A DNA stretch of 64,000 bases from Treponema primitia ZAS-2 (GTDB lineage: Bacteria > Spirochaetota > Spirochaetia > Treponematales > Breznakiellaceae): assembly GCF_000214375.1 (NCBI RefSeq), contig NC_015578.1, forward strand, positions 1,302,001 through 1,366,000. Direction: 5' to 3'. The notes beneath the pieces were generated by a model, which was not told the DNA's origin, ran no database searches, and saw nothing but the letters and a program-made list of their open reading frames with translations. Shown here piece after piece: positions 1-64,000 of this stretch (positions are counted from its first letter, which is position 1; the number at the start of each line of letters is the position of its first letter). A program made the translations under genes and the position numbers.

Positions 1-1036
1 AGGAATAGCCGGCCCGGGTGATCCCTTTGCCAATCCTGAGGAAACCCTGGCAACCATGGAACTGGTGCAGAAAAACTACCCTGACAAGATACTGTGTCTG
101 GCTACCAACGGCCTGGCCCTCTCTGATTACGGGGAACGCCTGGGAAAGCTCAATATCTCCCATGTGACCATCACGGTGAACGCCGTGGACCCCGCCATAG
201 GGGCAAAGATCTACGCCTGGGTCCGCTACGGTCCCCATGTCTACCGGGGCGTCACCGGGGCGGACCTGCTTATCCAGCGCCAGACAGAAGCTATCAAGGT
301 CCTCAAGTCCCTGGGAATCATAGTTAAAATAAACACTGTTGTTATTCCCGGCATCAACGATGCTCATGCCGCCGAGGTGGCTGCCTATACCGCGTCTCTG
401 GGGGCGGATGTACAGAACTGTATCCCCATGATGCACGTGGAAGAAACCGCCTTTGCGGATATCCCTTCTCCTACAGGGGAATCCATGACGGCTCTGCGGC
501 TTGAAACGGGGAAGCACTTAAGACAGATGTCACATTGCGCCCGCTGCCGGGCTGACGCCGCAGGGTTTCTGGGGGAGGAAAACCCCCGGGAAATAGAGCG
601 ATTGCTGGAAGAGGCAAAGTTACTGCGGCCCACAGCGGAGCGGCCCTATGTGGCGGTGGCTTCCATGGAAGGGCTCTTTGTAAACCAGCATTTGGGGGAA
701 GCGACACAGATGTGGATCTTCGGCTTTGAAGAGGGGAAGCTGGTCCTGAAAGGCCAGCGGCCCACCCCGGCGCCGGGCTCAGGGGACAAACGCTGGGAAA
801 GACTTGCGGATACCCTGGAGGACTGTATCGCCATCCTGGTGAGTAACTGCGGGGAAACTCCAAAACGGATACTGGAAAAGCAGGGCCTTGCGGTTATTGC
901 CGGAGAAGGACTTATCACTGATCTTGCGCTTCCCCTGTTTCAGGGCAGAAGCATTCCGAAAATATTTACTGTAACTCCGGGCCAATGCGGCGTAGGTGTT
1001 TCCTGCGGCGGTAAGGGTATGGGTTGCGGAGCATAA
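1..1036 (+). CDS. nifB: NifB, nitrogenase FeMo-cofactor radical SAM enzyme (5' end cut by window)
   Basis: NifB builds the Fe-S core (NifB-co) of the nitrogenase cofactor. The frame is open from base 2, so the gene starts upstream and the CxxxCxxC radical SAM motif lies outside the window. The first visible residues, GIAGPGDPFANPEETL, match the NifB motif after the cluster site. Further on, HCARCRADAAGFLGEE is the conserved late NifB cysteine motif. From about residue 195 of the visible part comes a NifX/NafY-like cofactor-binding domain, so this is the two-domain form. The ferredoxin gene follows 66 bases later, which fits a nif cluster upstream. Family assignment is very secure. Confidence 0.96.
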   Translation, partial: GIAGPGDPFANPEETLATMELVQKNYPDKILCLATNGLALSDYGERLGKLNISHVTITVNAVDPAIGAKIYAWVRYGPHVYRGVTGADLLIQRQTEAIKVLKSLGIIVKINTVVIPGINDAHAAEVAAYTASLGADVQNCIPMMHVEETAFADIPSPTGESMTALRLETGKHLRQMSHCARCRADAAGFLGEENPREIERLLEEAKLLRPTAERPYVAVASMEGLFVNQHLGEATQMWIFGFEEGKLVLKGQRPTPAPGSGDKRWERLADTLEDCIAILVSNCGETPKRILEKQGLAVIAGEGLITDLALPLFQGRSIPKIFTVTPGQCGVGVSCGGKGMGCGA

Positions 1037-1102
1037 GCATAATAATGCAACTGTGTAGCTGCGGAGTAGCAGCGTTACGCATAAAAAAGGGAGAGTAGAA
1101 AA

Positions 1103-1411
1103 ATGACGAAACCAAAGCATCATGTTTTTGTATGCGGGTCCTTTAGGGCCAATGGGACGCCTCAGGGAGTTTGTAGCAAGGGCGGTTCCATGCAGCTCAT
1201 GCAGTATTTGGAGGAAGAATTAGCGGATAAGGGGCTCGTGGATGTGAGCGTGTCCAGCACCGGATGCCTCAAGGTCTGCGACCGGGGGCCCGCCTTGGTG
1301 GTATACCCGGAAAACTGGTGGTTCGGTCATATCGACAGCGAAGAAGCTATCGACGCGGTGATCGGCTCCATTGAGAGCGGAACCCCTGCGGCAGATTATG
1401 TGATAGCTTAA
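1103..1411 (+). CDS. Thioredoxin-fold [2Fe-2S] ferredoxin, nif-associated
   Basis: This 102-residue protein has the four cysteines of the thioredoxin-like [2Fe-2S] ferredoxins (C11, C24, C55, C59). The motifs CGSFRANGTPQGVC and STGCLKVCDRGPALVVYPE match the nif-linked ferredoxins of Azotobacter and Clostridium pasteurianum. It would carry electrons in the cytoplasm, probably to nitrogenase or its assembly machinery; that role is inferred from its place after nifB. A GGGAGAG ribosome binding site precedes the ATG. Its length is typical of the family. Confidence 0.9.
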   Translation: MTKPKHHVFVCGSFRANGTPQGVCSKGGSMQLMQYLEEELADKGLVDVSVSSTGCLKVCDRGPALVVYPENWWFGHIDSEEAIDAVIGSIESGTPAADYVIA

Positions 1412-1497
1412 AAAGCTTGTAACTTTACTTTACAGAAACACTCAATGCTTCTACTGGGAATGGATACTCAATGTTTGGTAGAAGGGGGAAATAAAAA

Positions 1498-2226
1498 GTG
1501 AGGATACATTACCTGCAGCATGTTCCTTTTGAAAATCCCGGGTATATTTTGACCTGGGCAAAAAATCATGGCTGGGGGATGACGAACACCCTCCTCTATG
1601 AGTACCCTTCGGGGAATGTTCCTTTTCCCCTGGCCCGTAATTATGATTGGCTGGTGATCATGGGGGGCCCCATGAATATCTACGAGGATGCGGAATATCC
1701 CTGGCTTGTGGAAGAAAAAGAATTCATTAAACATGCCATTGATAAGGGAAAGGTAGTTATCGGCCTCTGCCTGGGGGCGCAGCTTCTTGCCGGTGTTCTG
1801 GGGGGAACGGTTACGCAAAACCCGCAAAAGGAAATAGGCTGGTTTCCGGTAACCCTGAGCCCTGAAGCCCGGTCGCTGCCGCTTTTTTCCTTTCTGCCGG
1901 AAAAACCTTTAGTCTTTCAATGGCATGGAGACACTTTTAGTACCCTGCCGGCGGAAGCGGTTCTTTTAGCTTCCAGCGAAGCCTGTAAGAACCAGGCGTT
2001 TATGTACCGGGATCGGGTTTTTGCATTTCAGTTTCATCTGGAAAATACCTTTGAAGTCATCTCGGCTCTGATAGAAAACAGCGGGAATGAACTGGTTGAT
2101 GGGCCCTGGATACAAAGCGCTAAAGAAATGCTCGGTCATGCTGAGTATATTACCCAGGATAATTCGTGGATGGACGAGTTTCTTACCCAGTTGGAAAACC
2201 AAGGGAAGAATAACTGTACATACTGA
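1498..2226 (+). CDS. Class I glutamine amidotransferase (GMP synthase-like)
   Basis: This 242-residue stand-alone GATase1 domain hydrolyses glutamine to release ammonia; the acceptor is unknown. The nucleophile Cys91 lies in VIGLCLGAQLLAG and the His180/Glu182 pair in FAFQFHLE, so the triad is complete. IMGGPMNIYED is the oxyanion-side motif of YfeJ/GuaA-like amidotransferases. There is no synthetase domain. The start is a GTG nine bases after GAAGGGGGAAA. It converges on the LeuA-family gene, with 45 bases between them and no clear hairpin terminator. Family is secure; the substrate cannot be told. Confidence 0.88.
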   Translation: MRIHYLQHVPFENPGYILTWAKNHGWGMTNTLLYEYPSGNVPFPLARNYDWLVIMGGPMNIYEDAEYPWLVEEKEFIKHAIDKGKVVIGLCLGAQLLAGVLGGTVTQNPQKEIGWFPVTLSPEARSLPLFSFLPEKPLVFQWHGDTFSTLPAEAVLLASSEACKNQAFMYRDRVFAFQFHLENTFEVISALIENSGNELVDGPWIQSAKEMLGHAEYITQDNSWMDEFLTQLENQGKNNCTY

Positions 2227-2271
2227 TGGGCTGGTTTGTTGGAGTATAAGATTTAATAACCACGGATCTGA

Positions 2272-3936
2272 TCATATTTTTCCCTGAACCCCCAGAGCGT
2301 TCACCGCATCCAGGCAGCACTGAAACAGAAGCAGTCCCTGTGAGGAACCGGTACGCTCCATCGCAAAAAGTCTTTCTTCGCCGGAAAGATCCCGGACGTT
2401 TATCTCCGCATAAAGCCTGAGGCGCTCCCCGTAACCTGTTACGGTAGTCCGGAGCCGTGGTTCAGCTTTTGTGAGTTTTCTTACCGCTCCTAGGACCGCC
2501 TCTGTTTCGTTCGCTCCTTCACCGGCAAACTCCAGGGTCTGCCCGCCATAAACCGCCGCGGTCCCACTGACCCTGACCTGAGACGGCTTTACCTCGTCGG
2601 GCTGAATACTTTTACTGTGGGTATCAGCGCTGCTCTGCACAGGAAGCCTGGCTTCAGTGATAGTTTCCGAGAAAGCCAGACATACCAGGGGGCCGGCATA
2701 AGAGGGTGGCAGCAGCTTCATATCAGCCAGGAGGCAGAGAAACTCCGTGATCTCCAGGGAGCTGTTTCCCTCTCCGGCAGCTCCTGATCCACGAATAAAA
2801 CTGTTGATGTATTTAAGATTTACGTCTTTCAGATGGGCGCATATACGGGAAAGGGCGGCCTCATCCGGAGCAAGGCCGCAATAACGTTGGGCGAAGAGCT
2901 GTACCCCGGCCTGGCCTGAATGGCGGGTGAGGACTATCCGCTCAGGCGCCGTGTTCCAGCGGTTCAGCAGGGGGAGGGAGTAGGTTTCCGCATCCCTGGA
3001 CAGGCCCTGTTGGTGTATGCCCGAACCGTGGGCCCGGGTGTTCCAGCCGCTTAAGGGTTTCATGGGGGAAAGGGATGTGCCCGAAGCTTCCGCAGTCAGG
3101 CGCAGCAGCGCCGGAAGCCGTTCCGGTTTCAGGCCCGTCACTGCCCGGTATAGATCCGGCCGGGCTTCCAGGTTGGCGGCCACTTCTTCCAGGGCGGCGT
3201 TTCCCGCCCGCTCACCCAGGCCTAGGGCAGAAACTTCCGCCTGACCGCAGCCGGCCAGTATCCCTGCCAGGGTATTGGCGCAGGCCAGGCCCAGATCGTT
3301 GTGACAGTGGATGCTGAGTATGCACTGCCCTTGGGCAAGGGAGGGAATATTTTCACAAAGAAACGCAATAAGATTCCCTGTTTCTTCGGGAGAAAAAAGC
3401 CCCAGAGTGTCGGCGATGTTGACCACGTCGGCCCCGGCGTCAAAGGCGGCTTCGCAGTATTCCTGCAAGAAACTCCGGTCCGCCCTGGTGGCGTCCTCCG
3501 CCCCAAGCTCCACCCTGGAGCAGAGGCCTGCGGCAAAGGAAACCGCTTCCCGGGCCATGGCGATAATTTCAGCTTCAGTTTTTCCGAGCTTTGCCCGTAT
3601 GTGTATGGGGCTCACCGGCAGGGACAGGTGCAGGGTTCCCTGACCGGTTCCCCCAAAAACGCCGGCGCTTTCCCGGATATCCGCAGGAATGCTGCGGCAC
3701 ATCACGGCGGTGCGGCCCGGAAGCTCCCGGGCTGTCAGATGGCAGAGTTCGTAATCAGTTTTATTGGAAAGGGGAAAGCCGGTTTCAATAATATCCACCC
3801 CCGCTTCCGCCAGGCTCAGGGCCAGGGCAAGTTTTTTGTCCCGGGAAAAAGCAAAGCCCGCCGCCTGATCCCCTTCCCGCAGGGTAGTGTCGAAAAGGAT
3901 TATTCGCCGTGGGGGATTGCCCGGGTTATCCGGCAA
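2272..3936 (-). CDS. LeuA/homocitrate synthase family acyltransferase
   Basis: This 554-residue enzyme belongs to the family that condenses acetyl-CoA with a 2-oxo acid (isopropylmalate, citramalate or homocitrate synthase). The HMGL-like barrel shows LFDTTLREGDQ near residue 14, HCHNDLGLA near 210 and the helical-region motif HGSGIHQQGLSRD near 310. The last ~100 residues look like a LeuA allosteric/dimer domain, which NifV proteins usually lack. Homocitrate synthase for the nitrogenase cofactor is possible, with nifB 1.2 kb away, but citramalate or isopropylmalate synthase fits the C-terminus as well. Its start overlaps the upstream gene by 11 bases, so the two are translationally coupled. 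Confidence 0.85.
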   Translation of the reverse strand: MPDNPGNPPRRIILFDTTLREGDQAAGFAFSRDKKLALALSLAEAGVDIIETGFPLSNKTDYELCHLTARELPGRTAVMCRSIPADIRESAGVFGGTGQGTLHLSLPVSPIHIRAKLGKTEAEIIAMAREAVSFAAGLCSRVELGAEDATRADRSFLQEYCEAAFDAGADVVNIADTLGLFSPEETGNLIAFLCENIPSLAQGQCILSIHCHNDLGLACANTLAGILAGCGQAEVSALGLGERAGNAALEEVAANLEARPDLYRAVTGLKPERLPALLRLTAEASGTSLSPMKPLSGWNTRAHGSGIHQQGLSRDAETYSLPLLNRWNTAPERIVLTRHSGQAGVQLFAQRYCGLAPDEAALSRICAHLKDVNLKYINSFIRGSGAAGEGNSSLEITEFLCLLADMKLLPPSYAGPLVCLAFSETITEARLPVQSSADTHSKSIQPDEVKPSQVRVSGTAAVYGGQTLEFAGEGANETEAVLGAVRKLTKAEPRLRTTVTGYGERLRLYAEINVRDLSGEERLFAMERTGSSQGLLLFQCCLDAVNALGVQGKI

Positions 3937-4321
3937 TTTCCTGTTCCGCCAGAAGCGCTACCCGGTCGATGGCGTCCATAAAGCGGGGTACATCCTCCGG
4001 TACGGGCTTGATAATCCTGAAATCGAAGACCGAGCAGATGGACTGGAGGGAATCAAAGTACAAAAGGGATTCTTCCAGATCCGCAGGCAGGGTCATGAAG
4101 GCTTTGACCTCCCCCACAAAATCGGACATGGTGTGGTTTTGGGGCAGCAGCCCCCGGTGGGTAAATATGGACATGAAGTACTTTTCAATGCCCATGGCGG
4201 CGACATTCTGGATAATTTCGGGGGTAAAGACCTCAGGCCGCTTTACACTGCCCCGAACCGTCCGGTGAAAGCCCTGGCCGTCCTCGAAAAATTGTTCCCA
4301 GTCTTTTTTTTGTATTTTCAT
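3926..4321 (-). CDS. Uncharacterised protein coupled to the LeuA-family enzyme
   Basis: I do not recognise a family. The 131-residue product is soluble, mostly helical in look, acidic towards the end and lacks cysteine clusters or a signal peptide. It includes FEDGQGFHRTVRGSVKRPEVFTP... near the N-terminus and SVFDFRIIKPVPEDV later. The 11-base overlap with the start of the LeuA-family gene is strong evidence that it is a real, co-translated gene. A role as partner of that enzyme is only an inference. Confidence 0.7.
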   Translation of the reverse strand: MKIQKKDWEQFFEDGQGFHRTVRGSVKRPEVFTPEIIQNVAAMGIEKYFMSIFTHRGLLPQNHTMSDFVGEVKAFMTLPADLEESLLYFDSLQSICSVFDFRIIKPVPEDVPRFMDAIDRVALLAEQEIAG

Positions 4322-4434
4322 AGCCTATTCTATCATGATTATAAAAACATATCAGCTCCCCAGGCTATAAACAGGGCTTCTCTCCGATTACCCTCCTGGG
4401 TGGTCTCTGTATTGTTATAATCGATAAATTTTTC

Positions 4435-4464
4435 TTGACATAATTGCAAGCTCCAAAATATAAT
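4435..4464 (+). promoter_or_regulatory. sigma70-type promoter with ATG six bases after the -10 box
   Basis: A perfect -35 TTGACA (4435-4440) and a perfect -10 TATAAT (4459-4464) are 18 bases apart. The predicted transcription start is at about 4471, exactly the A of an in-frame ATG of the molybdopterin-binding gene. Either the mRNA is leaderless or the leader is 15 bases if the next ATG (4486) is used. Confidence 0.75.
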
Positions 4465-4470
4465 GCTTTA

Positions 4471-5508
4471 ATGGGCGCTTCGGGAATGAAGATGTTGCAG
4501 ATTGAGGATGCGGTGGGTCAGGTGCTTTGCCATGACATGACCCGAATCGTGCAGGGGGAGATGAAAGGCCCCCAGTTCCGCAAGGGCCACATTATCCAGG
4601 CTGCTGACATCCCCATGCTCCTTTCTATGGGCAAGGAACAGATCTTTGTCTGGGAAAAACGGCCCGGAATGCTCCACGAGGATGAAGCAGCAGAAGCGCT
4701 GGCCCGTATCTGCCGGGGGGCAAACATCCGGCAAAGCGGTCCGATTGAGGGAAAGATCGAATTTTTTGCCGAAACCGACGGGCTTTTCTGCTTTGACACG
4801 GAAACCCTAAACCGTATCAACGATATAGAGGACCTGGTCATCGCTGCCCGCCATGCCCTGAGCCCGGTAAAGGCGGGGGACAAACTTGCGGGGATGAAGG
4901 CGGTGCCCCTGGTCATACCGGCTGAAAAACTGCGCCAGGCCCGGGAAGCCGCCGGGGAAGGCCCTCTGATGCAGGTTAAGCCCTATCTCCTGAAAAGCGC
5001 CTGTGTGATCACCACGGGCAGCGAGATCGCCAAGGGCCTCATCACCGACACCTTTACCCCGGTCATCATGGACAAACTGGCAGGCTACGGAATTTCGGTG
5101 ATAAAGCATATCATCACCGGGGACGGCATTGACAAGGTGGCCGGGGCAATAGCCTGCGCCCGGAAAGAAAATCCGGATCTGATCCTCTGTACCGGCGGCA
5201 TGAGCGTCGATCCCGACGACAACACCCCCGGCGCAATTCGGCAAAGCGGCGCCGCCATTGTGAGCTACGGCGCCCCGGTCATGCCGGGGGTAATGTTTGT
5301 CCTGGGCTATTACGAAGACGGAAGGCCCATCATTGGGCTCCCGGGCTGCGTGATGTACGCCGCCGCCACGATTTTTGACATAGTCCTCCCCCGGGTCGCC
5401 GCGGGGCTGCCCATGAAACGCCGGGACTTTTCCCGCATGGGCAATGGGGGCCTGTGCCTGGGCTGTGGGGTGTGCCATTACCCCATCTGTCCCTTTGGAA
5501 AGGGGTAA
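4471..5508 (+). CDS. Molybdopterin-binding (MoeA/MogA-like) protein
   Basis: The protein carries the MoCF-binding fold: ILCTGGMSVDPDDNTPGAI in the last third and IIGLPGCVMYAAATIFDIVLPRVAAG as the closing motif. The N-terminus IEDAVGQVLCHDMT is typical of the stand-alone MoeA-related proteins of anaerobes. The C-terminal tail LGCGVCHYPICPFGKG is cysteine-rich and may bind metal. It probably serves molybdenum cofactor chemistry or molybdate use; being near nif genes is suggestive only. The frame is open from TTG 4444, but that codon lies inside the promoter. ATG 4471 sits at the predicted +1, and ATG 4486 (MKMLQIEDAVG) best matches family starts. Confidence 0.82.
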   Translation: MGASGMKMLQIEDAVGQVLCHDMTRIVQGEMKGPQFRKGHIIQAADIPMLLSMGKEQIFVWEKRPGMLHEDEAAEALARICRGANIRQSGPIEGKIEFFAETDGLFCFDTETLNRINDIEDLVIAARHALSPVKAGDKLAGMKAVPLVIPAEKLRQAREAAGEGPLMQVKPYLLKSACVITTGSEIAKGLITDTFTPVIMDKLAGYGISVIKHIITGDGIDKVAGAIACARKENPDLILCTGGMSVDPDDNTPGAIRQSGAAIVSYGAPVMPGVMFVLGYYEDGRPIIGLPGCVMYAAATIFDIVLPRVAAGLPMKRRDFSRMGNGGLCLGCGVCHYPICPFGKG

Positions 5509-5510
5509 TT

Positions 5511-5538
5511 TGCGTAATAAAATTTATATGCTATACTA
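5511..5538 (+). promoter_or_regulatory. Likely promoter of the hydrolase/anSME pair
   Basis: TTGCGT (5511-5516) and TATACT (5533-5538) are separated by 16 bases, just after the molybdopterin-binding gene. A strong ribosome binding site, AAAGGAGG, follows before the hydrolase ATG. Confidence 0.45.
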
Positions 5539-5568
5539 CAATCCAGAAAGTGTTAAAGGAGGTTCCTG

Positions 5569-6336
5569 ATGTGGAACCAATTGAAGACCGACGAGTATGA
5601 GGGGATGCTGGCGGAGACCGTGGCCATCACCGGCTATAAGGGCGATTCTGTGCGTGCGTACCTTTCGCGCCCCTTGGGAAAAGGGCCCTATCCGGGTATC
5701 GTCCTTATCCCCCACATGCCCGGCTGGGACGAGTTTTGCCGGGAGACCGCCCGAAGGTTCACCCAGCATGGGTATATGACCCTGTGCCCGGACATTTTCA
5801 GCCGCTTTGGGAGCGGAAGGCCGGAGGAAGTGGCGGGCAAGGCCCGCGCCGAAGGCGGTGTACCCGATGACAGCGTAATGGGTGATTGCGAAGGATCCGT
5901 GGATTTGCTGCGGAATACGCCCTTTTCCAACGGCAAAGTGGGGGTTATCGGAATGTGTTCCGGTGGCCGCCATGCGTTTCTTGCGGCGTGCAGGGTGGAG
6001 GGCCTTGACGCGGCAGTTGATTGCTGGGGAGGCGGCGTGGTTGCCGCGGAAAAGGACCTTACACCTGCGCGGCCTGTGGCCCCGATTGACTATACGCCCC
6101 AGCTTTCCTGCCCCCTTCTGGGGATCTTTGGCAACGACGACCAGATGCCCACTGCGGAACAGGTGAATCTCCACGAAGAAGCGCTGAAAAAGCATGGGAA
6201 GGACTACCAATTCCACCGCTACGATGATGCGGGGCACGGAATTTGGTACTACCACACCCCCATGTACCGGCAGGCCCAAGCCATGGATTCCTGGGAAAAG
6301 GTGTTCGATTTTTTCGGCAAGCATCTGCGTAGTTAG
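5569..6336 (+). CDS. Dienelactone hydrolase family alpha/beta-hydrolase
   Basis: This 255-residue cytoplasmic hydrolase has the dienelactone hydrolase nucleophile Cys130 in GVIGMCSGGRHAF, an acid residue in GIFGNDDQMP and the catalytic His in DDAGHGIWYY near the C-terminus. The DLH start is seen in PGIVLIPHMPGW. The physiological ester or lactone substrate is unknown. AAAGGAGG lies just before the ATG. The anSME-like gene begins five bases after the stop, so both are probably one transcript. Confidence 0.9.
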   Translation: MWNQLKTDEYEGMLAETVAITGYKGDSVRAYLSRPLGKGPYPGIVLIPHMPGWDEFCRETARRFTQHGYMTLCPDIFSRFGSGRPEEVAGKARAEGGVPDDSVMGDCEGSVDLLRNTPFSNGKVGVIGMCSGGRHAFLAACRVEGLDAAVDCWGGGVVAAEKDLTPARPVAPIDYTPQLSCPLLGIFGNDDQMPTAEQVNLHEEALKKHGKDYQFHRYDDAGHGIWYYHTPMYRQAQAMDSWEKVFDFFGKHLRS

Positions 6337-6341
6337 CTTCG

Positions 6342-7607
6342 ATGGGAAATTCCGCTCCCTTTGCAGTAATGGCAAAACCGGTGGGGCCCCGCTGCAACCT
6401 GCGCTGCGCTTACTGCTATTACACCGGGGATGAACAGCGTTCAAACCAGCTCGGCGCCCGCACATCCCGTATGCCGGACAGCCTGCTTGACTTGTACATC
6501 CGCAAATACATAGAGGCAAGCCCCGGGCCGGTGGTGCCCTTTACCTGGCATGGCGGCGAGCCGGCCCTGGCAGGGCTGGATTTCTATCGGCTTGCGGTGG
6601 ATCTGCAGAAACGGTATCTCCCCCCAGGCTGGACCTGCTGGAACAATATCCAGACCAATGGGACTTTGCTTGACGACGAATGGTGCGCGTTTTTGGCGGG
6701 CGCTCATTTTGATGTGGGCCTGAGCCTGGACGGCACAGTAGAACTGCACGACCGGCAGCGCCCGGATCAGGGTGGCAAGGGAAGCTATGCCCGCTCTGCC
6801 CAGGCGGTTAGCCGTTTGCAGGCCCAGGGCATCCAGCCCGACCTGCTCTGCACCGTCACCGCTGATACTGCAAAAAATCCCCTGGGGGTATACCGCGCCC
6901 TGGCAGAGCTCAACACCGGATGGATTCAGTTTATCCCGATTGTGCGGCGCACGCCGGACGGACAGCTTACCCAGGACTCTGTGAGCGGCGCCGACTATGG
7001 GCGCTTCCTTTGCACAGTTCTGGACGAATGGAGCCTCCATGACCTGGGCAAGCTGGACATACAGCTATTCGCCGAAATGTCCCTGGTCTGGTCCGGGGGA
7101 ACCGCCAGCCTCTGCTGGATGGCCCCCAGCTGCGGCCGGGTGCTCATTGTGGAGCAGGACGGCGGCGTATATTCCTGCGATCACTTCGTCAACCCCGAAC
7201 ACCGCATCGGCGACCTGGCCTCCGCAAGCCTGGACCAGCTCCTTGCCCTGCCTGAACAACGCCGCTTTGGCAATGACAAGCGGGACCACCTTCCCGGGCA
7301 ATGCAGATCCTGCCCCCACCTGGCTGTGTGCAACGGCGGCTGCCCAAAGGACCGCTTCGCCCAGGCCGCAAACGGCGAGCCGGGCCTGAATGTTCTCTGC
7401 GACGGCCTCCGGCAATTCTATGCCTACGCCGAGCGCCCGCTCAAACAGATCATGCGGCTCCGGCGCCAGGGCCAAACGCCGGCTGCCATTATGGCTGAAC
7501 TGCGGAGCGAAGCCTTAGCCCGCTGGAAGGGCGTTGGGCGCAACGACCCCTGTCCCTGCGGCAGCGGCCGCAAGGCAAAGCATTGCTGCTGGCCCGGGCC
7601 GTTGTAG
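6342..7607 (+). CDS. Anaerobic sulfatase-maturase-type radical SAM/SPASM enzyme with C-terminal SEC-C motif
   Basis: The enzyme resembles anSMEs, which oxidise a Cys or Ser of sulfatases to formylglycine. The radical SAM cluster is CNLRCAYC (C18, C22, C25), followed by FTWHGGEPALAG. The SPASM half shows YSCDHFVNPEHRIGDL and CRSCPHLAVCNGGCPKDRF for the auxiliary clusters. Residues ~398-417 hold a SEC-C zinc motif (GRNDPCPCGSGRKAKHCC), an addition often found at the end of such proteins. No sulfatase is in the window, so the substrate is elsewhere or different. It lies five bases after the hydrolase gene. Confidence 0.9.
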   Translation: MGNSAPFAVMAKPVGPRCNLRCAYCYYTGDEQRSNQLGARTSRMPDSLLDLYIRKYIEASPGPVVPFTWHGGEPALAGLDFYRLAVDLQKRYLPPGWTCWNNIQTNGTLLDDEWCAFLAGAHFDVGLSLDGTVELHDRQRPDQGGKGSYARSAQAVSRLQAQGIQPDLLCTVTADTAKNPLGVYRALAELNTGWIQFIPIVRRTPDGQLTQDSVSGADYGRFLCTVLDEWSLHDLGKLDIQLFAEMSLVWSGGTASLCWMAPSCGRVLIVEQDGGVYSCDHFVNPEHRIGDLASASLDQLLALPEQRRFGNDKRDHLPGQCRSCPHLAVCNGGCPKDRFAQAANGEPGLNVLCDGLRQFYAYAERPLKQIMRLRRQGQTPAAIMAELRSEALARWKGVGRNDPCPCGSGRKAKHCCWPGPL

Positions 7608-7938
7608 GGGGGAGGGAATTAAACCAGCGGCGGGGTCTATCTTACAAAAAATGAGTTTATAAAATGTTAATAACATTGTAAATAAGATGTTATTGGCATA
7701 TTTTGGAAAAAGATGATATTATTTTGACCGATCAAGCGTTGATTTCTCGGCTAAGGATGTATTACAACGCTCTGCCAGAGGGGGTTTATGGACACTCTTG
7801 TAGGCATGGCTACTGACACAACGAAGAACCGCCCAAATGATGATCAGGAAACGGCAAAAAAGCCAGACATCACCCCATCTATACCTACTTAGATATATTT
7901 GATATTATTTCATAGAAAGATAAATAAGGAGTTATACC
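7608..7938. other. 331-base intergenic stretch, AT-rich
   Basis: I see no known RNA or full gene here. There is a small inverted repeat (AATGTTA/TAACATT) around 7666-7680. A 34-codon open frame (7788-7892) starts six bases after GAGGGG, but its product resembles nothing I know. The base composition turns AT-rich here and stays so through the following lipoprotein gene. The segment ends with TAAGGAG, the ribosome binding site of that gene. Confidence 0.5.
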
Positions 7939-9318
7939 ATGAAAAAGGTTCTATCAGTTTTATCCGTGATTGTTGTATGTCTGTTGGGTATTACCGGCTG
8001 CCCTACAGGAAATGATGATCCTTCGGGGTCTTCTAAATTGAATGGCTTCATACAGCCAAGCGTGCAATTCGTGAACAGAAATGCATCGCCTTCCAAATCA
8101 ATATTGCAATCCAGGACGGGCATAAGCCGCGCTGTTGATTTACCGGAGCCGGATGCTTCGTTAAATCCCTTGCGGGATTTTTATGATAAATTGGGAACTC
8201 TTAGAGGCTCCTATACACCAACGGAATTCAAATTATTTATACAAGAAATAGTTCTCCATAATAATGAGAAGGGTTATGAATTAGATTATCCTATAACAGC
8301 TGCTTCAAAGGATGAGAATTTTGCAAACGCCCATCATTATGCCGATTTTGTTACTTCAATTATTCTTAAACCTGAAATTTACATTGACCCCGGGACATAT
8401 ACCGGTTTATTTTTCTTCTTCTTTACCGCCAATGAAAAAATGGGGGTCGGCAAAGGGCTTTGGAGTCAAAATCATCCAAACCCGGATTTTTGGATGAATA
8501 TAAACCCCAGGATTACTGTTACAATTCCCGGTATAAGCAATGTTTGGGAACAGGATGTACAAAGCCGTTTCTATGGCAAATTTGATGTAAAAAAAGGCTC
8601 TGGAGATACTTATCAAGTGGTACCGGAAGTGCTTCAGCCAACATATTGGCAACAACGCTATCAGGATTTACAAGATTCTAATAATCCAGGTGAATGGATA
8701 GAACGTATCCAGATGTTTGCGTACCAGGGTTCTGATTACCGGGCAATATTACCCGGTGCTGTCGGACATCCCCGTATTTGGAGCACTGACCCCCAAACAC
8801 TTTTAGTGCCTAATCATGGTTCTGGAGAAACCAACAATAGCGTGATAATAATGCCCTTATCTGAAAATATCACTATTCCCAAAAATGCTACAGGGGTAAA
8901 ATTTGAAGTGCAGTGGGATCTTGACGGGATTGTTGAAGTGTATGATCACGGTACACCCAATGATACATCAGATGACATTGTGGTGCTTGCCAGGAATTTT
9001 TGGGAACGTTTCAGTTTAAAACCGACTATTGATTATGATGCTCCTCCCTCCAGTGTTGTAGATTCTCCGTTTTTAGGGATTTGGGTCTGCGCTGATGGCG
9101 GAAATTATAATGGGGCTGTTGTTACCATGACGGATAATACGTGGACAATGTCTTTGGGAGGACTATTAGTGACCGGAATGTACAGGTATGGCCCAAAGAC
9201 CCAAACAATACGCGGATATGCTGATAATAGCGATGATTATGATTTTACAGCCACATATGATCCGGTAGCCGAAACGATAAGCATAAAAGGGGCTGCTACG
9301 TTTACACGACAACGATAA
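7939..9318 (+). CDS. Uncharacterised lipoprotein
   Basis: Residues 1-21 form a lipoprotein signal peptide (MKKVLSVLSVIVVCLLGITGC, Cys21 lipidated), so the protein is membrane-anchored, facing the periplasm or the surface. The 459-residue chain has no family I can name. The middle is rich in aromatic and Asn/Asp residues. The last ~85 residues (from about PFLGIWVCADGGNYNG) resemble a small beta-rich lipocalin-like stretch with DNTWTMSLGG and FTATYDPVAETISIKG. AT-rich codon use differs from the genes before it, suggesting acquired cargo. A strong terminator follows, so the gene is probably monocistronic. Confidence 0.8.
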   Translation: MKKVLSVLSVIVVCLLGITGCPTGNDDPSGSSKLNGFIQPSVQFVNRNASPSKSILQSRTGISRAVDLPEPDASLNPLRDFYDKLGTLRGSYTPTEFKLFIQEIVLHNNEKGYELDYPITAASKDENFANAHHYADFVTSIILKPEIYIDPGTYTGLFFFFFTANEKMGVGKGLWSQNHPNPDFWMNINPRITVTIPGISNVWEQDVQSRFYGKFDVKKGSGDTYQVVPEVLQPTYWQQRYQDLQDSNNPGEWIERIQMFAYQGSDYRAILPGAVGHPRIWSTDPQTLLVPNHGSGETNNSVIIMPLSENITIPKNATGVKFEVQWDLDGIVEVYDHGTPNDTSDDIVVLARNFWERFSLKPTIDYDAPPSSVVDSPFLGIWVCADGGNYNGAVVTMTDNTWTMSLGGLLVTGMYRYGPKTQTIRGYADNSDDYDFTATYDPVAETISIKGAATFTRQR

Positions 9319-9331
9319 TTTATTTATAGAG

Positions 9332-9360
9332 AAAAGCCCGGCACCTAAGCCGGGCTTTTT
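9332..9360. terminator. Bidirectional Rho-independent terminator
   Basis: AGCCCGGC (9335-9342) and GCCGGGCT (9349-9356) form a perfect 8-bp GC-rich stem with a six-base loop. It is flanked by A on the left and T on the right, so it can end both the lipoprotein mRNA and the oppositely directed tRNA-Leu transcript. Confidence 0.92.
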
Positions 9361-9408
9361 AGCTCCCTTTAGTTTTCTAATTTCTTACAATACAACAAAT
9401 TAAATTAC

Positions 9409-9490
9409 TGCGGCCAAGAAGACTTGAACTTCCATTCCTCTCGGAACCAGCACCTCAAGCTGGCGTGTCTACCAGTTCCACCATGGCCGC
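9409..9490 (-). tRNA. tRNA-Leu(GAG), copy 1
   Basis: The minus strand folds as a class II tRNA. The acceptor is GCGGCCA/TGGCCGC with discriminator A, the D arm contains TGGTAGACACGC, and the anticodon arm CCAGC-TTGAGGT-GCTGG carries anticodon GAG. A variable arm and T arm with TTCAAGT follow. CCA is not encoded. The 82 bases are identical to copy 3 at 11617-11698. Confidence 0.95.
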
Positions 9491-9504
9491 GTTTAAGCAA
9501 AAAC

Positions 9505-9534
9505 AGGGTAGCTTTTTTCAGGAGTTGTTGTCAA
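9505..9534 (-). promoter_or_regulatory. Promoter of tRNA-Leu copy 1
   Basis: On the minus strand a perfect TTGACA -35 and a TACCCT -10 are 18 bases apart, with the -10 ending 14 bases before the tRNA 5' end. The same arrangement, with TTGACG, stands before the other two copies. Confidence 0.75.
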
Positions 9535-9562
9535 CAAGGGGCCGCTCACGGGGCGTTCAAGG

Positions 9563-9591
9563 TTCACATAAAATGGTATATTCGCTATACT
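9563..9591 (+). promoter_or_regulatory. Promoter copy upstream of the toxin-antitoxin module
   Basis: TTCACA (9563-9568), 17 bases, TATACT (9586-9591). The surrounding sequence (TTCACATAAAA..GGTATATTCGCTATACT) is almost the same as at 11763-11791 before the flagellar operon. It is therefore a duplicated promoter, not an unrelated one. An 18-codon frame with AAGGA before its ATG (9622-9678) lies downstream and may act as a leader. Confidence 0.6.
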
Positions 9592-9631
9592 TTTAATATC
9601 CGAAATAACGAAGGAATTTCCATGTTGTCCC

Positions 9632-9661
9632 TTGACAAACCCTATCAAATAGGGTTATGCT
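9632..9661 (+). promoter_or_regulatory. Toxin-antitoxin promoter with operator between -35 and -10
   Basis: TTGACA (9632-9637) and TATGCT (9656-9661) are 18 bases apart. The spacer is filled by the inverted repeat ACCCTAT-caa-ATAGGGT (9639-9655). An operator there would let the XRE antitoxin block RNA polymerase, the usual autoregulation of such modules. The binding itself is inferred. Confidence 0.65.
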
Positions 9662-9698
9662 ATGTGTATGGTTTTTAGGGGGAAAGCGTCTGAACCGG

Positions 9699-10040
9699 AT
9701 GTTTGTTTACGCTAAAAAGTTTGATCGGGAATGGAACGCCCTAGGCCTGACCGCCGAGGATCTGCGCAAGCTGGAAGACGCGCTCTTGGAACATCCTACC
9801 TTGGGCAGAATGATGGAGGGAACCGGAGGCCTGCGTAAAGTCCGCTGGAATTTAGAGGGCGGTGGAAAAAGCGGTGGAGTTCGGGTTCTCTATATTGACA
9901 TGCCCACCGCGCAAATCATCTGCATGATCGATCTGTTCCCAAAAAACGAGAAAGACAATTTGACCAAAGACGAAAAAAACAAGATCAAAAAAGTAGTGAA
10001 ACTGATTGTGGAGGAATTGGGAAATGAGCAAACAATTTGA
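9699..10040 (+). CDS. RelE/HigB-family toxin of a type II toxin-antitoxin module
   Basis: This ~113-residue product has the HigB2/RelE-like pattern: GGLRKVRWNLEGGGKSGGVRVLYIDM followed by IICMIDLFPKNEKDNLTKDEKNKIKKVV. These toxins are ribosome-dependent mRNA interferases. The order toxin first, antitoxin second is the HigBA type. The frame is open from 9657, but MFVYAKKFDREW at ATG 9699 begins the fold. The AGGGGGA site is better spaced for an in-frame CTG at 9690. It overlaps the antitoxin gene by 17 bases. Confidence 0.85.
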   Translation: MFVYAKKFDREWNALGLTAEDLRKLEDALLEHPTLGRMMEGTGGLRKVRWNLEGGGKSGGVRVLYIDMPTAQIICMIDLFPKNEKDNLTKDEKNKIKKVVKLIVEELGNEQTI

Positions 10041-10362
10041 AAGCATTATGGAAGGCCTTAATGACTTGCTGGATTACGCCCAGGGAGATAAAACCAAGGC
10101 GCGGGTTCGGGTGGCCGAGGCGCCGGATATCACAATTGCACCCCTCCATGTCTATGACCGGGAGGCTATCAGGCAGATCCGATTGCGGAGCAACTTAACC
10201 TTGAAGTCTTTTGCGATCTGCATGGGGGTTAGCCAAAAAACCGTGGAAAGCTGGGAAAGCGGTGTCAACGCCCCCTCCGGCGCTTCCTGTCGCCTTTTAC
10301 AAATCCTGGAAAAAAGCCCCAATGCCCTTCGAGAACTGGAAATAATCAGCGTGGCGGGTTGA
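10024..10362 (+). CDS. XRE-family antitoxin (HigA-like)
   Basis: The C-terminal half is a helix-turn-helix: IRQIRLRSNLTLKSFAICMGVSQKTVESWESGVNAPSGASCRLLQIL, typical of HigA2-type antitoxins. The ~50-residue N-terminal part would wrap the toxin. ATG 10024 follows GAGGAA and begins inside the toxin gene, so the pair is coupled. It probably represses the module through the inverted repeat at 9639-9655. Confidence 0.87.
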   Translation: MSKQFESIMEGLNDLLDYAQGDKTKARVRVAEAPDITIAPLHVYDREAIRQIRLRSNLTLKSFAICMGVSQKTVESWESGVNAPSGASCRLLQILEKSPNALRELEIISVAG

Positions 10363-10468
10363 CATCGCAGCCCAAGGGGTAAGCGATACGTAAACAATTA
10401 AGCGAGAGCGTCCAGCCTCAGAATCTCTTGTGGATCACCCGCCGTATGGGTTGTCGCAGAAAATGCAA

Positions 10469-10604
10469 CCCTAAGATATATGCCTATTTGGCCTTGAGCC
10501 ACTCGTTTTCGGATAAAGATGATAAAATTTTGCGGCCAAGAAGACTTGAACTTCCATTCCTCTCGGAACCAGCACCTCAAGCTGGCGTGTCTACCAGTTC
10601 CACC
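10469..10604. repeat. 136-bp perfect direct repeat, copy A
   Basis: Identical base for base to 11555-11690. It starts 62 bases beyond the tRNA-Leu 3' end and runs through the tRNA up to its position-8 region, where the copies diverge. Similarity resumes after the break (GCAAAGATAGGGTAGCC) for about 45 bases more. Confidence 0.95.
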
Positions 10605-10610
10605 GGGCGC
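10531..10610 (-). pseudogene. Broken tRNA-Leu(GAG), copy 2
   Basis: From the T arm through the D arm the sequence equals the intact copies. The 5' end reads GCGCCCG-GTGG instead of GCGGCCAT-GGTGG, two bases shorter. The 5' acceptor strand therefore no longer pairs with the 3' strand TGGCCGC. A promoter (TTGACG-18-TACCCT, 10625-10654) is still present, so a non-functional RNA could still be made. Confidence 0.8.
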
Positions 10611-10643
10611 ATTTTAGCAAAGATAGGGTAGCCTTTTTCTGAC

Positions 10644-10838
10644 GTGTTCGTCAACAGGAGACTGGTGTTGCACAATGGTCAAAGGCATATTCTGCTATCG
10701 GCAAAACTTGCAAAGGACTATGGGAAGGGCTTTAATGTAACCAATTTAGGCTGTATGAAGCAGTTCCATCTGCTTTTCCCGAATATTGGCGCACTGCGTC
10801 AAGAATTGACCGGATGGTATATAAGTTGTATGGTTTAA
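10644..10838 (+). pseudogene. Fragment of a DUF1016 (YhcG-type) nuclease gene
   Basis: The translation GQRHILLSAKLAKDYGKGFNVTNLGCMKQFHLLFPN matches the N-terminal DUF1016/YhcG motif (LS..L...YGKGFS..NL..MRQF...FP). It then runs into ALRQELTGWYI, recalling the RQELTWSHY motif, and stops. Full proteins have ~330 residues and a PDDEXK nuclease domain, absent here. It is a relic of an accessory gene lying between the broken tRNA and the PIN module. Confidence 0.65.
10806..10834 (+). promoter_or_regulatory. Promoter of the PIN module
   Basis: TTGACC (10806-10811), 17 bases, TATGGT (10829-10834), inside the tail of the DUF1016 relic. The PIN gene starts 17 bases on, after GGAGAGAAAGAA. Confidence 0.5.
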
Positions 10839-10851
10839 CGGAGAGAAAGAA

Positions 10852-11283
10852 ATGAGAGTTTATCTTGATAATTGTTGTTTTAATCGCCCCTTTGACGACC
10901 AAGCATCTTTAGTTGTGCAGTTTGAGACTGACGCAAAATTGCGAATTCAGGAACTCATTAAGCAAAAAGAGCTTGAGCTTGTCTGGTCATTCGTATTGGA
11001 TTACGAAAATGAGGCAAATCCTTTTAAAGAGGTAAGAAATAAAATTGCCGAATGGGAAGGCCTTTCAACGATTAACTGTGATTATTATGATAGTATCGCT
11101 CGAAAAGCTCGTGAATTGGCTTTACTGGGATTGCGTCAGATGGATGCATCCCACATTGCCTGTGCCATTTTTACCAAAGCAGATGTTTTTATTACTACCG
11201 ATAAAAAAATATTGAATAAATCAGTTAAAGAAATTGAAGTTCTTAATCCTATAGATTTTATAAGGAGATATTTTCATGACTAA
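10852..11283 (+). CDS. PIN-domain ribonuclease (toxin-like)
   Basis: This 143-residue single PIN domain would act as a metal-dependent RNase. Acidic active-site candidates are Asp6 (VYLDNCCFNRPFDDQ), a mid-domain Glu (DYENEANP), Asp in RQMDASHIACA and Asp in FITTDKKIL. The order and spacing are those of VapC-like toxins. Unlike classical vapBC, the partner gene lies downstream and overlaps by eight bases. AT-rich codon use differs from the flagellar genes. Confidence 0.85.
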   Translation: MRVYLDNCCFNRPFDDQASLVVQFETDAKLRIQELIKQKELELVWSFVLDYENEANPFKEVRNKIAEWEGLSTINCDYYDSIARKARELALLGLRQMDASHIACAIFTKADVFITTDKKILNKSVKEIEVLNPIDFIRRYFHD

Positions 11284-11479
11284 TGCAACTGTATTAAAGA
11301 CGGAAGGGTTTCAAATCCTTTCTGAAAAGCTTGGTATTTTAGAGGCTGAACATTTTATAGCGTTAATTAAACGCGAACCTTTTGATTATACCCAATGGCG
11401 TGAAGGTTTATATAAAGACGTTCCGCTGGACGAATATTTAACCGCAGCGGATAATTTTAGAAAAAGCAAGGCCAAATGA
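11276..11479 (+). CDS. Small partner of the PIN protein, probable antitoxin
   Basis: This 67-residue protein starts inside the PIN gene's end with AAGGAG before its ATG. It includes LKTEGFQILSEKLGILEAEHFIALI, an AbrB/RHH-sized helical head, then a basic and aromatic tail (FDYTQWREGLYKDVPLDEYL). No recognised DNA-binding motif is clear. The antitoxin role follows from size, coupling and neighbour only. Confidence 0.65.
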   Translation: MTNATVLKTEGFQILSEKLGILEAEHFIALIKREPFDYTQWREGLYKDVPLDEYLTAADNFRKSKAK

Positions 11480-11554
11480 CCAAATTCACCGAACATTCCC
11501 TGGAACTTGCCATATAAACAGGATTGATTAAGTCCCTTGACCCGGCTTTACAAG

Positions 11555-11690
11555 CCCTAAGATATATGCCTATTTGGCCTTGAGCCACTCGTTTTCGGAT
11601 AAAGATGATAAAATTTTGCGGCCAAGAAGACTTGAACTTCCATTCCTCTCGGAACCAGCACCTCAAGCTGGCGTGTCTACCAGTTCCACC
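11555..11690. repeat. 136-bp perfect direct repeat, copy B
   Basis: Partner of 10469-10604. Together the copies bracket a ~0.95 kb segment with the DUF1016 relic, the PIN gene and its partner, as expected if the segment entered at, or was duplicated with, the tRNA-Leu gene. Confidence 0.95.
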
Positions 11691-11698
11691 ATGGCCGC
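11617..11698 (-). tRNA. tRNA-Leu(GAG), copy 3
   Basis: Identical to copy 1, with intact acceptor pairing, anticodon GAG, long variable arm and no encoded CCA. It is transcribed away from the flagellar operon. Confidence 0.95.
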
Positions 11699-11712
11699 GT
11701 TTAAGCAAAGAT

Positions 11713-11742
11713 AGGGTAGCCCTTTTCCGGCGTGTTCGTCAA
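11713..11742 (-). promoter_or_regulatory. Promoter of tRNA-Leu copy 3
   Basis: Minus-strand TTGACG, 18 bases, TACCCT, ending 14 bases before the tRNA, as at copy 1. Confidence 0.7.
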
Positions 11743-11762
11743 GGGGGGCTCTGGCTTGGCTG

Positions 11763-11791
11763 TTCACATAAAAGGGTATATTCGCTATACT
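11763..11791 (+). promoter_or_regulatory. Probable promoter of the flagellar operon
   Basis: TTCACA (11763-11768), 17 bases, TATACT (11786-11791), divergent from the tRNA-Leu promoter. This looks like housekeeping sigma70, not the FliA consensus. About 43 bases of leader precede flbB. A near-copy lies at 9563-9591. Confidence 0.65.
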
Positions 11792-11840
11792 TTATACCGA
11801 AAATGACTATAGTATCTCTTTAAGGAATAAGGTAACCGGA

Positions 11841-12458
11841 GTGGGAAGAATTTTAGGCCGGGTTTTTATATTGTTGCTGCTCATCGCTATTCTGGCCGGG
11901 GGCGGCCTGGTGTGGTTTGATTACCTCAATGTTATCGACGCTAAGGCGGTGCTGGCCCCGGTGTACCGGCTTATCGGGCTGAGCCCCCGTTCCCAGGAGC
12001 CGGCCGGGGAGGGGGAATTTATTTCTCTGGATGCGGAGCGCCTGGCGGTGCGGCTGGAAGCCCTGGAACTGCGGAATATGGAAATGGAGAAACAGGAGCA
12101 GGAAATCACTTCCCGGCAGGGCGAAATCGAACAAATGGCCCAGGAACTGGAAGAACGGCAAAAAGCGCTGGATGAACGGGAGAATTCCTTTAATGCGATG
12201 GTCGAAGACGCCGAAATTAGATCCAGGAACGTGGAGCAGAATGCGCGGTATCTGAACGGTATGCCTCCGGACCAGGCGGTGCGGATTATTATCGCGATGA
12301 GCGATCAGGATGCTATCGACGTACTCCGGAAGACCGAAGAGATTGCCCAGGCTGAGGGGACTTCTTCCATCGTATCCTACTGGATGTCCCTGATGCCCCC
12401 TGAACGGGCGGCGGAGCTCCAGCGGAAGATGGCCGGGAGGCCCTCCCTCAGAGAATAG
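11841..12458 (+). CDS. flbB: FlbB, spirochaetal flagellar motor (collar) protein
   Basis: This 205-residue protein has one N-terminal membrane helix (ILGRVFILLLLIAILAGGGLVWF) and then a long coiled coil (about residues 60-130, rich in E/Q/R heptads). It ends in a MotE/MgtE-N-like tail (MPPDQAVRIIIAMSDQDAIDVLRK). In Borrelia FlbB organises the periplasmic motor collar and stators. It is the first gene of the run here, starting at GTG after AAGGTAACCGGA. fliK follows 62 bases on. Confidence 0.87.
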   Translation: MGRILGRVFILLLLIAILAGGGLVWFDYLNVIDAKAVLAPVYRLIGLSPRSQEPAGEGEFISLDAERLAVRLEALELRNMEMEKQEQEITSRQGEIEQMAQELEERQKALDERENSFNAMVEDAEIRSRNVEQNARYLNGMPPDQAVRIIIAMSDQDAIDVLRKTEEIAQAEGTSSIVSYWMSLMPPERAAELQRKMAGRPSLRE

Positions 12459-12520
12459 ACAGTCCCCCGGTCTCCGGTACTAGGTTTCGCGTCTTTTGGC
12501 GCATACTAGGAGGTCGGGCG

Positions 12521-13912
12521 GTGCTGGCAGTAAGCAGTGAAGTATCCCCCCAAACAAATTCCGTAGAGGCCCCTGAAAAAGGACCGGTTAAACACGCTAA
12601 AGGCGCCAAAAAAGACGCCCTGAGCGGTTTTTCCAAGATCCTGGCGGGGCTGTTGCGGAAAACTAAGGCCGGCGGCGAAAATGCCGCCGAATCAGCCGCG
12701 GAAGCTCTTGTCTCCCTGGAAAATGCCTCTGAAGCGGTCAAGGATGCCGCCGAAAAAGAGGCGAAATTTCCGGGAACCGGGGACAAGATCTCCGCGGGTA
12801 GCAAAAAACCCACAAACAAGGACGGCCTTTCCTTACTTACCCTTAGTTCCGAAGAAGGGGATGACACCCTTTCTCCGGCTGAACGGGTTCGGAAGGCGAT
12901 GGCCGCTAAACAAGAAGAGGATGGGGTGGATACGGATGTCCCCCTGTTCGCAGGAGTTGCCCTGGATACTGATCCCGGGCAGGTACGCATTGATGAGCTG
13001 TTCCGGGAGGGGCTCAGCCCCGGGGATGAACAGGAGGGGGAGGAACTTTTCCTCAGCTCGGTCTCCGAAGGCCGGCTCAAGGCTAAGGCAAGCGCGGAAG
13101 AGCTTCTTTCCCGCTCTGATGCCCAGTCTGATGCCGCTTTAAACCCCGAAAAGGCCCTCAGGCTTTCCCAGGGGCAGAGGCAAAACCCGGAAACAACGGA
13201 AAAAAAGGCCACTGCGGCGGAAACCAGGAACAGCAGGAAGAACCGGGAACGGGTTTCCCTGGAAGTCCAGGATCAGAGGACCGGGCAAAACGGCCCGGCC
13301 CCTTTACCGGGACAGGAACTGAAGCCGTTTGGGGAAACCGGGCCGGAACGAGTGTCAGAACTGACGGTGGACCTTAAAAACGGGGGCAGAAACCGGGAGT
13401 TTCCGGAAGCGGGGCATGAAAAGACCGCGGGCCAGGCCTTTGAGGATATTCTGGCCCGGGAACTCCACCAGAACCTTAACGGGGACATAGTCCGCCAGGC
13501 ATCGATCATGGTTAAGGATGGCGGGGAGGGGACTATAAAGCTGTCCCTGAAGCCTGAATCCTTAGGAATGGTAAAGATACGCCTTGAAATGGTCGAGAAC
13601 AAGATAACGGGTCATATCATCGTTGAAAGCAACGAGGCACTCCGGGCCTTTGAGCGGGAAATGCACTCCCTGGAGCAGGCGTTTCGGGATTCCGGCTTTG
13701 AGGGGGCCAGCCTTGATATGGCCCTTGCCCAGGATGGGGGCCGGAACAGCGGACAGGGACGGTGGAACGGTGAGCCGGAACGGCCCCTGTTTTCGCCCCA
13801 GCTTGTTTCTTCCAGCTACGATTCTTCGGTGGAAAGCACCCTGGTTTCAGGCGGGGAGTTTTTCAATGCTGCGGGAGGCCCGGGTATGATCCGGGTCAAT
13901 GTGTTGGTGTAA
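12521..13912 (+). CDS. fliK: FliK, flagellar hook-length control protein
   Basis: The first ~300 residues are charged, Ala/Glu/Lys-rich and disordered, as in FliK rulers. The C-terminal hook domain (about 310-400) holds LARELHQNLNGDIVRQASIMVKDGGEGTIKLSLKPESLGMVKIRLE. FliK measures the hook and switches export specificity through FlhB, which is encoded in the same operon. GTG start, seven bases after AGGAGG. flgD follows at 24 bases. Confidence 0.9.
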   Translation: MLAVSSEVSPQTNSVEAPEKGPVKHAKGAKKDALSGFSKILAGLLRKTKAGGENAAESAAEALVSLENASEAVKDAAEKEAKFPGTGDKISAGSKKPTNKDGLSLLTLSSEEGDDTLSPAERVRKAMAAKQEEDGVDTDVPLFAGVALDTDPGQVRIDELFREGLSPGDEQEGEELFLSSVSEGRLKAKASAEELLSRSDAQSDAALNPEKALRLSQGQRQNPETTEKKATAAETRNSRKNRERVSLEVQDQRTGQNGPAPLPGQELKPFGETGPERVSELTVDLKNGGRNREFPEAGHEKTAGQAFEDILARELHQNLNGDIVRQASIMVKDGGEGTIKLSLKPESLGMVKIRLEMVENKITGHIIVESNEALRAFEREMHSLEQAFRDSGFEGASLDMALAQDGGRNSGQGRWNGEPERPLFSPQLVSSSYDSSVESTLVSGGEFFNAAGGPGMIRVNVLV

Positions 13913-13936
13913 GACTAGTGTTTTTAGGAGATAGAG

Positions 13937-14374
13937 ATGACGCTTGAAGCGGTTCTTAGTTCACAGGAAAAGGCAGTCCTAAACAGGGAAGTAGACTCCT
14001 TCAATAAAACGATACAGCAGGGCAGGATGCCCAGCCAGAGCCTGGGGAAGGATGATTTTTTGAAGATCCTCATTACCCAGTTAAGCCACCAGGACCCCAC
14101 GGCTCCCATGGAAGACAAGGAATTCATCGGACAGATGGCCCAGTTCTCCACCCTGGAGCAGATGACCGGCATGGCCAGCGATTTCAGCCGTTTAGCGGAC
14201 CTGCTCACCGGCGGGGAAGCTACCTCCGCCTTGGGGCGTTCGGTGGAAATTGTCGAAGGGGACCGGGTTGTCCAGGGGACGGTCCGGGCGGTTTCCCGGG
14301 GGGCAAGCCCCGAAGTACTGGTCAACGGGTCCTACTATCAGTGGGATCAAGTCACCAGGGTTTTTGAGGAATAA
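13937..14374 (+). CDS. flgD: FlgD, hook-cap assembly protein
   Basis: This 145-residue short FlgD has the conserved N-terminal motif [41 protein letters not shown]. It lacks the large C-terminal Ig/tudor domains of enteric FlgD, as in other spirochaetes. It caps the growing hook so that FlgE can polymerise. GGAGATAGAG precedes the ATG, and flgE begins 13 bases after its stop. Confidence 0.94.
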
Positions 14375-14387
14375 GGAGTATACAACT

Positions 14388-15818
14388 ATGATGCGATCAT
14401 TATTTTCCGGGGTTTCCGGACTTCAGAATCATCAGACCAGAATGGATGTGGTGGGTAATAACATTTCCAATGTTAACACCACGGGGTTCAAGAAGAACCG
14501 GGTCAATTTTCAGGATATGATTTACCAGCAGCTTTCCGGGGCAGCCAAGCCCACGGATGATTTAGGGGGGGTAAACCCCAAAGAAGTCGGCCTGGGCATG
14601 TCCATTGCCTCCATCGACACTATCCATACCCAGGGGTCCCTCCAGACCACCGGGGTGGGCACCGACCTGGCGATCCAGGGCAACGGCTTTTTTGTCCTGA
14701 AACAGGGCGAAAAGTCCTACTTCACCCGGGCCGGGGCCTTTAGCCTTGACTCCGAAGGCCTCATGGTGAACCCCGCCAACGGTATGCGGGTCCAGGGCTG
14801 GATGGCCCGTACCATGGGGGGCGAACAGGTGCTAGACGTTTCCCGGGATACCGAGGACCTGGTCATCCCCGTGGGTGGCAAAGACGCGGCCCGGGCCACC
14901 ACCCAGGTCAACTTTGCCTGTAACCTGGACAAGCGGACCCCCACGATTCCCAACTTTGACCCTACGCCGGGGGATATAGCCCGGGGCACCTGGGGCACGG
15001 AAATGGAGATCTTCGACAGCTTCGGGATCGAGCACATACTCCGGGTGGAATTTACCCGGAACTGGGGAACCAATGCGGACGGTCAGCCAGCTCTGGAACT
15101 CAACAACCGGTGGACCGCCACAGTGACCGTGGACCCGGAAAATGAGGCGCCCACCAATACCGAGGTGGGCATGGCAGGGGGGGCGCCTCCGGCTGGGGGA
15201 AACATCTTTACCGTGATTTTCAACAATAACGGTACCCTCCAGGCGGTGGAAGATTTGAACGGCGCCTTGTCCAACGGTGAAGGGTCGGTGATCATGAACG
15301 TGGCCTTCGATGTGCAGAGCGCTGCCCCCCAGGAAGGGGGAATCCCGGTACGCCAGCAGTTCACCCTGAACCTGGGGACCGTGAACGGCCTGGTGAACAG
15401 CATCACCCAATACGCCGAGCAGAGTTCCACAAAAGCTATCATCCAAGACGGCTACACCATGGGTTACCTGGATAACTTCAAGATCGACAACAGCGGGGTT
15501 ATCACCGGGGTCTACTCCAACGGCACCACCCGTACCCTGGGGCAGGTTGCCCTGGCCAGCTTCTCTAATCAAGGGGGCCTGGAAAAAGGTGGGGACAATA
15601 TCTTCGTGAGGAGCAACAACTCGGGGTACGCCAATGTGGGCCCCTCGGGCATAGCCGGGAAGGGCAAGATCATCGCCGGTACCCTGGAAATGTCCAACGT
15701 GGACCTTTCGGAACAGTTTGTGGACATGATAGTCACCCAGCGCGGGTTCCAGGCAAACTCCCGGACCATACAGACAGCGGACCAGCTTTTGCAGGAAATT
15801 TTGAGCCTGAAGCGTTAG
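14388..15818 (+). CDS. flgE: FlgE, flagellar hook protein
   Basis: [36 protein letters not shown] is the rod/hook N-terminal D0 motif, and [36 protein letters not shown] the C-terminal one. At ~476 residues it is a normal spirochaetal hook protein; those hooks are cross-linked through lysinoalanine. The frame is open from 14250 inside flgD, but AAGGAG (14373-14378) and the motif fix the start at 14388. A hairpin ladder follows the stop. Confidence 0.96.
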
Positions 15819-15819
15819 A

Positions 15820-15927
15820 CTGATTTCCCCCGCTAAAGCGGGGAAAATCAGTTAAGGAGTTTTTGCTTTGCAAAAACTCCCCATACTTATGGTGACTAAA
15901 AAGGTGCCTGGCACCTTTTTAGTCACC
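15820..15927 (+). repeat. Hairpin ladder between flgE and flbD
   Basis: Three stem-loops in a row. 15820-15851: 14-bp stem, one mismatch, loop TAAA. 15856-15880: GGAGTTTTTGC-ttt-GCAAAAACTCC. 15891-15927: a 37-base palindrome with 18-base arms around GGTGCC-T-GGCACC. No T-run suited to termination follows, so they sit inside the transcript. Confidence 0.9.
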
Positions 15928-15949
15928 GGGAACGGACCCAGGAGGGTAC

Positions 15950-16147
15950 ATGATACAGGTAACCCGGTTAAACGGTTTGGAATATTACATAAATCCCCAT
16001 CAGATTGAGTCCATTGAGACCCGGCCGGATACCACTTTTCTGATGCTTTCCGGCAAGGTTGTGATTGTCAAAGAAAATGTAACAGAAGTTATTGACAAGA
16101 TTGTGGAGTACCGCCGGCGTATCGGCGGCTTTAAGAACGAGGAGTAG
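15950..16147 (+). CDS. flbD: FlbD, small flagellar protein
   Basis: This 65-residue protein has the family pattern VTRLNGLEYYINPHQIESIETRPDTTFLMLSGKVVIVKENV. FlbD genes sit just before motA in spirochaetes and several Gram-positives; the function is not settled. GGAGGG lies three bases before the ATG, directly after the hairpin ladder. motA starts five bases after the stop. Confidence 0.93.
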   Translation: MIQVTRLNGLEYYINPHQIESIETRPDTTFLMLSGKVVIVKENVTEVIDKIVEYRRRIGGFKNEE

Positions 16148-16152
16148 TTTAC

Positions 16153-16935
16153 ATGGATATATCAACCCTAATCGGAGTAGCAGGTTGTTTTGCGATGGTC
16201 GGCCTGGGGGTCATCTCCGGGGGAACAAGCCTTGGGACCTTCGTGGATATTCCTTCGGTCTTAATCGTTGTGCTGGGTTCCTATTTTGGCCTCTTTACCT
16301 TCAGCAGTATTCCTGACGCGGTGGGTATCTTTACTACCATAGGTTTGACCTTTAGAGCTTCCAACTACAATGAGAAGAGCCTGATCCAGCAGCTTATGGC
16401 CATGTCGGAGAAGGCCCGCCGTGAGGGGCTCCTGGCCCTGGAAGAGATGCTGGACGATATAGAAAGCGATTTTATCAAGAAGGGGCTGCGCCTGGTGGTG
16501 GACGGTACGGACGCCGAAATTGTGCGAACCCTGATGGAAACCGAGATGGGCCAGATGCAGGAACGGCATGTGTCGAAAATCCAGGTCGTCAATATGTGGG
16601 GCACCCTGGCCCCGGGACTTGGGATGTTGGGCACCGTTATCGGGCTTATCGGTATGTTGAAAAACCTGGAAGACAAATCCGCCCTGGGCCCGAACATGGC
16701 AGTCGCCCTGATCACCACCCTTTACGGTTCCATGGTGGCAAACCTTCTGATGATCCCCTGGGCGGGCAAATTAAAAATCAGTGACGCCAAGGAATCCAAG
16801 GTAATGGAAATGGCCATTGAGGGGGTGCTCTCCATCCAGGCCGGGGACAACCCCCGTATTCTGGGCATGAAGCTCCTTTCCTATCTGACCCCGGTGGAAC
16901 GCAAGGCTATGGAAGCGGAAATATTGAAGGATTAG
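16153..16935 (+). CDS. motA: MotA, flagellar stator ion channel subunit
   Basis: This 260-residue protein has four membrane helices (about 3-22, 34-50, 150-172, 182-205). ALEEMLDDIESDFIKKGLRLVVDGTD and MEMAIEGVLSIQAGDNPRIL mark the cytoplasmic loops that contact the rotor. VNMWGTLAPGLGMLGTVIGLIGML is the pore-forming signature. Together with MotB it couples ion flow to rotation. GAGGAG precedes the ATG. Confidence 0.96.
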   Translation: MDISTLIGVAGCFAMVGLGVISGGTSLGTFVDIPSVLIVVLGSYFGLFTFSSIPDAVGIFTTIGLTFRASNYNEKSLIQQLMAMSEKARREGLLALEEMLDDIESDFIKKGLRLVVDGTDAEIVRTLMETEMGQMQERHVSKIQVVNMWGTLAPGLGMLGTVIGLIGMLKNLEDKSALGPNMAVALITTLYGSMVANLLMIPWAGKLKISDAKESKVMEMAIEGVLSIQAGDNPRILGMKLLSYLTPVERKAMEAEILKD

Positions 16936-16995
16936 GGGACTTTGAAACCAAAGGTTTCAAAGTCCCTTGGAGAAAATTGCTTTGCAATTTTCTCC
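16936..16995 (+). repeat. Double hairpin between motA and motB
   Basis: It starts on the base after the motA stop: 14-bp stem (16936-16949/16953-16966, loop AAA). Then TT, then GGAGAAAATTGC-ttt-GCAATTTTCTCC (16969-16995). Both stems are perfect. Confidence 0.92.
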
Positions 16996-17013
16996 ATACA
17001 TAAGGACTGATAT

Positions 17014-17745
17014 ATGGCAAAAAAAAAGAAGCCTGATGCGGGCGGGGCGGGGGGCGAGTGGATCGTAACCTATTCGGACATGGTTACTTTGATGCTCTGT
17101 TTCTTTGTCGCCCTGTTCAACCCCGACGAATCTACCCCTTCCACCCTGGAAGCCCTGATTTCGGCCTTTAACAATATAGGCATCGGGGCAAATATCGGGG
17201 GCAATACCCTGTCGGTGGGAAAAAGCGCAGACTTGGGAAATACCATCGCTTCATTGCCCGCCATGGAAAAGGGCCAGAGTCTGGGCACGGCTCTGAAAAA
17301 GGCGGTAAGCCTCTTTAACCCGGAAGTGAAGTCTAACAAGGTTAAGGTTACCCACGACGAACGGGGACTGGTCATAAGCCTGGCCTCGGACGCCTTCTTT
17401 AACCCTGCCAGCGCCCGGATCAATGTGGAACAGACCCGGGATATACTGCTCCGGCTGGGAACTCTCCTGGCCTCCGACGAGATTAGGGGGCGGAAATTCC
17501 GCATAGAGGGGCATACTGACGACACCCCGGTGGACCCCGACGGCCCCTGGGAGTCGAACTGGGAACTTTCCACCCGCCGATCTATCAGCGTTCTCCATTA
17601 TTTAACCGATATTGGAGTAGCTGAAAACCGGTTCCAGGTGGCGGGTTTTGCCAATACCATGCCCGTGGCTTCCAACGATACCGCCGAAGGCAGGGCCTAT
17701 AACCGGCGGGTGGATGTCATCATCCTGGATGACGGCCATTTATGA
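17014..17745 (+). CDS. motB: MotB, flagellar stator peptidoglycan-anchoring subunit
   Basis: The single membrane helix WIVTYSDMVTLMLCFFVALF carries the ion-binding Asp22. The C-terminal OmpA domain shows FRIEGHTDDTPVDPDG and NRRVDVIILDD, which bind peptidoglycan. At 243 residues it is a typical length. The stop codon lies in a small hairpin (GGCCAT/ATGGCC). fliL is 85 bases downstream, a large gap for this operon. Confidence 0.95.
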   Translation: MAKKKKPDAGGAGGEWIVTYSDMVTLMLCFFVALFNPDESTPSTLEALISAFNNIGIGANIGGNTLSVGKSADLGNTIASLPAMEKGQSLGTALKKAVSLFNPEVKSNKVKVTHDERGLVISLASDAFFNPASARINVEQTRDILLRLGTLLASDEIRGRKFRIEGHTDDTPVDPDGPWESNWELSTRRSISVLHYLTDIGVAENRFQVAGFANTMPVASNDTAEGRAYNRRVDVIILDDGHL

Positions 17746-17772
17746 TGGCCCGGGCTTCATGAAGAAAAGAGG

Positions 17773-17800
17773 TTTGCATAAAATCTTTTTTTTGTATACT
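17773..17800 (+). promoter_or_regulatory. Possible internal promoter before fliL
   Basis: TTTGCA (17773-17778), 16 bases, TATACT (17795-17800), with GGGAGGAA before the fliL ATG. It could give fliL-onward genes separate expression. Confidence 0.35.
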
Positions 17801-17830
17801 ATAGAAATAGATTTCGGGAGGAATTGAGTC

Positions 17831-18394
17831 ATGGCAGAAGATGATGATGTCTTAGGCGATAGCGGCGACGCACCGGAAGGCGGCGGCGGCGGGGGTGCGA
17901 AAAAGCCGAGCGGCTTGGGCGCATTGCTGCCGAATCTCCTTAAATTTGTGGCAATCGGCCTTGGGGCCTTGATTTTTATTGTAACCGTCACGGTCATTAC
18001 CTTTAATTTTATGAACAAGGGGGGCAAACCCCAGACCGGAGTGGCCGATGCCGCTTCTCCCTACATAGGGAAGCGGCCGGAGTACCTGTATTTCAATTCC
18101 ATCGGTACTGTGCGGACCCGGACCAAGGATGTTACCTCCCATTCGGTGGTGGTTGATATGGCCATCGGCTATGATATGAACGATAAAAACGCCGCCACCG
18201 AGCTGACCACCCGGCTCTATGAACTCCAGGATTTTGTGCGGAATTTTTTCAGTTCCAAGTACGCCGAGGAGCTTTCCACGGAGCGGGAAGCCCGGTTGAA
18301 ACAGGAAATAATTGAAGCCCTGAACACCAGGGTCCTGAATTCATCCAAAGCAAAGAATATAGTCTTTAAACAGTTGGATGTGATGGAATTATGA
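17831..18394 (+). CDS. fliL: FliL, stator-associated flagellar protein
   Basis: This 187-residue protein has an acidic, Gly-rich N-terminal tail, then one membrane helix (about residues 40-62) and a periplasmic domain (YLYFNSIGTVRTRTKD, VVVDMAIGYDMN). LSTEREARLKQEIIEALNTRVLNSSKAKNIVFKQLDVM is the FliL C-terminal pattern. It stabilises stators at the motor. The TGA is the first part of a long hairpin ladder. Confidence 0.93.
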   Translation: MAEDDDVLGDSGDAPEGGGGGGAKKPSGLGALLPNLLKFVAIGLGALIFIVTVTVITFNFMNKGGKPQTGVADAASPYIGKRPEYLYFNSIGTVRTRTKDVTSHSVVVDMAIGYDMNDKNAATELTTRLYELQDFVRNFFSSKYAEELSTEREARLKQEIIEALNTRVLNSSKAKNIVFKQLDVMEL

Positions 18395-18545
18395 GATAAA
18401 AAAACTTCGTTTTTTTATCTCTTGGAGTTTGGACGAAACCCTGCGGGTTTCGCCTTGGAGTTTTCTACGAAAACTCCATTTTACCGAGCATGGAGTTTTT
18501 GGCGCAGCTAAAAACTCCAAAATAAAAAACCGGAGGTTTTTTATT
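18393..18545 (+). repeat. Five-hairpin ladder between fliL and fliM
   Basis: Stems at 18393-18421 (13 bp, loop TTC, covering the fliL stop), 18431-18454 (one bulge, loop TGC), 18457-18477 (9 bp, loop TAC), 18492-18518 (12 bp with one G-T, loop GCA) and 18521-18545 (11 bp, loop GGA). The first three follow one another with TT or a short spacer between. The last contains the fliM ribosome binding site GGAGG in its loop and right arm. Confidence 0.9.
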
Positions 18546-18547
18546 CA

Positions 18548-19579
18548 GTGACAGAAGTTCTGTCCCAGGATGAAATAGATCAGTTACTCACCGCAATCAA
18601 CGCCGGGGATACGGAGCCTGAGGTTTTTAAACCCGCCGCAGACACCCGGAAGATCAAAATTTACGACTTCAAGCGGCCTGATAAATTTTCCAAGGAACAG
18701 ATCCGGACAGTCTCCATTATGCACGAAACCTTTGCCCGGCTTACCACTACCGCCCTGTCCGCCCAGCTCAGGGCCATGGTGCACGTCCATGTGGCCTCGG
18801 TGGACCAGCTGACCTACGAGGAATTTATCCGCTCCATCCCCACCCCCACCACCCTGGCGGTTATCAACATGGACCCCTTAAAGGGGAACGCCATCCTGGA
18901 AATAGACCCGGCCATCACCTTTTCTATCATTGAGCGCCTCTTCGGCGGCCCCGGGGAGGGAACCAAGTCCCAGCACGAACTCACGGACATTGAATCTGCG
19001 GTTATGGAAGGGATCGTGGTCCGCATCCTGGGGAATATGCGGGAAGCCTGGGCCCAGGTGATTGACCTCAGGCCCCGGCTGGGGCAGATCGATACCAACC
19101 CCCAGTTTGCCCAAATCGTACCCCCCACAGAAATGGTGGTCCTGGTCACCCTGGAAACCAAAATCGGGGAGGTGGAGGGGATGATGAACTTTTGTATCCC
19201 CTACCTGACCATAGAGCCCATCATCGGAAAACTATCGACCCAGTTCTGGTTTTCTTCGGTACACCGGGGCACCACCCCGGAAAACCTCAATTTGCTTAAG
19301 GAGAAGCTTGCAAACGTCGATGTTAGTGTTATAGCGGAAATCGGCAGCATACAGGTTCCCATACGGGATGTGCTTGGCCTGCGGGCCGGGGATGTGGTCC
19401 GGCTCAACAATGTCAGAGCCGGGGATGCTTTTTCCCTCAATATCGGCAATAAAACGAAATTTTTATGCCGGCCCGGTATAATCGGGAAGAAGGTTGCGGT
19501 GCAGATCATCAAAAAAACAGAAGAACTTGAAAAAGAAGAATTTGAAGAACTTACGGCGGAAGGGGAGGAAGCATTATGA
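18548..19579 (+). CDS. fliM: FliM, flagellar motor switch protein
   Basis: The N-terminal CheY-binding peptide LSQDEIDQLLTAI is present, followed by the CheC-like middle domain (IYDFKRPDKFSKEQIRTVSIMHETFARLTTT, then GGPGEGTKSQHELTDIE) and the C-terminal SpoA domain (VSVIAEIGSIQVPIRDVLGLRAGDVVRLN). At 343 residues the length is normal. The start is GTG, 11 bases after a GGAGG held inside a hairpin. It overlaps fliY by four bases (ATGA). Confidence 0.95.
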   Translation: MTEVLSQDEIDQLLTAINAGDTEPEVFKPAADTRKIKIYDFKRPDKFSKEQIRTVSIMHETFARLTTTALSAQLRAMVHVHVASVDQLTYEEFIRSIPTPTTLAVINMDPLKGNAILEIDPAITFSIIERLFGGPGEGTKSQHELTDIESAVMEGIVVRILGNMREAWAQVIDLRPRLGQIDTNPQFAQIVPPTEMVVLVTLETKIGEVEGMMNFCIPYLTIEPIIGKLSTQFWFSSVHRGTTPENLNLLKEKLANVDVSVIAEIGSIQVPIRDVLGLRAGDVVRLNNVRAGDAFSLNIGNKTKFLCRPGIIGKKVAVQIIKKTEELEKEEFEELTAEGEEAL

Positions 19580-20661
19580 GCGATGGCGCTCTTTCACAGG
19601 ATGAGATAGATGCACTGTTGTCGGGAGTAGATTCCTCCGGTCCTGGAGACATCCCGGGCAATGGTAACGGCGATGCGGAGTCAAAGGCCCTCCAGGGCTA
19701 CCTTTCGGGTACCGTGGATGCCCAGTCTTCCAACCTTTCCACCATGACAGGCGCTACGGTTTCCCTTAAGGGGCCTACAGTAAGCGCTTCCACCCGGGAT
19801 TCTCTGGTAGAAAAGCTCCCGGATATGGTTACTGCGGTTAAGGCGGATTTCAGCGGCGGGTTCCCGGGGGAACATGTTTTCCTCTTTTCTGAGGATGCCG
19901 CCAAGGCAATAGCCGCCCTGATGAACAAAGAAGAAAACATCGAACTGGACGAAATGGCCATGTCCGTGATCGGGGAAATGGTGGGCACCCTGGTGGGTAC
20001 TCAGATCACCACCCTGACCGGAAAAACAGGTAATAAGTCTATCGCCAATGTGGCCCCCGAAGCAGCCAATGTCCCCAAGGCCACAGCAGCCCTGCCGGCA
20101 GGGGAGTTCCAGGTCGCCGACTACCAGCTTGATCTGGGGGACGGCAAGGCCTACCAGGTTTGGGAAGTCTACGGCCCCCAGGTGTCGGCGGATATAACCC
20201 GGGCTCTGAGCGGGCCTCCGCCTGCTGCACCCGGCGCGGCCTCCCAGGCAGCCCGGCCGGCCAACGGTGGGTCTGCTATGGGGGGTATGTTTGGAGGAGC
20301 AGCCATGGGCGGCGGCGGCATGGGCGCCATGATGGGATCCCCCACCAATGTGCAGTCCGTACAATTCCCCAACCTTATGCCCAGCCCCACAGCCCAGGAG
20401 CAGGGAAATATCGGCCTGATCATGGACGTGTACATGGAAATGACCGTCGAATTGGGCCGTACCCGGAAGCTCATCAAGGAAATTCTCGGCATGGGGGAGG
20501 GCACTATCATTGAATTAGACAAACTTGCCGGTGAGCCTGTGGACATTCTGGTCAATCATAAGCTCATAGCCAAGGGAGAAGTGGTAGTAATTGATGAAAA
20601 TTTTGGTGTCCGGGTCACAGAAATTGTTTCTCCTATGGAAAGAATGAGTGAACTGAGCTAG
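19576..20661 (+). CDS. fliY: FliY, FliN-type motor switch protein with CheC-like domain
   Basis: Three parts are visible: an N-terminal switch peptide (LSQDEIDALLSGV), a CheC-like domain (about 75-205, MNKEENIELDEMAMSVIGEMVGTLVGTQ) and a C-terminal FliN SpoA domain (about 285-358, VYMEMTVELGRTRKLIKEILGMGEGTIIELDKLAGEPVDILVN). A Gly/Ala/Pro/Met-rich linker (about 215-255) joins the last two. Spirochaetes use this long form in the C-ring. Start overlaps the fliM stop. Confidence 0.94.
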   Translation: MSDGALSQDEIDALLSGVDSSGPGDIPGNGNGDAESKALQGYLSGTVDAQSSNLSTMTGATVSLKGPTVSASTRDSLVEKLPDMVTAVKADFSGGFPGEHVFLFSEDAAKAIAALMNKEENIELDEMAMSVIGEMVGTLVGTQITTLTGKTGNKSIANVAPEAANVPKATAALPAGEFQVADYQLDLGDGKAYQVWEVYGPQVSADITRALSGPPPAAPGAASQAARPANGGSAMGGMFGGAAMGGGGMGAMMGSPTNVQSVQFPNLMPSPTAQEQGNIGLIMDVYMEMTVELGRTRKLIKEILGMGEGTIIELDKLAGEPVDILVNHKLIAKGEVVVIDENFGVRVTEIVSPMERMSELS

Positions 20662-20710
20662 AATAGGGGTAGTATAATAATACTAATAGTGGTATAAGTT
20701 AAGAATCAGT

Positions 20711-21382
20711 TTGTACTTGGGAGGGGAAAAACTGAATCGACGACAATGTTTTTTTGCCGCGCTGTTTTTAAGCGCCGGCCTTTTTATTAACAATCTCAAT
20801 ACTCTGTCCGCTCAAACGCCGGATATCAGTGTGGATAGCCCTGTCCCAAGGGATGGCAGCCTTCCGCTTACAGAAACTGCCGCACAAACTTTGCCTGAAA
20901 GCCAGATCATCCTGGGCGAAGCGATCCCCGGAGAGGCGATAAACGCCCCCGCAAGCTCGTCATTATTTATAGTCCTCCGTATGGTCCTGGTCCTCGCCCT
21001 GGCGGCGGCGGCCATCTACGGGCTGGTCTTTTTCTTTAAACGCCTGTCCCGCCCTCCGGGGCAGAGCAACCCCTACCTAAAGGTCCTGGCCAACGCCCCC
21101 CTGGGCGCGGGCTCTCGTGTATCGGTAGTTTCCTTAGGCAGCAAGGCCTGGCTGGTGGGCGCTTCCGATAGCGGCGGCGTCTCCCTGATATCGGAAATTG
21201 AGGACCAGGAACTGGTGGACGCCATGCTCCTGGACGAGTCCCGCAACGGTTCCCGGGGTGGCGGCGGGAAGCTGCTGAATTTTTCCGCCCTCCTGCGCCG
21301 CCTGGGTGGGGCCGCCGCTCCGGATCACCGCCCCACCCCAGAAAGCCTGCGGAAACGGCGGGAAAGGCTGAAGGACCTATGA
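20711..21382 (+). CDS. fliO: FliO (FliZ of spirochaetes), flagellar export gate protein
   Basis: This ~220-residue protein has an N-terminal signal/membrane segment (FFAALFLSAGLFINNL) and a second helix (about 85-112, SSLFIVLRMVLVLALAAAAIYGLVFFF), then the FliO domain (YLKVLANAPLGAGSRVSVVSLGSKAWLVG). It helps assemble the FliPQR gate. The frame opens at TTG 20711. The only good ribosome binding site, GGGAGGGG (20719-20726), lies after it, pointing to a rare CTG start at 20732. It overlaps fliP by four bases. Confidence 0.88.
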   Translation: MYLGGEKLNRRQCFFAALFLSAGLFINNLNTLSAQTPDISVDSPVPRDGSLPLTETAAQTLPESQIILGEAIPGEAINAPASSSLFIVLRMVLVLALAAAAIYGLVFFFKRLSRPPGQSNPYLKVLANAPLGAGSRVSVVSLGSKAWLVGASDSGGVSLISEIEDQELVDAMLLDESRNGSRGGGGKLLNFSALLRRLGGAAAPDHRPTPESLRKRRERLKDL

Positions 21383-22206
21383 GGCGTCCCGTTGCCCTGG
21401 CAGGGGCAGTAATCCTGCTGGCTTTGTTTGCCCCTCCCCGGGCTGCGGCTCAAACTTCGCCCTTCCCGTTTCCGGATCTGTCCACCCCGGGTACTATGGG
21501 GATCCCCTCGGCGCCCTCGGACCCGGTGATACCCTTTATCGATTTGACGGTCCGCAACCCTGAAACAGGCCGGGAGGTTGCCTTTTCCCTCCAGTTACTA
21601 TTGCTCCTCACGGCCCTCTCCCTGGCCCCCAGCGTTATTATCCTGATGACCAGTTTTCTGCGCATCTCCATTGTGCTGGACTTTATCAAACGCGCCTTGT
21701 CCCTCCAGCAGTCCCCTCCTAACCAGGTGATTTTGGGAATCTCCCTGTTCCTGACCGTTTTTATCATGTGGCCCACCATAGATGAGATATACCAAAATTC
21801 CTTCCAGCCCCTCCAGGAAGGAACCATCTCGGTGCAGGAAGCCTACCGTGGGGCCGAGGCGCCTTTGCGGCTTTTTATGTACCGCCAGATGCAGGGCAAC
21901 CCGGGCAATATACGGCTCTTCATGTCCATGCGGGGTCTGGATCGGCCTGAAACCCTGGCGGATGTGCCCACCTATGTGCTGATCCCCGCCTTTATTTTGA
22001 ACGAGCTAACCGTTGCCTTTAAGATAGGCATTTTGTTGTTTATACCCTTTATCGTGATCGATATGGTGGTGGCCAGCGCCCTCATGTCCATGGGCATGAT
22101 CATGCTGCCCCCGGTGATGATTTCCATGCCCTTCAAGCTGATCCTCTTTATTTTGGTGGATGGCTGGGGGCTTTTGACGGACCAGATAGTCCGTTCCTTT
22201 TTGTAA
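21379..22206 (+). CDS. fliP: FliP, flagellar export gate protein
   Basis: A cleavable signal peptide (residues 1-24) is followed by a 275-residue FliP with LLLLTALSLAPSVIILMTSFLRISIVL, then PPNQVILGISLFLTVFIMWPTIDEIY, then AFKIGILLFIPFIVIDMVVASALMSMGMIMLPPVMISMPFKLILFILVDGW. It forms the core of the FliPQR export channel. The ATG lies inside the fliO stop region; fliQ follows after 13 bases. Confidence 0.96.
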   Translation: MRRPVALAGAVILLALFAPPRAAAQTSPFPFPDLSTPGTMGIPSAPSDPVIPFIDLTVRNPETGREVAFSLQLLLLLTALSLAPSVIILMTSFLRISIVLDFIKRALSLQQSPPNQVILGISLFLTVFIMWPTIDEIYQNSFQPLQEGTISVQEAYRGAEAPLRLFMYRQMQGNPGNIRLFMSMRGLDRPETLADVPTYVLIPAFILNELTVAFKIGILLFIPFIVIDMVVASALMSMGMIMLPPVMISMPFKLILFILVDGWGLLTDQIVRSFL

Positions 22207-22219
22207 GGAAGCGTAGAAT

Positions 22220-22489
22220 ATGAGTGTTGGTGAAATTACGTCCCTTCTCCGGGGGGGGATCTTTGAGACCCTGCTCCTGGCTTTGCCCCTGCTTTTGTCC
22301 GCCCTGGTAGTAGGGCTGGTGGTAGCCATCTTTCAGGCCACCACCTCTATTCAGGAGCAGACTCTCACCTTTGTACCAAAGGTGCTGGTAATACTTCTGA
22401 TGCTTGGCGCATTGGGGGGCTGGATGTTTACATCCCTGGGGGATTACACGGTGCAACTGTTCAGAATGATTCCGGCAATGGCGCGCTAG
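22220..22489 (+). CDS. fliQ: FliQ, flagellar export gate protein
   Basis: This 89-residue protein has two membrane helices (about 14-38 and 52-75). EITSLLRGGIFETLLLALPLLLSALVVGLVVAIFQATTSIQEQTLTFVPKVLVI is the FliQ signature. AAGGAAG lies before the ATG. Its last codons and stop form half of a perfect 26-base palindrome. Confidence 0.96.
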   Translation: MSVGEITSLLRGGIFETLLLALPLLLSALVVGLVVAIFQATTSIQEQTLTFVPKVLVILLMLGALGGWMFTSLGDYTVQLFRMIPAMAR

Positions 22490-22527
22490 CGCGCCATTGC
22501 TTGCAGTTTGGCTTGCAGCCAAACTGC
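22475..22527 (+). repeat. Double hairpin across the fliQ stop
   Basis: 22475-22500 is a perfect 26-base palindrome whose centre is CTAG, containing the TAG stop codon. After TT comes GCAGTTTGGCT-tgc-AGCCAAACTGC (22503-22527), a perfect 11-bp stem. Confidence 0.93.
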
Positions 22528-22591
22528 GGCATAAATGTTTAGGCGAAAGCCGGTTAGTGGCTAAGTGAATGAAGGGTAAAGGGGTTGTTTG

Positions 22592-23407
22592 GTGATTGAG
22601 ACACAGTATCTCAACGAGATTATGGCGGCGGCGCCGGTTTTTCTCCTGATTGCAGCCAGGGCTCTGGCTATGATCGAGACTGCGCCCCTCCTGTCCTCGG
22701 ATGCCATACCCCAGGTCGCCAAAATTGCCCTGGCAGGGTTTGCGGCCTTCTCGGCGTTTCCCACGGCCCTGAGTGCGGGCTGGAATGTTTCGCCCTTTGG
22801 CATGTACTTTGTGCTGCTCCTCATCGGGGAGGCCATCGTGGGGATAATCATAGGGTTTTACCTCACCCTGATCTTCGCCGCCTTCTCCACGGCAGGACAG
22901 TTTTTCTCCCTCCAGATGGGCTTCGGGGCATCTGAAACCTTTGACCCCCTTGCTCAAATTGAAAACCCCCTGATGGGCCAGTACCTGAACCTGGTGGCCA
23001 TGCTGGTATTCCTTTCCATAGGCGGCTTCCGGGAACTGTTCCTGGGGGGCTTCTGGGCTTCCATCAGGTCCATCAGCGCCATGTCCCTGGTTACAGGCCG
23101 GGAGGCGGTGGTACAAATGCTGCTCTCCGGGCTTTCCCGGCTTTTCCTGGACGCCATCATCATCAGTATGCCCATACTGGGAACCCTGTTCCTGGTTTCC
23201 CTGTCCACAGGGCTCATCTCCAAAGCGGCCCCCCAGATCAATATCCTTACTGAGGGCTTTCCCATTTCCATCACCGTAGCCTTTGTGTTGATCATGGCAA
23301 CCATGCCCTTCATGGTGGAAGCTTTTGCCCGGGTAGTGGACGCAGGCTTTCAGAATATAGAAGCCCTCTACGGGCGTATTGGGGTACGAATCGGGGGCGG
23401 GTCATGA
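22592..23407 (+). CDS. fliR: FliR, flagellar export gate protein
   Basis: This ~271-residue membrane protein has six or more helices. EIMAAAPVFLLIAARALAMIETAPLLSSDAIPQVAKIALAGFAAF opens the family pattern, and GFGASETFDPLAQIENPLMGQYLNLVAMLVFLSIGG the middle. Start is GTG 22592, eight bases after AAAGGGG; an adjacent TTG at 22589 is also in frame. It overlaps flhB by four bases (ATGA). Confidence 0.94.
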   Translation: MIETQYLNEIMAAAPVFLLIAARALAMIETAPLLSSDAIPQVAKIALAGFAAFSAFPTALSAGWNVSPFGMYFVLLLIGEAIVGIIIGFYLTLIFAAFSTAGQFFSLQMGFGASETFDPLAQIENPLMGQYLNLVAMLVFLSIGGFRELFLGGFWASIRSISAMSLVTGREAVVQMLLSGLSRLFLDAIIISMPILGTLFLVSLSTGLISKAAPQINILTEGFPISITVAFVLIMATMPFMVEAFARVVDAGFQNIEALYGRIGVRIGGGS

Positions 23408-24546
23408 GTTGCCTTAATGATGAAGCCTTAAAAGCCGCCTTGCTCATGGATTTACAGTGGTTCGCCGCAGAAGACGAGGGCCGTACCGAGGAACCTACCG
23501 AGTACAAGATACAGAAGGCCCGGGAAGACGGGCGGGTTGCCAAAAGCCAGGAGCTTGTGGGCGCATTGGTACTGTTGCTGCCGGCGCTGACCATCTTTTT
23601 CCTGGCCCCCTCTATGCTCAGGACCTGCGTAGAAATGCTGCGCTTCTACTTTTCCCGGATCACCGAACTGGACCCTATCCGGGACCGTGTAGTAGCCCAG
23701 GCCTTTTTTGACTACCTGATAAAGCTGACCCTGCCCATTGTGGCCATGTCCATGGTGGCGGCGGTTTTCGCCAATGTGGTGCAGACCGGGTTTCTCTTTA
23801 CCACTAAGCCCCTGACCCCGGATTTTTCTAAGGTGGTCCCCCGGCTGGGGCGGTATTTCCAGAAGACCCTCTTTTCTATGGAAGGGCTCTTCAATATTGC
23901 CAAGTCCATCATCAAGATGCTCATCATAGGCTCCGTGGCTTTCTTTCTTATCCGCTCGGAGATTAAGGAACTGGCAAACCTCCAGACCGCAAGCCTCTGG
24001 TTGGGGGTCACCACTGTGGCAGGCCTGGCAATACGGATGCTGATCATCGCAGCATTACTGCTGCTCCTTCTTTCCATACCGGATATGCTCTTCCAGCGCT
24101 GGCAGTACCGGGAATCCTTGAAAATGTCCAAGCAGGAAGTGAAGGAAGAACGGAAGATGTACGAAGGGGACCCCCTGATCAAGTCCCGGCTGCGCCAGCG
24201 TATGCGGGAGCTGATGAACAGGAATATTGCCGTCACGGTTCCCCGGGCGGATGTGGTTATTGCAAACCCGACCCACTTTGCGGTGGCTTTGGAGTACAAA
24301 AGCGGCATGGACGGCCCCACGGTGAGCGCCAAGGGGGAGGACGAGCTGGCCCTGCGGATACGCCGCATTGCCGAGGAAAACGATGTGCCGGTGGTAGAAA
24401 ACAAACCTTTGGCCCGGGCTCTGTATGCCGAGGCGGAGGTGGGAGAAATCATACCGGAAACCTATTACCGGGCCGTAGCGGATGTGCTGGCCTATGTGTA
24501 CCGCACCAATGAGGAACGGCGCCGCAACGCCGGTCTTGGGGCATGA
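23404..24546 (+). CDS. flhB: FlhB, export switch protein
   Basis: The protein begins with a short lead and then DLQWFAAEDEGRTEEPTEYKIQKAREDGRVAKSQE, the FlhB/YscU signature. Four membrane helices follow (about 45-215). The self-cleaving NPTH sits in VVIANPTHFAVALEY near residue 290. Cleavage there, sensed by FliK, switches export from hook to filament substrates. At 380 residues it is of standard length. Confidence 0.96.
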   Translation: MSCLNDEALKAALLMDLQWFAAEDEGRTEEPTEYKIQKAREDGRVAKSQELVGALVLLLPALTIFFLAPSMLRTCVEMLRFYFSRITELDPIRDRVVAQAFFDYLIKLTLPIVAMSMVAAVFANVVQTGFLFTTKPLTPDFSKVVPRLGRYFQKTLFSMEGLFNIAKSIIKMLIIGSVAFFLIRSEIKELANLQTASLWLGVTTVAGLAIRMLIIAALLLLLLSIPDMLFQRWQYRESLKMSKQEVKEERKMYEGDPLIKSRLRQRMRELMNRNIAVTVPRADVVIANPTHFAVALEYKSGMDGPTVSAKGEDELALRIRRIAEENDVPVVENKPLARALYAEAEVGEIIPETYYRAVADVLAYVYRTNEERRRNAGLGA

Positions 24547-24561
24547 GGGGGAATGTAGCAG

Positions 24562-26685
24562 ATGTCTGACACTAATAGAGGCATAATGCCGAATAATCTT
24601 TTTGGAAACCGCACGGAACTTTTCATGGCCGTAGCGGTGGTGGCGGTGGTAATGATGCTGATCATACCCCTGCCCACCATACTCCTGGACGCCCTGATGG
24701 CCATGAACCTGGTTCTGGCTTTGCTCATATTACTGATCGTGCTCTATACCAGAAAAGCTACTGACTTCAGTATCTTCCCAACCATACTGTTGGTGTCCAC
24801 GGTGTTCAGCCTGGCCCTGAACGTTTCCTCTACCCGGCTCATCCTGACCAAGGGCTCCTCTTTTGACGGCCGCATGGTCCGGGCCTTCTCCTCCTTTGTG
24901 GTGGGCTCCGGAGGAACCGAAGGCTTAGTGGTGGGCGCAGTGATATTCGTCGTTATCATCGCTGTGCAGGCCATGGTGATCACCAAGGGCGCCACCCGTA
25001 TTGCGGAAGTGGCGGCCCGGTTTGCCCTGGACGCTCTGCCGGGTAAGCAGATGGCTATTGAGGCGGAGTACAATTCCCAGGCCATCACCGAAGAAGAGGC
25101 CATAGCCCGGAAGAACGATCTCCAGCGGGAGGTTGACTTCTACGGCGCCATGGACGGTTCCAGTAAATTTATCTCCGGCAACGTCAAGGTGGGGATACTC
25201 ATCACGGTGGTGAATGTCATTGGGGGCTTCATCATCGGCATGGTGATCCACGGGGAGCCCCCAGCCCTGGCCATCTCTAACTATATCGCCTTTGCCATCG
25301 GGGACGGCCTCCTGTCCCAGTTCCCGGCGCTGCTCATTTCCACCGCCACGGGCATCATTGTTACCCGGTCGGTTTCCAACGGTACCTTCGGTGAGGATGT
25401 CTCAGAACAGTTTACCCGGGACGCCCGGATCTACTGGATAGGCGCGGTTGCCCTGGGCGCCCTTGCCCTGCTGCCCGGCTTCCCCTGGTACGTGCTCCTC
25501 CCCATGGCGGGGCTCCTGGTTTTCATGGCCATACGTCTGGGCCGGCGTCAGACCAAGCGGGATACCGCTGCGGCTAAAACTGCGGAGGCCAAGAAGGCCA
25601 AACCTGAAACCGAGGACATGTCCCCGATTGTGCCCCTGGATCCCCTGTCCCTGGAATTGGGCTACGGCCTGATCCCCCTGGTGGACCGGGAAAAAGGCGC
25701 GGAGCTCCTGGAACGGGTCCACCGCATACGCCGGGAATCCGGGCTGGACCTGGGGCTGGTAATTCCCCAGATACGGATCATCGACAACATACGGCTGGAA
25801 CCTTCGGAGTACTGCTTCAAAATCCAGGGGGTCGATGTGGGCCGGGGCAAGATACGCATGGGCTACTATCTCTGCATCAACCCCGGGGGGGTCAAAGACG
25901 AACTGCCCGGGGAAAAAACCCGGGACCCCACCTTTGGGCTGCCCGCCCTTTGGGTCAATGAGGATAAACGGGACGAGGCTGAACGGGCGGGCTATACCGT
26001 GGTGGACCCCCCCTCGATCATCGCAACCCATTTAACGGACATTATCAAACGCCATGCTGCGGAGATACTGGGCCGCCAGGCTACTCAGAAGATATTGGAC
26101 ACCCTCAAAAAGGACTATCCCGCGGTGGTGGAAGAAGCCCAGAAGGTTCTCAGCTTAGGGGAGATTCAGAAGGTGCTCCAGTCCCTGCTCCGGGAACAGG
26201 TGTCCATCCGTAATATGGTCGCCATCCTGGAAGCCCTGGCGGATTACGGCCAGGCCGCCAAGACTGCCAAAAATATGCAGTTCCTCGTGGAAAAGGCCCG
26301 GCAGGCCCTGAGCCGGCAGATCTGTTTGCAGTTTGCCACTGACGACCGGGTCCTCCGGGTGCTGACCATCAACCAGGCCCTGGAGCAGAAGATCCTGGAC
26401 AGCGCCGTGGAAACCGCCTCAGGTGTCATATCTGCCATGGACCCGCCTACCAGGATGGCCTGGATCAAGTCCCTTTCCCGGGCGGTGGCGGCGGTTCAGG
26501 ACCAGGGCTGGTACCCGGTGATCCTTTGTTCTGAAGCTGCCCGGTATTTGGTAAAATCTTCATCGGATCGGGAACTGCCGAATCTGGTGGTGCTTTCTAT
26601 TCCCGAGATCGTACCGGACATTTCCGTAGAAGCGGTGGGGGAAATCAAAATAGAAAGCGAAGTGGATGGGAAATTAGCCGGATGA
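24562..26685 (+). CDS. flhA: FlhA, flagellar export gate protein
   Basis: This 707-residue protein has eight predicted helices in the first ~330 residues. It shows the FHIPEP-family motif ATDFSIFPTILLVSTVFSLALNVSSTRLIL and FALDALPGKQMAIEAEYNSQAITEEEA. The large cytosolic C-terminus (from about 355) docks chaperone-substrate complexes. FlhA forms the nonameric ring that energises export. The ATG follows GGGGGAATG; flhF starts 28 bases on. Confidence 0.97.
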   Translation: MSDTNRGIMPNNLFGNRTELFMAVAVVAVVMMLIIPLPTILLDALMAMNLVLALLILLIVLYTRKATDFSIFPTILLVSTVFSLALNVSSTRLILTKGSSFDGRMVRAFSSFVVGSGGTEGLVVGAVIFVVIIAVQAMVITKGATRIAEVAARFALDALPGKQMAIEAEYNSQAITEEEAIARKNDLQREVDFYGAMDGSSKFISGNVKVGILITVVNVIGGFIIGMVIHGEPPALAISNYIAFAIGDGLLSQFPALLISTATGIIVTRSVSNGTFGEDVSEQFTRDARIYWIGAVALGALALLPGFPWYVLLPMAGLLVFMAIRLGRRQTKRDTAAAKTAEAKKAKPETEDMSPIVPLDPLSLELGYGLIPLVDREKGAELLERVHRIRRESGLDLGLVIPQIRIIDNIRLEPSEYCFKIQGVDVGRGKIRMGYYLCINPGGVKDELPGEKTRDPTFGLPALWVNEDKRDEAERAGYTVVDPPSIIATHLTDIIKRHAAEILGRQATQKILDTLKKDYPAVVEEAQKVLSLGEIQKVLQSLLREQVSIRNMVAILEALADYGQAAKTAKNMQFLVEKARQALSRQICLQFATDDRVLRVLTINQALEQKILDSAVETASGVISAMDPPTRMAWIKSLSRAVAAVQDQGWYPVILCSEAARYLVKSSSDRELPNLVVLSIPEIVPDISVEAVGEIKIESEVDGKLAG

Positions 26686-26713
26686 GTTTTAAAAATAAGA
26701 AGGAGAAACGATA

Positions 26714-28054
26714 GTGTCTGTAGAACAGTTTATAGAACAGGGCGCATCCTATTCGGAATGTTTACAGAAGGTCCGCCTGAAATACGGTGAACGGGCCAAA
26801 GTGATGAACTACCGGACCATCCGCATGGGGGGCTTTTTAGGTCTCTTTACCCGGGAAGGGGTGGAGATGACCGGGTATATTTCCACTGATATCCGCTATG
26901 CCACCATGGGCGGCTATGGCGCTTCTTCCTCCGGCCTGGCTCAGGGCGCCAGGCAGCCTGGTCAAACTAGCCTGACTAGTCATAATATTCCGACAGCTCA
27001 GAACGGCCAGACGGGTCTGGCAAATCAGACCTTGGACTTTGAAGAAGAGAAGAAAAAGATCCTTGCGGCGAATAATAAGACAGACCCCACCCTGCAAAAA
27101 CTCCTCAATGAAGTAAAAACCCTGAGCGAAAAGCTTGATGCCAATGTACGTCCCCAGGGGGAGGAACACCCTACCCTGGGCCGTCTGGAGGAGATCTTCT
27201 ATCAAAACGATTTTTCCCCCGGCTATACCAAGGCCATGCTGGAACGGGTCAGAAAAGAATTTTCCCTGGAAGATCTGGGAAATTACGATGTAGTCCAGGA
27301 TAAGGTGGTGGAATGGATAGGGGAAACCATAAAAATACATAATACAACCCAGAGCCGCCGCAAGAGCCGGATACTGGTCCTGGTTGGCCCCACCGGGGTA
27401 GGGAAGACCACCACCATTGCCAAGCTGGCCGCCGCCTACGGGATAGACGGCTGGGGCCGCCCCCCCCTGGCGGTGCGGATGATCACCATCGACGGCTACC
27501 GTATCGCCGCCAAAGAGCAGCTTGAGATCTACGGGGACATCATGGGCATCCCGGTCTCCTACGTAAACACCACCGATGAGCTGCGGAAAACCCTGGCCTT
27601 CTACGAGAATGGCGCGGACCTGATTCTGGTGGATACCATTGGAAAGAGTCCCCGGGACGCGGTGAAACTGGGGGAAATGAAACAGTTTCTGGAAGTTTGC
27701 GGTTCCTCCGCAGAGGTACACCTGGCCCTGGCGGCAAGTACCAAGTACAGTGACATCAAGGAAATAATCCGGCAGTTTGCCCCCTTCAATTTCCAGTCCG
27801 TGGTGATCACCAAGCTGGACGAAACCGTACGGGTGGGGAATGTGATTTCCGCCCTGGAAGCGGAGGGCAAGCCGGTGGCCTATATCACCGATGGCCAGCC
27901 GGTAGATAAGCATATTCATCGGGCCAGTGTGGTCCGGTTCTTAATCAACCTTGAGGGATTCCGGATCAACCGGGAAGAAATTGAGCAGCGATTTCCCCCT
28001 GGAGCCTCCACCGAGGCGGCAGGTCGAAGTTCCCCTCTGAATGGAGAAAAGTAA
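26714..28054 (+). CDS. flhF: FlhF, flagellar placement SRP-type GTPase
   Basis: A basic N-terminal domain (EQFIEQGASYSECLQKVRLKYGERAKV) is followed by a flexible linker and an SRP NG domain: P-loop [16 protein letters not shown] (225-240), DGYRIAAKEQLEIYGDIMGIP, LILVDTIGKSPRD and ITKLDETVRVGNVISA. FlhF sets flagellar pole and number together with FlhG. GTG start after AAGGAGAAACG. The stop overlaps the flhG ATG by one base. Confidence 0.96.
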   Translation: MSVEQFIEQGASYSECLQKVRLKYGERAKVMNYRTIRMGGFLGLFTREGVEMTGYISTDIRYATMGGYGASSSGLAQGARQPGQTSLTSHNIPTAQNGQTGLANQTLDFEEEKKKILAANNKTDPTLQKLLNEVKTLSEKLDANVRPQGEEHPTLGRLEEIFYQNDFSPGYTKAMLERVRKEFSLEDLGNYDVVQDKVVEWIGETIKIHNTTQSRRKSRILVLVGPTGVGKTTTIAKLAAAYGIDGWGRPPLAVRMITIDGYRIAAKEQLEIYGDIMGIPVSYVNTTDELRKTLAFYENGADLILVDTIGKSPRDAVKLGEMKQFLEVCGSSAEVHLALAASTKYSDIKEIIRQFAPFNFQSVVITKLDETVRVGNVISALEAEGKPVAYITDGQPVDKHIHRASVVRFLINLEGFRINREEIEQRFPPGASTEAAGRSSPLNGEK

Positions 28055-28941
28055 TGGAAGATCAGGCGGAAAACTTACGGGAAATAATGCGAAAAAAGCG
28101 GGGCGCCTCGGAGCCTGCCCAGGATAAACCCAAGGAGGGTAAGCGGGCCCGGGTCATCACCATCACCAGCGGCAAAGGCGGGGTGGGAAAGACCAATGTG
28201 TCGGTCAACATGGCCCTAGCCTATGCCCGGCTGGGTAAAAAGGTGGTGGTCATGGACGCCGACCTGGGGATGGCCAATGTCAATGTGATGCTTAACATGA
28301 TCCCCAAATGGAGCCTCTACCATGTGATCCGCAAACAAAAAACCATGAAGGAAATTATGGTGGAAACCGAATACGGGATCTCCATCGTAGCCGGGGCCTC
28401 AGGGTTTTCCAAAATCGCCAACCTCACCGAGGATGAGCGGATGAATTTTATCGAGGAGCTGGATACCCTGTCCAATGCGGACATCATCATCATCGACACC
28501 TCCGCAGGGGTTTCCAGTAATGTGCTGGACTTTATCGCCGCCGCGGATGATGCGGTGATTGTCACCACCCCGGAACCCACAGCCATCACCGACGCCTATG
28601 GGATCATCAAGATCATAGCCACGGAAATTGACAGCCTGAACATGGGGCTTAAACTGGTGGTTAACCGGGTTAGAACCGTAGCAGAGGCAAAGAAGGTGGC
28701 TGACCGGATAACCAATAGCGCCGGCCAGTTTCTGAACCTCAAGGTTGATTACCTGGGATTCATTTATGAGGACACTGTAGTCTCCCATGCGGTACTGCGG
28801 CAGCGTCCCTTTATGGTAATTGATCCCAAATGCAAGGCCTCGCTCTGCATACAGCATATTGTGGGGCGCATGGAAAAGAGCGATATTAAAGAAAGCGGGG
28901 GCTTCGGGAATATGATTAAACGGATTTTTAGCGGCAATTAG
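28054..28941 (+). CDS. flhG: FlhG (FleN/YlxH), MinD-like ATPase
   Basis: The deviant Walker A ITSGKGGVGKTNVSVNMALAYA (about 37-58), the switch VVVMDADLGMANVNVML and ADIIIIDTSAGVSS define a MinD/ParA-type ATPase. An N-terminal DQAENLREIMRKKRG peptide resembles the FlhF-activating DQAxxLR motif. FlhG limits flagellar number with FlhF. Coupling by a one-base overlap supports the partnership. The 295-residue length is normal. Confidence 0.95.
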   Translation: MEDQAENLREIMRKKRGASEPAQDKPKEGKRARVITITSGKGGVGKTNVSVNMALAYARLGKKVVVMDADLGMANVNVMLNMIPKWSLYHVIRKQKTMKEIMVETEYGISIVAGASGFSKIANLTEDERMNFIEELDTLSNADIIIIDTSAGVSSNVLDFIAAADDAVIVTTPEPTAITDAYGIIKIIATEIDSLNMGLKLVVNRVRTVAEAKKVADRITNSAGQFLNLKVDYLGFIYEDTVVSHAVLRQRPFMVIDPKCKASLCIQHIVGRMEKSDIKESGGFGNMIKRIFSGN

Positions 28942-28951
28942 GAGGCGGCGC

Positions 28952-29638
28952 ATGTTTGATCCCAAGATCAGTGGTATAGCCGGCGGAATTGGTTTTCTCC
29001 TGTCCATCCTGATAGGCATTATCAGCGGCGCCGGCCTGGGTATCGTTTTTATCCGGGCCTTTATCTTTGGGGGCGCCTTTTTCATCCTGGTAACCATCGT
29101 CTATGCGGCGATAAACATGTATTTGCCGGATCTTTTAAAGGCTTCCAATGCTCCGGGCTCCCAGATAGATATCTCTATTGGAGGAGGCGATGAGGGTACG
29201 GGGAGCGAATTACCCGATACAATTGGGGGACTTGGGGACGGATTAAACGAATTTATGGAAAATCCTGGGGGATCGGATGAAAATATGGAGCCTTTCCCGG
29301 TAAATAGTCTGGACCAGAACGGCGAAGCGGGGTATACTGGAGAGGGTAATTTGGAAGAATTGCCCCGTTCTTCAGGCCCGGCCCTTCCGGCAGAGGCTGA
29401 TTTTGATGGGGACTTCGGCGATTCGGTGGATGTACTGCCGGATCTGGACCTTATATCCGGGGCCTTTACCGGCTCCGGCGGAGAAAAAGCGGCAGCCGCG
29501 AGTACCGGCGGCGGTGCTTCCGAGAGTTTCGGTACTGAGGCCGCTAAGCCTCTTGCAGGAAAAAAAGGCTTGGATGGAGATTTCAATGCCAATGAGTTGG
29601 CTTCGGCCATCCAGACAATTTTAAAAAGGGAAAAATAG
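28952..29638 (+). CDS. Uncharacterised membrane protein between flhG and fliA
   Basis: Two membrane helices lie near the N-terminus (GGIGFLLSILIGIISGAGLGIVF and GAFFILVTIVYAAINMYL). A ~160-residue acidic, Gly/Ser-rich disordered tail follows and ends in a small conserved-looking helix (DFNANELASAIQTILKREK). I know no family. The same place in treponemal operons holds a hypothetical gene, so a flagellar role is likely but unproven. GGAGG before the ATG; fliA follows after nine bases. Confidence 0.78.
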   Translation: MFDPKISGIAGGIGFLLSILIGIISGAGLGIVFIRAFIFGGAFFILVTIVYAAINMYLPDLLKASNAPGSQIDISIGGGDEGTGSELPDTIGGLGDGLNEFMENPGGSDENMEPFPVNSLDQNGEAGYTGEGNLEELPRSSGPALPAEADFDGDFGDSVDVLPDLDLISGAFTGSGGEKAAAASTGGGASESFGTEAAKPLAGKKGLDGDFNANELASAIQTILKREK

Positions 29639-29647
29639 GGATAAGCT

Positions 29648-30460
29648 ATGGGGAAGGTCCTCGGGAATAATCTTACGGAATATTCTCTGGAAGAAAAGAC
29701 AGAAGAGGAACTCTGGCAGGAATACCGCCAAAACCACGATCCCAGGATCCGTGAGACCTTTATTAAACAGTACGCCCCGCTGGTAAAGTATGTGGCCGGA
29801 AAACTCGCGGTCGGCATGCCCCATAATGTTGAATTTGATGACCTGGTAGGATTCGGTGTTTTCGGCCTTTTGGATGCTATTGATAAATTTGACCCGGATA
29901 AAAATGTAAAATTTAAGACCTATGCGGTAACCCGCATACGGGGCGCCATTTTTGACGAACTGCGGTCCATAGACTGGGTCCCCCGGTCGGTGCGGCAGAA
30001 GACCCGGGAGGTGGACGAAGCCGTAGGCGCCCTGGAAGCCCAGCTGGGCCGTACTGCCACGGATCAGGAAATCGCCAATTCCCTGGGGATGGATGAAAGC
30101 GAATACCTCAAGACCATGATGAAAATTTCCGGTACATCCATCCTTTCCCTGAATGATGTATGGTTTTCCGGGGATGAAAACGACAAGGTCTCCATCGGGG
30201 ACAGTATTGAATCCCCCTCAAGCCTCAATCCGGACGTGATCGTAGAAAAGAACGAAATCCGCCGGGTCATCGTGGAAGCCATAGAGGAACTGCCAGACAA
30301 AGAAAAAAAGATACTGGTTCTCTATTATTATGAGGACCTGACCCTGAAAGAAATTGGACAGGTCTTGGAAGTAACCGAATCCCGGGTATCCCAGCTGCAT
30401 ACCAAGGCAATCCTGCGGCTCCGGGCAAAACTTACAAATATCCGCAAGGGTATCATGTAA
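29648..30460 (+). CDS. fliA: FliA/WhiG-type flagellar sigma factor (sigma28)
   Basis: This 270-residue protein has sigma70 region 2 (ELWQEYRQNHDPRIRETFIKQYAPLVKYVAGKLAVG, then EFDDLVGFGVFGLLDAIDKFDP), region 3 (TDQEIANSLGMDESEY) and region 4 (PDKEKKILVLYYYEDLTLKEIGQVLEVTESRVSQLHTKAILRLR). It would transcribe late flagellar genes elsewhere. I see no anti-sigma gene (FlgM) beside it. Confidence 0.95.
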   Translation: MGKVLGNNLTEYSLEEKTEEELWQEYRQNHDPRIRETFIKQYAPLVKYVAGKLAVGMPHNVEFDDLVGFGVFGLLDAIDKFDPDKNVKFKTYAVTRIRGAIFDELRSIDWVPRSVRQKTREVDEAVGALEAQLGRTATDQEIANSLGMDESEYLKTMMKISGTSILSLNDVWFSGDENDKVSIGDSIESPSSLNPDVIVEKNEIRRVIVEAIEELPDKEKKILVLYYYEDLTLKEIGQVLEVTESRVSQLHTKAILRLRAKLTNIRKGIM

Positions 30461-30488
30461 GATAGGGTCTTAGATAACGGAGCATACC

Positions 30489-32459
30489 ATGGTCGATTTT
30501 GTCCAACTGCAACATGTAATGAAGGAACAGTTGGATCAGGACAGGGCCATAAGTGCCGTGGAAGCCCAGGGCCCCACCCTGGATGATGCGGTTTCCCAGG
30601 CAGCGGCCCTGCTCAATATCCCCATCCGAAGAATGGAATACGAAGTTACGGAACGGGGCTCAACGGGCTTTATGGGTTCCGGTAAAAAAGACTGGAAGAT
30701 CAAGGCCTATGAACGGGCCTTTGCTGCAGATGAATCGGCCCAGGATGAATCCTTTGACAATGATGCTGACTTTGAAATTGAAGCCCCGCTTATTCAGGAA
30801 AAAAACGGAGAGGTTTTTGTCCATCTGCTCCATGACGGCGCTTTTATCAAAGTTACCCAGCCCATCGGCAAGGGTAAACGGGCTACCGATGCCCAGGCTA
30901 TGGCAGCCCTGGGCGCCCGGCAGGTAAAGGACATTAACCAGGCAGCGGTCAACGAAGCTGTTAAGGCTGCCACCGGGGAGTATATCCGGGTAGGGGATTT
31001 TCAGCATAATTCCGGCGCCGATGCTTCCATGACTGTGGAAATCACGGATCAGGAGATGCGGGCCCTACTCTATGTAACTCCCCCGGGTGAGGGCGGCCAT
31101 GATATTACCGTGGAAACCTACAAGAACTTTTTAAAGAGCAACCAGGTCTATTACGGCATCGACGAGGAATTTCTGGTGGAATTCGCCGACAACCCTTCTT
31201 ATAAAGAAAAGATACTTATCGCCGAGGGGGCCCAGCCGGTCAATGGCCGGGACGCCTATTTGCAGTATAACTTTGAAACCGATCAGTCCAAGGTGCGTAT
31301 TAAGGAAGGGGCCAATGGGAAGGTCGATTTCAAGGACCTGAACATCATTCAGAATGTGGTGGAATCCCAGCCCCTGGCCAAGAAAATAGCCCCGGAACGG
31401 GGCGCCCCTGGCAGAACCGTCACGGGCAAGCAACTAGCCGCCCGGGATGGCAAGGACATGGCCCTGCCCCTGGGGAAAAATGTCCATGTGGGAGACGACG
31501 GGGTTACCATCATCGCCGATATGAACGGCCAGGTGGTGGAGGTATCGGGTAAAATCAATGTGGAGCCCGTCTACACCGTCCAGGGGGATGTGAACCTCAA
31601 GACCGGCAACATTATGTTCCTGGGCACGGTGATCATCAATGGCAATGTGGAGGACGGTTTCTCCGTCCAGGCTGCGGGCAATATTGAAGTAAACGGTACT
31701 GTGGAAAAGGCGGAGCTGGATGCGGAAGGGGATATCATCGTCCACCAGGGAATCACCGGCAGCAAGGCCGGCTGCATAATCCGGGCGGGCAAATCCCTCT
31801 GGGCCCGGTTCATTGAGAACACCGCAATAGAGGCGGGAAATATGGTAGTAGCCTCGGATGGCATTATCAATTCCCGGGTGGATGCTTTTAAGCGGATCAT
31901 TTGCCAGGGCAAGCGGGCTTCCATTGTAGGGGGCCGCCTCCGTGCGTCGGAAGAAATCAACGCCAAGGTACTGGGCAGCCCCACCGCAGGGACTGAAACG
32001 ATCTGCGAAGTAGGGGTGGACCCCAAAACCAAGGAACTGCTTACCCAGCTTTTTGAAAAGAAGGCAACCATGGAAAAACAGCTGGAGGAAATCCAGCTCA
32101 ATATACAGACCCTGGTCAATATCAAGAAACAGCGTAAATCCCTGCCCGAGGATAAGGAAAGCTACCTCGCGGAACTGGAAGAAAAACGGGTAGAGATCAT
32201 CACGGATCTGAAAAAGAACGAGACCGAGATAGAAAAGGCCCAGGATTTTCTGGGCAACATTCAAGCCCGGGGCAGGGTTTCCGCATCCGCCAAGGTCTAC
32301 CCGGGAGTCCGGATTATCATCAAAGATGCCAAGGAGGATGTCCGCACCGAGTACCGGGCGGTCACCTTTGTCCTTGAGAATGGCTTGGTTCAGGTAACCC
32401 AATACGAAGAGCCTGATGCTGAGGCAATGCGAGGTCCCGATGGCTATACAACCAATTGA
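30489..32459 (+). CDS. FapA-domain (DUF342) protein with N-terminal Jag_N-like domain
   Basis: Residues ~20-75 read AVEAQGPTLDDAVSQAAALLNIPIRRMEYEVTERGSTGFMGSGKKDW, a Jag_N-like pattern. From ~190 the chain is a FapA right-handed beta-helix protein (PTGERGAPGRTVTGKQLAARDGKD-like core, INGNVEDGFSVQAAGNIEVNGTVEKAELDAEGDIIVHQGITGS). A coiled coil (~515-590) and a closing beta part follow. Such proteins cluster with flagellar regulators in several phyla; the role is unknown. It follows fliA by 28 bases. Confidence 0.85.
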   Translation: MVDFVQLQHVMKEQLDQDRAISAVEAQGPTLDDAVSQAAALLNIPIRRMEYEVTERGSTGFMGSGKKDWKIKAYERAFAADESAQDESFDNDADFEIEAPLIQEKNGEVFVHLLHDGAFIKVTQPIGKGKRATDAQAMAALGARQVKDINQAAVNEAVKAATGEYIRVGDFQHNSGADASMTVEITDQEMRALLYVTPPGEGGHDITVETYKNFLKSNQVYYGIDEEFLVEFADNPSYKEKILIAEGAQPVNGRDAYLQYNFETDQSKVRIKEGANGKVDFKDLNIIQNVVESQPLAKKIAPERGAPGRTVTGKQLAARDGKDMALPLGKNVHVGDDGVTIIADMNGQVVEVSGKINVEPVYTVQGDVNLKTGNIMFLGTVIINGNVEDGFSVQAAGNIEVNGTVEKAELDAEGDIIVHQGITGSKAGCIIRAGKSLWARFIENTAIEAGNMVVASDGIINSRVDAFKRIICQGKRASIVGGRLRASEEINAKVLGSPTAGTETICEVGVDPKTKELLTQLFEKKATMEKQLEEIQLNIQTLVNIKKQRKSLPEDKESYLAELEEKRVEIITDLKKNETEIEKAQDFLGNIQARGRVSASAKVYPGVRIIIKDAKEDVRTEYRAVTFVLENGLVQVTQYEEPDAEAMRGPDGYTTN

Positions 32460-32778
32460 CCTGCAAGCCCTCTTTACCCAGCTTGATAAGGTCGGCAAGG
32501 AACAGGCCAGTCAGAAACAGGGGCTTCAATTACAGCAAGCCATCCAGGGCGCCCAGATACAGCGAGAAACCGAAGAACGGATCCAATCGGTCAACGAATC
32601 CCAGGATACCGGAGACGGCCTTGAAAGGGTCAAGGACCGTTCCGCCAAAAAACACCGGGAATATGCCGGGGGAGGGAAGGGGGACAGTTCCGAAACCGGG
32701 GATGATGCCGAAGTGGAAGAGGACCCCTCGATTATCCGCGATCCCGCCCTGGGCAAAAATGTTGATTTAAGCGGGTAG
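32440..32778 (+). CDS. Uncharacterised small charged protein
   Basis: This ~112-residue hydrophilic protein is very rich in Gln, Glu and Lys (LDKVGKEQASQKQGLQLQQAIQGAQ), with an acidic tail ending LGKNVDLSG. ATG 32440 follows GAGGT and overlaps the fapA-like gene by 20 bases. The end GKNVDLSG resembles the GNNVDLLG end of the YjfB-like motility protein at 55803, a possible family hint. No known family otherwise. Confidence 0.7.
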   Translation: MAIQPIDLQALFTQLDKVGKEQASQKQGLQLQQAIQGAQIQRETEERIQSVNESQDTGDGLERVKDRSAKKHREYAGGGKGDSSETGDDAEVEEDPSIIRDPALGKNVDLSG

Positions 32779-32784
32779 CCTGTA

Positions 32785-33558
32785 ATGACCCTGTCGATTC
32801 TTTTATCAGCTGCCAGCCTCATCATTTGCGGTTTTTCGTTTATTTACCTCCAGTCCTATCTCCGCCGCCGCACCGGAGCGGAACGGATTTTGGCGGACTT
32901 TGAGGAAGAGGTGGATAAGATCATAGCCGGCATAGACGCCGCCACGGACCGGGATATCACCCTTCTGGAAGATAAGGCCAAGTCCATAAAAGCCCTGCTG
33001 GAAACCCTGGACCGACGCATTGCGGCCTACGCCCGGGAACTGGAGCGGCGGAATACCCAGGAATCGGCCCTGAACACCCTGGCCGGAGAAGGCTCAAAAA
33101 AGACTGCCGCCCTCCAAACCGAAAAAAACTACGCCGCCCTAGGCCGCGGCCTCCGGTCCCTGACCATAAACCCCGGCCCGGAGACAGCGCCCCCGGGAGC
33201 GCCGCCCCCACAAGCTGTACCCGGCTCACCCTACCCACCGGCCGCCGGCGGCCCTGGACCCAATTTAACTGGTTCCAACCCAATCGAGCCCGGTTCCGCC
33301 CGGGAGCCCCAAGTTGAAGCCGGTCCCGAGGCCCCTTCCTCGCCCCGGTTTACCCGTTCTCCAACCCAGCTTAAACCCAAGGCCCCCCTGACGGAGCGGG
33401 TAAGCGAATTGTCCCTGAACGGCTTCTCCCCAGAAACCATCGCCGCCCGCCTGGGGGTAACCATAGCCGAAGTAGACCTTGCCCTGGCCATTTCAAGACG
33501 GGAAGCCCGGCGGGGAACAGCCCCTGAGGGCAATGTCACAGACGACAATCCATCATAA
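32785..33558 (+). CDS. Uncharacterised membrane-anchored protein with HTH-like tail
   Basis: One N-terminal helix (ILLSAASLIICGFSFIYLQSYL) is followed by a coiled coil (about 35-95), a Pro/Gly/Ala-rich linker (about 130-190) and a short C-terminal helix-turn-helix-like segment, LSLNGFSPETIAARLGVTIAEVDLALAI. It closes the flagellar run, six bases after the previous gene. Function unknown; proteins of this layout occur beside flagellar genes in other spirochaetes. Confidence 0.72.
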   Translation: MTLSILLSAASLIICGFSFIYLQSYLRRRTGAERILADFEEEVDKIIAGIDAATDRDITLLEDKAKSIKALLETLDRRIAAYARELERRNTQESALNTLAGEGSKKTAALQTEKNYAALGRGLRSLTINPGPETAPPGAPPPQAVPGSPYPPAAGGPGPNLTGSNPIEPGSAREPQVEAGPEAPSSPRFTRSPTQLKPKAPLTERVSELSLNGFSPETIAARLGVTIAEVDLALAISRREARRGTAPEGNVTDDNPS

Positions 33559-33602
33559 TGCGTGTCGATTGAAGGACCTTTTTTTCTGGGCCTTAATAAC
33601 TA

Positions 33603-33631
33603 TTGACTTTTTTTTTACTTCCGGGTATAAA
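33603..33631 (+). promoter_or_regulatory. Promoter of tRNA-Phe
   Basis: TTGACT (33603-33608), 17 bases, TATAAA (33626-33631); the tRNA begins 13 bases after the -10 box. Confidence 0.75.
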
Positions 33632-33643
33632 GGTATTATTCAA

Positions 33644-33716
33644 GCCACCTTAGCTCAGTTGGTAGAGCAAAGGACTGAAAATCCTTGTGTCTAGGGTTCA
33701 ATTCCCTGAGGTGGCA
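33644..33716 (+). tRNA. tRNA-Phe(GAA)
   Basis: Acceptor GCCACCT/AGGTGGC with discriminator A, D arm TAGCTCAGTTGGTAGAGCA, anticodon loop CTGAAAA (GAA) and T loop TTCAATT: a complete cloverleaf of 73 bases. CCA is not encoded. Confidence 0.96.
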
Positions 33717-33830
33717 AATATCAATAGTAACCGAGAAAATCAGAGAAAAGTCAAAAAATTCTAAATCTCCAAGAAAAGCTGGGAATTGAACCGGAGCCCC
33801 CGCCCCACGAATGTGGGGAAAAGGCGCCAT

Positions 33831-33866
33831 AAAAAAACCGTCCCGTCCGGAAACCGGACAAGACGG
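33831..33866 (-). terminator. Terminator of the 5'-nucleotidase gene
   Basis: On the minus strand a 13-bp stem with two G-T pairs (CCGTCTTGTCCGG/CCGGACGGGACGG, loop TTT) is followed by seven T. It lies 22 bases after the stop codon. Confidence 0.9.
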
Positions 33867-33888
33867 CATTTAACAAATGCAGAAAGTC

Positions 33889-35439
33889 CTAAGGGGCAAT
33901 GCCCCCGATAACCTTAAGCCGCCCGTCGGTGGAGGGGGTAATAACGCCGCCCTGGGCGCGGATATATTCCACCACCACGTAGGAAAGCAGAAGCGAAGTG
34001 TTGAAGGGGTTTTCCGACTTGGTCATGGCCACATAACCGTCGCCGCCGCCCAGAAGGTAATCGTCGGTGCTGAAACGGTAGGTCTTGTTGGGATCAACCG
34101 GTGCGCCGCCTATGGTCAGGTCTTTAACCACCCCGCCCTCCACAGTCTTGTCAATGGTAAAGCGCACTTCACTGGAGACCTGGGGGAAACCGCCTGCGCC
34201 CTGGGGGATGGTGCCGATAAACTTGAAGAGCTCCAGGATATCCGATCCCTTAAGGGACACGATAAAGAGGTAGTTCTCGAAAGGCAGCACCGTGAGGATC
34301 TGTTCCCGGGTAAGCTTTCCCTTGGGAAGGCCGGTACGGATACTGCCGCCGGCGTGGAAGACAAAATCCAGCTGCTGGTTAGACACGGTCTTGAAATACC
34401 ACGCCTCGGCATCGGTAATCATGTTTCCGATGGCGGTTTCCTGATACCTTGTAAGCCGGTTCCCGAAGACAAATTCCGCTGAGGCTTCCCCCACCACTTC
34501 TTTAAGGCTGGCATTGGCTTTTTCGATATAGGGGGCCAGCATTTTGACCACTTCCGGATCCGGCTCTATCGCGATGGGCTTCCAGGCGAAGTCCAGGAGC
34601 TTCCCGTTCTGAACGGTAAGTTTCCCGTGGCCCACATATTTTCCCCATTCGTTGGCGGAAACTATCCAGGTGGACCCCACCTTTATGGGCGCTTCCAGGT
34701 AACTATGGGAATGGCCGTCTACGATGATGTCGATACCGGGAACCGCCGCAGCCACTTCCGGGGATATAATATGATCCGCCGCTTCCTTTATGTTCCCGAT
34801 GTGGGAAACCATTATCACAATATCAACCTTTTCCTTGTTCCGCAGTATATCTACCACTTCCCGGGCAGCCTCGATCTCGTCGATAAAGGTCAGGCTCTTG
34901 TCGGGGCTGGCGATAATTTTGGTCCGCAGGGTGGTAAGGCCGAAGATCCCCACGGTAAAGCCGTCATATTTTTTGATAAGATAACGATTCCCCCCCAGGT
35001 ACTCTCCGTCGGGGGTTTTGATGTTGGATGAAACAAAGGGGAATTGGGCCAGCCCAATCTGCTTGAGCAGTTTTTCCTGATTGCCGTCGAATTCATGGTT
35101 GCCGAAGATTCCCGCATCATAGCCCATGATGTTATAGCCCAGGATATCCGGCTCCGCGGCAAACATATTGGAAAGGGCGCTGCCTGTATTGATATCCCCG
35201 GCGTCCAGCAGAAGTACCTGGGGATTGGTTGCCTTTACCGCCTTGATATAGGCCGCCACTTCCGCAAGCCCGCCCCGCCCGCCATTGGGGAGAATAGACC
35301 CATGATGATCGTTGGTATGGAGCAGGGTCAGCTCGTAGGTCTTTCCCCCACCGCGATCCCCCGCCCCCCCGGCAAATAGGGGCAAGCCCGCCAAAGACAA
35401 CAAGACCGCTACACTTAGAAATTTCGCCATAGATTTCAT
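33889..35439 (-). CDS. Secreted 5'-nucleotidase/UDP-sugar hydrolase (UshA/NutA type)
   Basis: A signal peptide (residues 1-23, LSVAVLLSLAGLPLFAG) leads into a metallophosphatase: LLHTNDHHGSILP, DAGDINTGSALS, GIFGNHEFDGN and DIIVDGHSHSY bind the metal pair. The C-terminal domain (about 320-516) shows AIGNMITDAEAWYF, VFHAGGSIRTGLPKGKLT and VLPFENYLFIVSLKG. It would strip phosphate from extracellular nucleotides in the periplasm for salvage. AGGAGGAATTT precedes the ATG. Single gene with its own terminator. Confidence 0.93.
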   Translation of the reverse strand: MKSMAKFLSVAVLLSLAGLPLFAGGAGDRGGGKTYELTLLHTNDHHGSILPNGGRGGLAEVAAYIKAVKATNPQVLLLDAGDINTGSALSNMFAAEPDILGYNIMGYDAGIFGNHEFDGNQEKLLKQIGLAQFPFVSSNIKTPDGEYLGGNRYLIKKYDGFTVGIFGLTTLRTKIIASPDKSLTFIDEIEAAREVVDILRNKEKVDIVIMVSHIGNIKEAADHIISPEVAAAVPGIDIIVDGHSHSYLEAPIKVGSTWIVSANEWGKYVGHGKLTVQNGKLLDFAWKPIAIEPDPEVVKMLAPYIEKANASLKEVVGEASAEFVFGNRLTRYQETAIGNMITDAEAWYFKTVSNQQLDFVFHAGGSIRTGLPKGKLTREQILTVLPFENYLFIVSLKGSDILELFKFIGTIPQGAGGFPQVSSEVRFTIDKTVEGGVVKDLTIGGAPVDPNKTYRFSTDDYLLGGGDGYVAMTKSENPFNTSLLLSYVVVEYIRAQGGVITPSTDGRLKVIGGIAP

Positions 35440-35500
35440 AAATTCCTCCTGATTATATGCTATGTTGGCTTAAGTATATAAAATTAACGGTTCTTTGTCT

Positions 35501-35644
35501 CTACTGATGCCTGACCTCCACCCTTAGGCGCTTCACCAGGTCACCGATATCGAGAGCCCTATGATCATAACCCAGGAAGAGGAGGCTAAGCTTGTCCCCC
35601 TTGACGTCCAACGGTATCAAATCATGGTCGATACGATAAACCTG
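35501..35644 (-). pseudogene. Possible C-terminal gene relic overlapping the NUDIX gene end
   Basis: A minus-strand frame without a start codon encodes VYRIDHDLIPLDVKGDKLSL and then LLFLGYDHRALDIGDLVKRLRVEVRHQ before its stop. The composition looks like real protein. It shares the last ~23 bases of the NUDIX gene in another frame. Either an old gene end or a shifted tail of the NUDIX gene; weak evidence. Confidence 0.3.
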
Positions 35645-36059
35645 TTAAGGCTCCGCAGTCTATATCATCCATTAATTTCTTGACTATGGGCAAATCTGCC
35701 GCAGCCCATTCAACACGTAGTAAATCCATTTTTTTTAGCCACACAAAACTTTTATGCTCTTTCAGTGTAAACGTACAATCATTTACCCTGCATAAAAAGC
35801 TATGTAGGGTAATTTCAAAGTCCGGATAACTATGATCTACCGTCATGTAGAAATCCTGCTCCCGGATATTAATATCCATGGCTAGTTCTTCATTAAGCTC
35901 CCTCATCAACGCCTGGCAATGAGACTCCCCCGGTTCAACCTTCCCGCCGGGAAACTCAAACTTGTAAGAAATATAATCATATTTACCCGCATCTTTTTGC
36001 AAGCAAAGGATTTTCCCGCCGAATGTTATAATACCCGCAACAACTTCCAGATGTTTCAT
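35622..36059 (-). CDS. NUDIX hydrolase (MutT-like)
   Basis: The Nudix box is complete: GGKVEPGESHCQALMRELNEELAM (GX5EX7REUXEEXGU with Met at the end). The start VVAGIITFGGKILCLQKD and the tail VWLKKMDLLRVEWAAADLPIVKKL resemble CTP/8-oxo-dGTP pyrophosphohydrolases. It probably cleans oxidised nucleotides. The 145-residue length fits. AT-rich relative to its left neighbour. The upstream region on its strand is T-rich with no clear ribosome binding site. Confidence 0.9.
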   Translation of the reverse strand: MKHLEVVAGIITFGGKILCLQKDAGKYDYISYKFEFPGGKVEPGESHCQALMRELNEELAMDINIREQDFYMTVDHSYPDFEITLHSFLCRVNDCTFTLKEHKSFVWLKKMDLLRVEWAAADLPIVKKLMDDIDCGALTGLSYRP

Positions 36060-36174
36060 AAAAAATATAAAATAAGATCCGGTAATTTTTTCATATCTGT
36101 AATTCCCTTTATCACAAAACTATGGATTAATCCAAATGAATTGTCAAGTAAAACTCACACCCCGACCACCGGGG

Positions 36175-36203
36175 TTGGACAAAAGTCGCCATTTAGGTAT
36201 ATA
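36175..36203 (+). promoter_or_regulatory. Probable promoter of the leucine-rich repeat gene
   Basis: TTGGAC (36175-36180), 17 bases, TATATA (36198-36203, overlapping TATACT). A small hairpin (CCCCG/CGGGG) lies upstream. AAAGGAGG follows before the gene. Confidence 0.4.
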
Positions 36204-36257
36204 CTAATATCAGGAAGGAACCATGGTTGTATGGGAGTATCATAAAGGAGGTTTGAG

Positions 36258-37172
36258 ATGAGAAAATTTTTTGTTTTACCAATATTGGTTGGCTTAACCA
36301 CATTAGTGATTTCGCAAGAATCGGGTTTAAAGACGGATTTTACAAATCCGTCTTCACTACCGTTAGTGAGAAATGGAGATTATGTAATACGCGGGACAGT
36401 TTTGGTTCAGTATACAGGCAGGGACGCTGTACTCACTATTCCGGAATCATTAGGAATAACAGAGCTTGGGGATGCTGCTTTTTCACATTCAAGATTAACT
36501 GATATAGTCATTCCGAAATCTGTAAAAAAAATAGGTATAAGTGCTTTTGCATCATGTTACTCACTTAAAAATATTTCTTTTGAAAACGGGATTGAAGTAA
36601 TCGGAGATAGTGCTTTTACAGGGTGTTCAAATTTAATTAGAATTTCTTTCCCGGATAGCCTGAAAGTCATAGGGGCTAAAGCCTTTAGTGGTTGTTTAAA
36701 ACTTGTGCGTATTACCCTTCCGGCAAATATGCTATATATTAGTTCTTCGGCGATGGACGATTCTTATTATGACAATAATAATGCCAATGGAAATTTATAT
36801 TATTCATATTATATGGCAGGACAACAGGCAGGGGTGTATAATTACTCACCAGGATTCAGATCGTGGTATATTGGAACGAACCCGGTACCGCAGGCAGTTC
36901 TGATTACTGCTGGTTCTGTTTCAAATGTGACATCAAACGAGGCATGGTTTATGATCCAGCTTCCTGCTGAAGGGTCTTTATTAACAGCATTTACCGGGGG
37001 ATCTCGCGGCGATCCTTATATAACTGTTTATTCTATCAATGGTTCTAAATTAGGGGATGATGATGATAGTGGTGGCAATAATAATGCTAAGATTGAGCTT
37101 ATGGCTACCGGCATAACTTATATAAAAGTAACCAGAGGTCAAAACTACACATTAAATGTACGTGTTGAATAG
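36258..37172 (+). CDS. Secreted BspA-like leucine-rich repeat protein
   Basis: A signal peptide (FFVLPILVGLTTLVISQE) is followed by LRR_5 (BspA/TpLRR-type) repeats about residues 45-165: LTIPESLGITELGDAAFSHS, LTDIVIPKSVKKIGISAFAS, ISFENGIEVIGDSAFTG, ISFPDSLKVIGAKAFSG. The last ~75 residues look like a PPC-type domain (DPYITVYSINGSKLGDDDDSGG). These repeats often mediate surface binding. AT-rich, strong AAAGGAGG site. A broken relative lies at 39826-40422. Confidence 0.88.
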   Translation: MRKFFVLPILVGLTTLVISQESGLKTDFTNPSSLPLVRNGDYVIRGTVLVQYTGRDAVLTIPESLGITELGDAAFSHSRLTDIVIPKSVKKIGISAFASCYSLKNISFENGIEVIGDSAFTGCSNLIRISFPDSLKVIGAKAFSGCLKLVRITLPANMLYISSSAMDDSYYDNNNANGNLYYSYYMAGQQAGVYNYSPGFRSWYIGTNPVPQAVLITAGSVSNVTSNEAWFMIQLPAEGSLLTAFTGGSRGDPYITVYSINGSKLGDDDDSGGNNNAKIELMATGITYIKVTRGQNYTLNVRVE

Positions 37173-37191
37173 TATGAGCTGTGGTTGTTAA

Positions 37192-38091
37192 ATGAAATGC
37201 CGTACATTTGTATTGGGCGGTTTGATTTTATTTCTTGCTCTGCTGTTTTACGGGCCGTTTGAATCATTCAAATTGCTGTGGGTAAATACCGCAATGTACT
37301 CAAGTAATTTCAAATGGCTTGCAAAATTAGTGTATTCTGATAATTATATTACAACAATACTTGAACAAAACGATATATCCAAACTTGAAAAAATGGATAT
37401 TTCCAGAATAAATATATTGAATAATAACAGCTTATATTTTGCAGAGGTGAAAGGTAATTATTATAAAGGCTTTATCATAAAGATTGAAAATCCGGCACGG
37501 CTTAATTTAGTTTGTTCAAACAATAATTATGGGAAATTACTTGAAGAGTTGGTATGGGAAAATGGTGCATTGGGTGGCATTAATGCTTCTGCATATTCCG
37601 ATGATACAATGAGAGGTATTGTTTGGGGAACAACAATTATTAATGGTAAAATAACCAATATGGGTAAAAAGGATGTCTTGCATACAATAGCAGGGATTAA
37701 TCAAGATTATAAATTAGTAATTGGATATTTTACCAATGAGGAAATTTTATATCAAGACTATTTGTGGGCCGTTGAATTCGGTCCAATTCTTATTATTAAT
37801 GGTGAAAAAACAATATTGTCGGCTTATTCGGGCGGAATTGCGCCAAGAACAGCAATTGGCCAAATGAAAGACGGATCGGTATTACTTGTGGTAATTGATG
37901 GAAGACAAATTGATAGTTATGGAGCAACCTTTCAAGATATCCAGGAAATTATGTTTGCGAATGGTGTAATTAATGCTATTTGTCTGGATGGGGGGTCTTC
38001 ATCAACGATTATGTATAACGGAAAAGTGCAAAACAAGCCGTCGGGTGACAAGAATGAACGGTTATTGCCTAATGCGATTATCTTTAAATGA
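37192..38091 (+). CDS. Phosphodiester glycosidase (NAGPA/DUF2233) family protein
   Basis: An N-terminal membrane anchor (FVLGGLILFLALLFYGPF) is followed by the NAGPA-type domain: GALGGINASAYSDD, EFGPILIINGE, APRTAIGQMKDGSVLLVVIDGRQ and AICLDGGSSSTIMYNGKVQN, ending in NERLLPNAIIF. The family includes the uncovering enzyme NAGPA and bacterial exopolysaccharide proteins. It would act outside the membrane on sugar phosphodiesters; the substrate is unknown. It follows the LRR gene by 19 bases but has a poor ribosome binding site. Confidence 0.88.
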   Translation: MKCRTFVLGGLILFLALLFYGPFESFKLLWVNTAMYSSNFKWLAKLVYSDNYITTILEQNDISKLEKMDISRINILNNNSLYFAEVKGNYYKGFIIKIENPARLNLVCSNNNYGKLLEELVWENGALGGINASAYSDDTMRGIVWGTTIINGKITNMGKKDVLHTIAGINQDYKLVIGYFTNEEILYQDYLWAVEFGPILIINGEKTILSAYSGGIAPRTAIGQMKDGSVLLVVIDGRQIDSYGATFQDIQEIMFANGVINAICLDGGSSSTIMYNGKVQNKPSGDKNERLLPNAIIFK

Positions 38092-38213
38092 TAATCATAA
38101 AGTAGTCGTGTGCTGGCAACCAAAATCGAATATCTGGATATACGTCTGGAGGAGATAAATGGTGCGTATTATGAAAAAATATCGCCAAAAAGAGAAGGCG
38201 CTTAAAATTAAAT

Positions 38214-38244
38214 AAACCCATCCGGTCCCTTCTATGGGGCTGGG
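38214..38244. terminator. Possible bidirectional terminator
   Basis: AAACCCA and TGGGTTT pair around an internal GG/CC-rich loop, followed by T on the right and preceded by A on the left. It lies between the glycosidase and the convergent regulator gene. Confidence 0.45.
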
Positions 38245-38247
38245 TTT

Positions 38248-38598
38248 TTATCTCTTTTTACCCTGTGGGCTGGATTCTTTGTCGGGGACCTTGCCCATTA
38301 ATTCCAGTGAGGAGTTTACCAGGGAGGCCATATCGACGGTCAGTTTATCGACAATCCCTTTAATGTCTGCGGCAACAGGGTTTTCAGGGCTAAAAAGGTC
38401 CCGAACTTCCACCCCCAGGGCATTGGTTAGCCTCACCAATATATCCGGATGCGGCCACCGTTCGCACCTTTCAATAGATCCAAGGTGGGTTAAAGAAATA
38501 TCCGCTTTTTCCGCCAGAACCTGCTGTGAAAACCCGCGAAATGCCCTAAATTTTTTTAAATTATGGCTCAAAAGAGCCCGCAGGCTATCACCGTCCAC
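38248..38598 (-). CDS. XRE-family transcriptional regulator
   Basis: The helix-turn-helix spans HNLKKFRAFRGFSQQVLAEKADISLTHLGSIERCERWPHPDILVRLTNALGVEVRDLF. A ~45-residue tail with no known domain follows. The frame is open to TTG 38616, but GGAGGGG (38608-38614) lies inside it and points to GTG 38598, giving ~116 residues. Targets unknown; it is divergent from the small gene at 38776. Confidence 0.85.
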   Translation of the reverse strand: MDGDSLRALLSHNLKKFRAFRGFSQQVLAEKADISLTHLGSIERCERWPHPDILVRLTNALGVEVRDLFSPENPVAADIKGIVDKLTVDMASLVNSSLELMGKVPDKESSPQGKKR

Positions 38599-38775
38599 TA
38601 TGACGTACCCCTCCAAACAGGATAATAAAGGCCTCTTGACTATTGATAAACTTACAGATAAGGTTTTTAACAGCCTTATTTAGGTATATTTTAAATTGTT
38701 CAAAGGTCGCCCGGCAGGAGACCTCAAAGGGCTTTAAGGTCAATATAGTGGTTCAGACAGGAGTCGGAGGTAGGT

Positions 38776-39087
38776 TTGACTAAGAATACCAGAAAAAAAT
38801 CCCAGGCTAGTGAAGGAAAAACAAAAACCAAGGCCACACAGGAAGAAATTGACGAATTCCCCGCTCAGATCAGCAATCTAATAGGTCAGGTTACCAATAG
38901 TGGAAGCGGGATAGTGGGGGAGGCTACCCGTAAAATCAAAGACTTGGCCGGGGATGAGAGTCTCAAACCCATTTTCAAGGAACTCAAGGAATATCTTAAG
39001 CGGAACGGTAAGCCTTCACCGTCATCCTTATTTAATCTTTTTGACAAATTTTCTATGCCGAGAACTGATCGTGAAATTATATTTTAA
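38776..39087 (+). CDS. Uncharacterised small basic protein
   Basis: This 103-residue Lys-rich protein starts at TTG after CGGAGGTAGG. It shows TKATQEEIDEFPAQISNLIGQVTNSGSGIVGEATRKIKDLAGDESLKPIFKELKEYLKRN. It has no signal peptide and no family I recognise. The lysine-rich head suggests binding to nucleic acid or an acidic partner, but this is a guess. Confidence 0.6.
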   Translation: MTKNTRKKSQASEGKTKTKATQEEIDEFPAQISNLIGQVTNSGSGIVGEATRKIKDLAGDESLKPIFKELKEYLKRNGKPSPSSLFNLFDKFSMPRTDREIIF

Positions 39088-39137
39088 CAGCAGGAAAAGG
39101 CTGTCGTAAGATTAAATATTAAGAAGGAGAGCATATT

Positions 39138-39689
39138 ATGAGCGAAGGAAAAGTTAAAGCGCAGGACAAGGTTTTTTGTTTTGCGTACATCGGAGGAACT
39201 TTTTTGAAAAAGATTATTTGTATTATTTTTATCGGTTTTGCAGTCATTTCGTTATTTGCAGAAGAACCAAAAAAATTTGCAAGTGGTACCTTTTTCGGTG
39301 GGCCAAATTGGTATAAAGATACTCTCAACACTGATCGTACGGAAGCCGGTGGTGCTGCAATAGGAGTTGATGTAAATTTTGTATCGAAACCTGGACTAGC
39401 TGTTTCAATTGGGGGGTTTGATAGATTCCAAAATAACTATGGATCATGGCCTGTAGTTGAAGTTGGCATGGGATATTCTATGAATTATATAGAAAATGTA
39501 TCTATCGACGCATTTTTAATGTTTATTCCGGATATTTTTATTGGTAACACATCAATTGGACCTAAGTTTAGATTTACACATTGGTTTAGAGATATTGGAA
39601 TAAATATTCAAGTTCTTCATTATATTCCATATACTTATGATTGGGGAAATATGACTCAATTACGATTCGGTATTTCCGTGAGAATTTAA
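39138..39689 (+). CDS. Small outer-membrane-like protein
   Basis: Two starts are possible. ATG 39138 follows AAGGAGA. TTG 39204 follows GGAGGA and gives a clean signal peptide (LKKIICIIFIGFAVISLFAEE). The mature part alternates aromatic and polar residues (VEVGMGYSMNYIENVSIDAFLMFIPDIFI) and ends with GISVRI, like a small barrel. AT-rich. No named family. Confidence 0.65.
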   Translation: MSEGKVKAQDKVFCFAYIGGTFLKKIICIIFIGFAVISLFAEEPKKFASGTFFGGPNWYKDTLNTDRTEAGGAAIGVDVNFVSKPGLAVSIGGFDRFQNNYGSWPVVEVGMGYSMNYIENVSIDAFLMFIPDIFIGNTSIGPKFRFTHWFRDIGINIQVLHYIPYTYDWGNMTQLRFGISVRI

Positions 39690-39825
39690 TTGTTTGAAGT
39701 TTAATTCCCTTATCGTTTTAATATAAAAATAGGGAGTATTTTTACTGATTATTATAAAAATAGTATTCTGAAGTCATTTTCCAGTTTATGCCCTCCATAA
39801 TAGTATTAGAAGGCGATTGGTGTAA

Positions 39826-40422
39826 GGGGGCGGACCAATAGGCACCGACACTTTTTTCAGTACCAGCGGTGACCGGGTAATTAATCTACCCGCCAAGGGA
39901 AGTACAGAGGCACGATTTTTCAAGGTAAGTATCAAGGGCTATACCCCGCCTCTGAATGTCAGAATTGTCAGTGTTAATGGGATTATTTCAGAAGCCTCCA
40001 ACGAAACTGGGTATATGCGAGTTTTAAACCAGACAGAGCATTACGCTTTACCGGAAGAAACAGCCAAGCGATAGGCGGTATTGGATAAGGCCACTGCAAG
40101 ATGGCAAGAGGAGTATGGCAGACAGCCGCTCATCATAAAGGATGGAATTATAGCTGAATACAAAGGAAGTGAAAAGGATGTTACGATACCATTGCAGATT
40201 TGGAATATCCCAGTCACTGGGATAGGCGATGAGGTTTTTAAAGATAAGAGGTTAACTAGTAACACTATTCCCAATAGTGTTACTTCTATTGGGAATAGTG
40301 CATTTGCTGGTAATCAATTAACCAGTATTATTATCCCTAATTGGGAGCGGAAAAGGTGTCTGGCACTAATTTTGAAAGCGGGAGGGGGGATTTCCCTCTT
40401 CCCGCTTTTCAATGAGGAGTGA
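39826..40422 (+). pseudogene. Broken BspA-like leucine-rich repeat gene
   Basis: The frame has no start codon, runs FFSTSGDRVINLPAKGSTEA ... YALPEETAKR, hits TAG at 40072, and continues in the same frame. It resumes as LRR_5 repeats ([59 protein letters not shown]). It ends abruptly at a sequence AAAAGGTGTCTGGCAC and then nonsense residues. It is a decayed relative of the gene at 36258. Confidence 0.75.
40375..40409. terminator. Terminator-like hairpin
   Basis: AAAGCGGGA and TCCCGCTTT pair with further G/C pairs inside, followed by T on the plus strand. It sits just after the end of the minus-strand PIN gene and the broken LRR gene. Confidence 0.65.
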
Positions 40423-40436
40423 GGAATGCTGTGGAG

Positions 40437-40733
40437 TTAATCGACCGTAATCATCGCAAGAAACTGTTCGGGGCTGACAGTCGGAATTTCCGACTGGGCA
40501 AAATCTCCGGCATCTCTGGTTGTGATATAGCTTGCCGCGAGCCGTTCTCCGGCGGTGAACTGCACGCAGTCCTCAAAATCGGTCCAGGCAAGGTCGATGG
40601 CCCGGCGGATTTCCACGTCGGTTACGGCGGCGATGTCCACGGTTTCAAGCAGCGCTTTAAGCCGCGACATAACCAGCTTTTTATGCCTGAGTATGACGTC
40701 AAGGGCACTATTGGTGTCGAGCAATACGTTCAT
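40437..40733 (-). CDS. PIN-domain (VapC-like) protein, apparently shortened
   Basis: The first strand with the catalytic Asp (MNVLLDTNSALDVILRH) and the later motif DLAWTDFEDCVQFTAGERLAASYITTRDAGDFAQSEIPTVSPEQFL are clear PIN features. With 98 residues it is about 35-40 shorter than usual. The stretch between the first helix and RLKALLETVDIAA, which normally holds the second acidic residue, seems missing. It may be inactive. It overlaps the upstream antitoxin gene by four bases. Confidence 0.78.
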   Translation of the reverse strand: MNVLLDTNSALDVILRHKKLVMSRLKALLETVDIAAVTDVEIRRAIDLAWTDFEDCVQFTAGERLAASYITTRDAGDFAQSEIPTVSPEQFLAMITVD

Positions 40734-41041
40734 AGACCGTATTTGTCCCTGAGGCGCATTTCGCGGATATCCTTGTGGGTAAGGGTTTCCGGCGTTACGC
40801 CTTCGGGGAGCCAGCTCCAGTCAAGTTCGACCGGCTGGTCCAGCAACTGCCAAACCGGGTTAGTCTTGCGCCTCTCGGCCATCTCGGCCCATTGCGCCCG
40901 GGTCACCTTGGGCAGCGGTTCCTTAGGGTCGGCTTTGGCGGGGGCTTTATGGGTAAGCTGATCGATAAAATCGAAAACCTGGGCTATATAAGCGGGGGGA
41001 AGCCCCTCAATTTTCTTCAAAAGCAATTCGATGTCGGACAT
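40730..41041 (-). CDS. Antitoxin-like partner of the PIN protein
   Basis: This 103-residue protein begins ELLLKKIEGLPPAYIAQVFDFIDQL, a DUF2281-like head seen in many VapB-type partners. It continues with a flexible middle and WQLLDQPVELDWSWLPEGVTPETLTHKDIREMRLRDKYGL. It is upstream of, and overlaps, the PIN gene in normal vapBC order. AGGTACGT lies before the ATG. Confidence 0.75.
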   Translation of the reverse strand: MSDIELLLKKIEGLPPAYIAQVFDFIDQLTHKAPAKADPKEPLPKVTRAQWAEMAERRKTNPVWQLLDQPVELDWSWLPEGVTPETLTHKDIREMRLRDKYGL

Positions 41042-41241
41042 ACGTACCTAACTTTCTTTAATTTAACGCTAAAATCATCGAATTTCAAGGTTCAAAAGGC
41101 GCCTGTTTCAATGTGGGTGGCTAAGAAACAGTCCGTATCCCATGGCGCACCTCGCGGTCGGTTTTGAAGTCAAGCGCAGAAACCCATCAAAATCTGAATG
41201 ACATAGCTGATTGCACTCATGATTGAGCCTCTGGTGGACTT

Positions 41242-42570
41242 TCAAAACGTATATACCAAACCAACTTTCACAAAGCTGTTGCCGTGGTATTGCCCTAGTT
41301 GGCCGTTTTTATCCCCACCAAAAATACCGGCAGCCAGTTCAAGTTGAACATCTTGAATCGTCCAATAAATGCCCCCCGGAACGATGAGAAAGTCTTTGGT
41401 CTCAATGCCACAAATGCCTGTGGCGCGGACTTCAAGTTCATCCCGGAGGAATTTTTTTGAAAGTATAGCGCTTATGCGGGTACTGGTCAGTTCACTGCCG
41501 GCTTCAATGTCAAGAAGAGGGTCATCGGAAACTTCATCGTTCATAAGATGGATGGATTCGTTGCATTGCAGGTTCAGGTTGATGCCCCAGAACAAATCTC
41601 GGTCAAAACCGAGGGACCAGGCAATCGTGGGATTGTACACCGCGCCATCGTCTCCGTCGAGGTCGCCGGTAAGGTTTGTGGCGGCTTCCGCACGAACATT
41701 AAAGCCTGCGATTACCTGGGCATAATCAAGGCCTATCTGATGGTAGCGGTTGTAGTCAAGGGCGATGCCTGCGGGAATAGCTCCGGTGAAGGTAATGGCG
41801 GCGGCTGGCTGGTACATCCGTCCGTAGAAATACTGCGCTCCGATATCCGCAGGCCCAATCGTCGTGGTAAAGCGGGCGCCTGCCTGGGCATACTTCAAGG
41901 TGTTAAGCTCATCGTTTGACGGGCGGGTAACTGGCAATGGTGAGGTGGAGGATTGTGCCCAACGCCCTGATTCGGCAAAACGGTGGGGCGAAAACCACGG
42001 CAATAGGACCGCTTCAATTTTTGAAAATGAACCTGCATGATAAGAGGCATGAATCATCGGCTGGGCGAGTTTAATCTCCATACTGTCAGCGATGTTAGTA
42101 AAACTGCGGTAATCATAGGGGTTTATCACGTCCAGGGGGCCCATGCTGTCCGCCTTGCCCCATGTCAGTTTTCGCAGGCCGCCTTCTATTTCAAAATCGC
42201 CGAACCATGTTTGCAGATAGGCTTCATCCAGGGTGACAGAGCCGAAGGTGAATGTTTCGTCCGGCGGGTTTACGTTCAGGTTGATGGCCCCTTTTACGTT
42301 GGCGCCCTGGGCCTCAAAATTGAGCCTGCCCTGTAAATTGCCGTCCAGGGCGGTATCTAAGGGTTCGTCAAATTCCCTGACATAGCCCAGTAATTCCATG
42401 CCCACTTCGCCGGATACCGAGACGGCAAGCGGAGAGCCGCCGCCCAGGCCGCCGAACCCGGCGCTCCCGTCATCGGCAATGTCTCCAAAACCGAAACCTT
42501 CCTGCGCCGCCAGGGGGAATGAAAGGATGCACAGTAAAACAAGCACCCATGAAAAAAACCGCTCTTTCAT
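41242..42570 (-). CDS. Outer-membrane beta-barrel-like protein of the MMPL operon
   Basis: A signal peptide (FFSWVLVLLCILSFPLAAQ) is followed by a Gly-rich start and ~400 residues of amphipathic strands, e.g. GRLNFEAQGANVKGAINLNVN and FEIEGGLRKLTWGKADSMGPLDVINPYDYRSF. It ends in aromatic VYTF, as outer-membrane barrels do. The LTWGKADSMGPLDVINP motif recalls DUF1302 proteins coupled to RND pumps. Its ATG overlaps the LolA-like gene stop, so it is the third gene of the operon. Confidence 0.78.
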   Translation of the reverse strand: MKERFFSWVLVLLCILSFPLAAQEGFGFGDIADDGSAGFGGLGGGSPLAVSVSGEVGMELLGYVREFDEPLDTALDGNLQGRLNFEAQGANVKGAINLNVNPPDETFTFGSVTLDEAYLQTWFGDFEIEGGLRKLTWGKADSMGPLDVINPYDYRSFTNIADSMEIKLAQPMIHASYHAGSFSKIEAVLLPWFSPHRFAESGRWAQSSTSPLPVTRPSNDELNTLKYAQAGARFTTTIGPADIGAQYFYGRMYQPAAAITFTGAIPAGIALDYNRYHQIGLDYAQVIAGFNVRAEAATNLTGDLDGDDGAVYNPTIAWSLGFDRDLFWGINLNLQCNESIHLMNDEVSDDPLLDIEAGSELTSTRISAILSKKFLRDELEVRATGICGIETKDFLIVPGGIYWTIQDVQLELAAGIFGGDKNGQLGQYHGNSFVKVGLVYTF

Positions 42571-43343
42571 CTTGCTCTCCCAGTTTCAAGATACGCCGTG
42601 GTAAATACCCCTTCAGGGATTGGGTCGTCGTATTTGATGATGTCCATGTAGATGGTGGTTGAAGTTCCGGCGCTCACCGTACTTACCGTGGTTTGGGTGG
42701 CGGTTAAACGTCCCTGAACCTCTTTGAGGTCGCCGCTTTCCATTGTTTTTAACAAGGCGCCCCGCCGATCATACATTTCGCTTTTGTAAACAACGCTGGT
42801 GCTTTTATCTATCCATGAAATGGTTTTGGAATAGGGAAAATCGCTGTCTTTTGGGACCGACTGAATAACGTAACAGGTTGCGCCGTTCAGGGTTTCTTCC
42901 CGCACTATTGTGTTAGTGTCTTTTTCGGCGCCCCGGTTCATCAAAGACATATCGTCGTAGGAAAAATCGGTTCCCATAAAACTGCCCCCGCTTTCCGATG
43001 CGGCGATGCGGCGCACTTTTCCAAGGTTGGGCAGGAAAATCCACCGGTCGCTGCCCCCTGCGGATTTGTCGATGGTGAGAAAGCGTGTACCCCGAACCGA
43101 TGCGGGGCTTTGAAAGACCACCACGGTGCGCTCGTTTCCCTCTGCGTCGTCCTTGGAATACTGGTCAATATTGCGCTCCGTGATGGCGCCATTCTTTGCG
43201 GTAATAACCATGCGGGAACGGGACGATTGGGTGTCGGCGCTTATGCGGTTCCGGGCCGCCCGGACTATTGCTTCGGCATCCTGGGCAAACAGGATACCCG
43301 TTCCCATAATCAGTGATACAACAAGTAATGAAAATCGCTTCAT
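42567..43343 (-). CDS. Outer membrane lipoprotein-sorting (LolA-like) protein
   Basis: A signal peptide (MKRFSLLVVSLIMGTGILFAQ) leads into a LolA-like fold: SSRSRMVITAKNGAITERNIDQYSKDD, VFQSPASVRGTRFLTIDKSAGGSDRWIFLPNLGKVRRIA, SFMGTDFSYDDM. This group is the periplasmic partner of MMPL-type exporters. The frame extends to 43403, but GGGAG before ATG 43343 and the signal peptide set the start. The gap to the exporter gene is 25 bases. Confidence 0.88.
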   Translation of the reverse strand: MKRFSLLVVSLIMGTGILFAQDAEAIVRAARNRISADTQSSRSRMVITAKNGAITERNIDQYSKDDAEGNERTVVVFQSPASVRGTRFLTIDKSAGGSDRWIFLPNLGKVRRIAASESGGSFMGTDFSYDDMSLMNRGAEKDTNTIVREETLNGATCYVIQSVPKDSDFPYSKTISWIDKSTSVVYKSEMYDRRGALLKTMESGDLKEVQGRLTATQTTVSTVSAGTSTTIYMDIIKYDDPIPEGVFTTAYLETGRAR

Positions 43344-43368
43344 AATTTTACTCCCATACATATTACTT

Positions 43369-46011
43369 TCACCCCTCATACGAGGCGATGATTTTCTTTC
43401 CATAAATAAACTTTGGCTTTATCGTTACCAAAAGCGCGGGTATTACGGTAAGGCTTAAAAAGGCGGTGATAATCATTGCCAGGGCGACTAAAAGGCCTAA
43501 GTCGGCGATGATCCGAAACCTGGAAAAGGCAAGCACCGCAAAACCACCGCCAACGGAAAGGGCATTGACAATAATTGCCTTGCCGGAGCTTTTAAAGGTA
43601 CGATGCAAGAAGGCGTTTGCATCAGTGTCCTTGTTTCCGGCAAGGTATTCCCGTTTAAAACTGTCCATAAAATGGATCGTGTAATCAATGCCGATGCCTA
43701 CGATGAGGCTGGCAATAATTGCGGTCCCGATATTGAGCTTAATGCCCAGGAAACCCATGATTGCGAAATTACAGAGAACAGCTATTATAATTGACAGGCT
43801 GCCGATTAGGCCCGCTGCCAGGGACTTGTTAGAAAGGGCGATGATAATAAATACCATCAAAATAGAAATGCCAATCGTAATCATTTGGGAATCAACTACT
43901 AAATCAGTAATCGCCACTTCCAGGGCTGATCCGCCGCCTAAAATAAAGCGGATCGTATCGGGGAATAGTTTTGAAGCATAGGCATTAATGGTATCAATCA
44001 CCTGCACGGTGTCCTTACAGCCGGTGGTCCGCATCTGAATCGTAGATTTTATCGCTGTCGGTTCGATGGGATCGTTGGAATAATCGGTATTGTCCCCTGA
44101 AAGTAATACTAAGTAATTGGCAATAAGCCCTTCCAGTTCGGCGTCAGTGGTTTTGCCGTATTTTTCCGGGTCCCGGGGAATTTCGTAATACGCCATGCCT
44201 TCGTAATTTGTCCGCCTCTTGAGTTCCCGTACCAGATCATTGGCGTTCATATTCACTTTTGTTCCTGCCGCCGAATCAAGCAGGGCGATTAAATCTGCTG
44301 ATGAAAGTTGGGCTGTCAGAAGATCGGCGTTTCCATCGGAGAAAACAGGGTCCGTTAAAGGGTCGCCCACCGGTTCACTTTCATCAAAGCCGAAACTGTC
44401 AAAACCAAAACTGTCACCTTCTTCATCCCGGATTATGGTAGAATAATTAGCAGCAATTCTGTCCGGGCTTTCATCGGCATTAAATACCTGGTTGATACGT
44501 TTAACCATGTCGCTGAAACCCGCTGCTTTTCCGACAAGGGGTTCCCGCTCCATAAGTATTGTCGAAAGGTCATCCATTGCGCCGAGTACCTTGGGGTCCA
44601 GCAGAGCTTCCGTGCTGTCCGCCTCAAGCACCATACTTATGCTTTTTGATCCGCCGAACTTTTCACGGATAAACCGGTCTGATTTCACTATATCCGTATT
44701 GTCATCAAAAAATTCTACCAGAACATTATCAATGATGAGCTTTGAGCTTCCATAAAGGGCGATTACGGTTAGTAGTATCGTACATACCAGCACAAGCCGC
44801 CGCCGCATCACCAGGGAGAAAAAACCCTGCTCGATTGCTGCGTCCCAATCCCTTCTCTGTTTTTCATTTTTGTGTTTTGTTTTTAGCTCTTTTGGCCCCC
44901 GGATTAAAAAACACGCAGGGATCAGGGTTACTGCCACAATAAATGCGGCAAATACCCCCAGAGAGGTAACGACGCCAAATTCAAACATCGGAACAACCGG
45001 TGTAAAGCAGAAGGAAATAAAACCCGCCAAGGTGGTCAGGGCGGCAAGAAAAACCGGTTTAAATAAACGTCGAACCAAATCGAATACTATCTGCCGGTGT
45101 TTCTCGGCAGTTAATTTTCTTTTCCCCGTTTCTTCATAATAATGGGTTACAATGTGAATTCCGTATGCGCTCCCTACAGCTACAAGAAGAACGGGAACTA
45201 TCATTGAAAGGATAGAAAGTTTAATGCCCAAAAATGGCATAACACCCACGGACCAAATGGTTGCAATCAGTACCGTTAATGTTGGAAGAATAATACCGGA
45301 CGCGCGGTGGAACGCAAAAAATAATACTCCCAGCAGCACAATAACCACCAGGGGAATGAGCAGCACAATATCATCGTTCATAGCTTCGGAGATGGTGGCG
45401 CTTATCACCGGATCTCCTGTGATATACACCGTGGCAAAGCCGTCAAACATTTCATGCGCTGTATCGCGGACCTTAAAGAGGGTTGCGATAACCTCAGGTT
45501 TTCCGGCATCCGCTTGGGGTACATCAATGGGTATCAAAATCTGTGTTGAGCTAAGATCGTCAGAAACCAGGGACCCCTGGTACAAATCCCATGAGGCAAT
45601 CCGCTGTTGTAAAGCGGCAATTTCTTCGGCTGTCCCGGAAAAATCTTCCCCCACCAAATCGGTAACAACAATCGTGTCGCCTTCAGCGGTAATATAATCG
45701 GTGGTCATAATTGAAGACACATCATCGATAAATTCAAAGCTCTGTATTGTGGAGATATAATCCCGAATACGGGTTAGGAATACCGGGTCAAATACCGATC
45801 CCACCGGGCGTTCAAGCCCGACCATAATCGCCGCAGAATTGCCGAAGGTTTCTTCAAAGCGATCGGAAATAATACGCGACTGGTGGGTCGCGGGCAAAAA
45901 CCGGTAATTGTTGTTGTCTAATTCCGTGCGCGGCAGCTGCAGCGCAAAGAACACGGTGATGAGGGCTATCACTCCCACAATCACTTTTGGATACTTAAAG
46001 AATTTTTCCAT
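43369..46011 (-). CDS. MMPL/RND-family exporter
   Basis: This 880-residue protein has about twelve membrane helices in two halves, each with a large periplasmic loop. SMIVPVLLVAVGSAYGIHIVTHYYEE and ASLIVGIGIDYTIHFMDSFKREY are the helix-4/helix-10 signatures of the family. The substrate (lipid, drug or lipoprotein) is unknown. It is first in an operon with the LolA-like and barrel genes and divergent from a tetR gene. GGAGATATGG precedes the ATG. Confidence 0.93.
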   Translation of the reverse strand: MEKFFKYPKVIVGVIALITVFFALQLPRTELDNNNYRFLPATHQSRIISDRFEETFGNSAAIMVGLERPVGSVFDPVFLTRIRDYISTIQSFEFIDDVSSIMTTDYITAEGDTIVVTDLVGEDFSGTAEEIAALQQRIASWDLYQGSLVSDDLSSTQILIPIDVPQADAGKPEVIATLFKVRDTAHEMFDGFATVYITGDPVISATISEAMNDDIVLLIPLVVIVLLGVLFFAFHRASGIILPTLTVLIATIWSVGVMPFLGIKLSILSMIVPVLLVAVGSAYGIHIVTHYYEETGKRKLTAEKHRQIVFDLVRRLFKPVFLAALTTLAGFISFCFTPVVPMFEFGVVTSLGVFAAFIVAVTLIPACFLIRGPKELKTKHKNEKQRRDWDAAIEQGFFSLVMRRRLVLVCTILLTVIALYGSSKLIIDNVLVEFFDDNTDIVKSDRFIREKFGGSKSISMVLEADSTEALLDPKVLGAMDDLSTILMEREPLVGKAAGFSDMVKRINQVFNADESPDRIAANYSTIIRDEEGDSFGFDSFGFDESEPVGDPLTDPVFSDGNADLLTAQLSSADLIALLDSAAGTKVNMNANDLVRELKRRTNYEGMAYYEIPRDPEKYGKTTDAELEGLIANYLVLLSGDNTDYSNDPIEPTAIKSTIQMRTTGCKDTVQVIDTINAYASKLFPDTIRFILGGGSALEVAITDLVVDSQMITIGISILMVFIIIALSNKSLAAGLIGSLSIIIAVLCNFAIMGFLGIKLNIGTAIIASLIVGIGIDYTIHFMDSFKREYLAGNKDTDANAFLHRTFKSSGKAIIVNALSVGGGFAVLAFSRFRIIADLGLLVALAMIITAFLSLTVIPALLVTIKPKFIYGKKIIASYEG

Positions 46012-46044
46012 TGTTCCATATCTCCTTTACTGTTCGCTTGCCAT

Positions 46045-46141
46045 TGTTGACATAGGTGAATATAAAGGACATAATGCTTAATAAGCAACAGACAGTTGTT
46101 TTAAAAACGTTGAGATGTCAACACAATACGCTGTAGTGTTG
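46045..46141. promoter_or_regulatory. Divergent control region with promoter and inverted repeats
   Basis: Rightward TTGACA (46047-46052) with CATAAT 17 bases on. Inverted repeats: TGTTGACAT (46045-46053) against ATGTCAACA (46115-46123), and CAACAC (46119-46124) against GTGTTG (46136-46141). TGCTTA-A-TAAGCA lies near 46076-46088. These are good operator candidates for the TetR protein. Confidence 0.5.
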
Positions 46142-46188
46142 GTTTTGCGATATTATTTGTTGTTTTGTTAGGAAAAAAAGGTGAAAAT

Positions 46189-46743
46189 ATGGAAACCAAA
46201 CAGAACCGGAAGGTGTTGTATACCAAAAAAGTGTTGACAGAAGCGCTTGTAAACTTGATGCAGGAGCGATCTATTGCGGACATATCGATCAAAGAGCTAT
46301 GCGCCCTTGCCGACATAAACAGGTCAACCTTCTATGCACACTACAAAAACCAATACAGCATTCTACAGGAATTAGAGGATGCGGCCATTAAAACTTTCGA
46401 GCAGATAGTCGGCAAATATGTGCTACAATCCCCAAAAACTGCCTTGTTACAAACCATCAAAGAGTCGCTTGACCTCACCGCCGACAACGTTAATTGGGTA
46501 AGGGTTTTATTAAGCGAGCAGGGGGATATTCATTTTCAGCGGAAACTGTTCAGCCTTATCCTGAAAAATGAAATGATGAGTTTCAAAAACGATGAACAAC
46601 TTGACGATATTACCAAGGAATACTACCTTACTTTTGGGCTAAACGGCAGTGTCGCCCTGGTTCAGTATTGGATAAAAAACGGCATGAACATCCCCAAGGA
46701 AAATCTCGCCCATATGCTCCTCAAACTGAACCTGCAGGATTGA
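46189..46743 (+). CDS. TetR/AcrR-family regulator
   Basis: The N-terminal helix-turn-helix is KKVLTEALVNLMQERSIADISIKELCALADINRSTFYAHYKNQYSILQELEDA. The C-terminal ~125 residues form the ligand-binding part. ATG 46189 follows AAAGGTGAAAAT; the frame is open from 46165. Being divergent from the MMPL operon, it probably represses that operon and itself through the repeats between them. Confidence 0.9.
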   Translation: METKQNRKVLYTKKVLTEALVNLMQERSIADISIKELCALADINRSTFYAHYKNQYSILQELEDAAIKTFEQIVGKYVLQSPKTALLQTIKESLDLTADNVNWVRVLLSEQGDIHFQRKLFSLILKNEMMSFKNDEQLDDITKEYYLTFGLNGSVALVQYWIKNGMNIPKENLAHMLLKLNLQD

Positions 46744-46881
46744 AACGCAGGTTTTGAATTAAACTATTGAAATACCCATAAGAAAATGCTAAACTGCTGT
46801 CAAAGCGAATATCTTATGATGTCAGGCTTAGCTTATTTTTTTCTATAATACAGAATTATTTTATTCTGAAAGAGGTGTTTT

Positions 46882-48000
46882 ATGAAAATACGTAGAGTAT
46901 CAAAAGTTCTATTGGCGATTCTTCTTGCTGCCTTTATTGGCTGTGGGACCTCAAACAAGGCTGTCGAAAACACGGTGGTTCAGGAAGCTGTTGTCTATGT
47001 TGAGCTTCAGGGAACCGTGGCTTCGGTGGATAAATACGGAAATGTCCAGACCGACATCAGCGTAGAAGCCCTTGCAGAGGCCGGGTACGAGCTGGGGGAT
47101 ATAGTTACCGTACAGGCTGGGAATATAAACGACCCGGCGCCATATGTAAGCACCTATAGCGATGTCAACCGCGGCAATCTTCTGATCAATCTCTCTGATG
47201 GAAAGGTGCAATTGGCTATTAATTACGGAAACCTGAGCGAACGGGGGGGTATAACTGTAGGCAATGCAGTTACCCTGAATTTGGCAAAAAAAGGAGCCTA
47301 CCGGGCCGAGTATGAGGTCCGTCACCTGACGGAGAGCGAAAAACGGGAGGATTATCCCAGTGACGCGGCCTTTGCCAACTTCCGGGAGGTCAAATATGGG
47401 GCCATTAGTTCCCATACCCTGTACCGCAGCCGGCACCCCGCCTCCGGGGATGCCAAGGCGCCCTATGCCGCAGCATTGGATGAAGGGGCGGGGATCAAGA
47501 CCGTGATTAACTTGGCGGATAACGCCGAAGAATTTGCGCAACGGGCGGCATCTTCTCCCTGGTACCAGAAACTGGCCGATGGGGGAAATATCATTTACCT
47601 GAGCATGGGGGTTGATTTTGGAATTCCCGACTTCCAGGGCAAGCTCAAAACGGGATTGCAGTATCTTATTAGCCATGAAGGTCCCTACCTTATCCATTGC
47701 AATGAAGGCAAGGATCGGACCGGTATGGTCGTCGCCCTCCTGGAGGCAATTTCTGGCGCCACCATTGCGGATATCAAGGCGGATTATATCGCAAGTTTTG
47801 TCAACCAATACGGCATTAAGAGCGATGAAGAGCGGTACAGCATTATTTCCCAGGCCATCGTGGATATTCTCCAGGAAATCAATGGGGGGATCGTGGTAAA
47901 TGACCGGAACCTCCGTCAGACAGCGGAAAATTACCTTACCGGTACCATAGGCCTGAGCGCCCAGGAACTGGCAAGCCTCAAGGCGCGTCTTTCAAAGTAG
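46882..48000 (+). CDS. Lipoprotein with tyrosine-phosphatase-like domain
   Basis: A lipoprotein signal peptide ends at Cys21 (LLAAFIGCG). Residues ~38-140 resemble the C-terminal half of SAM hydroxide adenosyltransferases (GTVASVDKYGNVQTDIS). The phosphatase part holds LYRSRHPAS, TVINLADNAEE and the P-loop HCNEGKDRTGM with Cys273 and Arg279. It would dephosphorylate tyrosine, lipid or inositol phosphates outside the cytoplasm. A TATAAT box (46844-46849) and GAGGTG lie upstream. Confidence 0.85.
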   Translation: MKIRRVSKVLLAILLAAFIGCGTSNKAVENTVVQEAVVYVELQGTVASVDKYGNVQTDISVEALAEAGYELGDIVTVQAGNINDPAPYVSTYSDVNRGNLLINLSDGKVQLAINYGNLSERGGITVGNAVTLNLAKKGAYRAEYEVRHLTESEKREDYPSDAAFANFREVKYGAISSHTLYRSRHPASGDAKAPYAAALDEGAGIKTVINLADNAEEFAQRAASSPWYQKLADGGNIIYLSMGVDFGIPDFQGKLKTGLQYLISHEGPYLIHCNEGKDRTGMVVALLEAISGATIADIKADYIASFVNQYGIKSDEERYSIISQAIVDILQEINGGIVVNDRNLRQTAENYLTGTIGLSAQELASLKARLSK

Positions 48001-48036
48001 GAATACTGTCCCTAAGCTTATAAACAAGGAATGAAT

Positions 48037-49401
48037 TTGAAACAAAATGACAACAGAACAGATAGGCTTGGGACAGAACGGGTAGGGAAGCTTCTTTTAG
48101 ATTTTTCCATTCCGGCAATTATCGGAATGCTGGTTAATGCGATTTATAACATTGTGGATAGGATTTATGTGGGCCAGGGGGTTGATTCATTAGGGATCGC
48201 CGGGATAACCGTTGCCATGCCCCTGATGATGGTTATTATGGCTTCATCGATGCTAATCGGCATCGGCGCCAATTCGCTTTTTTCTATCCGCCTTGGCCAG
48301 GGGCGCAGGGATGAGGTTGAAAAGCTTATGGGGCACGCCCTGGCCCTGCTTTTTATTGTCCCGGGAATAGTCATTGTTTTCAGCCTCATCTTTCTTGACG
48401 ATATTATCGTTCATATTCTTGGGGCCAGTGAAACGGTGTTCCCCTTCGCAAAGGCCTATTTGCAGATTATCCTCTATGGTGGTATTTTTAGCGCCATGGG
48501 TCCCGGTATCAATCACTTTATCCGTTCCGACGGGCATCCGCGCACATCAATGGTGACCCAGCTTATCGGCGCGGTGATAAATATTATCCTGGATCCGATT
48601 TTTATTTTTGGTTTTGGCTGGGGTATTGCGGGTGCCGCATGGGCAACGATTATTTCACAGTTTATTTCCTTCGTATGGGTTATGGGGTATTTTAATTCCC
48701 GGCATACCCAGCTCCGTTTTCGCCTCCGCAATATGAAGCTTGAATTAAAACTGGTGTTGAACATCCTGGCGATTGGATTTGCGCCCTTTGCCATGCAGTT
48801 GGCCATGAGCCTTGTGGGGGTTTTGCAGAACCACGCCCTGAACGTCTATGGCGGGGATATCGCGGTTTCGGCCATGGGAATTGGCTTCAGCATCATGATT
48901 GTCTTTTTTATGCCCCTTATGGGGCTTAACCAGGGCGCTCAGCCCATCATTGGTTATAACTACGGCGCAAAAAAATATGACCGGGTTTTAAAAACCTACA
49001 AGTGGGCGGTAATTGCCGGCACAATTTTTATCACCCTCGGCTTTCTGATTATCCAGATAGCGCCGAAAATGTTTATTTCCCTTTTCAGTAATGAAGAAGG
49101 GCCTCTCATGGAGATGGGTATTTATTGCCTGCGCATAAGCACCCTCTTGTTCCCCATACTGGGTTTTCAAATACTAACCTCAAATTATTTTCAGGCGATT
49201 GGGAAACCGATCCAGGGGACAATTTTAAGTTTATCCCGGCAGCTGCTCTTATACATACCCTTGCTGACCCTGCTGCCCAGGTTTTTTGGCCTAAAGGGTG
49301 TCTTTTTTGCCATGCCGGCTGCTGATTTTGGTGCAGTAATCATGTCGGCTTGTTTTATGATGAAAGAGTTAAAGTGGCTTAAGGCCGGGCAAATTTCTTA
49401 A
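48037..49401 (+). CDS. MATE-family efflux transporter
   Basis: About twelve helices. TERVGKLLLDFSIPAIIGMLVNAIYNIVDRIYVGQGVDSLGIAGITVAMPLMM is the MATE opening, and QGAQPIIGYNYGAKKYDRV is the mid-protein signature. It exports drugs or organic cations with Na+ or H+. AAGGA touches ATG 48031, so TTG 48037, six bases after it, is the better start (MKQNDNRTDRLGTE). Confidence 0.94.
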   Translation: MKQNDNRTDRLGTERVGKLLLDFSIPAIIGMLVNAIYNIVDRIYVGQGVDSLGIAGITVAMPLMMVIMASSMLIGIGANSLFSIRLGQGRRDEVEKLMGHALALLFIVPGIVIVFSLIFLDDIIVHILGASETVFPFAKAYLQIILYGGIFSAMGPGINHFIRSDGHPRTSMVTQLIGAVINIILDPIFIFGFGWGIAGAAWATIISQFISFVWVMGYFNSRHTQLRFRLRNMKLELKLVLNILAIGFAPFAMQLAMSLVGVLQNHALNVYGGDIAVSAMGIGFSIMIVFFMPLMGLNQGAQPIIGYNYGAKKYDRVLKTYKWAVIAGTIFITLGFLIIQIAPKMFISLFSNEEGPLMEMGIYCLRISTLLFPILGFQILTSNYFQAIGKPIQGTILSLSRQLLLYIPLLTLLPRFFGLKGVFFAMPAADFGAVIMSACFMMKELKWLKAGQIS

Positions 49402-49507
49402 AAAGATGCGGGAACGTTTTTTCTTCATAATTTCTTCACATTTCCGGTATATACTTGAGTTATAAACCGGTGACACCTGATCAAATTCAGAAAGAGGGAC
49501 GTGGTAT

Positions 49508-49918
49508 ATGAAAGAAACGGGAGTGGTGGTAAATATCAAAGGCGCCTTAGCGACCGTTAAGGTTAAACGGCCGGCTGCTTCAAAGGGCTGCTGTCATTTT
49601 GATACCACCAAGGATGAATTCCTGGAAGCCTATAATAATTGCAATGCCGCAGTCAATGATACGGTGTCCGTCGAATCTGAAGTAGAAACGGAAAAAAGAC
49701 AGGCTTTTATCAAGTTTGGATTATTTATCGCCGCTTTTATGATCGGCCTGGTTGGGGGTTATTATGTAGCGGGACTGTTCAATGCGGCAAATCTGAACGG
49801 TTTGTTTTCCATTGCCGCAGCCCTGTTGGCCATTGTTATTACCCATATTGTCTATAAGCGGCTGAATGGTGAAGCAAAAAGGATACCGGTTATCAACGAG
49901 ATTGTATATAACACATAG
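49508..49918 (+). CDS. RseC/MucC-like membrane protein
   Basis: This 136-residue protein has an OB-like N-terminal part (ETGVVVNIKGALATVKVKRPAASKGCCHF) and two membrane helices (about 66-90 and 96-113). The pattern fits SoxR-reducing RseC proteins, which support redox complexes such as Rnf. The usual CxxCxxxxC cluster is reduced to GCC plus one later Cys. AGAGGGACG before the ATG. Confidence 0.75.
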   Translation: MKETGVVVNIKGALATVKVKRPAASKGCCHFDTTKDEFLEAYNNCNAAVNDTVSVESEVETEKRQAFIKFGLFIAAFMIGLVGGYYVAGLFNAANLNGLFSIAAALLAIVITHIVYKRLNGEAKRIPVINEIVYNT

Positions 49919-50062
49919 TACAAAGGCTGTACCTGTTGCTTTTTAGGAATCCACGCAAGTGGGTTCTTGTGCTTGAATTTGGAATTTCTGCGCCTATTAT
50001 CCGCCGCTTGATATTATATCCCCAAGGGTTGTACTATTTACATATTAATGGAGGAAAGGACG

Positions 50063-50980
50063 GTGAAAATAGTTTTGCTCCATGATGGGGATGATAAAAA
50101 GTCCGCATCAGATCTGTTGGAAGTGATAAAGGAACAGAGGATCAACGGCGAATCCCTGCCTTTTGAGGGGGATTGGGAGACTAAAGGGCCTTCATGGGAA
50201 GAAAAATTCGCTGAAGCCACCCATTTTATAGCAATTTTTTCCGAATCCTCGGATCAGAGACCCTCAGGCCCCTCCTGGTTTAGCTTTGCCGCGGGTTTTG
50301 CCCGGGGTTCCGGGCGTCCCCTGGTACTTTTTGGGGCAAATATGGATGCCCTGGGGGCTCATTTTATAAAAGACGGTATCCGGATCAGGGATGGCGGGGA
50401 ATTTTCGGCCTATCTTATCCGGGAATCAGAGGAATGGACCAGGGCTAACAGGGTCAAGCAGGCCCGGGATTCTCTGCTGGAGCAGGGTATCCCGGTCACC
50501 CTGGATTCCCTGGGCCGTTGTATAAAGGAAAAGGATTGCCAGGCGGTTTCTCTGTTCCTCCAGGCGGGCTTTGCTGCGGATACCCTGGATAAGGCCGGGG
50601 TTCCCCTGCTCTGTCTGGCTGTCCGGGCCGGTGACCGGGGCATTGTCTCCCTGCTGCTCCAGGCCGGCGCCCAAGTGAACCTTAAATCCCAGGACCGGGG
50701 CGGTTCTGCCCTGATCGACGCGGCTTTGGGAAAACACAGTGAGATATTGGGGGATCTGCTGGCCGCTGGGGCGGACACGGATACTAAGAGCAAGGACGGT
50801 CAGTCGCCACTGATCATTTCTGTGGGCCTGAACGATGAACCCACCGTAGAAATGCTGTTGAAAGCCGGTGCCAATGCCGACGAGCCTGACAGTCTGGGGG
50901 CCAGCGCCCGGAAGTATGCCACTCTCTTTAACAAGCCCGGTATGGTAGCCCTTTTTCAGAAATACGCCCCGGCCAAGTAG
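50063..50980 (+). CDS. TIR-like domain/ankyrin repeat protein
   Basis: Residues ~1-115 look like a TIR/SEFIR-type fold: VKIVLLHDGDDKKSA, PSWEEKFAEATHFIAIFSESS, SWFSFAAGFARGSGRPLVLFG. Four ankyrin repeats follow (GVPLLCLAVRAGDRGIVSLLLQAGAQVN, GGSALIDAALGKHSEILGDLLAAGADTD, GQSPLIISVGLNDEPTVEMLLKAGANAD). The GAGGAAAGGA site lies inside the longer frame from ATG 50048 and directs translation to GTG 50063. The sirtuin gene starts nine bases after the stop. NADase or signalling activity is unproven. Confidence 0.78.
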   Translation: MKIVLLHDGDDKKSASDLLEVIKEQRINGESLPFEGDWETKGPSWEEKFAEATHFIAIFSESSDQRPSGPSWFSFAAGFARGSGRPLVLFGANMDALGAHFIKDGIRIRDGGEFSAYLIRESEEWTRANRVKQARDSLLEQGIPVTLDSLGRCIKEKDCQAVSLFLQAGFAADTLDKAGVPLLCLAVRAGDRGIVSLLLQAGAQVNLKSQDRGGSALIDAALGKHSEILGDLLAAGADTDTKSKDGQSPLIISVGLNDEPTVEMLLKAGANADEPDSLGASARKYATLFNKPGMVALFQKYAPAK

Positions 50981-50989
50981 GGAGAAATC

Positions 50990-51805
50990 ATGCCTCTGGA
51001 TAGTAAAACTGATGTCGCTAAACTATACGAACTTATCTCATCGGCTAAGTACTTTGTCACCCTCACCGGCGCGGGGGTAAGTACCCTGTCGGGTATCCGG
51101 GATTTTCGGGGAAAGAACGGCCTGTACAATGATATGAATGCGGAGAAAATTTTCGATATCGATCTGTTTCGCCGGGATCCTTCCTTCTATTATAAAGCCA
51201 CTGGGGACTTTATCTACAATGTCAATGAACGGCAGCCTTCTATAGTGCATACCACCCTGGGCGCCCTGGAAAAACGGGGTTTCCTCAAGAGCCTTATTAC
51301 CCAAAACGTCGATCTTCTCCACCAGAAGGGGGGAAGCAAACGGGTGATAGAGATACACGGTTCCCCTTCGGTACACTACTGCCTTCATTGTTCCGATCTA
51401 TCCCGGGTAGAAGAACTGGCAGCCTCAGGTCCCGGTGCGGAACTGCCCGCAAACGCCGGGGATCTTTTGGGCTTTGACGCCGTCGCAGCCCTGGTCAAGG
51501 CCGGTGAATTGCCCCGGTGTAAAAAATGCGGCAAGGTGCTGAAACCGGCGATAACTTTTTTCGGGGAATCCCTGCCGGTCCGGGCACTGAAAAGCGCCGA
51601 AGATGACGCCCGGAAGGCGGATCTGATGCTGGTCCTGGGTACCACCCTAACGGTGTTTCCTGCCGCAGGCCTGCCCCAGGTAACCCTCCGCAGCGGAGGA
51701 AAGCTGGTTATTGTGAACAACATGGAAACCCCCATGGATTCTCATGCGGTTCTGAAGTTTGAGGATCTTGGGGAGGTTTTTGAGGTGCTGGCAGCTTTAC
51801 TGTAG
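50990..51805 (+). CDS. Sir2-family NAD-dependent deacylase
   Basis: Motifs in order: [16 protein letters not shown] for NAD binding, TQNVDLLH, catalytic His123 in [11 protein letters not shown], zinc cysteines C131/C134 and C177/C180, and [13 protein letters not shown]. This is a complete classical sirtuin, removing acetyl or other acyl groups from lysine with NAD+. At 271 residues it is of normal length. GGGAGAAATC before the ATG. Co-transcribed with the TIR-like/ankyrin gene. Confidence 0.94.
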
Positions 51806-51822
51806 ATTTGGAGAAATCAATA

Positions 51823-52731
51823 ATGAATAGTGTTCAGAATATCCCTGATGGTTTCTTGCGTCGGGGCATAGTTTTACTGATGGTTATTATTGCAGCAGTT
51901 CCGTCCCTTATGGCGGATCCCCTGAACACCATGAGCCTTAGCGGGGCTACTGGTCTTTATACGGTACCCACCGGGCGGGTAGCTTGGACGAATGATGCAA
52001 AGGTAGGTCTTGATTTTGGGTACCATACTATTATTGCTAAGAAGCATAACTACTTTAGCAATTCTGCTCTGCAAAACAAAGATAGTGATGGATATGAGCT
52101 GAACCACATACCTAAAATCAGCGCTAGTTTCTTTAAGTGGGTGGATGTTTTTTTAGCTTCTGATTTTCAGCCCTCCTATGGTCTTCCCGGGGATGATAAT
52201 GACAGTAACAATGATCTGATTACGGGTTTAAAGGTTCAATTACCCACCAAAGGTGCCGATATAGCCCTGGGCACAAATTTCCAGGCCCTGAATTTGAGAA
52301 ACAGCGAATTTGGTTACCAGGCCCTTCAGCTTTATGCAGCCTTTACCCATGAGGCTACCATCGTAACCCTTCCCGCTGAAACTTCGGTGACCCTGGGAAA
52401 GACCTTTGGTTTTAACAATGATTATGACGATTCCCTGCAGGATTTTAATTTTGATTTTGGCATGGGCCTTGATTTGAGCCTTTTCCCCAAGGCTATACCG
52501 GGCTTTTTTCACTGGATAATAGACTATTCGAACTTTTCCTATTCCGCCAATCCCTGGGGGGCAAATGCCTGGTTTCGGGGCACCCTGAATACAGGAATCC
52601 GCTTCAATTTTGCATCCATTGCGGCCCTGAACGATTACAAATTTGTATTTGATATTATCCTTACCGATGCCTTTGATGAATATTACCGTTCTTTTTCCTT
52701 CGGTTTGGTTTTTGGGGTTCCTTTCAAGTAG
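51823..52731 (+). CDS. Outer-membrane beta-barrel-like protein
   Basis: A signal peptide (about residues 14-32, RGIVLLMVIIAAVPSLMA) is followed by ~270 residues of alternating strands: MSLSGATGLYTVPTGRVAW, VGLDFGYHTI, KISASFFKWVDVFLASDFQPSYG. It ends in FSFGLVFGVPFK with a near-terminal Phe. It resembles treponemal families of predicted surface barrels, with no defined function. ATG 51823 is eight bases after GGAGAA; a TTG at 51808 precedes that site. Confidence 0.75.
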   Translation: MNSVQNIPDGFLRRGIVLLMVIIAAVPSLMADPLNTMSLSGATGLYTVPTGRVAWTNDAKVGLDFGYHTIIAKKHNYFSNSALQNKDSDGYELNHIPKISASFFKWVDVFLASDFQPSYGLPGDDNDSNNDLITGLKVQLPTKGADIALGTNFQALNLRNSEFGYQALQLYAAFTHEATIVTLPAETSVTLGKTFGFNNDYDDSLQDFNFDFGMGLDLSLFPKAIPGFFHWIIDYSNFSYSANPWGANAWFRGTLNTGIRFNFASIAALNDYKFVFDIILTDAFDEYYRSFSFGLVFGVPFK

Positions 52732-52741
52732 TAATGCTGTT

Positions 52742-54244
52742 TTAGCCCGATACTTCCGCAGAGAGCGCCGCCAGGGCCTTGTCTACCCGTGCTAGCGCCT
52801 GTTCAGCCCCCAGTATGCGCAGGGAACCGAAAAGGGGAGGGCTGACCCGGGCCCCGGTAACAGCAACCCTGAGAGGCATCATCAGGTCCCCCAGCTTTAC
52901 CCCCGCCTTTTCCGCCGCAGCTTTGATAAGCGCCTCCGCATCTGCATCATTCGATTTGGCCATGGGTCGCACCAGTTCACGGCCCAGTTTGAGCAGGGTT
53001 ACTGTTTGGGCAAGGTCCGATTTTTTGGGAATGAATTCTGCAGCAGCCGGAGTTGGGGGCTCTGAAAAAAGGTAGCCCAGTTTTTCCGCCGCCTCGTGGA
53101 GGAAATTTATCCGCTCCTTTATCAAAGGCATGGCGGCAATAAAAGTAAGCTTCTGTGTCCCCTCCGGCTCGACTCCGGCCTTCCCGAATAGTCCCGCTGT
53201 TATGGCGTAGGGTAGGGCAAGTGCCGCCAGTTCATCGTCGCTTTTCATCCGTATATATTGGCCGTTGAACCATTCCAGTTTTTTATAGTCGAAAATAGCC
53301 GGGGCTTTGTTCAGTTTTTCCAGGCTGAACCGGGCGGATAGTTCCTCTGGGGTGTAGATTTCCTTTCCTTCTTCGTAGGAGGCGCCCAAAAGGGCCACGT
53401 AGTTAAGCAGCGCCTCGGGCAGGTAGCCCTGGCGGCGGAATTCATCAATGCTGGTAGCCCCGTGGCGTTTGCTCAGCTTCTTGCCGTCCTGGCCCATCAC
53501 CATGGGGAGGTGGCAGAATTCCGGATGCTCCCAGCCGAAACTTTTGTACATGATCACGTGCAGGGGTGTTGAGGAAAGCCACTCCTGGGCCCGGAGCACA
53601 TGGGTAATCCCCATGAGGTGATCGTCCACGATATTGGCCAGGTGGTAGGTGGGGAAGCCATCGGTTTTGAGGAGTACCGGATCGGGGTTCACATCGTCGT
53701 TTTTCCATTCAATGTCCCCCAGCAGGTGGTCATGGAATTTGGTGGATTCCCCCAAAGGTATCTTGAGCCTGATGGTACACTTTTCACCGGCTCGCACCCG
53801 TTCCGCCGCCTCTTCACGGTCTATGTCCCGGCAGTGCCGGTCGTAGCCTGATTCGTGGGAACCGGACGCTCCCTGGGCCGCCTCCCGATCCGCGCGGACC
53901 TTATCCAGCCGTTCCTGGGAACAGAAACAGTAATAGGCCCGATCCTTTTCTATCAGTTCCAGGGCGTACTTTTTGTAAAGTTCAAATCGTTCTGACTGGA
54001 TGTAGGGGCCAAAAGGCCCGCCTATATCCGGCCCTTCGTCCCAGCGGAGATTCAGCCAGGCAAAGGTGTCGTAGAGGTTTTGGACAAAGCTCTGGTCGGA
54101 CCGGGTACGATCCGTGTCTTCCAGGCGCAGGATAAATTTGCCCCCTGCGGAACGGGCGTAAAGGTAGTTAAACAGGGCAGTCCGTATCCCCCCGATGTGC
54201 TGAAGCCCCGTGGGGGAGGGCGCGTAACGATCTCGTATACTCAT
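52742..54244 (-). CDS. gltX: Glutamyl-tRNA synthetase
   Basis: This 500-residue class I synthetase has the HIGH-like motif in APSPTGLQHIGGIRTALFNYL and the KMSKS-like GQDGKKLSKRHGATS. RLEDTDRTR is the glutamate-binding motif. There is no Shine-Dalgarno sequence. TATAGT lies six bases before the ATG, so the mRNA is probably leaderless. It is divergent from the aminopeptidase gene. Confidence 0.97.
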   Translation of the reverse strand: MSIRDRYAPSPTGLQHIGGIRTALFNYLYARSAGGKFILRLEDTDRTRSDQSFVQNLYDTFAWLNLRWDEGPDIGGPFGPYIQSERFELYKKYALELIEKDRAYYCFCSQERLDKVRADREAAQGASGSHESGYDRHCRDIDREEAAERVRAGEKCTIRLKIPLGESTKFHDHLLGDIEWKNDDVNPDPVLLKTDGFPTYHLANIVDDHLMGITHVLRAQEWLSSTPLHVIMYKSFGWEHPEFCHLPMVMGQDGKKLSKRHGATSIDEFRRQGYLPEALLNYVALLGASYEEGKEIYTPEELSARFSLEKLNKAPAIFDYKKLEWFNGQYIRMKSDDELAALALPYAITAGLFGKAGVEPEGTQKLTFIAAMPLIKERINFLHEAAEKLGYLFSEPPTPAAAEFIPKKSDLAQTVTLLKLGRELVRPMAKSNDADAEALIKAAAEKAGVKLGDLMMPLRVAVTGARVSPPLFGSLRILGAEQALARVDKALAALSAEVSG

Positions 54245-54303
54245 GAACCCACTATATTGAATTTTTTCTGAAAAAGGAATAGGCTGGGTAAAGAGGTGTA
54301 TCC

Positions 54304-55761
54304 ATGGGAACCAATTCAGGGGAAGAAAAGAAAACCGAAGGGCAACAGCTTTCGGAAAAACTGTTTTTTGAGATAAAGAACTGCTGGGACACCGCCACCG
54401 GGGCGGAACTTGAGGAAGTTGAAACTTTTGGGAAGGCCTACAAACAGTTCCTGGATGCGGGAAAAACAGAACGGGAATTTACCCGCCATACGGTGGAACT
54501 TCTGAAGGAAAAGGGCTTTCAGGATCTCAACAGCCTGCTCAATGAAAAGGGAACCCTGAGCCCTGGTTCAAAAGTCTATCAGCTTAACCGGGACAAGTCC
54601 CTGGTTTTTGCGGTTATCGGGAAGCGGCCCCTGACTGAGGGGATCAACATAGTGGGCGCCCATGTGGACTCCCCCCGCATTGATTTGAAGACCAACCCCA
54701 TCTATGAAGATTCGGAACTGGCCCTCCTGGATACCCATTACTACGGGGGCATCAAGCCCTACCAGTGGACTGCCATAGCCCTGGCTATGCACGGAACCGT
54801 GGTTGGGAAGGATGGTAAAAAGCGGGACATCTGCATTGGGGAGGATGAGGGGGATCCGGTCTTTACCATTACGGACCTTTTGCCCCACCTGGCCCGGGAT
54901 CAGATGCAGAAGAAGGCGGCGGACTTTATCGATGGTGAAGGGCTTGATATTCTGGCAGGCTCCCGGCCCTACAAGGACCCCAAGGCCAAGGACAAGGTGA
55001 AGCTCAACCTGCTCAGCCTGATCCATGACAAATACGGTATCCTGGAAGAGGATTTTGCGGGGGCGGAATTTGAATTTGTCCCTGCCCAAAAAGCCCGGGA
55101 CCTGGGCCTGGACCGGAGCATGATAGGCGGCTACGGCCACGATGATCGGAGCTGTTCCTTTGCCGCATTGAAGGCGCTTCTGGATTTTTCAGGCGGAACC
55201 CCACCTGAAAAAACCGTGGTCTGCCTCTTAACCGACAAGGAAGAAGTGGGCTCCATGGGAAACACCGGCGCCCAGTCCCGGCTCTTTGAAAATTTTGTGG
55301 CCTACCTGGGCGTAAAGACCCTGAACAGTTATTCTGAAATAGCCCTGCGCCAATGCCTGGGCAATTCCTCCATGCTCTCCGCAGATGTGAACGCCGCCTT
55401 TGACCCCAACTTCGATTCGGTGTTCGATAAAAAGACCTCCAGCTACTTCGGCAAAGGCCTGGTACTGTCCAAATTTACCGGTCGGGGCGGCAAGGCCGGG
55501 GGCAGCGAGGCCAACGCCGAATTTTGCCAGAAGGTCCAGGGTATCCTGAACAAAAATACTGTGCGTTGGCAATACGGTGAGCTGGGTAAAGTTGACAAAG
55601 GCGGCGGGGGAACCATCGCCCTGCATGTGGCAAACCTGGGGGTGGAAGTCCTGGACTGCGGCATCCCGGTGCTGTCCATGCACTCACCTTTTGAGGTGAT
55701 AAGCAAGATCGACCTCTACACCGCATATCGCGGTTATTTGGCATTTTTGCGGGAAGCCTGA
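54304..55761 (+). CDS. M18-family aspartyl-type aminopeptidase
   Basis: The metal-binding motifs of M18 peptidases are present: VGAHVDSPRIDLK, GYGHDDRSCSFAALKAL, LLTDKEEVGSMGNTGAQS, and near the end LDCGIPVLSMHSPFE with the last His. The 485-residue length is typical of the family, which removes N-terminal acidic or other residues in the cytoplasm. AAAGAGGTG precedes the ATG. Confidence 0.92.
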   Translation: MGTNSGEEKKTEGQQLSEKLFFEIKNCWDTATGAELEEVETFGKAYKQFLDAGKTEREFTRHTVELLKEKGFQDLNSLLNEKGTLSPGSKVYQLNRDKSLVFAVIGKRPLTEGINIVGAHVDSPRIDLKTNPIYEDSELALLDTHYYGGIKPYQWTAIALAMHGTVVGKDGKKRDICIGEDEGDPVFTITDLLPHLARDQMQKKAADFIDGEGLDILAGSRPYKDPKAKDKVKLNLLSLIHDKYGILEEDFAGAEFEFVPAQKARDLGLDRSMIGGYGHDDRSCSFAALKALLDFSGGTPPEKTVVCLLTDKEEVGSMGNTGAQSRLFENFVAYLGVKTLNSYSEIALRQCLGNSSMLSADVNAAFDPNFDSVFDKKTSSYFGKGLVLSKFTGRGGKAGGSEANAEFCQKVQGILNKNTVRWQYGELGKVDKGGGGTIALHVANLGVEVLDCGIPVLSMHSPFEVISKIDLYTAYRGYLAFLREA

Positions 55762-55778
55762 GTTTCGTGGAAGGGGTT

Positions 55779-55814
55779 CTTTTGGGTTTTTAGAGTTGCT
55801 CTTTAGCCCAAAAG
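55779..55814. terminator. Bidirectional terminator between aminopeptidase and yjfB-like gene
   Basis: CTTTTGGG (55779-55786) pairs with CCCAAAAG (55807-55814), with an inner AGAG/CTCT. The right arm contains the last codons and stop of the convergent small gene. Confidence 0.6.
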
Positions 55815-55988
55815 ATCTACATTGTTGCCCACAGCTGTGTCGGTAACAACTTTTGTAGATTCCATCAGCTTGGCAAAGGCTTCGCCCTGTTCTTCAGCAT
55901 TCTTAATGCTCAGACTCTGAACCTTAGCCGCCGCTTCCTGTTGTACCCGTTCCTGGGACATGCCTGTAGAAACATTTTCTATATCCAT
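55803..55988 (-). CDS. YjfB-family putative motility protein
   Basis: This 61-residue protein resembles the YjfB family (MDIENVSTGMSQERVQQEAAAKVQSLSIKNAEEQGEAFAKLM...GNNVDLLG). The family is linked to motility by context only. There is no ribosome binding site; the promoter at 55995-56023 puts +1 on the ATG. It lies 59 bases after aat but probably has its own transcript. Confidence 0.8.
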   Translation of the reverse strand: MDIENVSTGMSQERVQQEAAAKVQSLSIKNAEEQGEAFAKLMESTKVVTDTAVGNNVDLLG

Positions 55989-55994
55989 AAAGCA

Positions 55995-56023
55995 AGTATA
56001 CTATGAAGGCAATAAAAATACAA
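55995..56023 (-). promoter_or_regulatory. Promoter placing +1 at the yjfB-like ATG
   Basis: Minus strand TTGTAT (56018-56023), 17 bases, TATACT (55995-56000), then TGCTTT and ATG. No Shine-Dalgarno is present, so the transcript would begin at or next to the start codon. Confidence 0.7.
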
Positions 56024-56047
56024 GGAAAAGCTGAAAAGTCCAAATCC

Positions 56048-56803
56048 TCAGCCTTCTGCCGGCGCCCCGTAGAGCCTCCACCAGTTTCCCCGCCGGTCCT
56101 GGGCATCCAAATTGCCGGCATTCCGCAGGGAAAGGGCTTCACCCAGGAGCCGGAGATATTCCTTCCGGCTGATCTCCTGGCCCCCTAAGCTTTCCAGATG
56201 ATCCGTATGGACCTGGCAGTCGATGAAGGAGACCCCATCGTCAAAAAGTATCCTGGCCAGGCGCAGGAAGGCTGCTTTTGAGGCATTAGGCTGCCGTGCA
56301 AACATGGATTCCCCGATAAAGGCGTTGCCCAGGCGTACCCCGTAACAGCCTCCGACCAGTTTCCCTTCCATGTAGCTTTCCGCCGAGTGGGCCCAGCCCA
56401 GGCGGTGAAGCTCCCCGTAGGCGGCCAGTATGTCGCCGGTGATCCAGGTCCCCCCCTGGCCCGGGCGGTACACTTCCCGGCAGCCCCGGACCACACCGGG
56501 AAAATCCCGGTCCAGGGCGAATTCAAATTCACCTTTCTTAAAAACTTTTTCCATGGATTTAGAGACATGGAGTTTTTCCGGGAAAATGACGAAGCGCGGG
56601 TCCGGGGACTGCCAGAGCAGGGGATCATCCTGATTGTACCAGGGAAAAATCCCCTGTTCATAGGCTGAGAGGAGCATCCCCGGGGAGAGGTTGCCCCCCA
56701 CAGCGACGATCCAGTCAGGGCTTTCCTCCGGGGGAGGGAAGCCGTACCTATCGTGCTCGGTGAGGTAGGGGAAATTAGGATCCGGGCCGGAACGGAGCCG
56801 CAT
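56048..56803 (-). CDS. aat: Leucyl/phenylalanyl-tRNA-protein transferase
   Basis: Motifs of Aat are clear: FPPPEESPDWIVAVGGNLSPGMLLSAYEQGIFPWYN, LLWQSPDPRFVI, WITGDILAAYGELHRLGWAHSAESYMEGKLVGGCYGVRLGNAFIGESMFAR and FIDCQVHTDHLESLGGQEISRKEYL. It adds Leu/Phe to proteins starting with Arg/Lys, making N-degrons for ClpS-ClpA, encoded next door. Two starts exist, 56809 and 56803; TATCCT lies six bases before the second. Confidence 0.96.
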   Translation of the reverse strand: MRLRSGPDPNFPYLTEHDRYGFPPPEESPDWIVAVGGNLSPGMLLSAYEQGIFPWYNQDDPLLWQSPDPRFVIFPEKLHVSKSMEKVFKKGEFEFALDRDFPGVVRGCREVYRPGQGGTWITGDILAAYGELHRLGWAHSAESYMEGKLVGGCYGVRLGNAFIGESMFARQPNASKAAFLRLARILFDDGVSFIDCQVHTDHLESLGGQEISRKEYLRLLGEALSLRNAGNLDAQDRRGNWWRLYGAPAEG

Positions 56804-56873
56804 GATCATAGGATAGCAGAAAAGAGGGTGCGCGAAAAGGGAGCCGGTTTTTTAGGCGCCTGTCCTGAAATGC

Positions 56874-59420
56874 TCAGGCTTCCGCTGTCACCGCCTCTCT
56901 GGCGCCTGCCACCTCGATCCGGTACTCCCCATCCCGCCAGTCTGCCTGGGCGGCGCCGCCTGAGACGAGCCGGCCGAAGAGGACCTCGTCCACAAAGAAG
57001 GACTTGATCTTATCTTCGATAACACGGCCCACATTGCGGGCGCCGAATTCCTGGCTGTAGCCTTCTTCGGCCAGGTGTTCCACGCAGGCATCGCTTATTG
57101 AAAGGCTTATCTTTTTTTCTGCCAGCTGGTCCCGGAAAATTTCCAGTTCCTTGCGGACTATGGACTCCATCACTTCCTTGGACAGGTGGCCGAAGCGGAC
57201 CACCGCGTCCAGGCGGTTGCGGAATTCCGGGGTGAACAGTTTTTCTACTGCGCTATCCAGTTCCGCTTCCCCGCCTATACGCTCCCCAAAGCCGATGAGG
57301 CTTTTTCCGACTTCCCGGGCTCCGGCGTTGCTGGTCATGATGAAAACCACATTGCGGAAATCCGCCTTGCGGCCATTGTTGTCCGTCAGGGTGGCGTAGT
57401 CCATGATCTGGAGAAGTATATTGTAAATATCCGGATGGGCTTTTTCGATTTCGTCCAATAAAACGACCGCATGGGGCTGTTTCCGTATGACGTCCGTAAG
57501 GAGGCCCCCCTCCTCATAGCCCACATAACCCGGGGGGGATCCGATGAGCCGGGAGACGGTGTGCTTTTCCTGGTATTCGCTCATGTCGAAGCGGTGCATG
57601 GGCACACCCAGGATATCCGCCAGTTGGCGGGCCAGTTCGGTTTTCCCCACCCCGGTGGGGCCCACAAAGAGGAAGTTTGCCACGGGCTTGTTGTCCGCCC
57701 GGAAGCCTGCCCGGGATCGTTTGACTGCCTTGACCGCCGCCAGGATCGCCTCGTCCTGGCCGAAAATACGCTCCCGGAGCTTTTGTTCCAGGAACCGGAG
57801 CTTGTCTTTTTCGTTTTCACCCACTGACCGCTCGGGGATCCGGGCTATTTTGGACACCACGGTCTCGATCAGGGGGAGGCCGATGTCTATCACCGCAACG
57901 GTCCCTTCCTGCACAGAAATGGGTTCCTCCCTTGGGGTTTCGGCGCCCACCGGGCCGCTGCTAAGGGTTGGGCCTCTGGTAAGTGTGGGCTCCCCAGGGT
58001 CACCGGTAGCCGGAGTATCCGCGCCGGAGGAGTTTCCTGCAGCGGTAGAAGCGCCGGCAAGAGTATCGGCGGGGTTTTCGGTCTTGCCGTTGTCCTTGAA
58101 AGCCTGGATCCGGGCAAAGGCGCCGGCTTCGTCGATCACATCGATGGCTTTATCCGGCAGCCGCCGTTCGGTGATAAACTGGGCGGAAAGACGCACCGCC
58201 CCTTCCACGGCCTCATCACTGTACTTAACCCGATGGTATTCTTCGTATTTGGACCTGAGCCCCTTGAGGATCGCGATGGCGTCTTCCTGGCTGGGCTCGT
58301 CAATGTCAATTTTCTGGAAACGCCGGGACAGGGCCCGGTCTTTGTCAAAGAATTTGCCGTATTCCTCGTGGGTGGTGGACCCGATGCAGCGGATTTTTCC
58401 CGATGCAAGGGCAGGTTTGAGCAGGTTTGAGGCATCTAAAGCGCTGCCGGAGACTGAGCCGGCCCCTACCAGGGTGTGGATTTCATCGATAAAGAGGATG
58501 GCCTTTTCTTTTTTCAGGATTTCTTCAATGACCCGCTTGATCCGTTCCTCAAAGTCCCCCCGGTACTTGGTTCCCGCTACCAGGGCGCCCATATCCAGGG
58601 AATAGATGGCGAAATCTTTCAAAGTGGGGGGCACGTTCCCGGCGACTATGCGCTGGGCCAGCCCTTCGGTGATGGCGGTTTTTCCTACTCCGGAATCGCC
58701 CACATGGACCGGGTTGTTTTTGAGCCGGCGGCAAAGTACCTGCACGGTCCGGTCCAGTTCGGTCTGCCGGCCTATGACCGGTTCCAGCCGGCCCAGCTTT
58801 GCCAGGGCGGTGAGTTCCGTGGCGTAGCGCTCCAGGGCGCTCTTTTTATTGGCCTTAGTTTTCTGGGCCGCATCGGAAGCCTCACCCTCAAAGGGAATTT
58901 CCTCATGGCCGTCTCCGTCATTCATGTGGGGGTTCATACGGGTGAATTTCGGAGTATAGGCACGGGAAAAATTGAAACCCTGCTCACCTTCATCCTCATA
59001 TTCCCGGGAAAGACTCTCCAAAAGCTCCAGCCGATTCCTGATTCCCGACTTGCGGAGGAAATAGGCGCAATAATTCCGTTCCTCATCGTAGAGGGAGACC
59101 AGAATGTCCGCAATATCCAGGGTTTCCTTCTGGGATGACTGGCTTTGAAGCACTGCTCGTTCCAGGACGCTCTGGAAACTCACAGTTTGGGTGGGCTCGG
59201 TGTTATCCTGGGTGGGGGGCACTTGCTGTTCAAAGTAGTTTTCCATCCCATGTTTAAGTTGATCCAGGTTAGCCCCGCAGGATGAAAGTATGCTCTGTAC
59301 CTCATTGAATGCAAGGGCGGCATAGAGTATATGTTCGGGGGTCAGGTATTCGTGGTTACGTACCTTGGCCTCATTATAGGCGGCATTGATGATAGCCTGC
59401 ACATGGCGGCTGATTTTCAT
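56874..59420 (-). CDS. clpA: ClpA, AAA+ unfoldase of the ClpAP protease
   Basis: An N-terminal Clp repeat domain (about 1-145) binds ClpS. Walker A of the first ATPase is [15 protein letters not shown] and of the second [15 protein letters not shown]. The 848-residue chain is ~90 longer than E. coli ClpA. Part of the excess is a Thr/Ser/Gly/Pro-rich linker (about 450-510) between the ATPase domains. GGAGAGGGG precedes the ATG. It lies 70 bases after clpS, across two hairpins. Confidence 0.96.
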
Positions 59421-59459
59421 TTTTCACCCCTCTCCATTAAATGTAATCAAAAACCATAA

Positions 59460-59505
59460 AAAAAGCTATGCTTTTTCCAAGTCGAAAAAGCTATGCTTTT
59501 TCGAC
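59460..59505 (-). repeat. Double hairpin across the clpS stop
   Basis: GTCGAAAAAGC-tat-GCTTTTTCGAC (59481-59505) is a perfect 11-bp stem with the clpS stop codon in it. After a short TTCCAA-type spacer, AAAAAGC-tat-GCTTTTT (59460-59476) repeats the motif. Same layout as the flagellar ladders. Confidence 0.88.
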
Positions 59506-59802
59506 CACGCACCGCAGGGGGAATTCGTTCTGCCGGGCCAGGGTATGGACCTGCTCAGCCTTAGTCTGGGCTATATCCCAGGAATAGACCCCCGCGATGC
59601 TTCGGCCTTTCCGGTGGATTTCCAGCATGAGGCGGTTTGCCTCCTCTACGCTTTTATGAAAGATTCCCATCAGTATCTCCACCACAAATTCCATGGTGGT
59701 AAAATGATCATTCAGTATGACAACCCGAAAATCCTCGGGCTCTGACAGCTTTTCCTTTTTTTTTGCGGCTAAATCCGTCTCGTTTCCGAAAAGGCTGGGC
59801 AT
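59491..59802 (-). CDS. clpS: ClpS, N-degron adaptor of ClpAP
   Basis: This ~103-residue adaptor has the core pattern FRVVILNDHFTTMEFVVEILMGIFHKSVEEANRLMLEIHRKGRSIAGVYSWDIAQTKAEQVHTLARQNEFPLRCVVEKA. It hands N-end-rule substrates to ClpA, encoded next. The frame runs up to 59895, but ATG 59802 (MPSLFGNETD) suits the family. It has no Shine-Dalgarno; a promoter ends six bases before it. Confidence 0.95.
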   Translation of the reverse strand: MPSLFGNETDLAAKKKEKLSEPEDFRVVILNDHFTTMEFVVEILMGIFHKSVEEANRLMLEIHRKGRSIAGVYSWDIAQTKAEQVHTLARQNEFPLRCVVEKA

Positions 59803-59808
59803 AGAGAA

Positions 59809-59837
59809 AGGATACTGCAAAATAAAAGGGTATACAA
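59809..59837 (-). promoter_or_regulatory. Promoter placing +1 at the clpS ATG
   Basis: Minus strand TTGTAT (59832-59837), 17 bases, TATCCT (59809-59814), TTCTCT, ATG. The -35 hexamer and both spacings match the yjfB-like promoter. Confidence 0.7.
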
Positions 59838-59911
59838 TACGTAGTAGAAGGGCTGCCATTTTTTTATTTTCCGATAGAACCGGAAATTTACACACGCCTT
59901 GGATCGGTATG

Positions 59912-59941
59912 TTGATTAAAGGGCCTCCCGGCGGTTATACT
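59912..59941 (+). promoter_or_regulatory. Promoter placing +1 at the exonuclease III ATG
   Basis: TTGATT (59912-59917), 18 bases, TATACT (59936-59941), seven bases, ATG. No Shine-Dalgarno. Confidence 0.6.
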
Positions 59942-59948
59942 TGCTCTG

Positions 59949-60731
59949 ATGCGTATTTTAAGCTTCAATGTCAATGGAATTCGGGCTGTGGAAAAGCGGG
60001 GCTTTGTGGACTGGATCCGGCAGGAGTCTCCGGATGTGCTCTGCCTCCAGGAAACTAAGGCCCACCCGGATCAGCTTTCCTCGGAACTGAACAAGCCTGT
60101 GGATAAGGATGGCAAGGCCTACTTTTCCTACTGGGCCAGCGCCCAAAAAAAAGGTTATTCCGGGGTGGCCATATACAGCCGCATAGAGCCCCGGGATATA
60201 AAACCCCTGGGGGTTCCGGAATTTGACGCCGAGGGGAGGGTGCTTCAGGCGGATTTTAAGGACTTTGTGCTGATCAGCGCCTATTTTCCCAATTCCCAGG
60301 ATGCCGGCGCCCGGCTGGGTTATAAGCTTGACTTTTGCGCCGCCATGCTGGAATGTTGCAATAAACTGGTTTCTGCAGGGCGCCACCTGGTACTCTGCGG
60401 GGATTACAATATCGCCCATACCCCCATTGATCTGGCCCGGCCCAAGGAAAACGAGGGGAACGCCGGGTATCTGCCGGAGGAACGGGCCTGGATGGATACC
60501 TTTATTGCCGCAGGTTATGTGGATACCTTCCGCAGCTTTCATCCCGGGGAAACCGGCTGCTACAGCTGGTGGTCCTACCGGATGAGCGCCCGGGAACGGA
60601 ATGTGGGGTGGCGTCTTGATTATCATTGTGTGGATAAGGCCTTTATGCCCAAGGTTAGCGCTTCCATTATCCGGCCCGATGTTCAAGGGTCAGACCATTG
60701 CCCGGTTCAGATTGAGCTAAAATTAAAATAA
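59949..60731 (+). CDS. xth: Exodeoxyribonuclease III (AP endonuclease)
   Basis: This 260-residue enzyme has the family motifs ILSFNVNGIRAVEKRGF, LCLQETKAHPDQ, YSGVAIYSR, CGDYNIAHTPIDL, WWSYRMSARERNVGWRLDYH and GSDHCPVQIEL. All catalytic residues (Asn, Glu, Asp, His) are present. It repairs abasic DNA sites. The rhomboid gene follows nine bases after the stop. Confidence 0.96.
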   Translation: MRILSFNVNGIRAVEKRGFVDWIRQESPDVLCLQETKAHPDQLSSELNKPVDKDGKAYFSYWASAQKKGYSGVAIYSRIEPRDIKPLGVPEFDAEGRVLQADFKDFVLISAYFPNSQDAGARLGYKLDFCAAMLECCNKLVSAGRHLVLCGDYNIAHTPIDLARPKENEGNAGYLPEERAWMDTFIAAGYVDTFRSFHPGETGCYSWWSYRMSARERNVGWRLDYHCVDKAFMPKVSASIIRPDVQGSDHCPVQIELKLK

Positions 60732-60740
60732 GGTGTGATT

Positions 60741-61310
60741 ATGAAAATCAGGTACAATTCCCCCACGGTGCTGACTTACGCGTTTTTGAGTGCCATAGTT
60801 CTGGTGCTGTCACAGTTTTTCTTTCATTCCCTGACCGAGCTCTGGTTCGCCGTGCCCGGAAAGGGGGGATTTGATCCCGGCAGGATCCGCAGCTGGGTTA
60901 CCCTTTTTACCCATGTTGTGGGCCACGCCTCCTGGAACCACCTGCTTTCCAATTTTGCCTTTATACTCCTCATCGGACCTATGCTGGAAACCTCCTACGG
61001 TTCCCTGCCCCTGCTGGTGATGATCGCCATCACCGCCCTGGTAACCGGGGCACTGAACGTGCTCCTGTTCCGCACCGCCCTCCTGGGCGCTTCCGGGGTA
61101 GTGTTTATGATGATACTCTTGGCGTCATTCACTAACTTTAACGAAGGGGAAATCCCTCTGACCTTTATCCTGGTGCTGGCCCTGTATATAGGCCGGGAAC
61201 TTTTTAATTCATTCAGTGCCAACAATGTTTCCGAATTTGCCCATATCGCAGGAGGATTCTGCGGCAGCCTCTTTGGATTCTTTAGATCCCCCAAACGAAG
61301 CAATGTATAA
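60741..61310 (+). CDS. Rhomboid-family intramembrane protease
   Basis: Six helices are predicted. The catalytic Ser lies in LLGASGVVFMMIL and the His in FAHIAGGFCGSLFG, with HASWNHLLSNFAFILLIGPMLE as the first-loop/second-helix motif. It cleaves proteins inside the membrane. AAGGTG is suitably spaced for ATG 60741; a GTG at 60735 is in frame. It overlaps the next gene by eight bases. Confidence 0.9.
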   Translation: MKIRYNSPTVLTYAFLSAIVLVLSQFFFHSLTELWFAVPGKGGFDPGRIRSWVTLFTHVVGHASWNHLLSNFAFILLIGPMLETSYGSLPLLVMIAITALVTGALNVLLFRTALLGASGVVFMMILLASFTNFNEGEIPLTFILVLALYIGRELFNSFSANNVSEFAHIAGGFCGSLFGFFRSPKRSNV

Positions 61311-61995
61311 ACCGCAGTTGTTATTTTTACTGTTTCTGGCTCCAACACTCCATGGGCTTGATGTGCGTATTACCGGGAAGGAAGCGGGTGTTGATGTTAA
61401 GAACGAATACAACCGGACCTATAATCAATGCTGGACCTTTTCAGGATTCGGCGCGCTTACCCTGAACGACCGGTATACCCTGAAAACCGGCTTGGCCTTG
61501 TGGGAAACTACTGTCGCCTGGGAGACAGATGCCTTTGTCTCAGCCAGCGCCGCCCTGCCTCTGCCCATCCCCTTCCCGGTCTATGCGGATTTTGCTTATA
61601 TGCTAAACGCCATGCCGGATTATGAGACTTCGTCCCATACCCTACTCCCCGCGCTGGGGGTCAGGGGAAAGTATGCCGGATTTGCCCTGGGCCTTAGGGC
61701 CCGGTTTTCTGTTTTTTATGATGATCCACCCATTTTTGAACCTATTCTGGCCTTTTCCGGGTATGTCAACTTTTTTAATTCCGAACCCTTCCGTCTTGGC
61801 CTGGGCTGCGCCAATTACGATGATTTTATTGCCGGCAATTTCGGTTCCTATTACTTCAACCTGAATAGCAAAATCAGACTCCTTAAATTTCTCTTCTTGG
61901 TCAATGGCCTGGATCTGTACCAGACCGGGAGCGTTGGTTTGGCCGCCAACCTGTATGGCCTTGCCTTTAATATGGGAGTAGTATTCAATTGGTAG
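61303..61995 (+). CDS. Barrel-like envelope protein
   Basis: A short signal peptide (MYKPQLLFLLFLAPTLHG) is followed by ~210 residues of aromatic-rich strands, such as CWTFSGFGALTLNDRYTLKTGLALWE and YTLKTGLALWETTVAWETDAFVSASAALPLPIPFPVYADFAYML. It ends AFNMGVVFNW with a terminal aromatic residue, typical of outer-membrane barrels. No family recognised. The frame is open from 61216 inside the rhomboid gene; the signal peptide sets the start. Confidence 0.72.
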   Translation: MYKPQLLFLLFLAPTLHGLDVRITGKEAGVDVKNEYNRTYNQCWTFSGFGALTLNDRYTLKTGLALWETTVAWETDAFVSASAALPLPIPFPVYADFAYMLNAMPDYETSSHTLLPALGVRGKYAGFALGLRARFSVFYDDPPIFEPILAFSGYVNFFNSEPFRLGLGCANYDDFIAGNFGSYYFNLNSKIRLLKFLFLVNGLDLYQTGSVGLAANLYGLAFNMGVVFNW

Positions 61996-62831
61996 AAAGG
62001 CTGCGAATATCCGGAATAGTAAAGCTGTTTGTTATTATCCTTGTCGCCCTGATGGTTGTGGCTTGCAATGTGGACCTCTTTGGATTTTTTGCCGCCAACG
62101 AACAGGATGACAGGCTGGAAAGCAGGGATATTTTCAATTTTCTCGGACCTTCCGATCAGGGACGCGATTTAGGGGCTGCTTATTCCTTTGTCGTGGTGAG
62201 CGATACCCATATAGAGGATGGTAATGCCCACGGGCTTGAAAAACTGGCCTATGCTGTCAGTGCTGCCGGTGATAAGTTTGTGGTTGTCACCGGGGATATT
62301 ACCCAGAACGGGAAACGGGAGGATCTGAATAAATTTATTAGTATAGCCGAAGAATTGCGAAAAGCAGGGATTCCCTGCTATCCGGTCATCGGAAACCACG
62401 ATATTTATTTTGACAATTGGCCTGTGTGGAAAGAATTGATAGGATCAACCAGTTATCGAATTGATCACAGTAATACAACTCTTTTTATTCTTGATTCTGC
62501 CAATGCTTCCTTTGGATCCGATCAGCTGGACTGGCTTCAGCAGGGACTGGGTTCAGCGAAGGAACATGTCTTTGTATTCACCCATACCAATCTGTTTACA
62601 GAATCACCCGGTGATATCATGCAGATCACCGACTCCCGCGAACGGGCCCGGATCGTGTCTATCCTGAAGGGCCGCTGCGATGTCATGTTCATGGGCCATG
62701 TTCACCACCGTATCATCCGGGAAGTCGGGGGGGTCAGGTACATTAACCTTGAAGATTATGTGGGCTACCGCACGTACTGCCGGGTTTACGTAGGTCCCGG
62801 GGGTATAAGCTGGGCGTTTGAGAAACTGTAG
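61989..62831 (+). CDS. Lipoprotein metallophosphoesterase
   Basis: A lipoprotein signal (LFVIILVALMVVACN, Cys about 26) precedes a calcineurin-like phosphoesterase: VVVSDTHIEDG, VVVTGDITQNGKRED, PVIGNHDIYF, VFVFTHTNLF, VMFMGHVHHR. All metal ligands are present. It faces the periplasm or surface, substrate unknown. TTG start overlapping the preceding stop by seven bases. Confidence 0.88.
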   Translation: MVERLRISGIVKLFVIILVALMVVACNVDLFGFFAANEQDDRLESRDIFNFLGPSDQGRDLGAAYSFVVVSDTHIEDGNAHGLEKLAYAVSAAGDKFVVVTGDITQNGKREDLNKFISIAEELRKAGIPCYPVIGNHDIYFDNWPVWKELIGSTSYRIDHSNTTLFILDSANASFGSDQLDWLQQGLGSAKEHVFVFTHTNLFTESPGDIMQITDSRERARIVSILKGRCDVMFMGHVHHRIIREVGGVRYINLEDYVGYRTYCRVYVGPGGISWAFEKL

Positions 62832-62868
62832 GCTCTTTGCAAAGGCAATTTTTTTGATAATTTGAATA

Positions 62869-62897
62869 TTGCCATCCTTTTCCCCCTATAGTACAAT
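62869..62897 (+). promoter_or_regulatory. Promoter placing +1 at the phosphoribosyltransferase ATG
   Basis: TTGCCA (62869-62874), 17 bases, TACAAT (62892-62897), GCGCAT, ATG. No Shine-Dalgarno. Confidence 0.65.
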
Positions 62898-62903
62898 GCG
62901 CAT

Positions 62904-63518
62904 ATGGTTAAGGAATTCCTCCCCTATGACATGGTCCGCAATAATGCCCTGAAACTGGCCCATCGTATCTACCATGACGGCTTCATCCCCGATGTGATCT
63001 ACGTGTCCCTCCGGGGCGGGGCCTACCTGGGGAATGTGATAAGCGAGTACTTCAAGATAGTCCGCCGGGGCAGTCGCCCGGTGTACTATGCCGCCGTGGT
63101 AGCCCGGTCCTATACAGGGGTCCGGGAATCAGATCAGGTGAAGGTTGAAGGTTGGACCTATGCGCCGGAACACCTGCGCATCGGGGACAAGGTGCTCCTG
63201 GTGGACGATATCTTTGATTCAGGCAGGACCATCAACCACCTCACAGGGGTCATCCTGGAAAAGGGCATACCCCGGGATGACATCAAGGTGGCGGTTCACG
63301 ATTATAAGTACGTCTACGATAAGGGGGAACAGCTCCCCATACAGCCCGATTACTGGTGCCGTAAGCACGAGCTTTCTGTTAAAGATGAGGACCTTTGGAT
63401 CCACTATATGAGCCATGAACTGGTAGGCCTCAGTCCCGCCGAGCTGGAGGAACATTACTACGCCCATGATCCGGAACTCCGGGCTGTCCTGGATGTGCTG
63501 AAAGGCTCCGACAATTAG
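62904..63518 (+). CDS. Phosphoribosyltransferase (purine type)
   Basis: The PRPP motif is KVLLVDDIFDSGRTINHL, with IYVSLRGGAYLGNVIS as the N-terminal pyrophosphate loop. The pattern recalls hypoxanthine/xanthine-guanine phosphoribosyltransferases, which salvage purine bases. The length of 204 residues includes a C-terminal extension (ELSVKDEDLWIHYMSHELVGL). It probably works with the 5'-nucleotidase in purine salvage, an inference. rnhB starts nine bases after the stop. Confidence 0.85.
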   Translation: MVKEFLPYDMVRNNALKLAHRIYHDGFIPDVIYVSLRGGAYLGNVISEYFKIVRRGSRPVYYAAVVARSYTGVRESDQVKVEGWTYAPEHLRIGDKVLLVDDIFDSGRTINHLTGVILEKGIPRDDIKVAVHDYKYVYDKGEQLPIQPDYWCRKHELSVKDEDLWIHYMSHELVGLSPAELEEHYYAHDPELRAVLDVLKGSDN

Positions 63519-63527
63519 GAGGCAGCC

Positions 63528-64000
63528 TTGATCTGCGGCCTTGACGAAGCCGGGCGCGGTCCTCTGGCGGGGCCGGTTTGCGCCGCTGCAGTGGTCCTTC
63601 CCCCGGACTTCCCCCGGGAGATCCTGGGGGATTCCAAGAAACTCAGCAAAGAAAAGCGGGAAGCTGCCCGGGGGATCATCATGAAAGACGCCCTAGCCTG
63701 GGGCATAGGCTGGGCCGATCATGAGGAAATCGACAAAATCAACATACTCCGGGCCAGCCTCCTGGCCATGGAGCGGGCCTTTGAAGCCCTGGCCGCCATG
63801 TTGGCAGGGCCGGGGGGCGCTGGCTTGCCCTTAAGCGCCCTGGAAGCCATCGTTGACGGGCTCTATATCCCGGAAATTGCCATCCCCTGCATCGCCCTGG
63901 TAAAGGCGGACGGCAAAATCCCCGAGGTTATGGCCGCTTCCATCCTCGCCAAGACCGAGCGGGACCGGGAAATGGAACGCTACGCCAAGCTCTACCCCCA
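63528..64000 (+). CDS. rnhB: Ribonuclease HII (3' end cut by window)
   Basis: The visible 157 residues start ICGLDEAGRGPLAGPVCAAAVVL, with the first catalytic Asp-Glu pair. DSKKLSKEKRE, DGLYIP and VKADGKIPEVMAASILAKTERDREM follow, the rest of the active site. It removes RNA from RNA-DNA hybrids. Start is TTG after GGAGG. The C-terminus lies beyond the window. Confidence 0.95.
   Translation, partial: MICGLDEAGRGPLAGPVCAAAVVLPPDFPREILGDSKKLSKEKREAARGIIMKDALAWGIGWADHEEIDKINILRASLLAMERAFEALAAMLAGPGGAGLPLSALEAIVDGLYIPEIAIPCIALVKADGKIPEVMAASILAKTERDREMERYAKLYP

Follow-up and report, generated by a model that had tools for sequence, protein, structure and literature searches.

Among the described systems closest to the locus analysed here is Thoeris, in which a protein of TIR fold (ThsB) and one of Sir2 fold (ThsA, a Sir2/SLOG NADase) are likewise encoded together. 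Also pertinent are the nucleoside deoxyribosyltransferases (NDTs; PF05014), in which the Glu of a motif of the F-E-I-G-Y-A type plays the catalytic role, and the Sir2 deacylases, which are recognized by their GAG-S, DFRG and QN-D motifs, a catalytic His and four zinc-binding Cys, yield O-acetyl-ADP-ribose as a product, and include class III desuccinylases (SIRT5/CobB) having an acyl-pocket Tyr followed three residues on by an Arg. For the TIR domains themselves, a passage of PMC10022894 states that the Glu located in the helix after strand 3 is needed for activity, the enzymes tested being bacterial and archaeal. Our finding that the head of a widespread spirochaete ankyrin protein is predicted to adopt a fold of the TIR/NDT type, but lacks the catalytic residue, shifts the focus of future tests to binding and partners rather than to NAD depletion, and cautions that adjoining TIR and Sir2 proteins are insufficient to call a defence system. 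The parts as such are known; their combination, a Glu-less predicted TIR/NDT fold fused to ankyrin repeats and spread over an entire class, did not emerge from our literature searches, which retrieved neither a description of a bacterial TIR, ankyrin and Sir2 NADase combination or of spirochaete ankyrin-TIR proteins nor, judged by titles, anything on a pair of ankyrin protein and sirtuin in Treponema.

The window, that is, the whole stretch of 64,000 nucleotides that was analysed, comprises positions 1,302,001-1,366,000 of the genome of Treponema primitia ZAS-2, which is a single contig of 4,059,867 bp. The features of the locus are collected in Table 1. The start at position 50063 that had been assigned to the ankyrin protein in a preliminary description is probably correct, since the orthologues begin at its residue and a GGAGG precedes it at a distance of eight bases; an alternative start, the in-frame ATG 50048, would extend the protein to 310 residues. 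The nine bases separating the ankyrin gene from the sirtuin gene read GGAGAAATC and contain no terminator-like site in a consensus scan of positions 49400-53000. Counting consensus matches only, the same scan yielded 10 promoter-like sites (3.7 expected, s.d. 1.9), two of which are located just 5' of the ankyrin gene (49973-50000 and 50008-50037) and a further one where the sirtuin gene ends (51796-51824), as well as eight terminator-like sites (4.8 expected, s.d. 2.3); this pattern is compatible with an operon and proves nothing. The downstream gene F18, the start of which may sit further in at ATG 51823, encodes a hydrophobic start followed by SLSGATGLYTVPTGR and appears, by eye, outer-membrane-like. 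On the other side, an RseC/MucC-like protein (49508-49918; Pfam E 2.4e-11) is encoded upstream of the ankyrin gene and is itself preceded by an ORF resembling, by eye, a MATE-type transporter.

Table 1. Features of the ankyrin-sirtuin locus, in positions of the window.
Feature	Position	Strand	Details and basis
Shine-Dalgarno-like GGAGG	50050..50054	+	eight bases before GTG 50063 (sequence)
Protein with predicted TIR/NDT-fold head and ankyrin repeats	50063..50980	+	305 aa from GTG; AlphaFold model of full protein, mean pLDDT 94.1
Head domain, residues 1-124, predicted TIR/deoxyribosyltransferase-like fold	50063..50434	+	structure model and profile comparison
GCC codon of Ala76, which aligns to the catalytic Glu of TIR domains and NDTs	50288..50290	+	profile alignments
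Five ankyrin repeats, residues about 144-302	50492..50968	+	Pfam, model; Z about 24 to DARPins
Predicted Sir2 NAD-dependent protein deacylase	50990..51805	+	271 aa; His123 and Cys131/134/177/180 intact
F18, downstream gene	51808..52731	+	307 aa ORF, two bases after sirtuin; no Pfam match

The head was modelled alone because a structure search with the whole model returned ankyrin proteins and fusions. So modelled (pLDDT 89.4), it (i) has as its best match among solved structures the TIR domain of the plant protein RRS1 (Z 13.5; r.m.s.d. 2.3, 121 aligned), (ii) matches next a 2'-deoxyribosyltransferase (Z 13.3; r.m.s.d. 2.3, 112 aligned), followed by an uncharacterised Enterococcus protein (Z 13.0) and another deoxyribosyltransferase (Z 12.5), and (iii) yields Z-scores of 11.8 with SARM1, 11.5 with TIR-STING and 11.1 with ThsB. 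The structural margin is modest, with only the top few matches lying about 2 Z above other α/β folds: a B12-binding domain (Z 11.1) as well as response regulators and PurE (Z ~10.6) are near, and by Foldseek E-value dehydroquinases outrank the TIR domains. Since these other folds score so close, structure alone is suggestive of a TIR/NDT fold, and stronger support comes from the comparison of profiles. The head profile matches that of 24 spirochaete TIR domains with P 2.3e-6 (probability 89) and that of 11 NDTs with P 5.9e-5 (probability 65), whereas 11 unrelated families reach P 0.005 at best and 40 column shuffles 0.14; when only eight TIR domains were used earlier, the signal was poor (P 0.013 global, 0.051 local), and it took 24 to make the match clear. 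In Pfam, the window's head alone matches no family; among 66 related heads, TIR_2 is the family matched most frequently (10 heads, weakly, best E 0.011), and the nucleoside deoxyribosyltransferase family is matched by three. The TIR-like head proposed in the preliminary description, for which a structure prediction had been called for, is thus borne out as a predicted TIR/flavodoxin-like fold by the model and by the profile comparison with its controls.

The profiles of TIR domains and NDTs independently give one and the same register, in which the catalytic Glu of either family aligns to Ala76 of the head. This residue is surrounded by the conserved frame W72-x-x-[FY]75-x-x-G78, which resembles the W-x-x-x-E of TIR domains and the F-E-I-G-Y-A of NDTs; the head has in common with the latter both the predicted fold and an F-x-x-G-[YF]-A frame around the position of the Glu. 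However, Glu or Asp occupies the Ala76 column in none of the 67 sequences of the main alignment and, after addition of 25 more distinct members, in none of 92, whereas the TIR domains of the comparison set carry Glu there in 24 out of 24 cases (read by eye). Since the Glu is required in the TIR enzymes tested and is missing in all 92 members, NAD cleavage of the TIR type is very unlikely; the check for the catalytic Glu proposed in the preliminary description has turned out negative. Judged from these alignments, the head is expected not to cleave NAD by the TIR mechanism, and the sirtuin alone is the predicted user of NAD. Chemistry other than of the TIR type would be compatible with the absence of the Glu and may still take place in the head.

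For the remainder of the protein, Pfam reports ankyrin families only (best E 3.5e-15) and five repeats are seen in the model, in agreement with the sensor repeats described previously, so that profile and fold both identify an ankyrin repeat protein. Twelve positions are invariant in the 67-sequence alignment; 11 are located in the ankyrin part, and the other is Met1. Column identity averages 40% over the whole protein and 26% over the head. By these measures, the ankyrin surface is the best conserved part of the protein. (From the 70 loci of named genomes introduced below, alignment A4 omits L052, which contains a stop, L094 and L100, for which no start was found, and the truncated L085; alignment A5 additionally omits L048, the head of which is truncated. 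Separately, A1 omits L016.)

The preliminary description of the downstream protein as a complete, canonical Sir2 deacylase holds. Pfam identifies SIR2 (9.3e-45), along with a sub-cut-off match to TPP_enzyme_M, and the closest solved structure is 1yc5 (E 3e-59), Sir2Tm of Thermotoga maritima. The tested residues of the nucleotide-binding motifs, His123 and the four zinc Cys are invariant in all 19 paired sirtuins, as is expected of an NAD-dependent deacylase. When compared with Sir2Tm, Arg replaces the Pro of the GIPDFRG motif in 17 of these 19 proteins, and part of the family carries a longer insertion between the pairs of zinc cysteines. The signature of desuccinylases was not found: Tyr67 is present in 19/19, and residue 70 is Arg in 0/19 (correspondence to SIRT5 by eye). 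On the strength of its motifs, the protein is a predicted lysine deacetylase of the zinc type and not a ThsA-like NADase.

Among the 195 genomes of the window's family, many of which are incomplete MAGs, the ankyrin protein (E <= 1e-30) is found in 35, with one match per genome in 35/35, a sirtuin of the Sir2Tm type (E <= 1e-70) in 151, and both in 25; when only genomes with a completeness of 90% or more and a contamination of 5% or less are considered, the ankyrin protein is present in 11 of 42. By coordinates, 21 of the 25 genomes having both carry the two genes side by side, and in three of the remaining four (G009, G070, G171 and G182) the genes are located on different contigs. Spacing in 19 paired loci ranges from -23 to +21 bases (starts chosen mechanically), and the identity of paired proteins to those of the window extends down to 40%. 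When 77 family proteins are placed in a midpoint-rooted tree, the 20 paired members fall into one clade of 25 (support 0.83), which also takes in five unpaired members. The pairing is nevertheless not obligate: 126 of the 151 sirtuin-bearing genomes are devoid of the ankyrin protein, 10 of the 35 ankyrin-bearing genomes are devoid of a Sir2Tm-type sirtuin, and the sirtuin occurs no more often alongside the ankyrin protein (25/35) than in its absence (126/160). Conservation of the gene pair, which the preliminary description had proposed to check, is hence confirmed as to adjacency and not as to mutual dependence, and since the ankyrin protein does not raise the frequency of the sirtuin, their linkage in one clade may be neutral.

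Apart from that of G030, the adjacent pairs (20 of 21) were compared side by side with their neighbourhoods. Upstream, a cyclase-like gene is encountered at L120, L031 and L043 and other families elsewhere, and the RseC-like context of the window was not seen at the other paired loci compared. Downstream, F18 comes next after the sirtuin at 13 of the 20 loci, and at least two of the other seven reach a contig edge. In G191, a genome 77% complete, the ankyrin gene is followed directly by F18 (L209/L054) and no Sir2Tm-type sirtuin was found; this genome seems to have dropped the sirtuin and retained the ankyrin gene in place. In Breznakiella homolactica (L037) and at L150, the ankyrin gene is located between the cyclase-like gene and murG-cvpA-holB-kinase, and the Breznakiella sirtuin lies elsewhere and is followed by an F18-like gene (by eye); in the window's genome, murG is 0.66 Mb away from the ankyrin gene. 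The Breznakiella arrangement and the distant murG point to a likely history in which a break 3' of the ankyrin gene joined this gene to sirtuin-F18.

The ankyrin protein extends far beyond this clade. A profile search of 392 genomes of the phylum (E <= 1e-30) detects it in 101, four having two matches, and all matches belong to the window's class except for one that hits the ankyrin part alone. Such recurrence, mostly at full length, in 35/195 genomes of the family and 101/392 of the phylum rules out a chance ORF. Scanning named genomes with a one-peptide pattern gave 70 loci, 69 of which are titled as spirochaetes and one merely as 'bacterium'. Within the stretches fetched, a sirtuin occurs at 13 of the 70, a gene of the murG family near the ankyrin gene at 14, and dnaE upstream of it at at least 10; dnaE (DNA polymerase III alpha) followed by the ankyrin gene was also noted at L142, L143, L152 and L153. 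Since neighbours differ by lineage, no single context explains the ankyrin protein. A cell-wall role, which the murG/cvpA and PBP2-RodA neighbours might bring to mind, was considered and rejected, as other lineages show dnaE, queA, a glycoside hydrolase or, at a greater distance, a UPF0164 gene.

One genome of 1,139,633 bp (G204), which we take to be that of Treponema pallidum, encodes a family member of 298 residues with no sirtuin beside it. This gene (L136, 4080-4976) directly follows those of PBP2 and RodA (Pfam), before which mreC/mreD-like ORFs are discernible by eye, a hint at cell-shape neighbours in this lineage. Matched by gene order, the family member is presumably TPASS_0502, and would then be an apparent orthologue of the window's ankyrin protein that differs from it by having no adjoining sirtuin. 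A published table (PMC5951579) gives TPASS_0502 the entry 'Ankyrin repeat protein(protein binding)', and a literature search by locus tag retrieved no functional study of TPASS_0502/TP0502.

How, then, may the pair be understood? We think it probable, without regarding it as secure, that the ankyrin protein is a non-catalytic adaptor or regulator of TIR fold, the gene of which has come, within a single clade of treponemes, to precede that of a housekeeping sirtuin. An old spirochaete family would thus have joined a TIR/NDT-shaped domain devoid of the catalytic Glu to a stack of ankyrin repeats; the ankyrin surface would bind a partner, and the head might dimerise or bind a ligand of nucleotide type that it leaves uncut. 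The sirtuin would remove acetyl groups from lysines at the expense of NAD. A rearrangement in one clade of treponemes would have set the adaptor gene directly ahead of the sirtuin gene, so that co-translation of the two is probable; the adaptor may deliver substrates to the sirtuin or adjust its activity. While the anatomy, the predicted fold, the missing Glu, the distribution, the independence of the two genes and their adjacency are results, a non-catalytic role, co-expression and any physical contact with the sirtuin are inferred from them. It seems rather improbable that the pseudo-TIR goes further and senses NAD, ADP-ribose or O-acetyl-ADP-ribose uncut, gating or targeting the sirtuin via the ankyrin stack. 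If this were true, a TIR fold would have been turned from an NAD-consuming weapon into a metabolic adaptor spread over a bacterial class. Somewhat doubtful, though to be weighed seriously, is the view that the ankyrin protein has a housekeeping task of its own and that its adjacency to the sirtuin gene arose by accident in one clade and persists through shared transcription. The class-wide presence of the protein (101/392 phylum genomes) speaks for this, as do the 70 named loci, where murG is near the gene at 14, dnaE upstream at at least 10 and the sirtuin at 13, the PBP2 and RodA genes preceding it in the genome assigned to T. pallidum, and the one genome in which F18 follows without a sirtuin between; it is less easily reconciled with the 21 of 25 pairs that stay adjacent despite identities falling to 40% and differing upstream neighbours. 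That the protein is instead an ankyrin effector directed at a host we consider very unlikely. Its best NCBIfam match is indeed a Dot/Icm ankyrin effector, but the match arises from the repeats and, at 49.4 bits, stays far below the equivalog cut-off of 600; moreover, no signal-peptide-like start is apparent by eye, and the family is class-wide with a single match in each of the 35 family genomes having it. The class-wide spread would favour a housekeeping role over the host interaction that the preliminary description had allowed, though the latter may still apply.

An active TIR NADase acting with the sirtuin as an NAD-based module of defence or stress response, which is what the preliminary description had in mind, is hardly credible to us. 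The TIR-like fold and the conserved pair would suit it, and PADLOC offers candidate defence families for the ankyrin protein (PDC-M72A at 3e-19, MzaA and an ankyrin model), but each of these matches arises from residues 157-293 in the ankyrin part. The non-acidic Glu column (92/92), the canonical sirtuin and a class-wide distribution in contexts that are often housekeeping argue against it, the two genes are not mutually dependent, and an NAD-depleting pair is therefore rejected. The statement that the locus is not standard Thoeris stands: likeness to that system consists in TIR-fold and Sir2-fold proteins being encoded together, whereas the protein of predicted TIR fold here lacks the Glu, and the Sir2 protein, with its four zinc Cys and deacylase motifs, is of the zinc deacylase type rather than a Sir2/SLOG NADase and has no PADLOC match at E <= 0.1. 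Assignment either to Thoeris or to an NAD-depleting pair is thus not supported. Similarly, the head shares the predicted fold and profile similarity with TIR domains (TIR_2; RRS1, SARM1, ThsB, TIR-STING) and differs from them in its Glu column and in having no TIR_2 match of its own, and the whole of the window's genome encodes no TIR_2 protein at E <= 0.001. A genome of 3,855,671 bp (G139), presumably that of T. azotonutricium, contains five TIR_2 matches (L124, L130, L132, L134 and L135), distributed over three ORFs such that two of these have two matches each.
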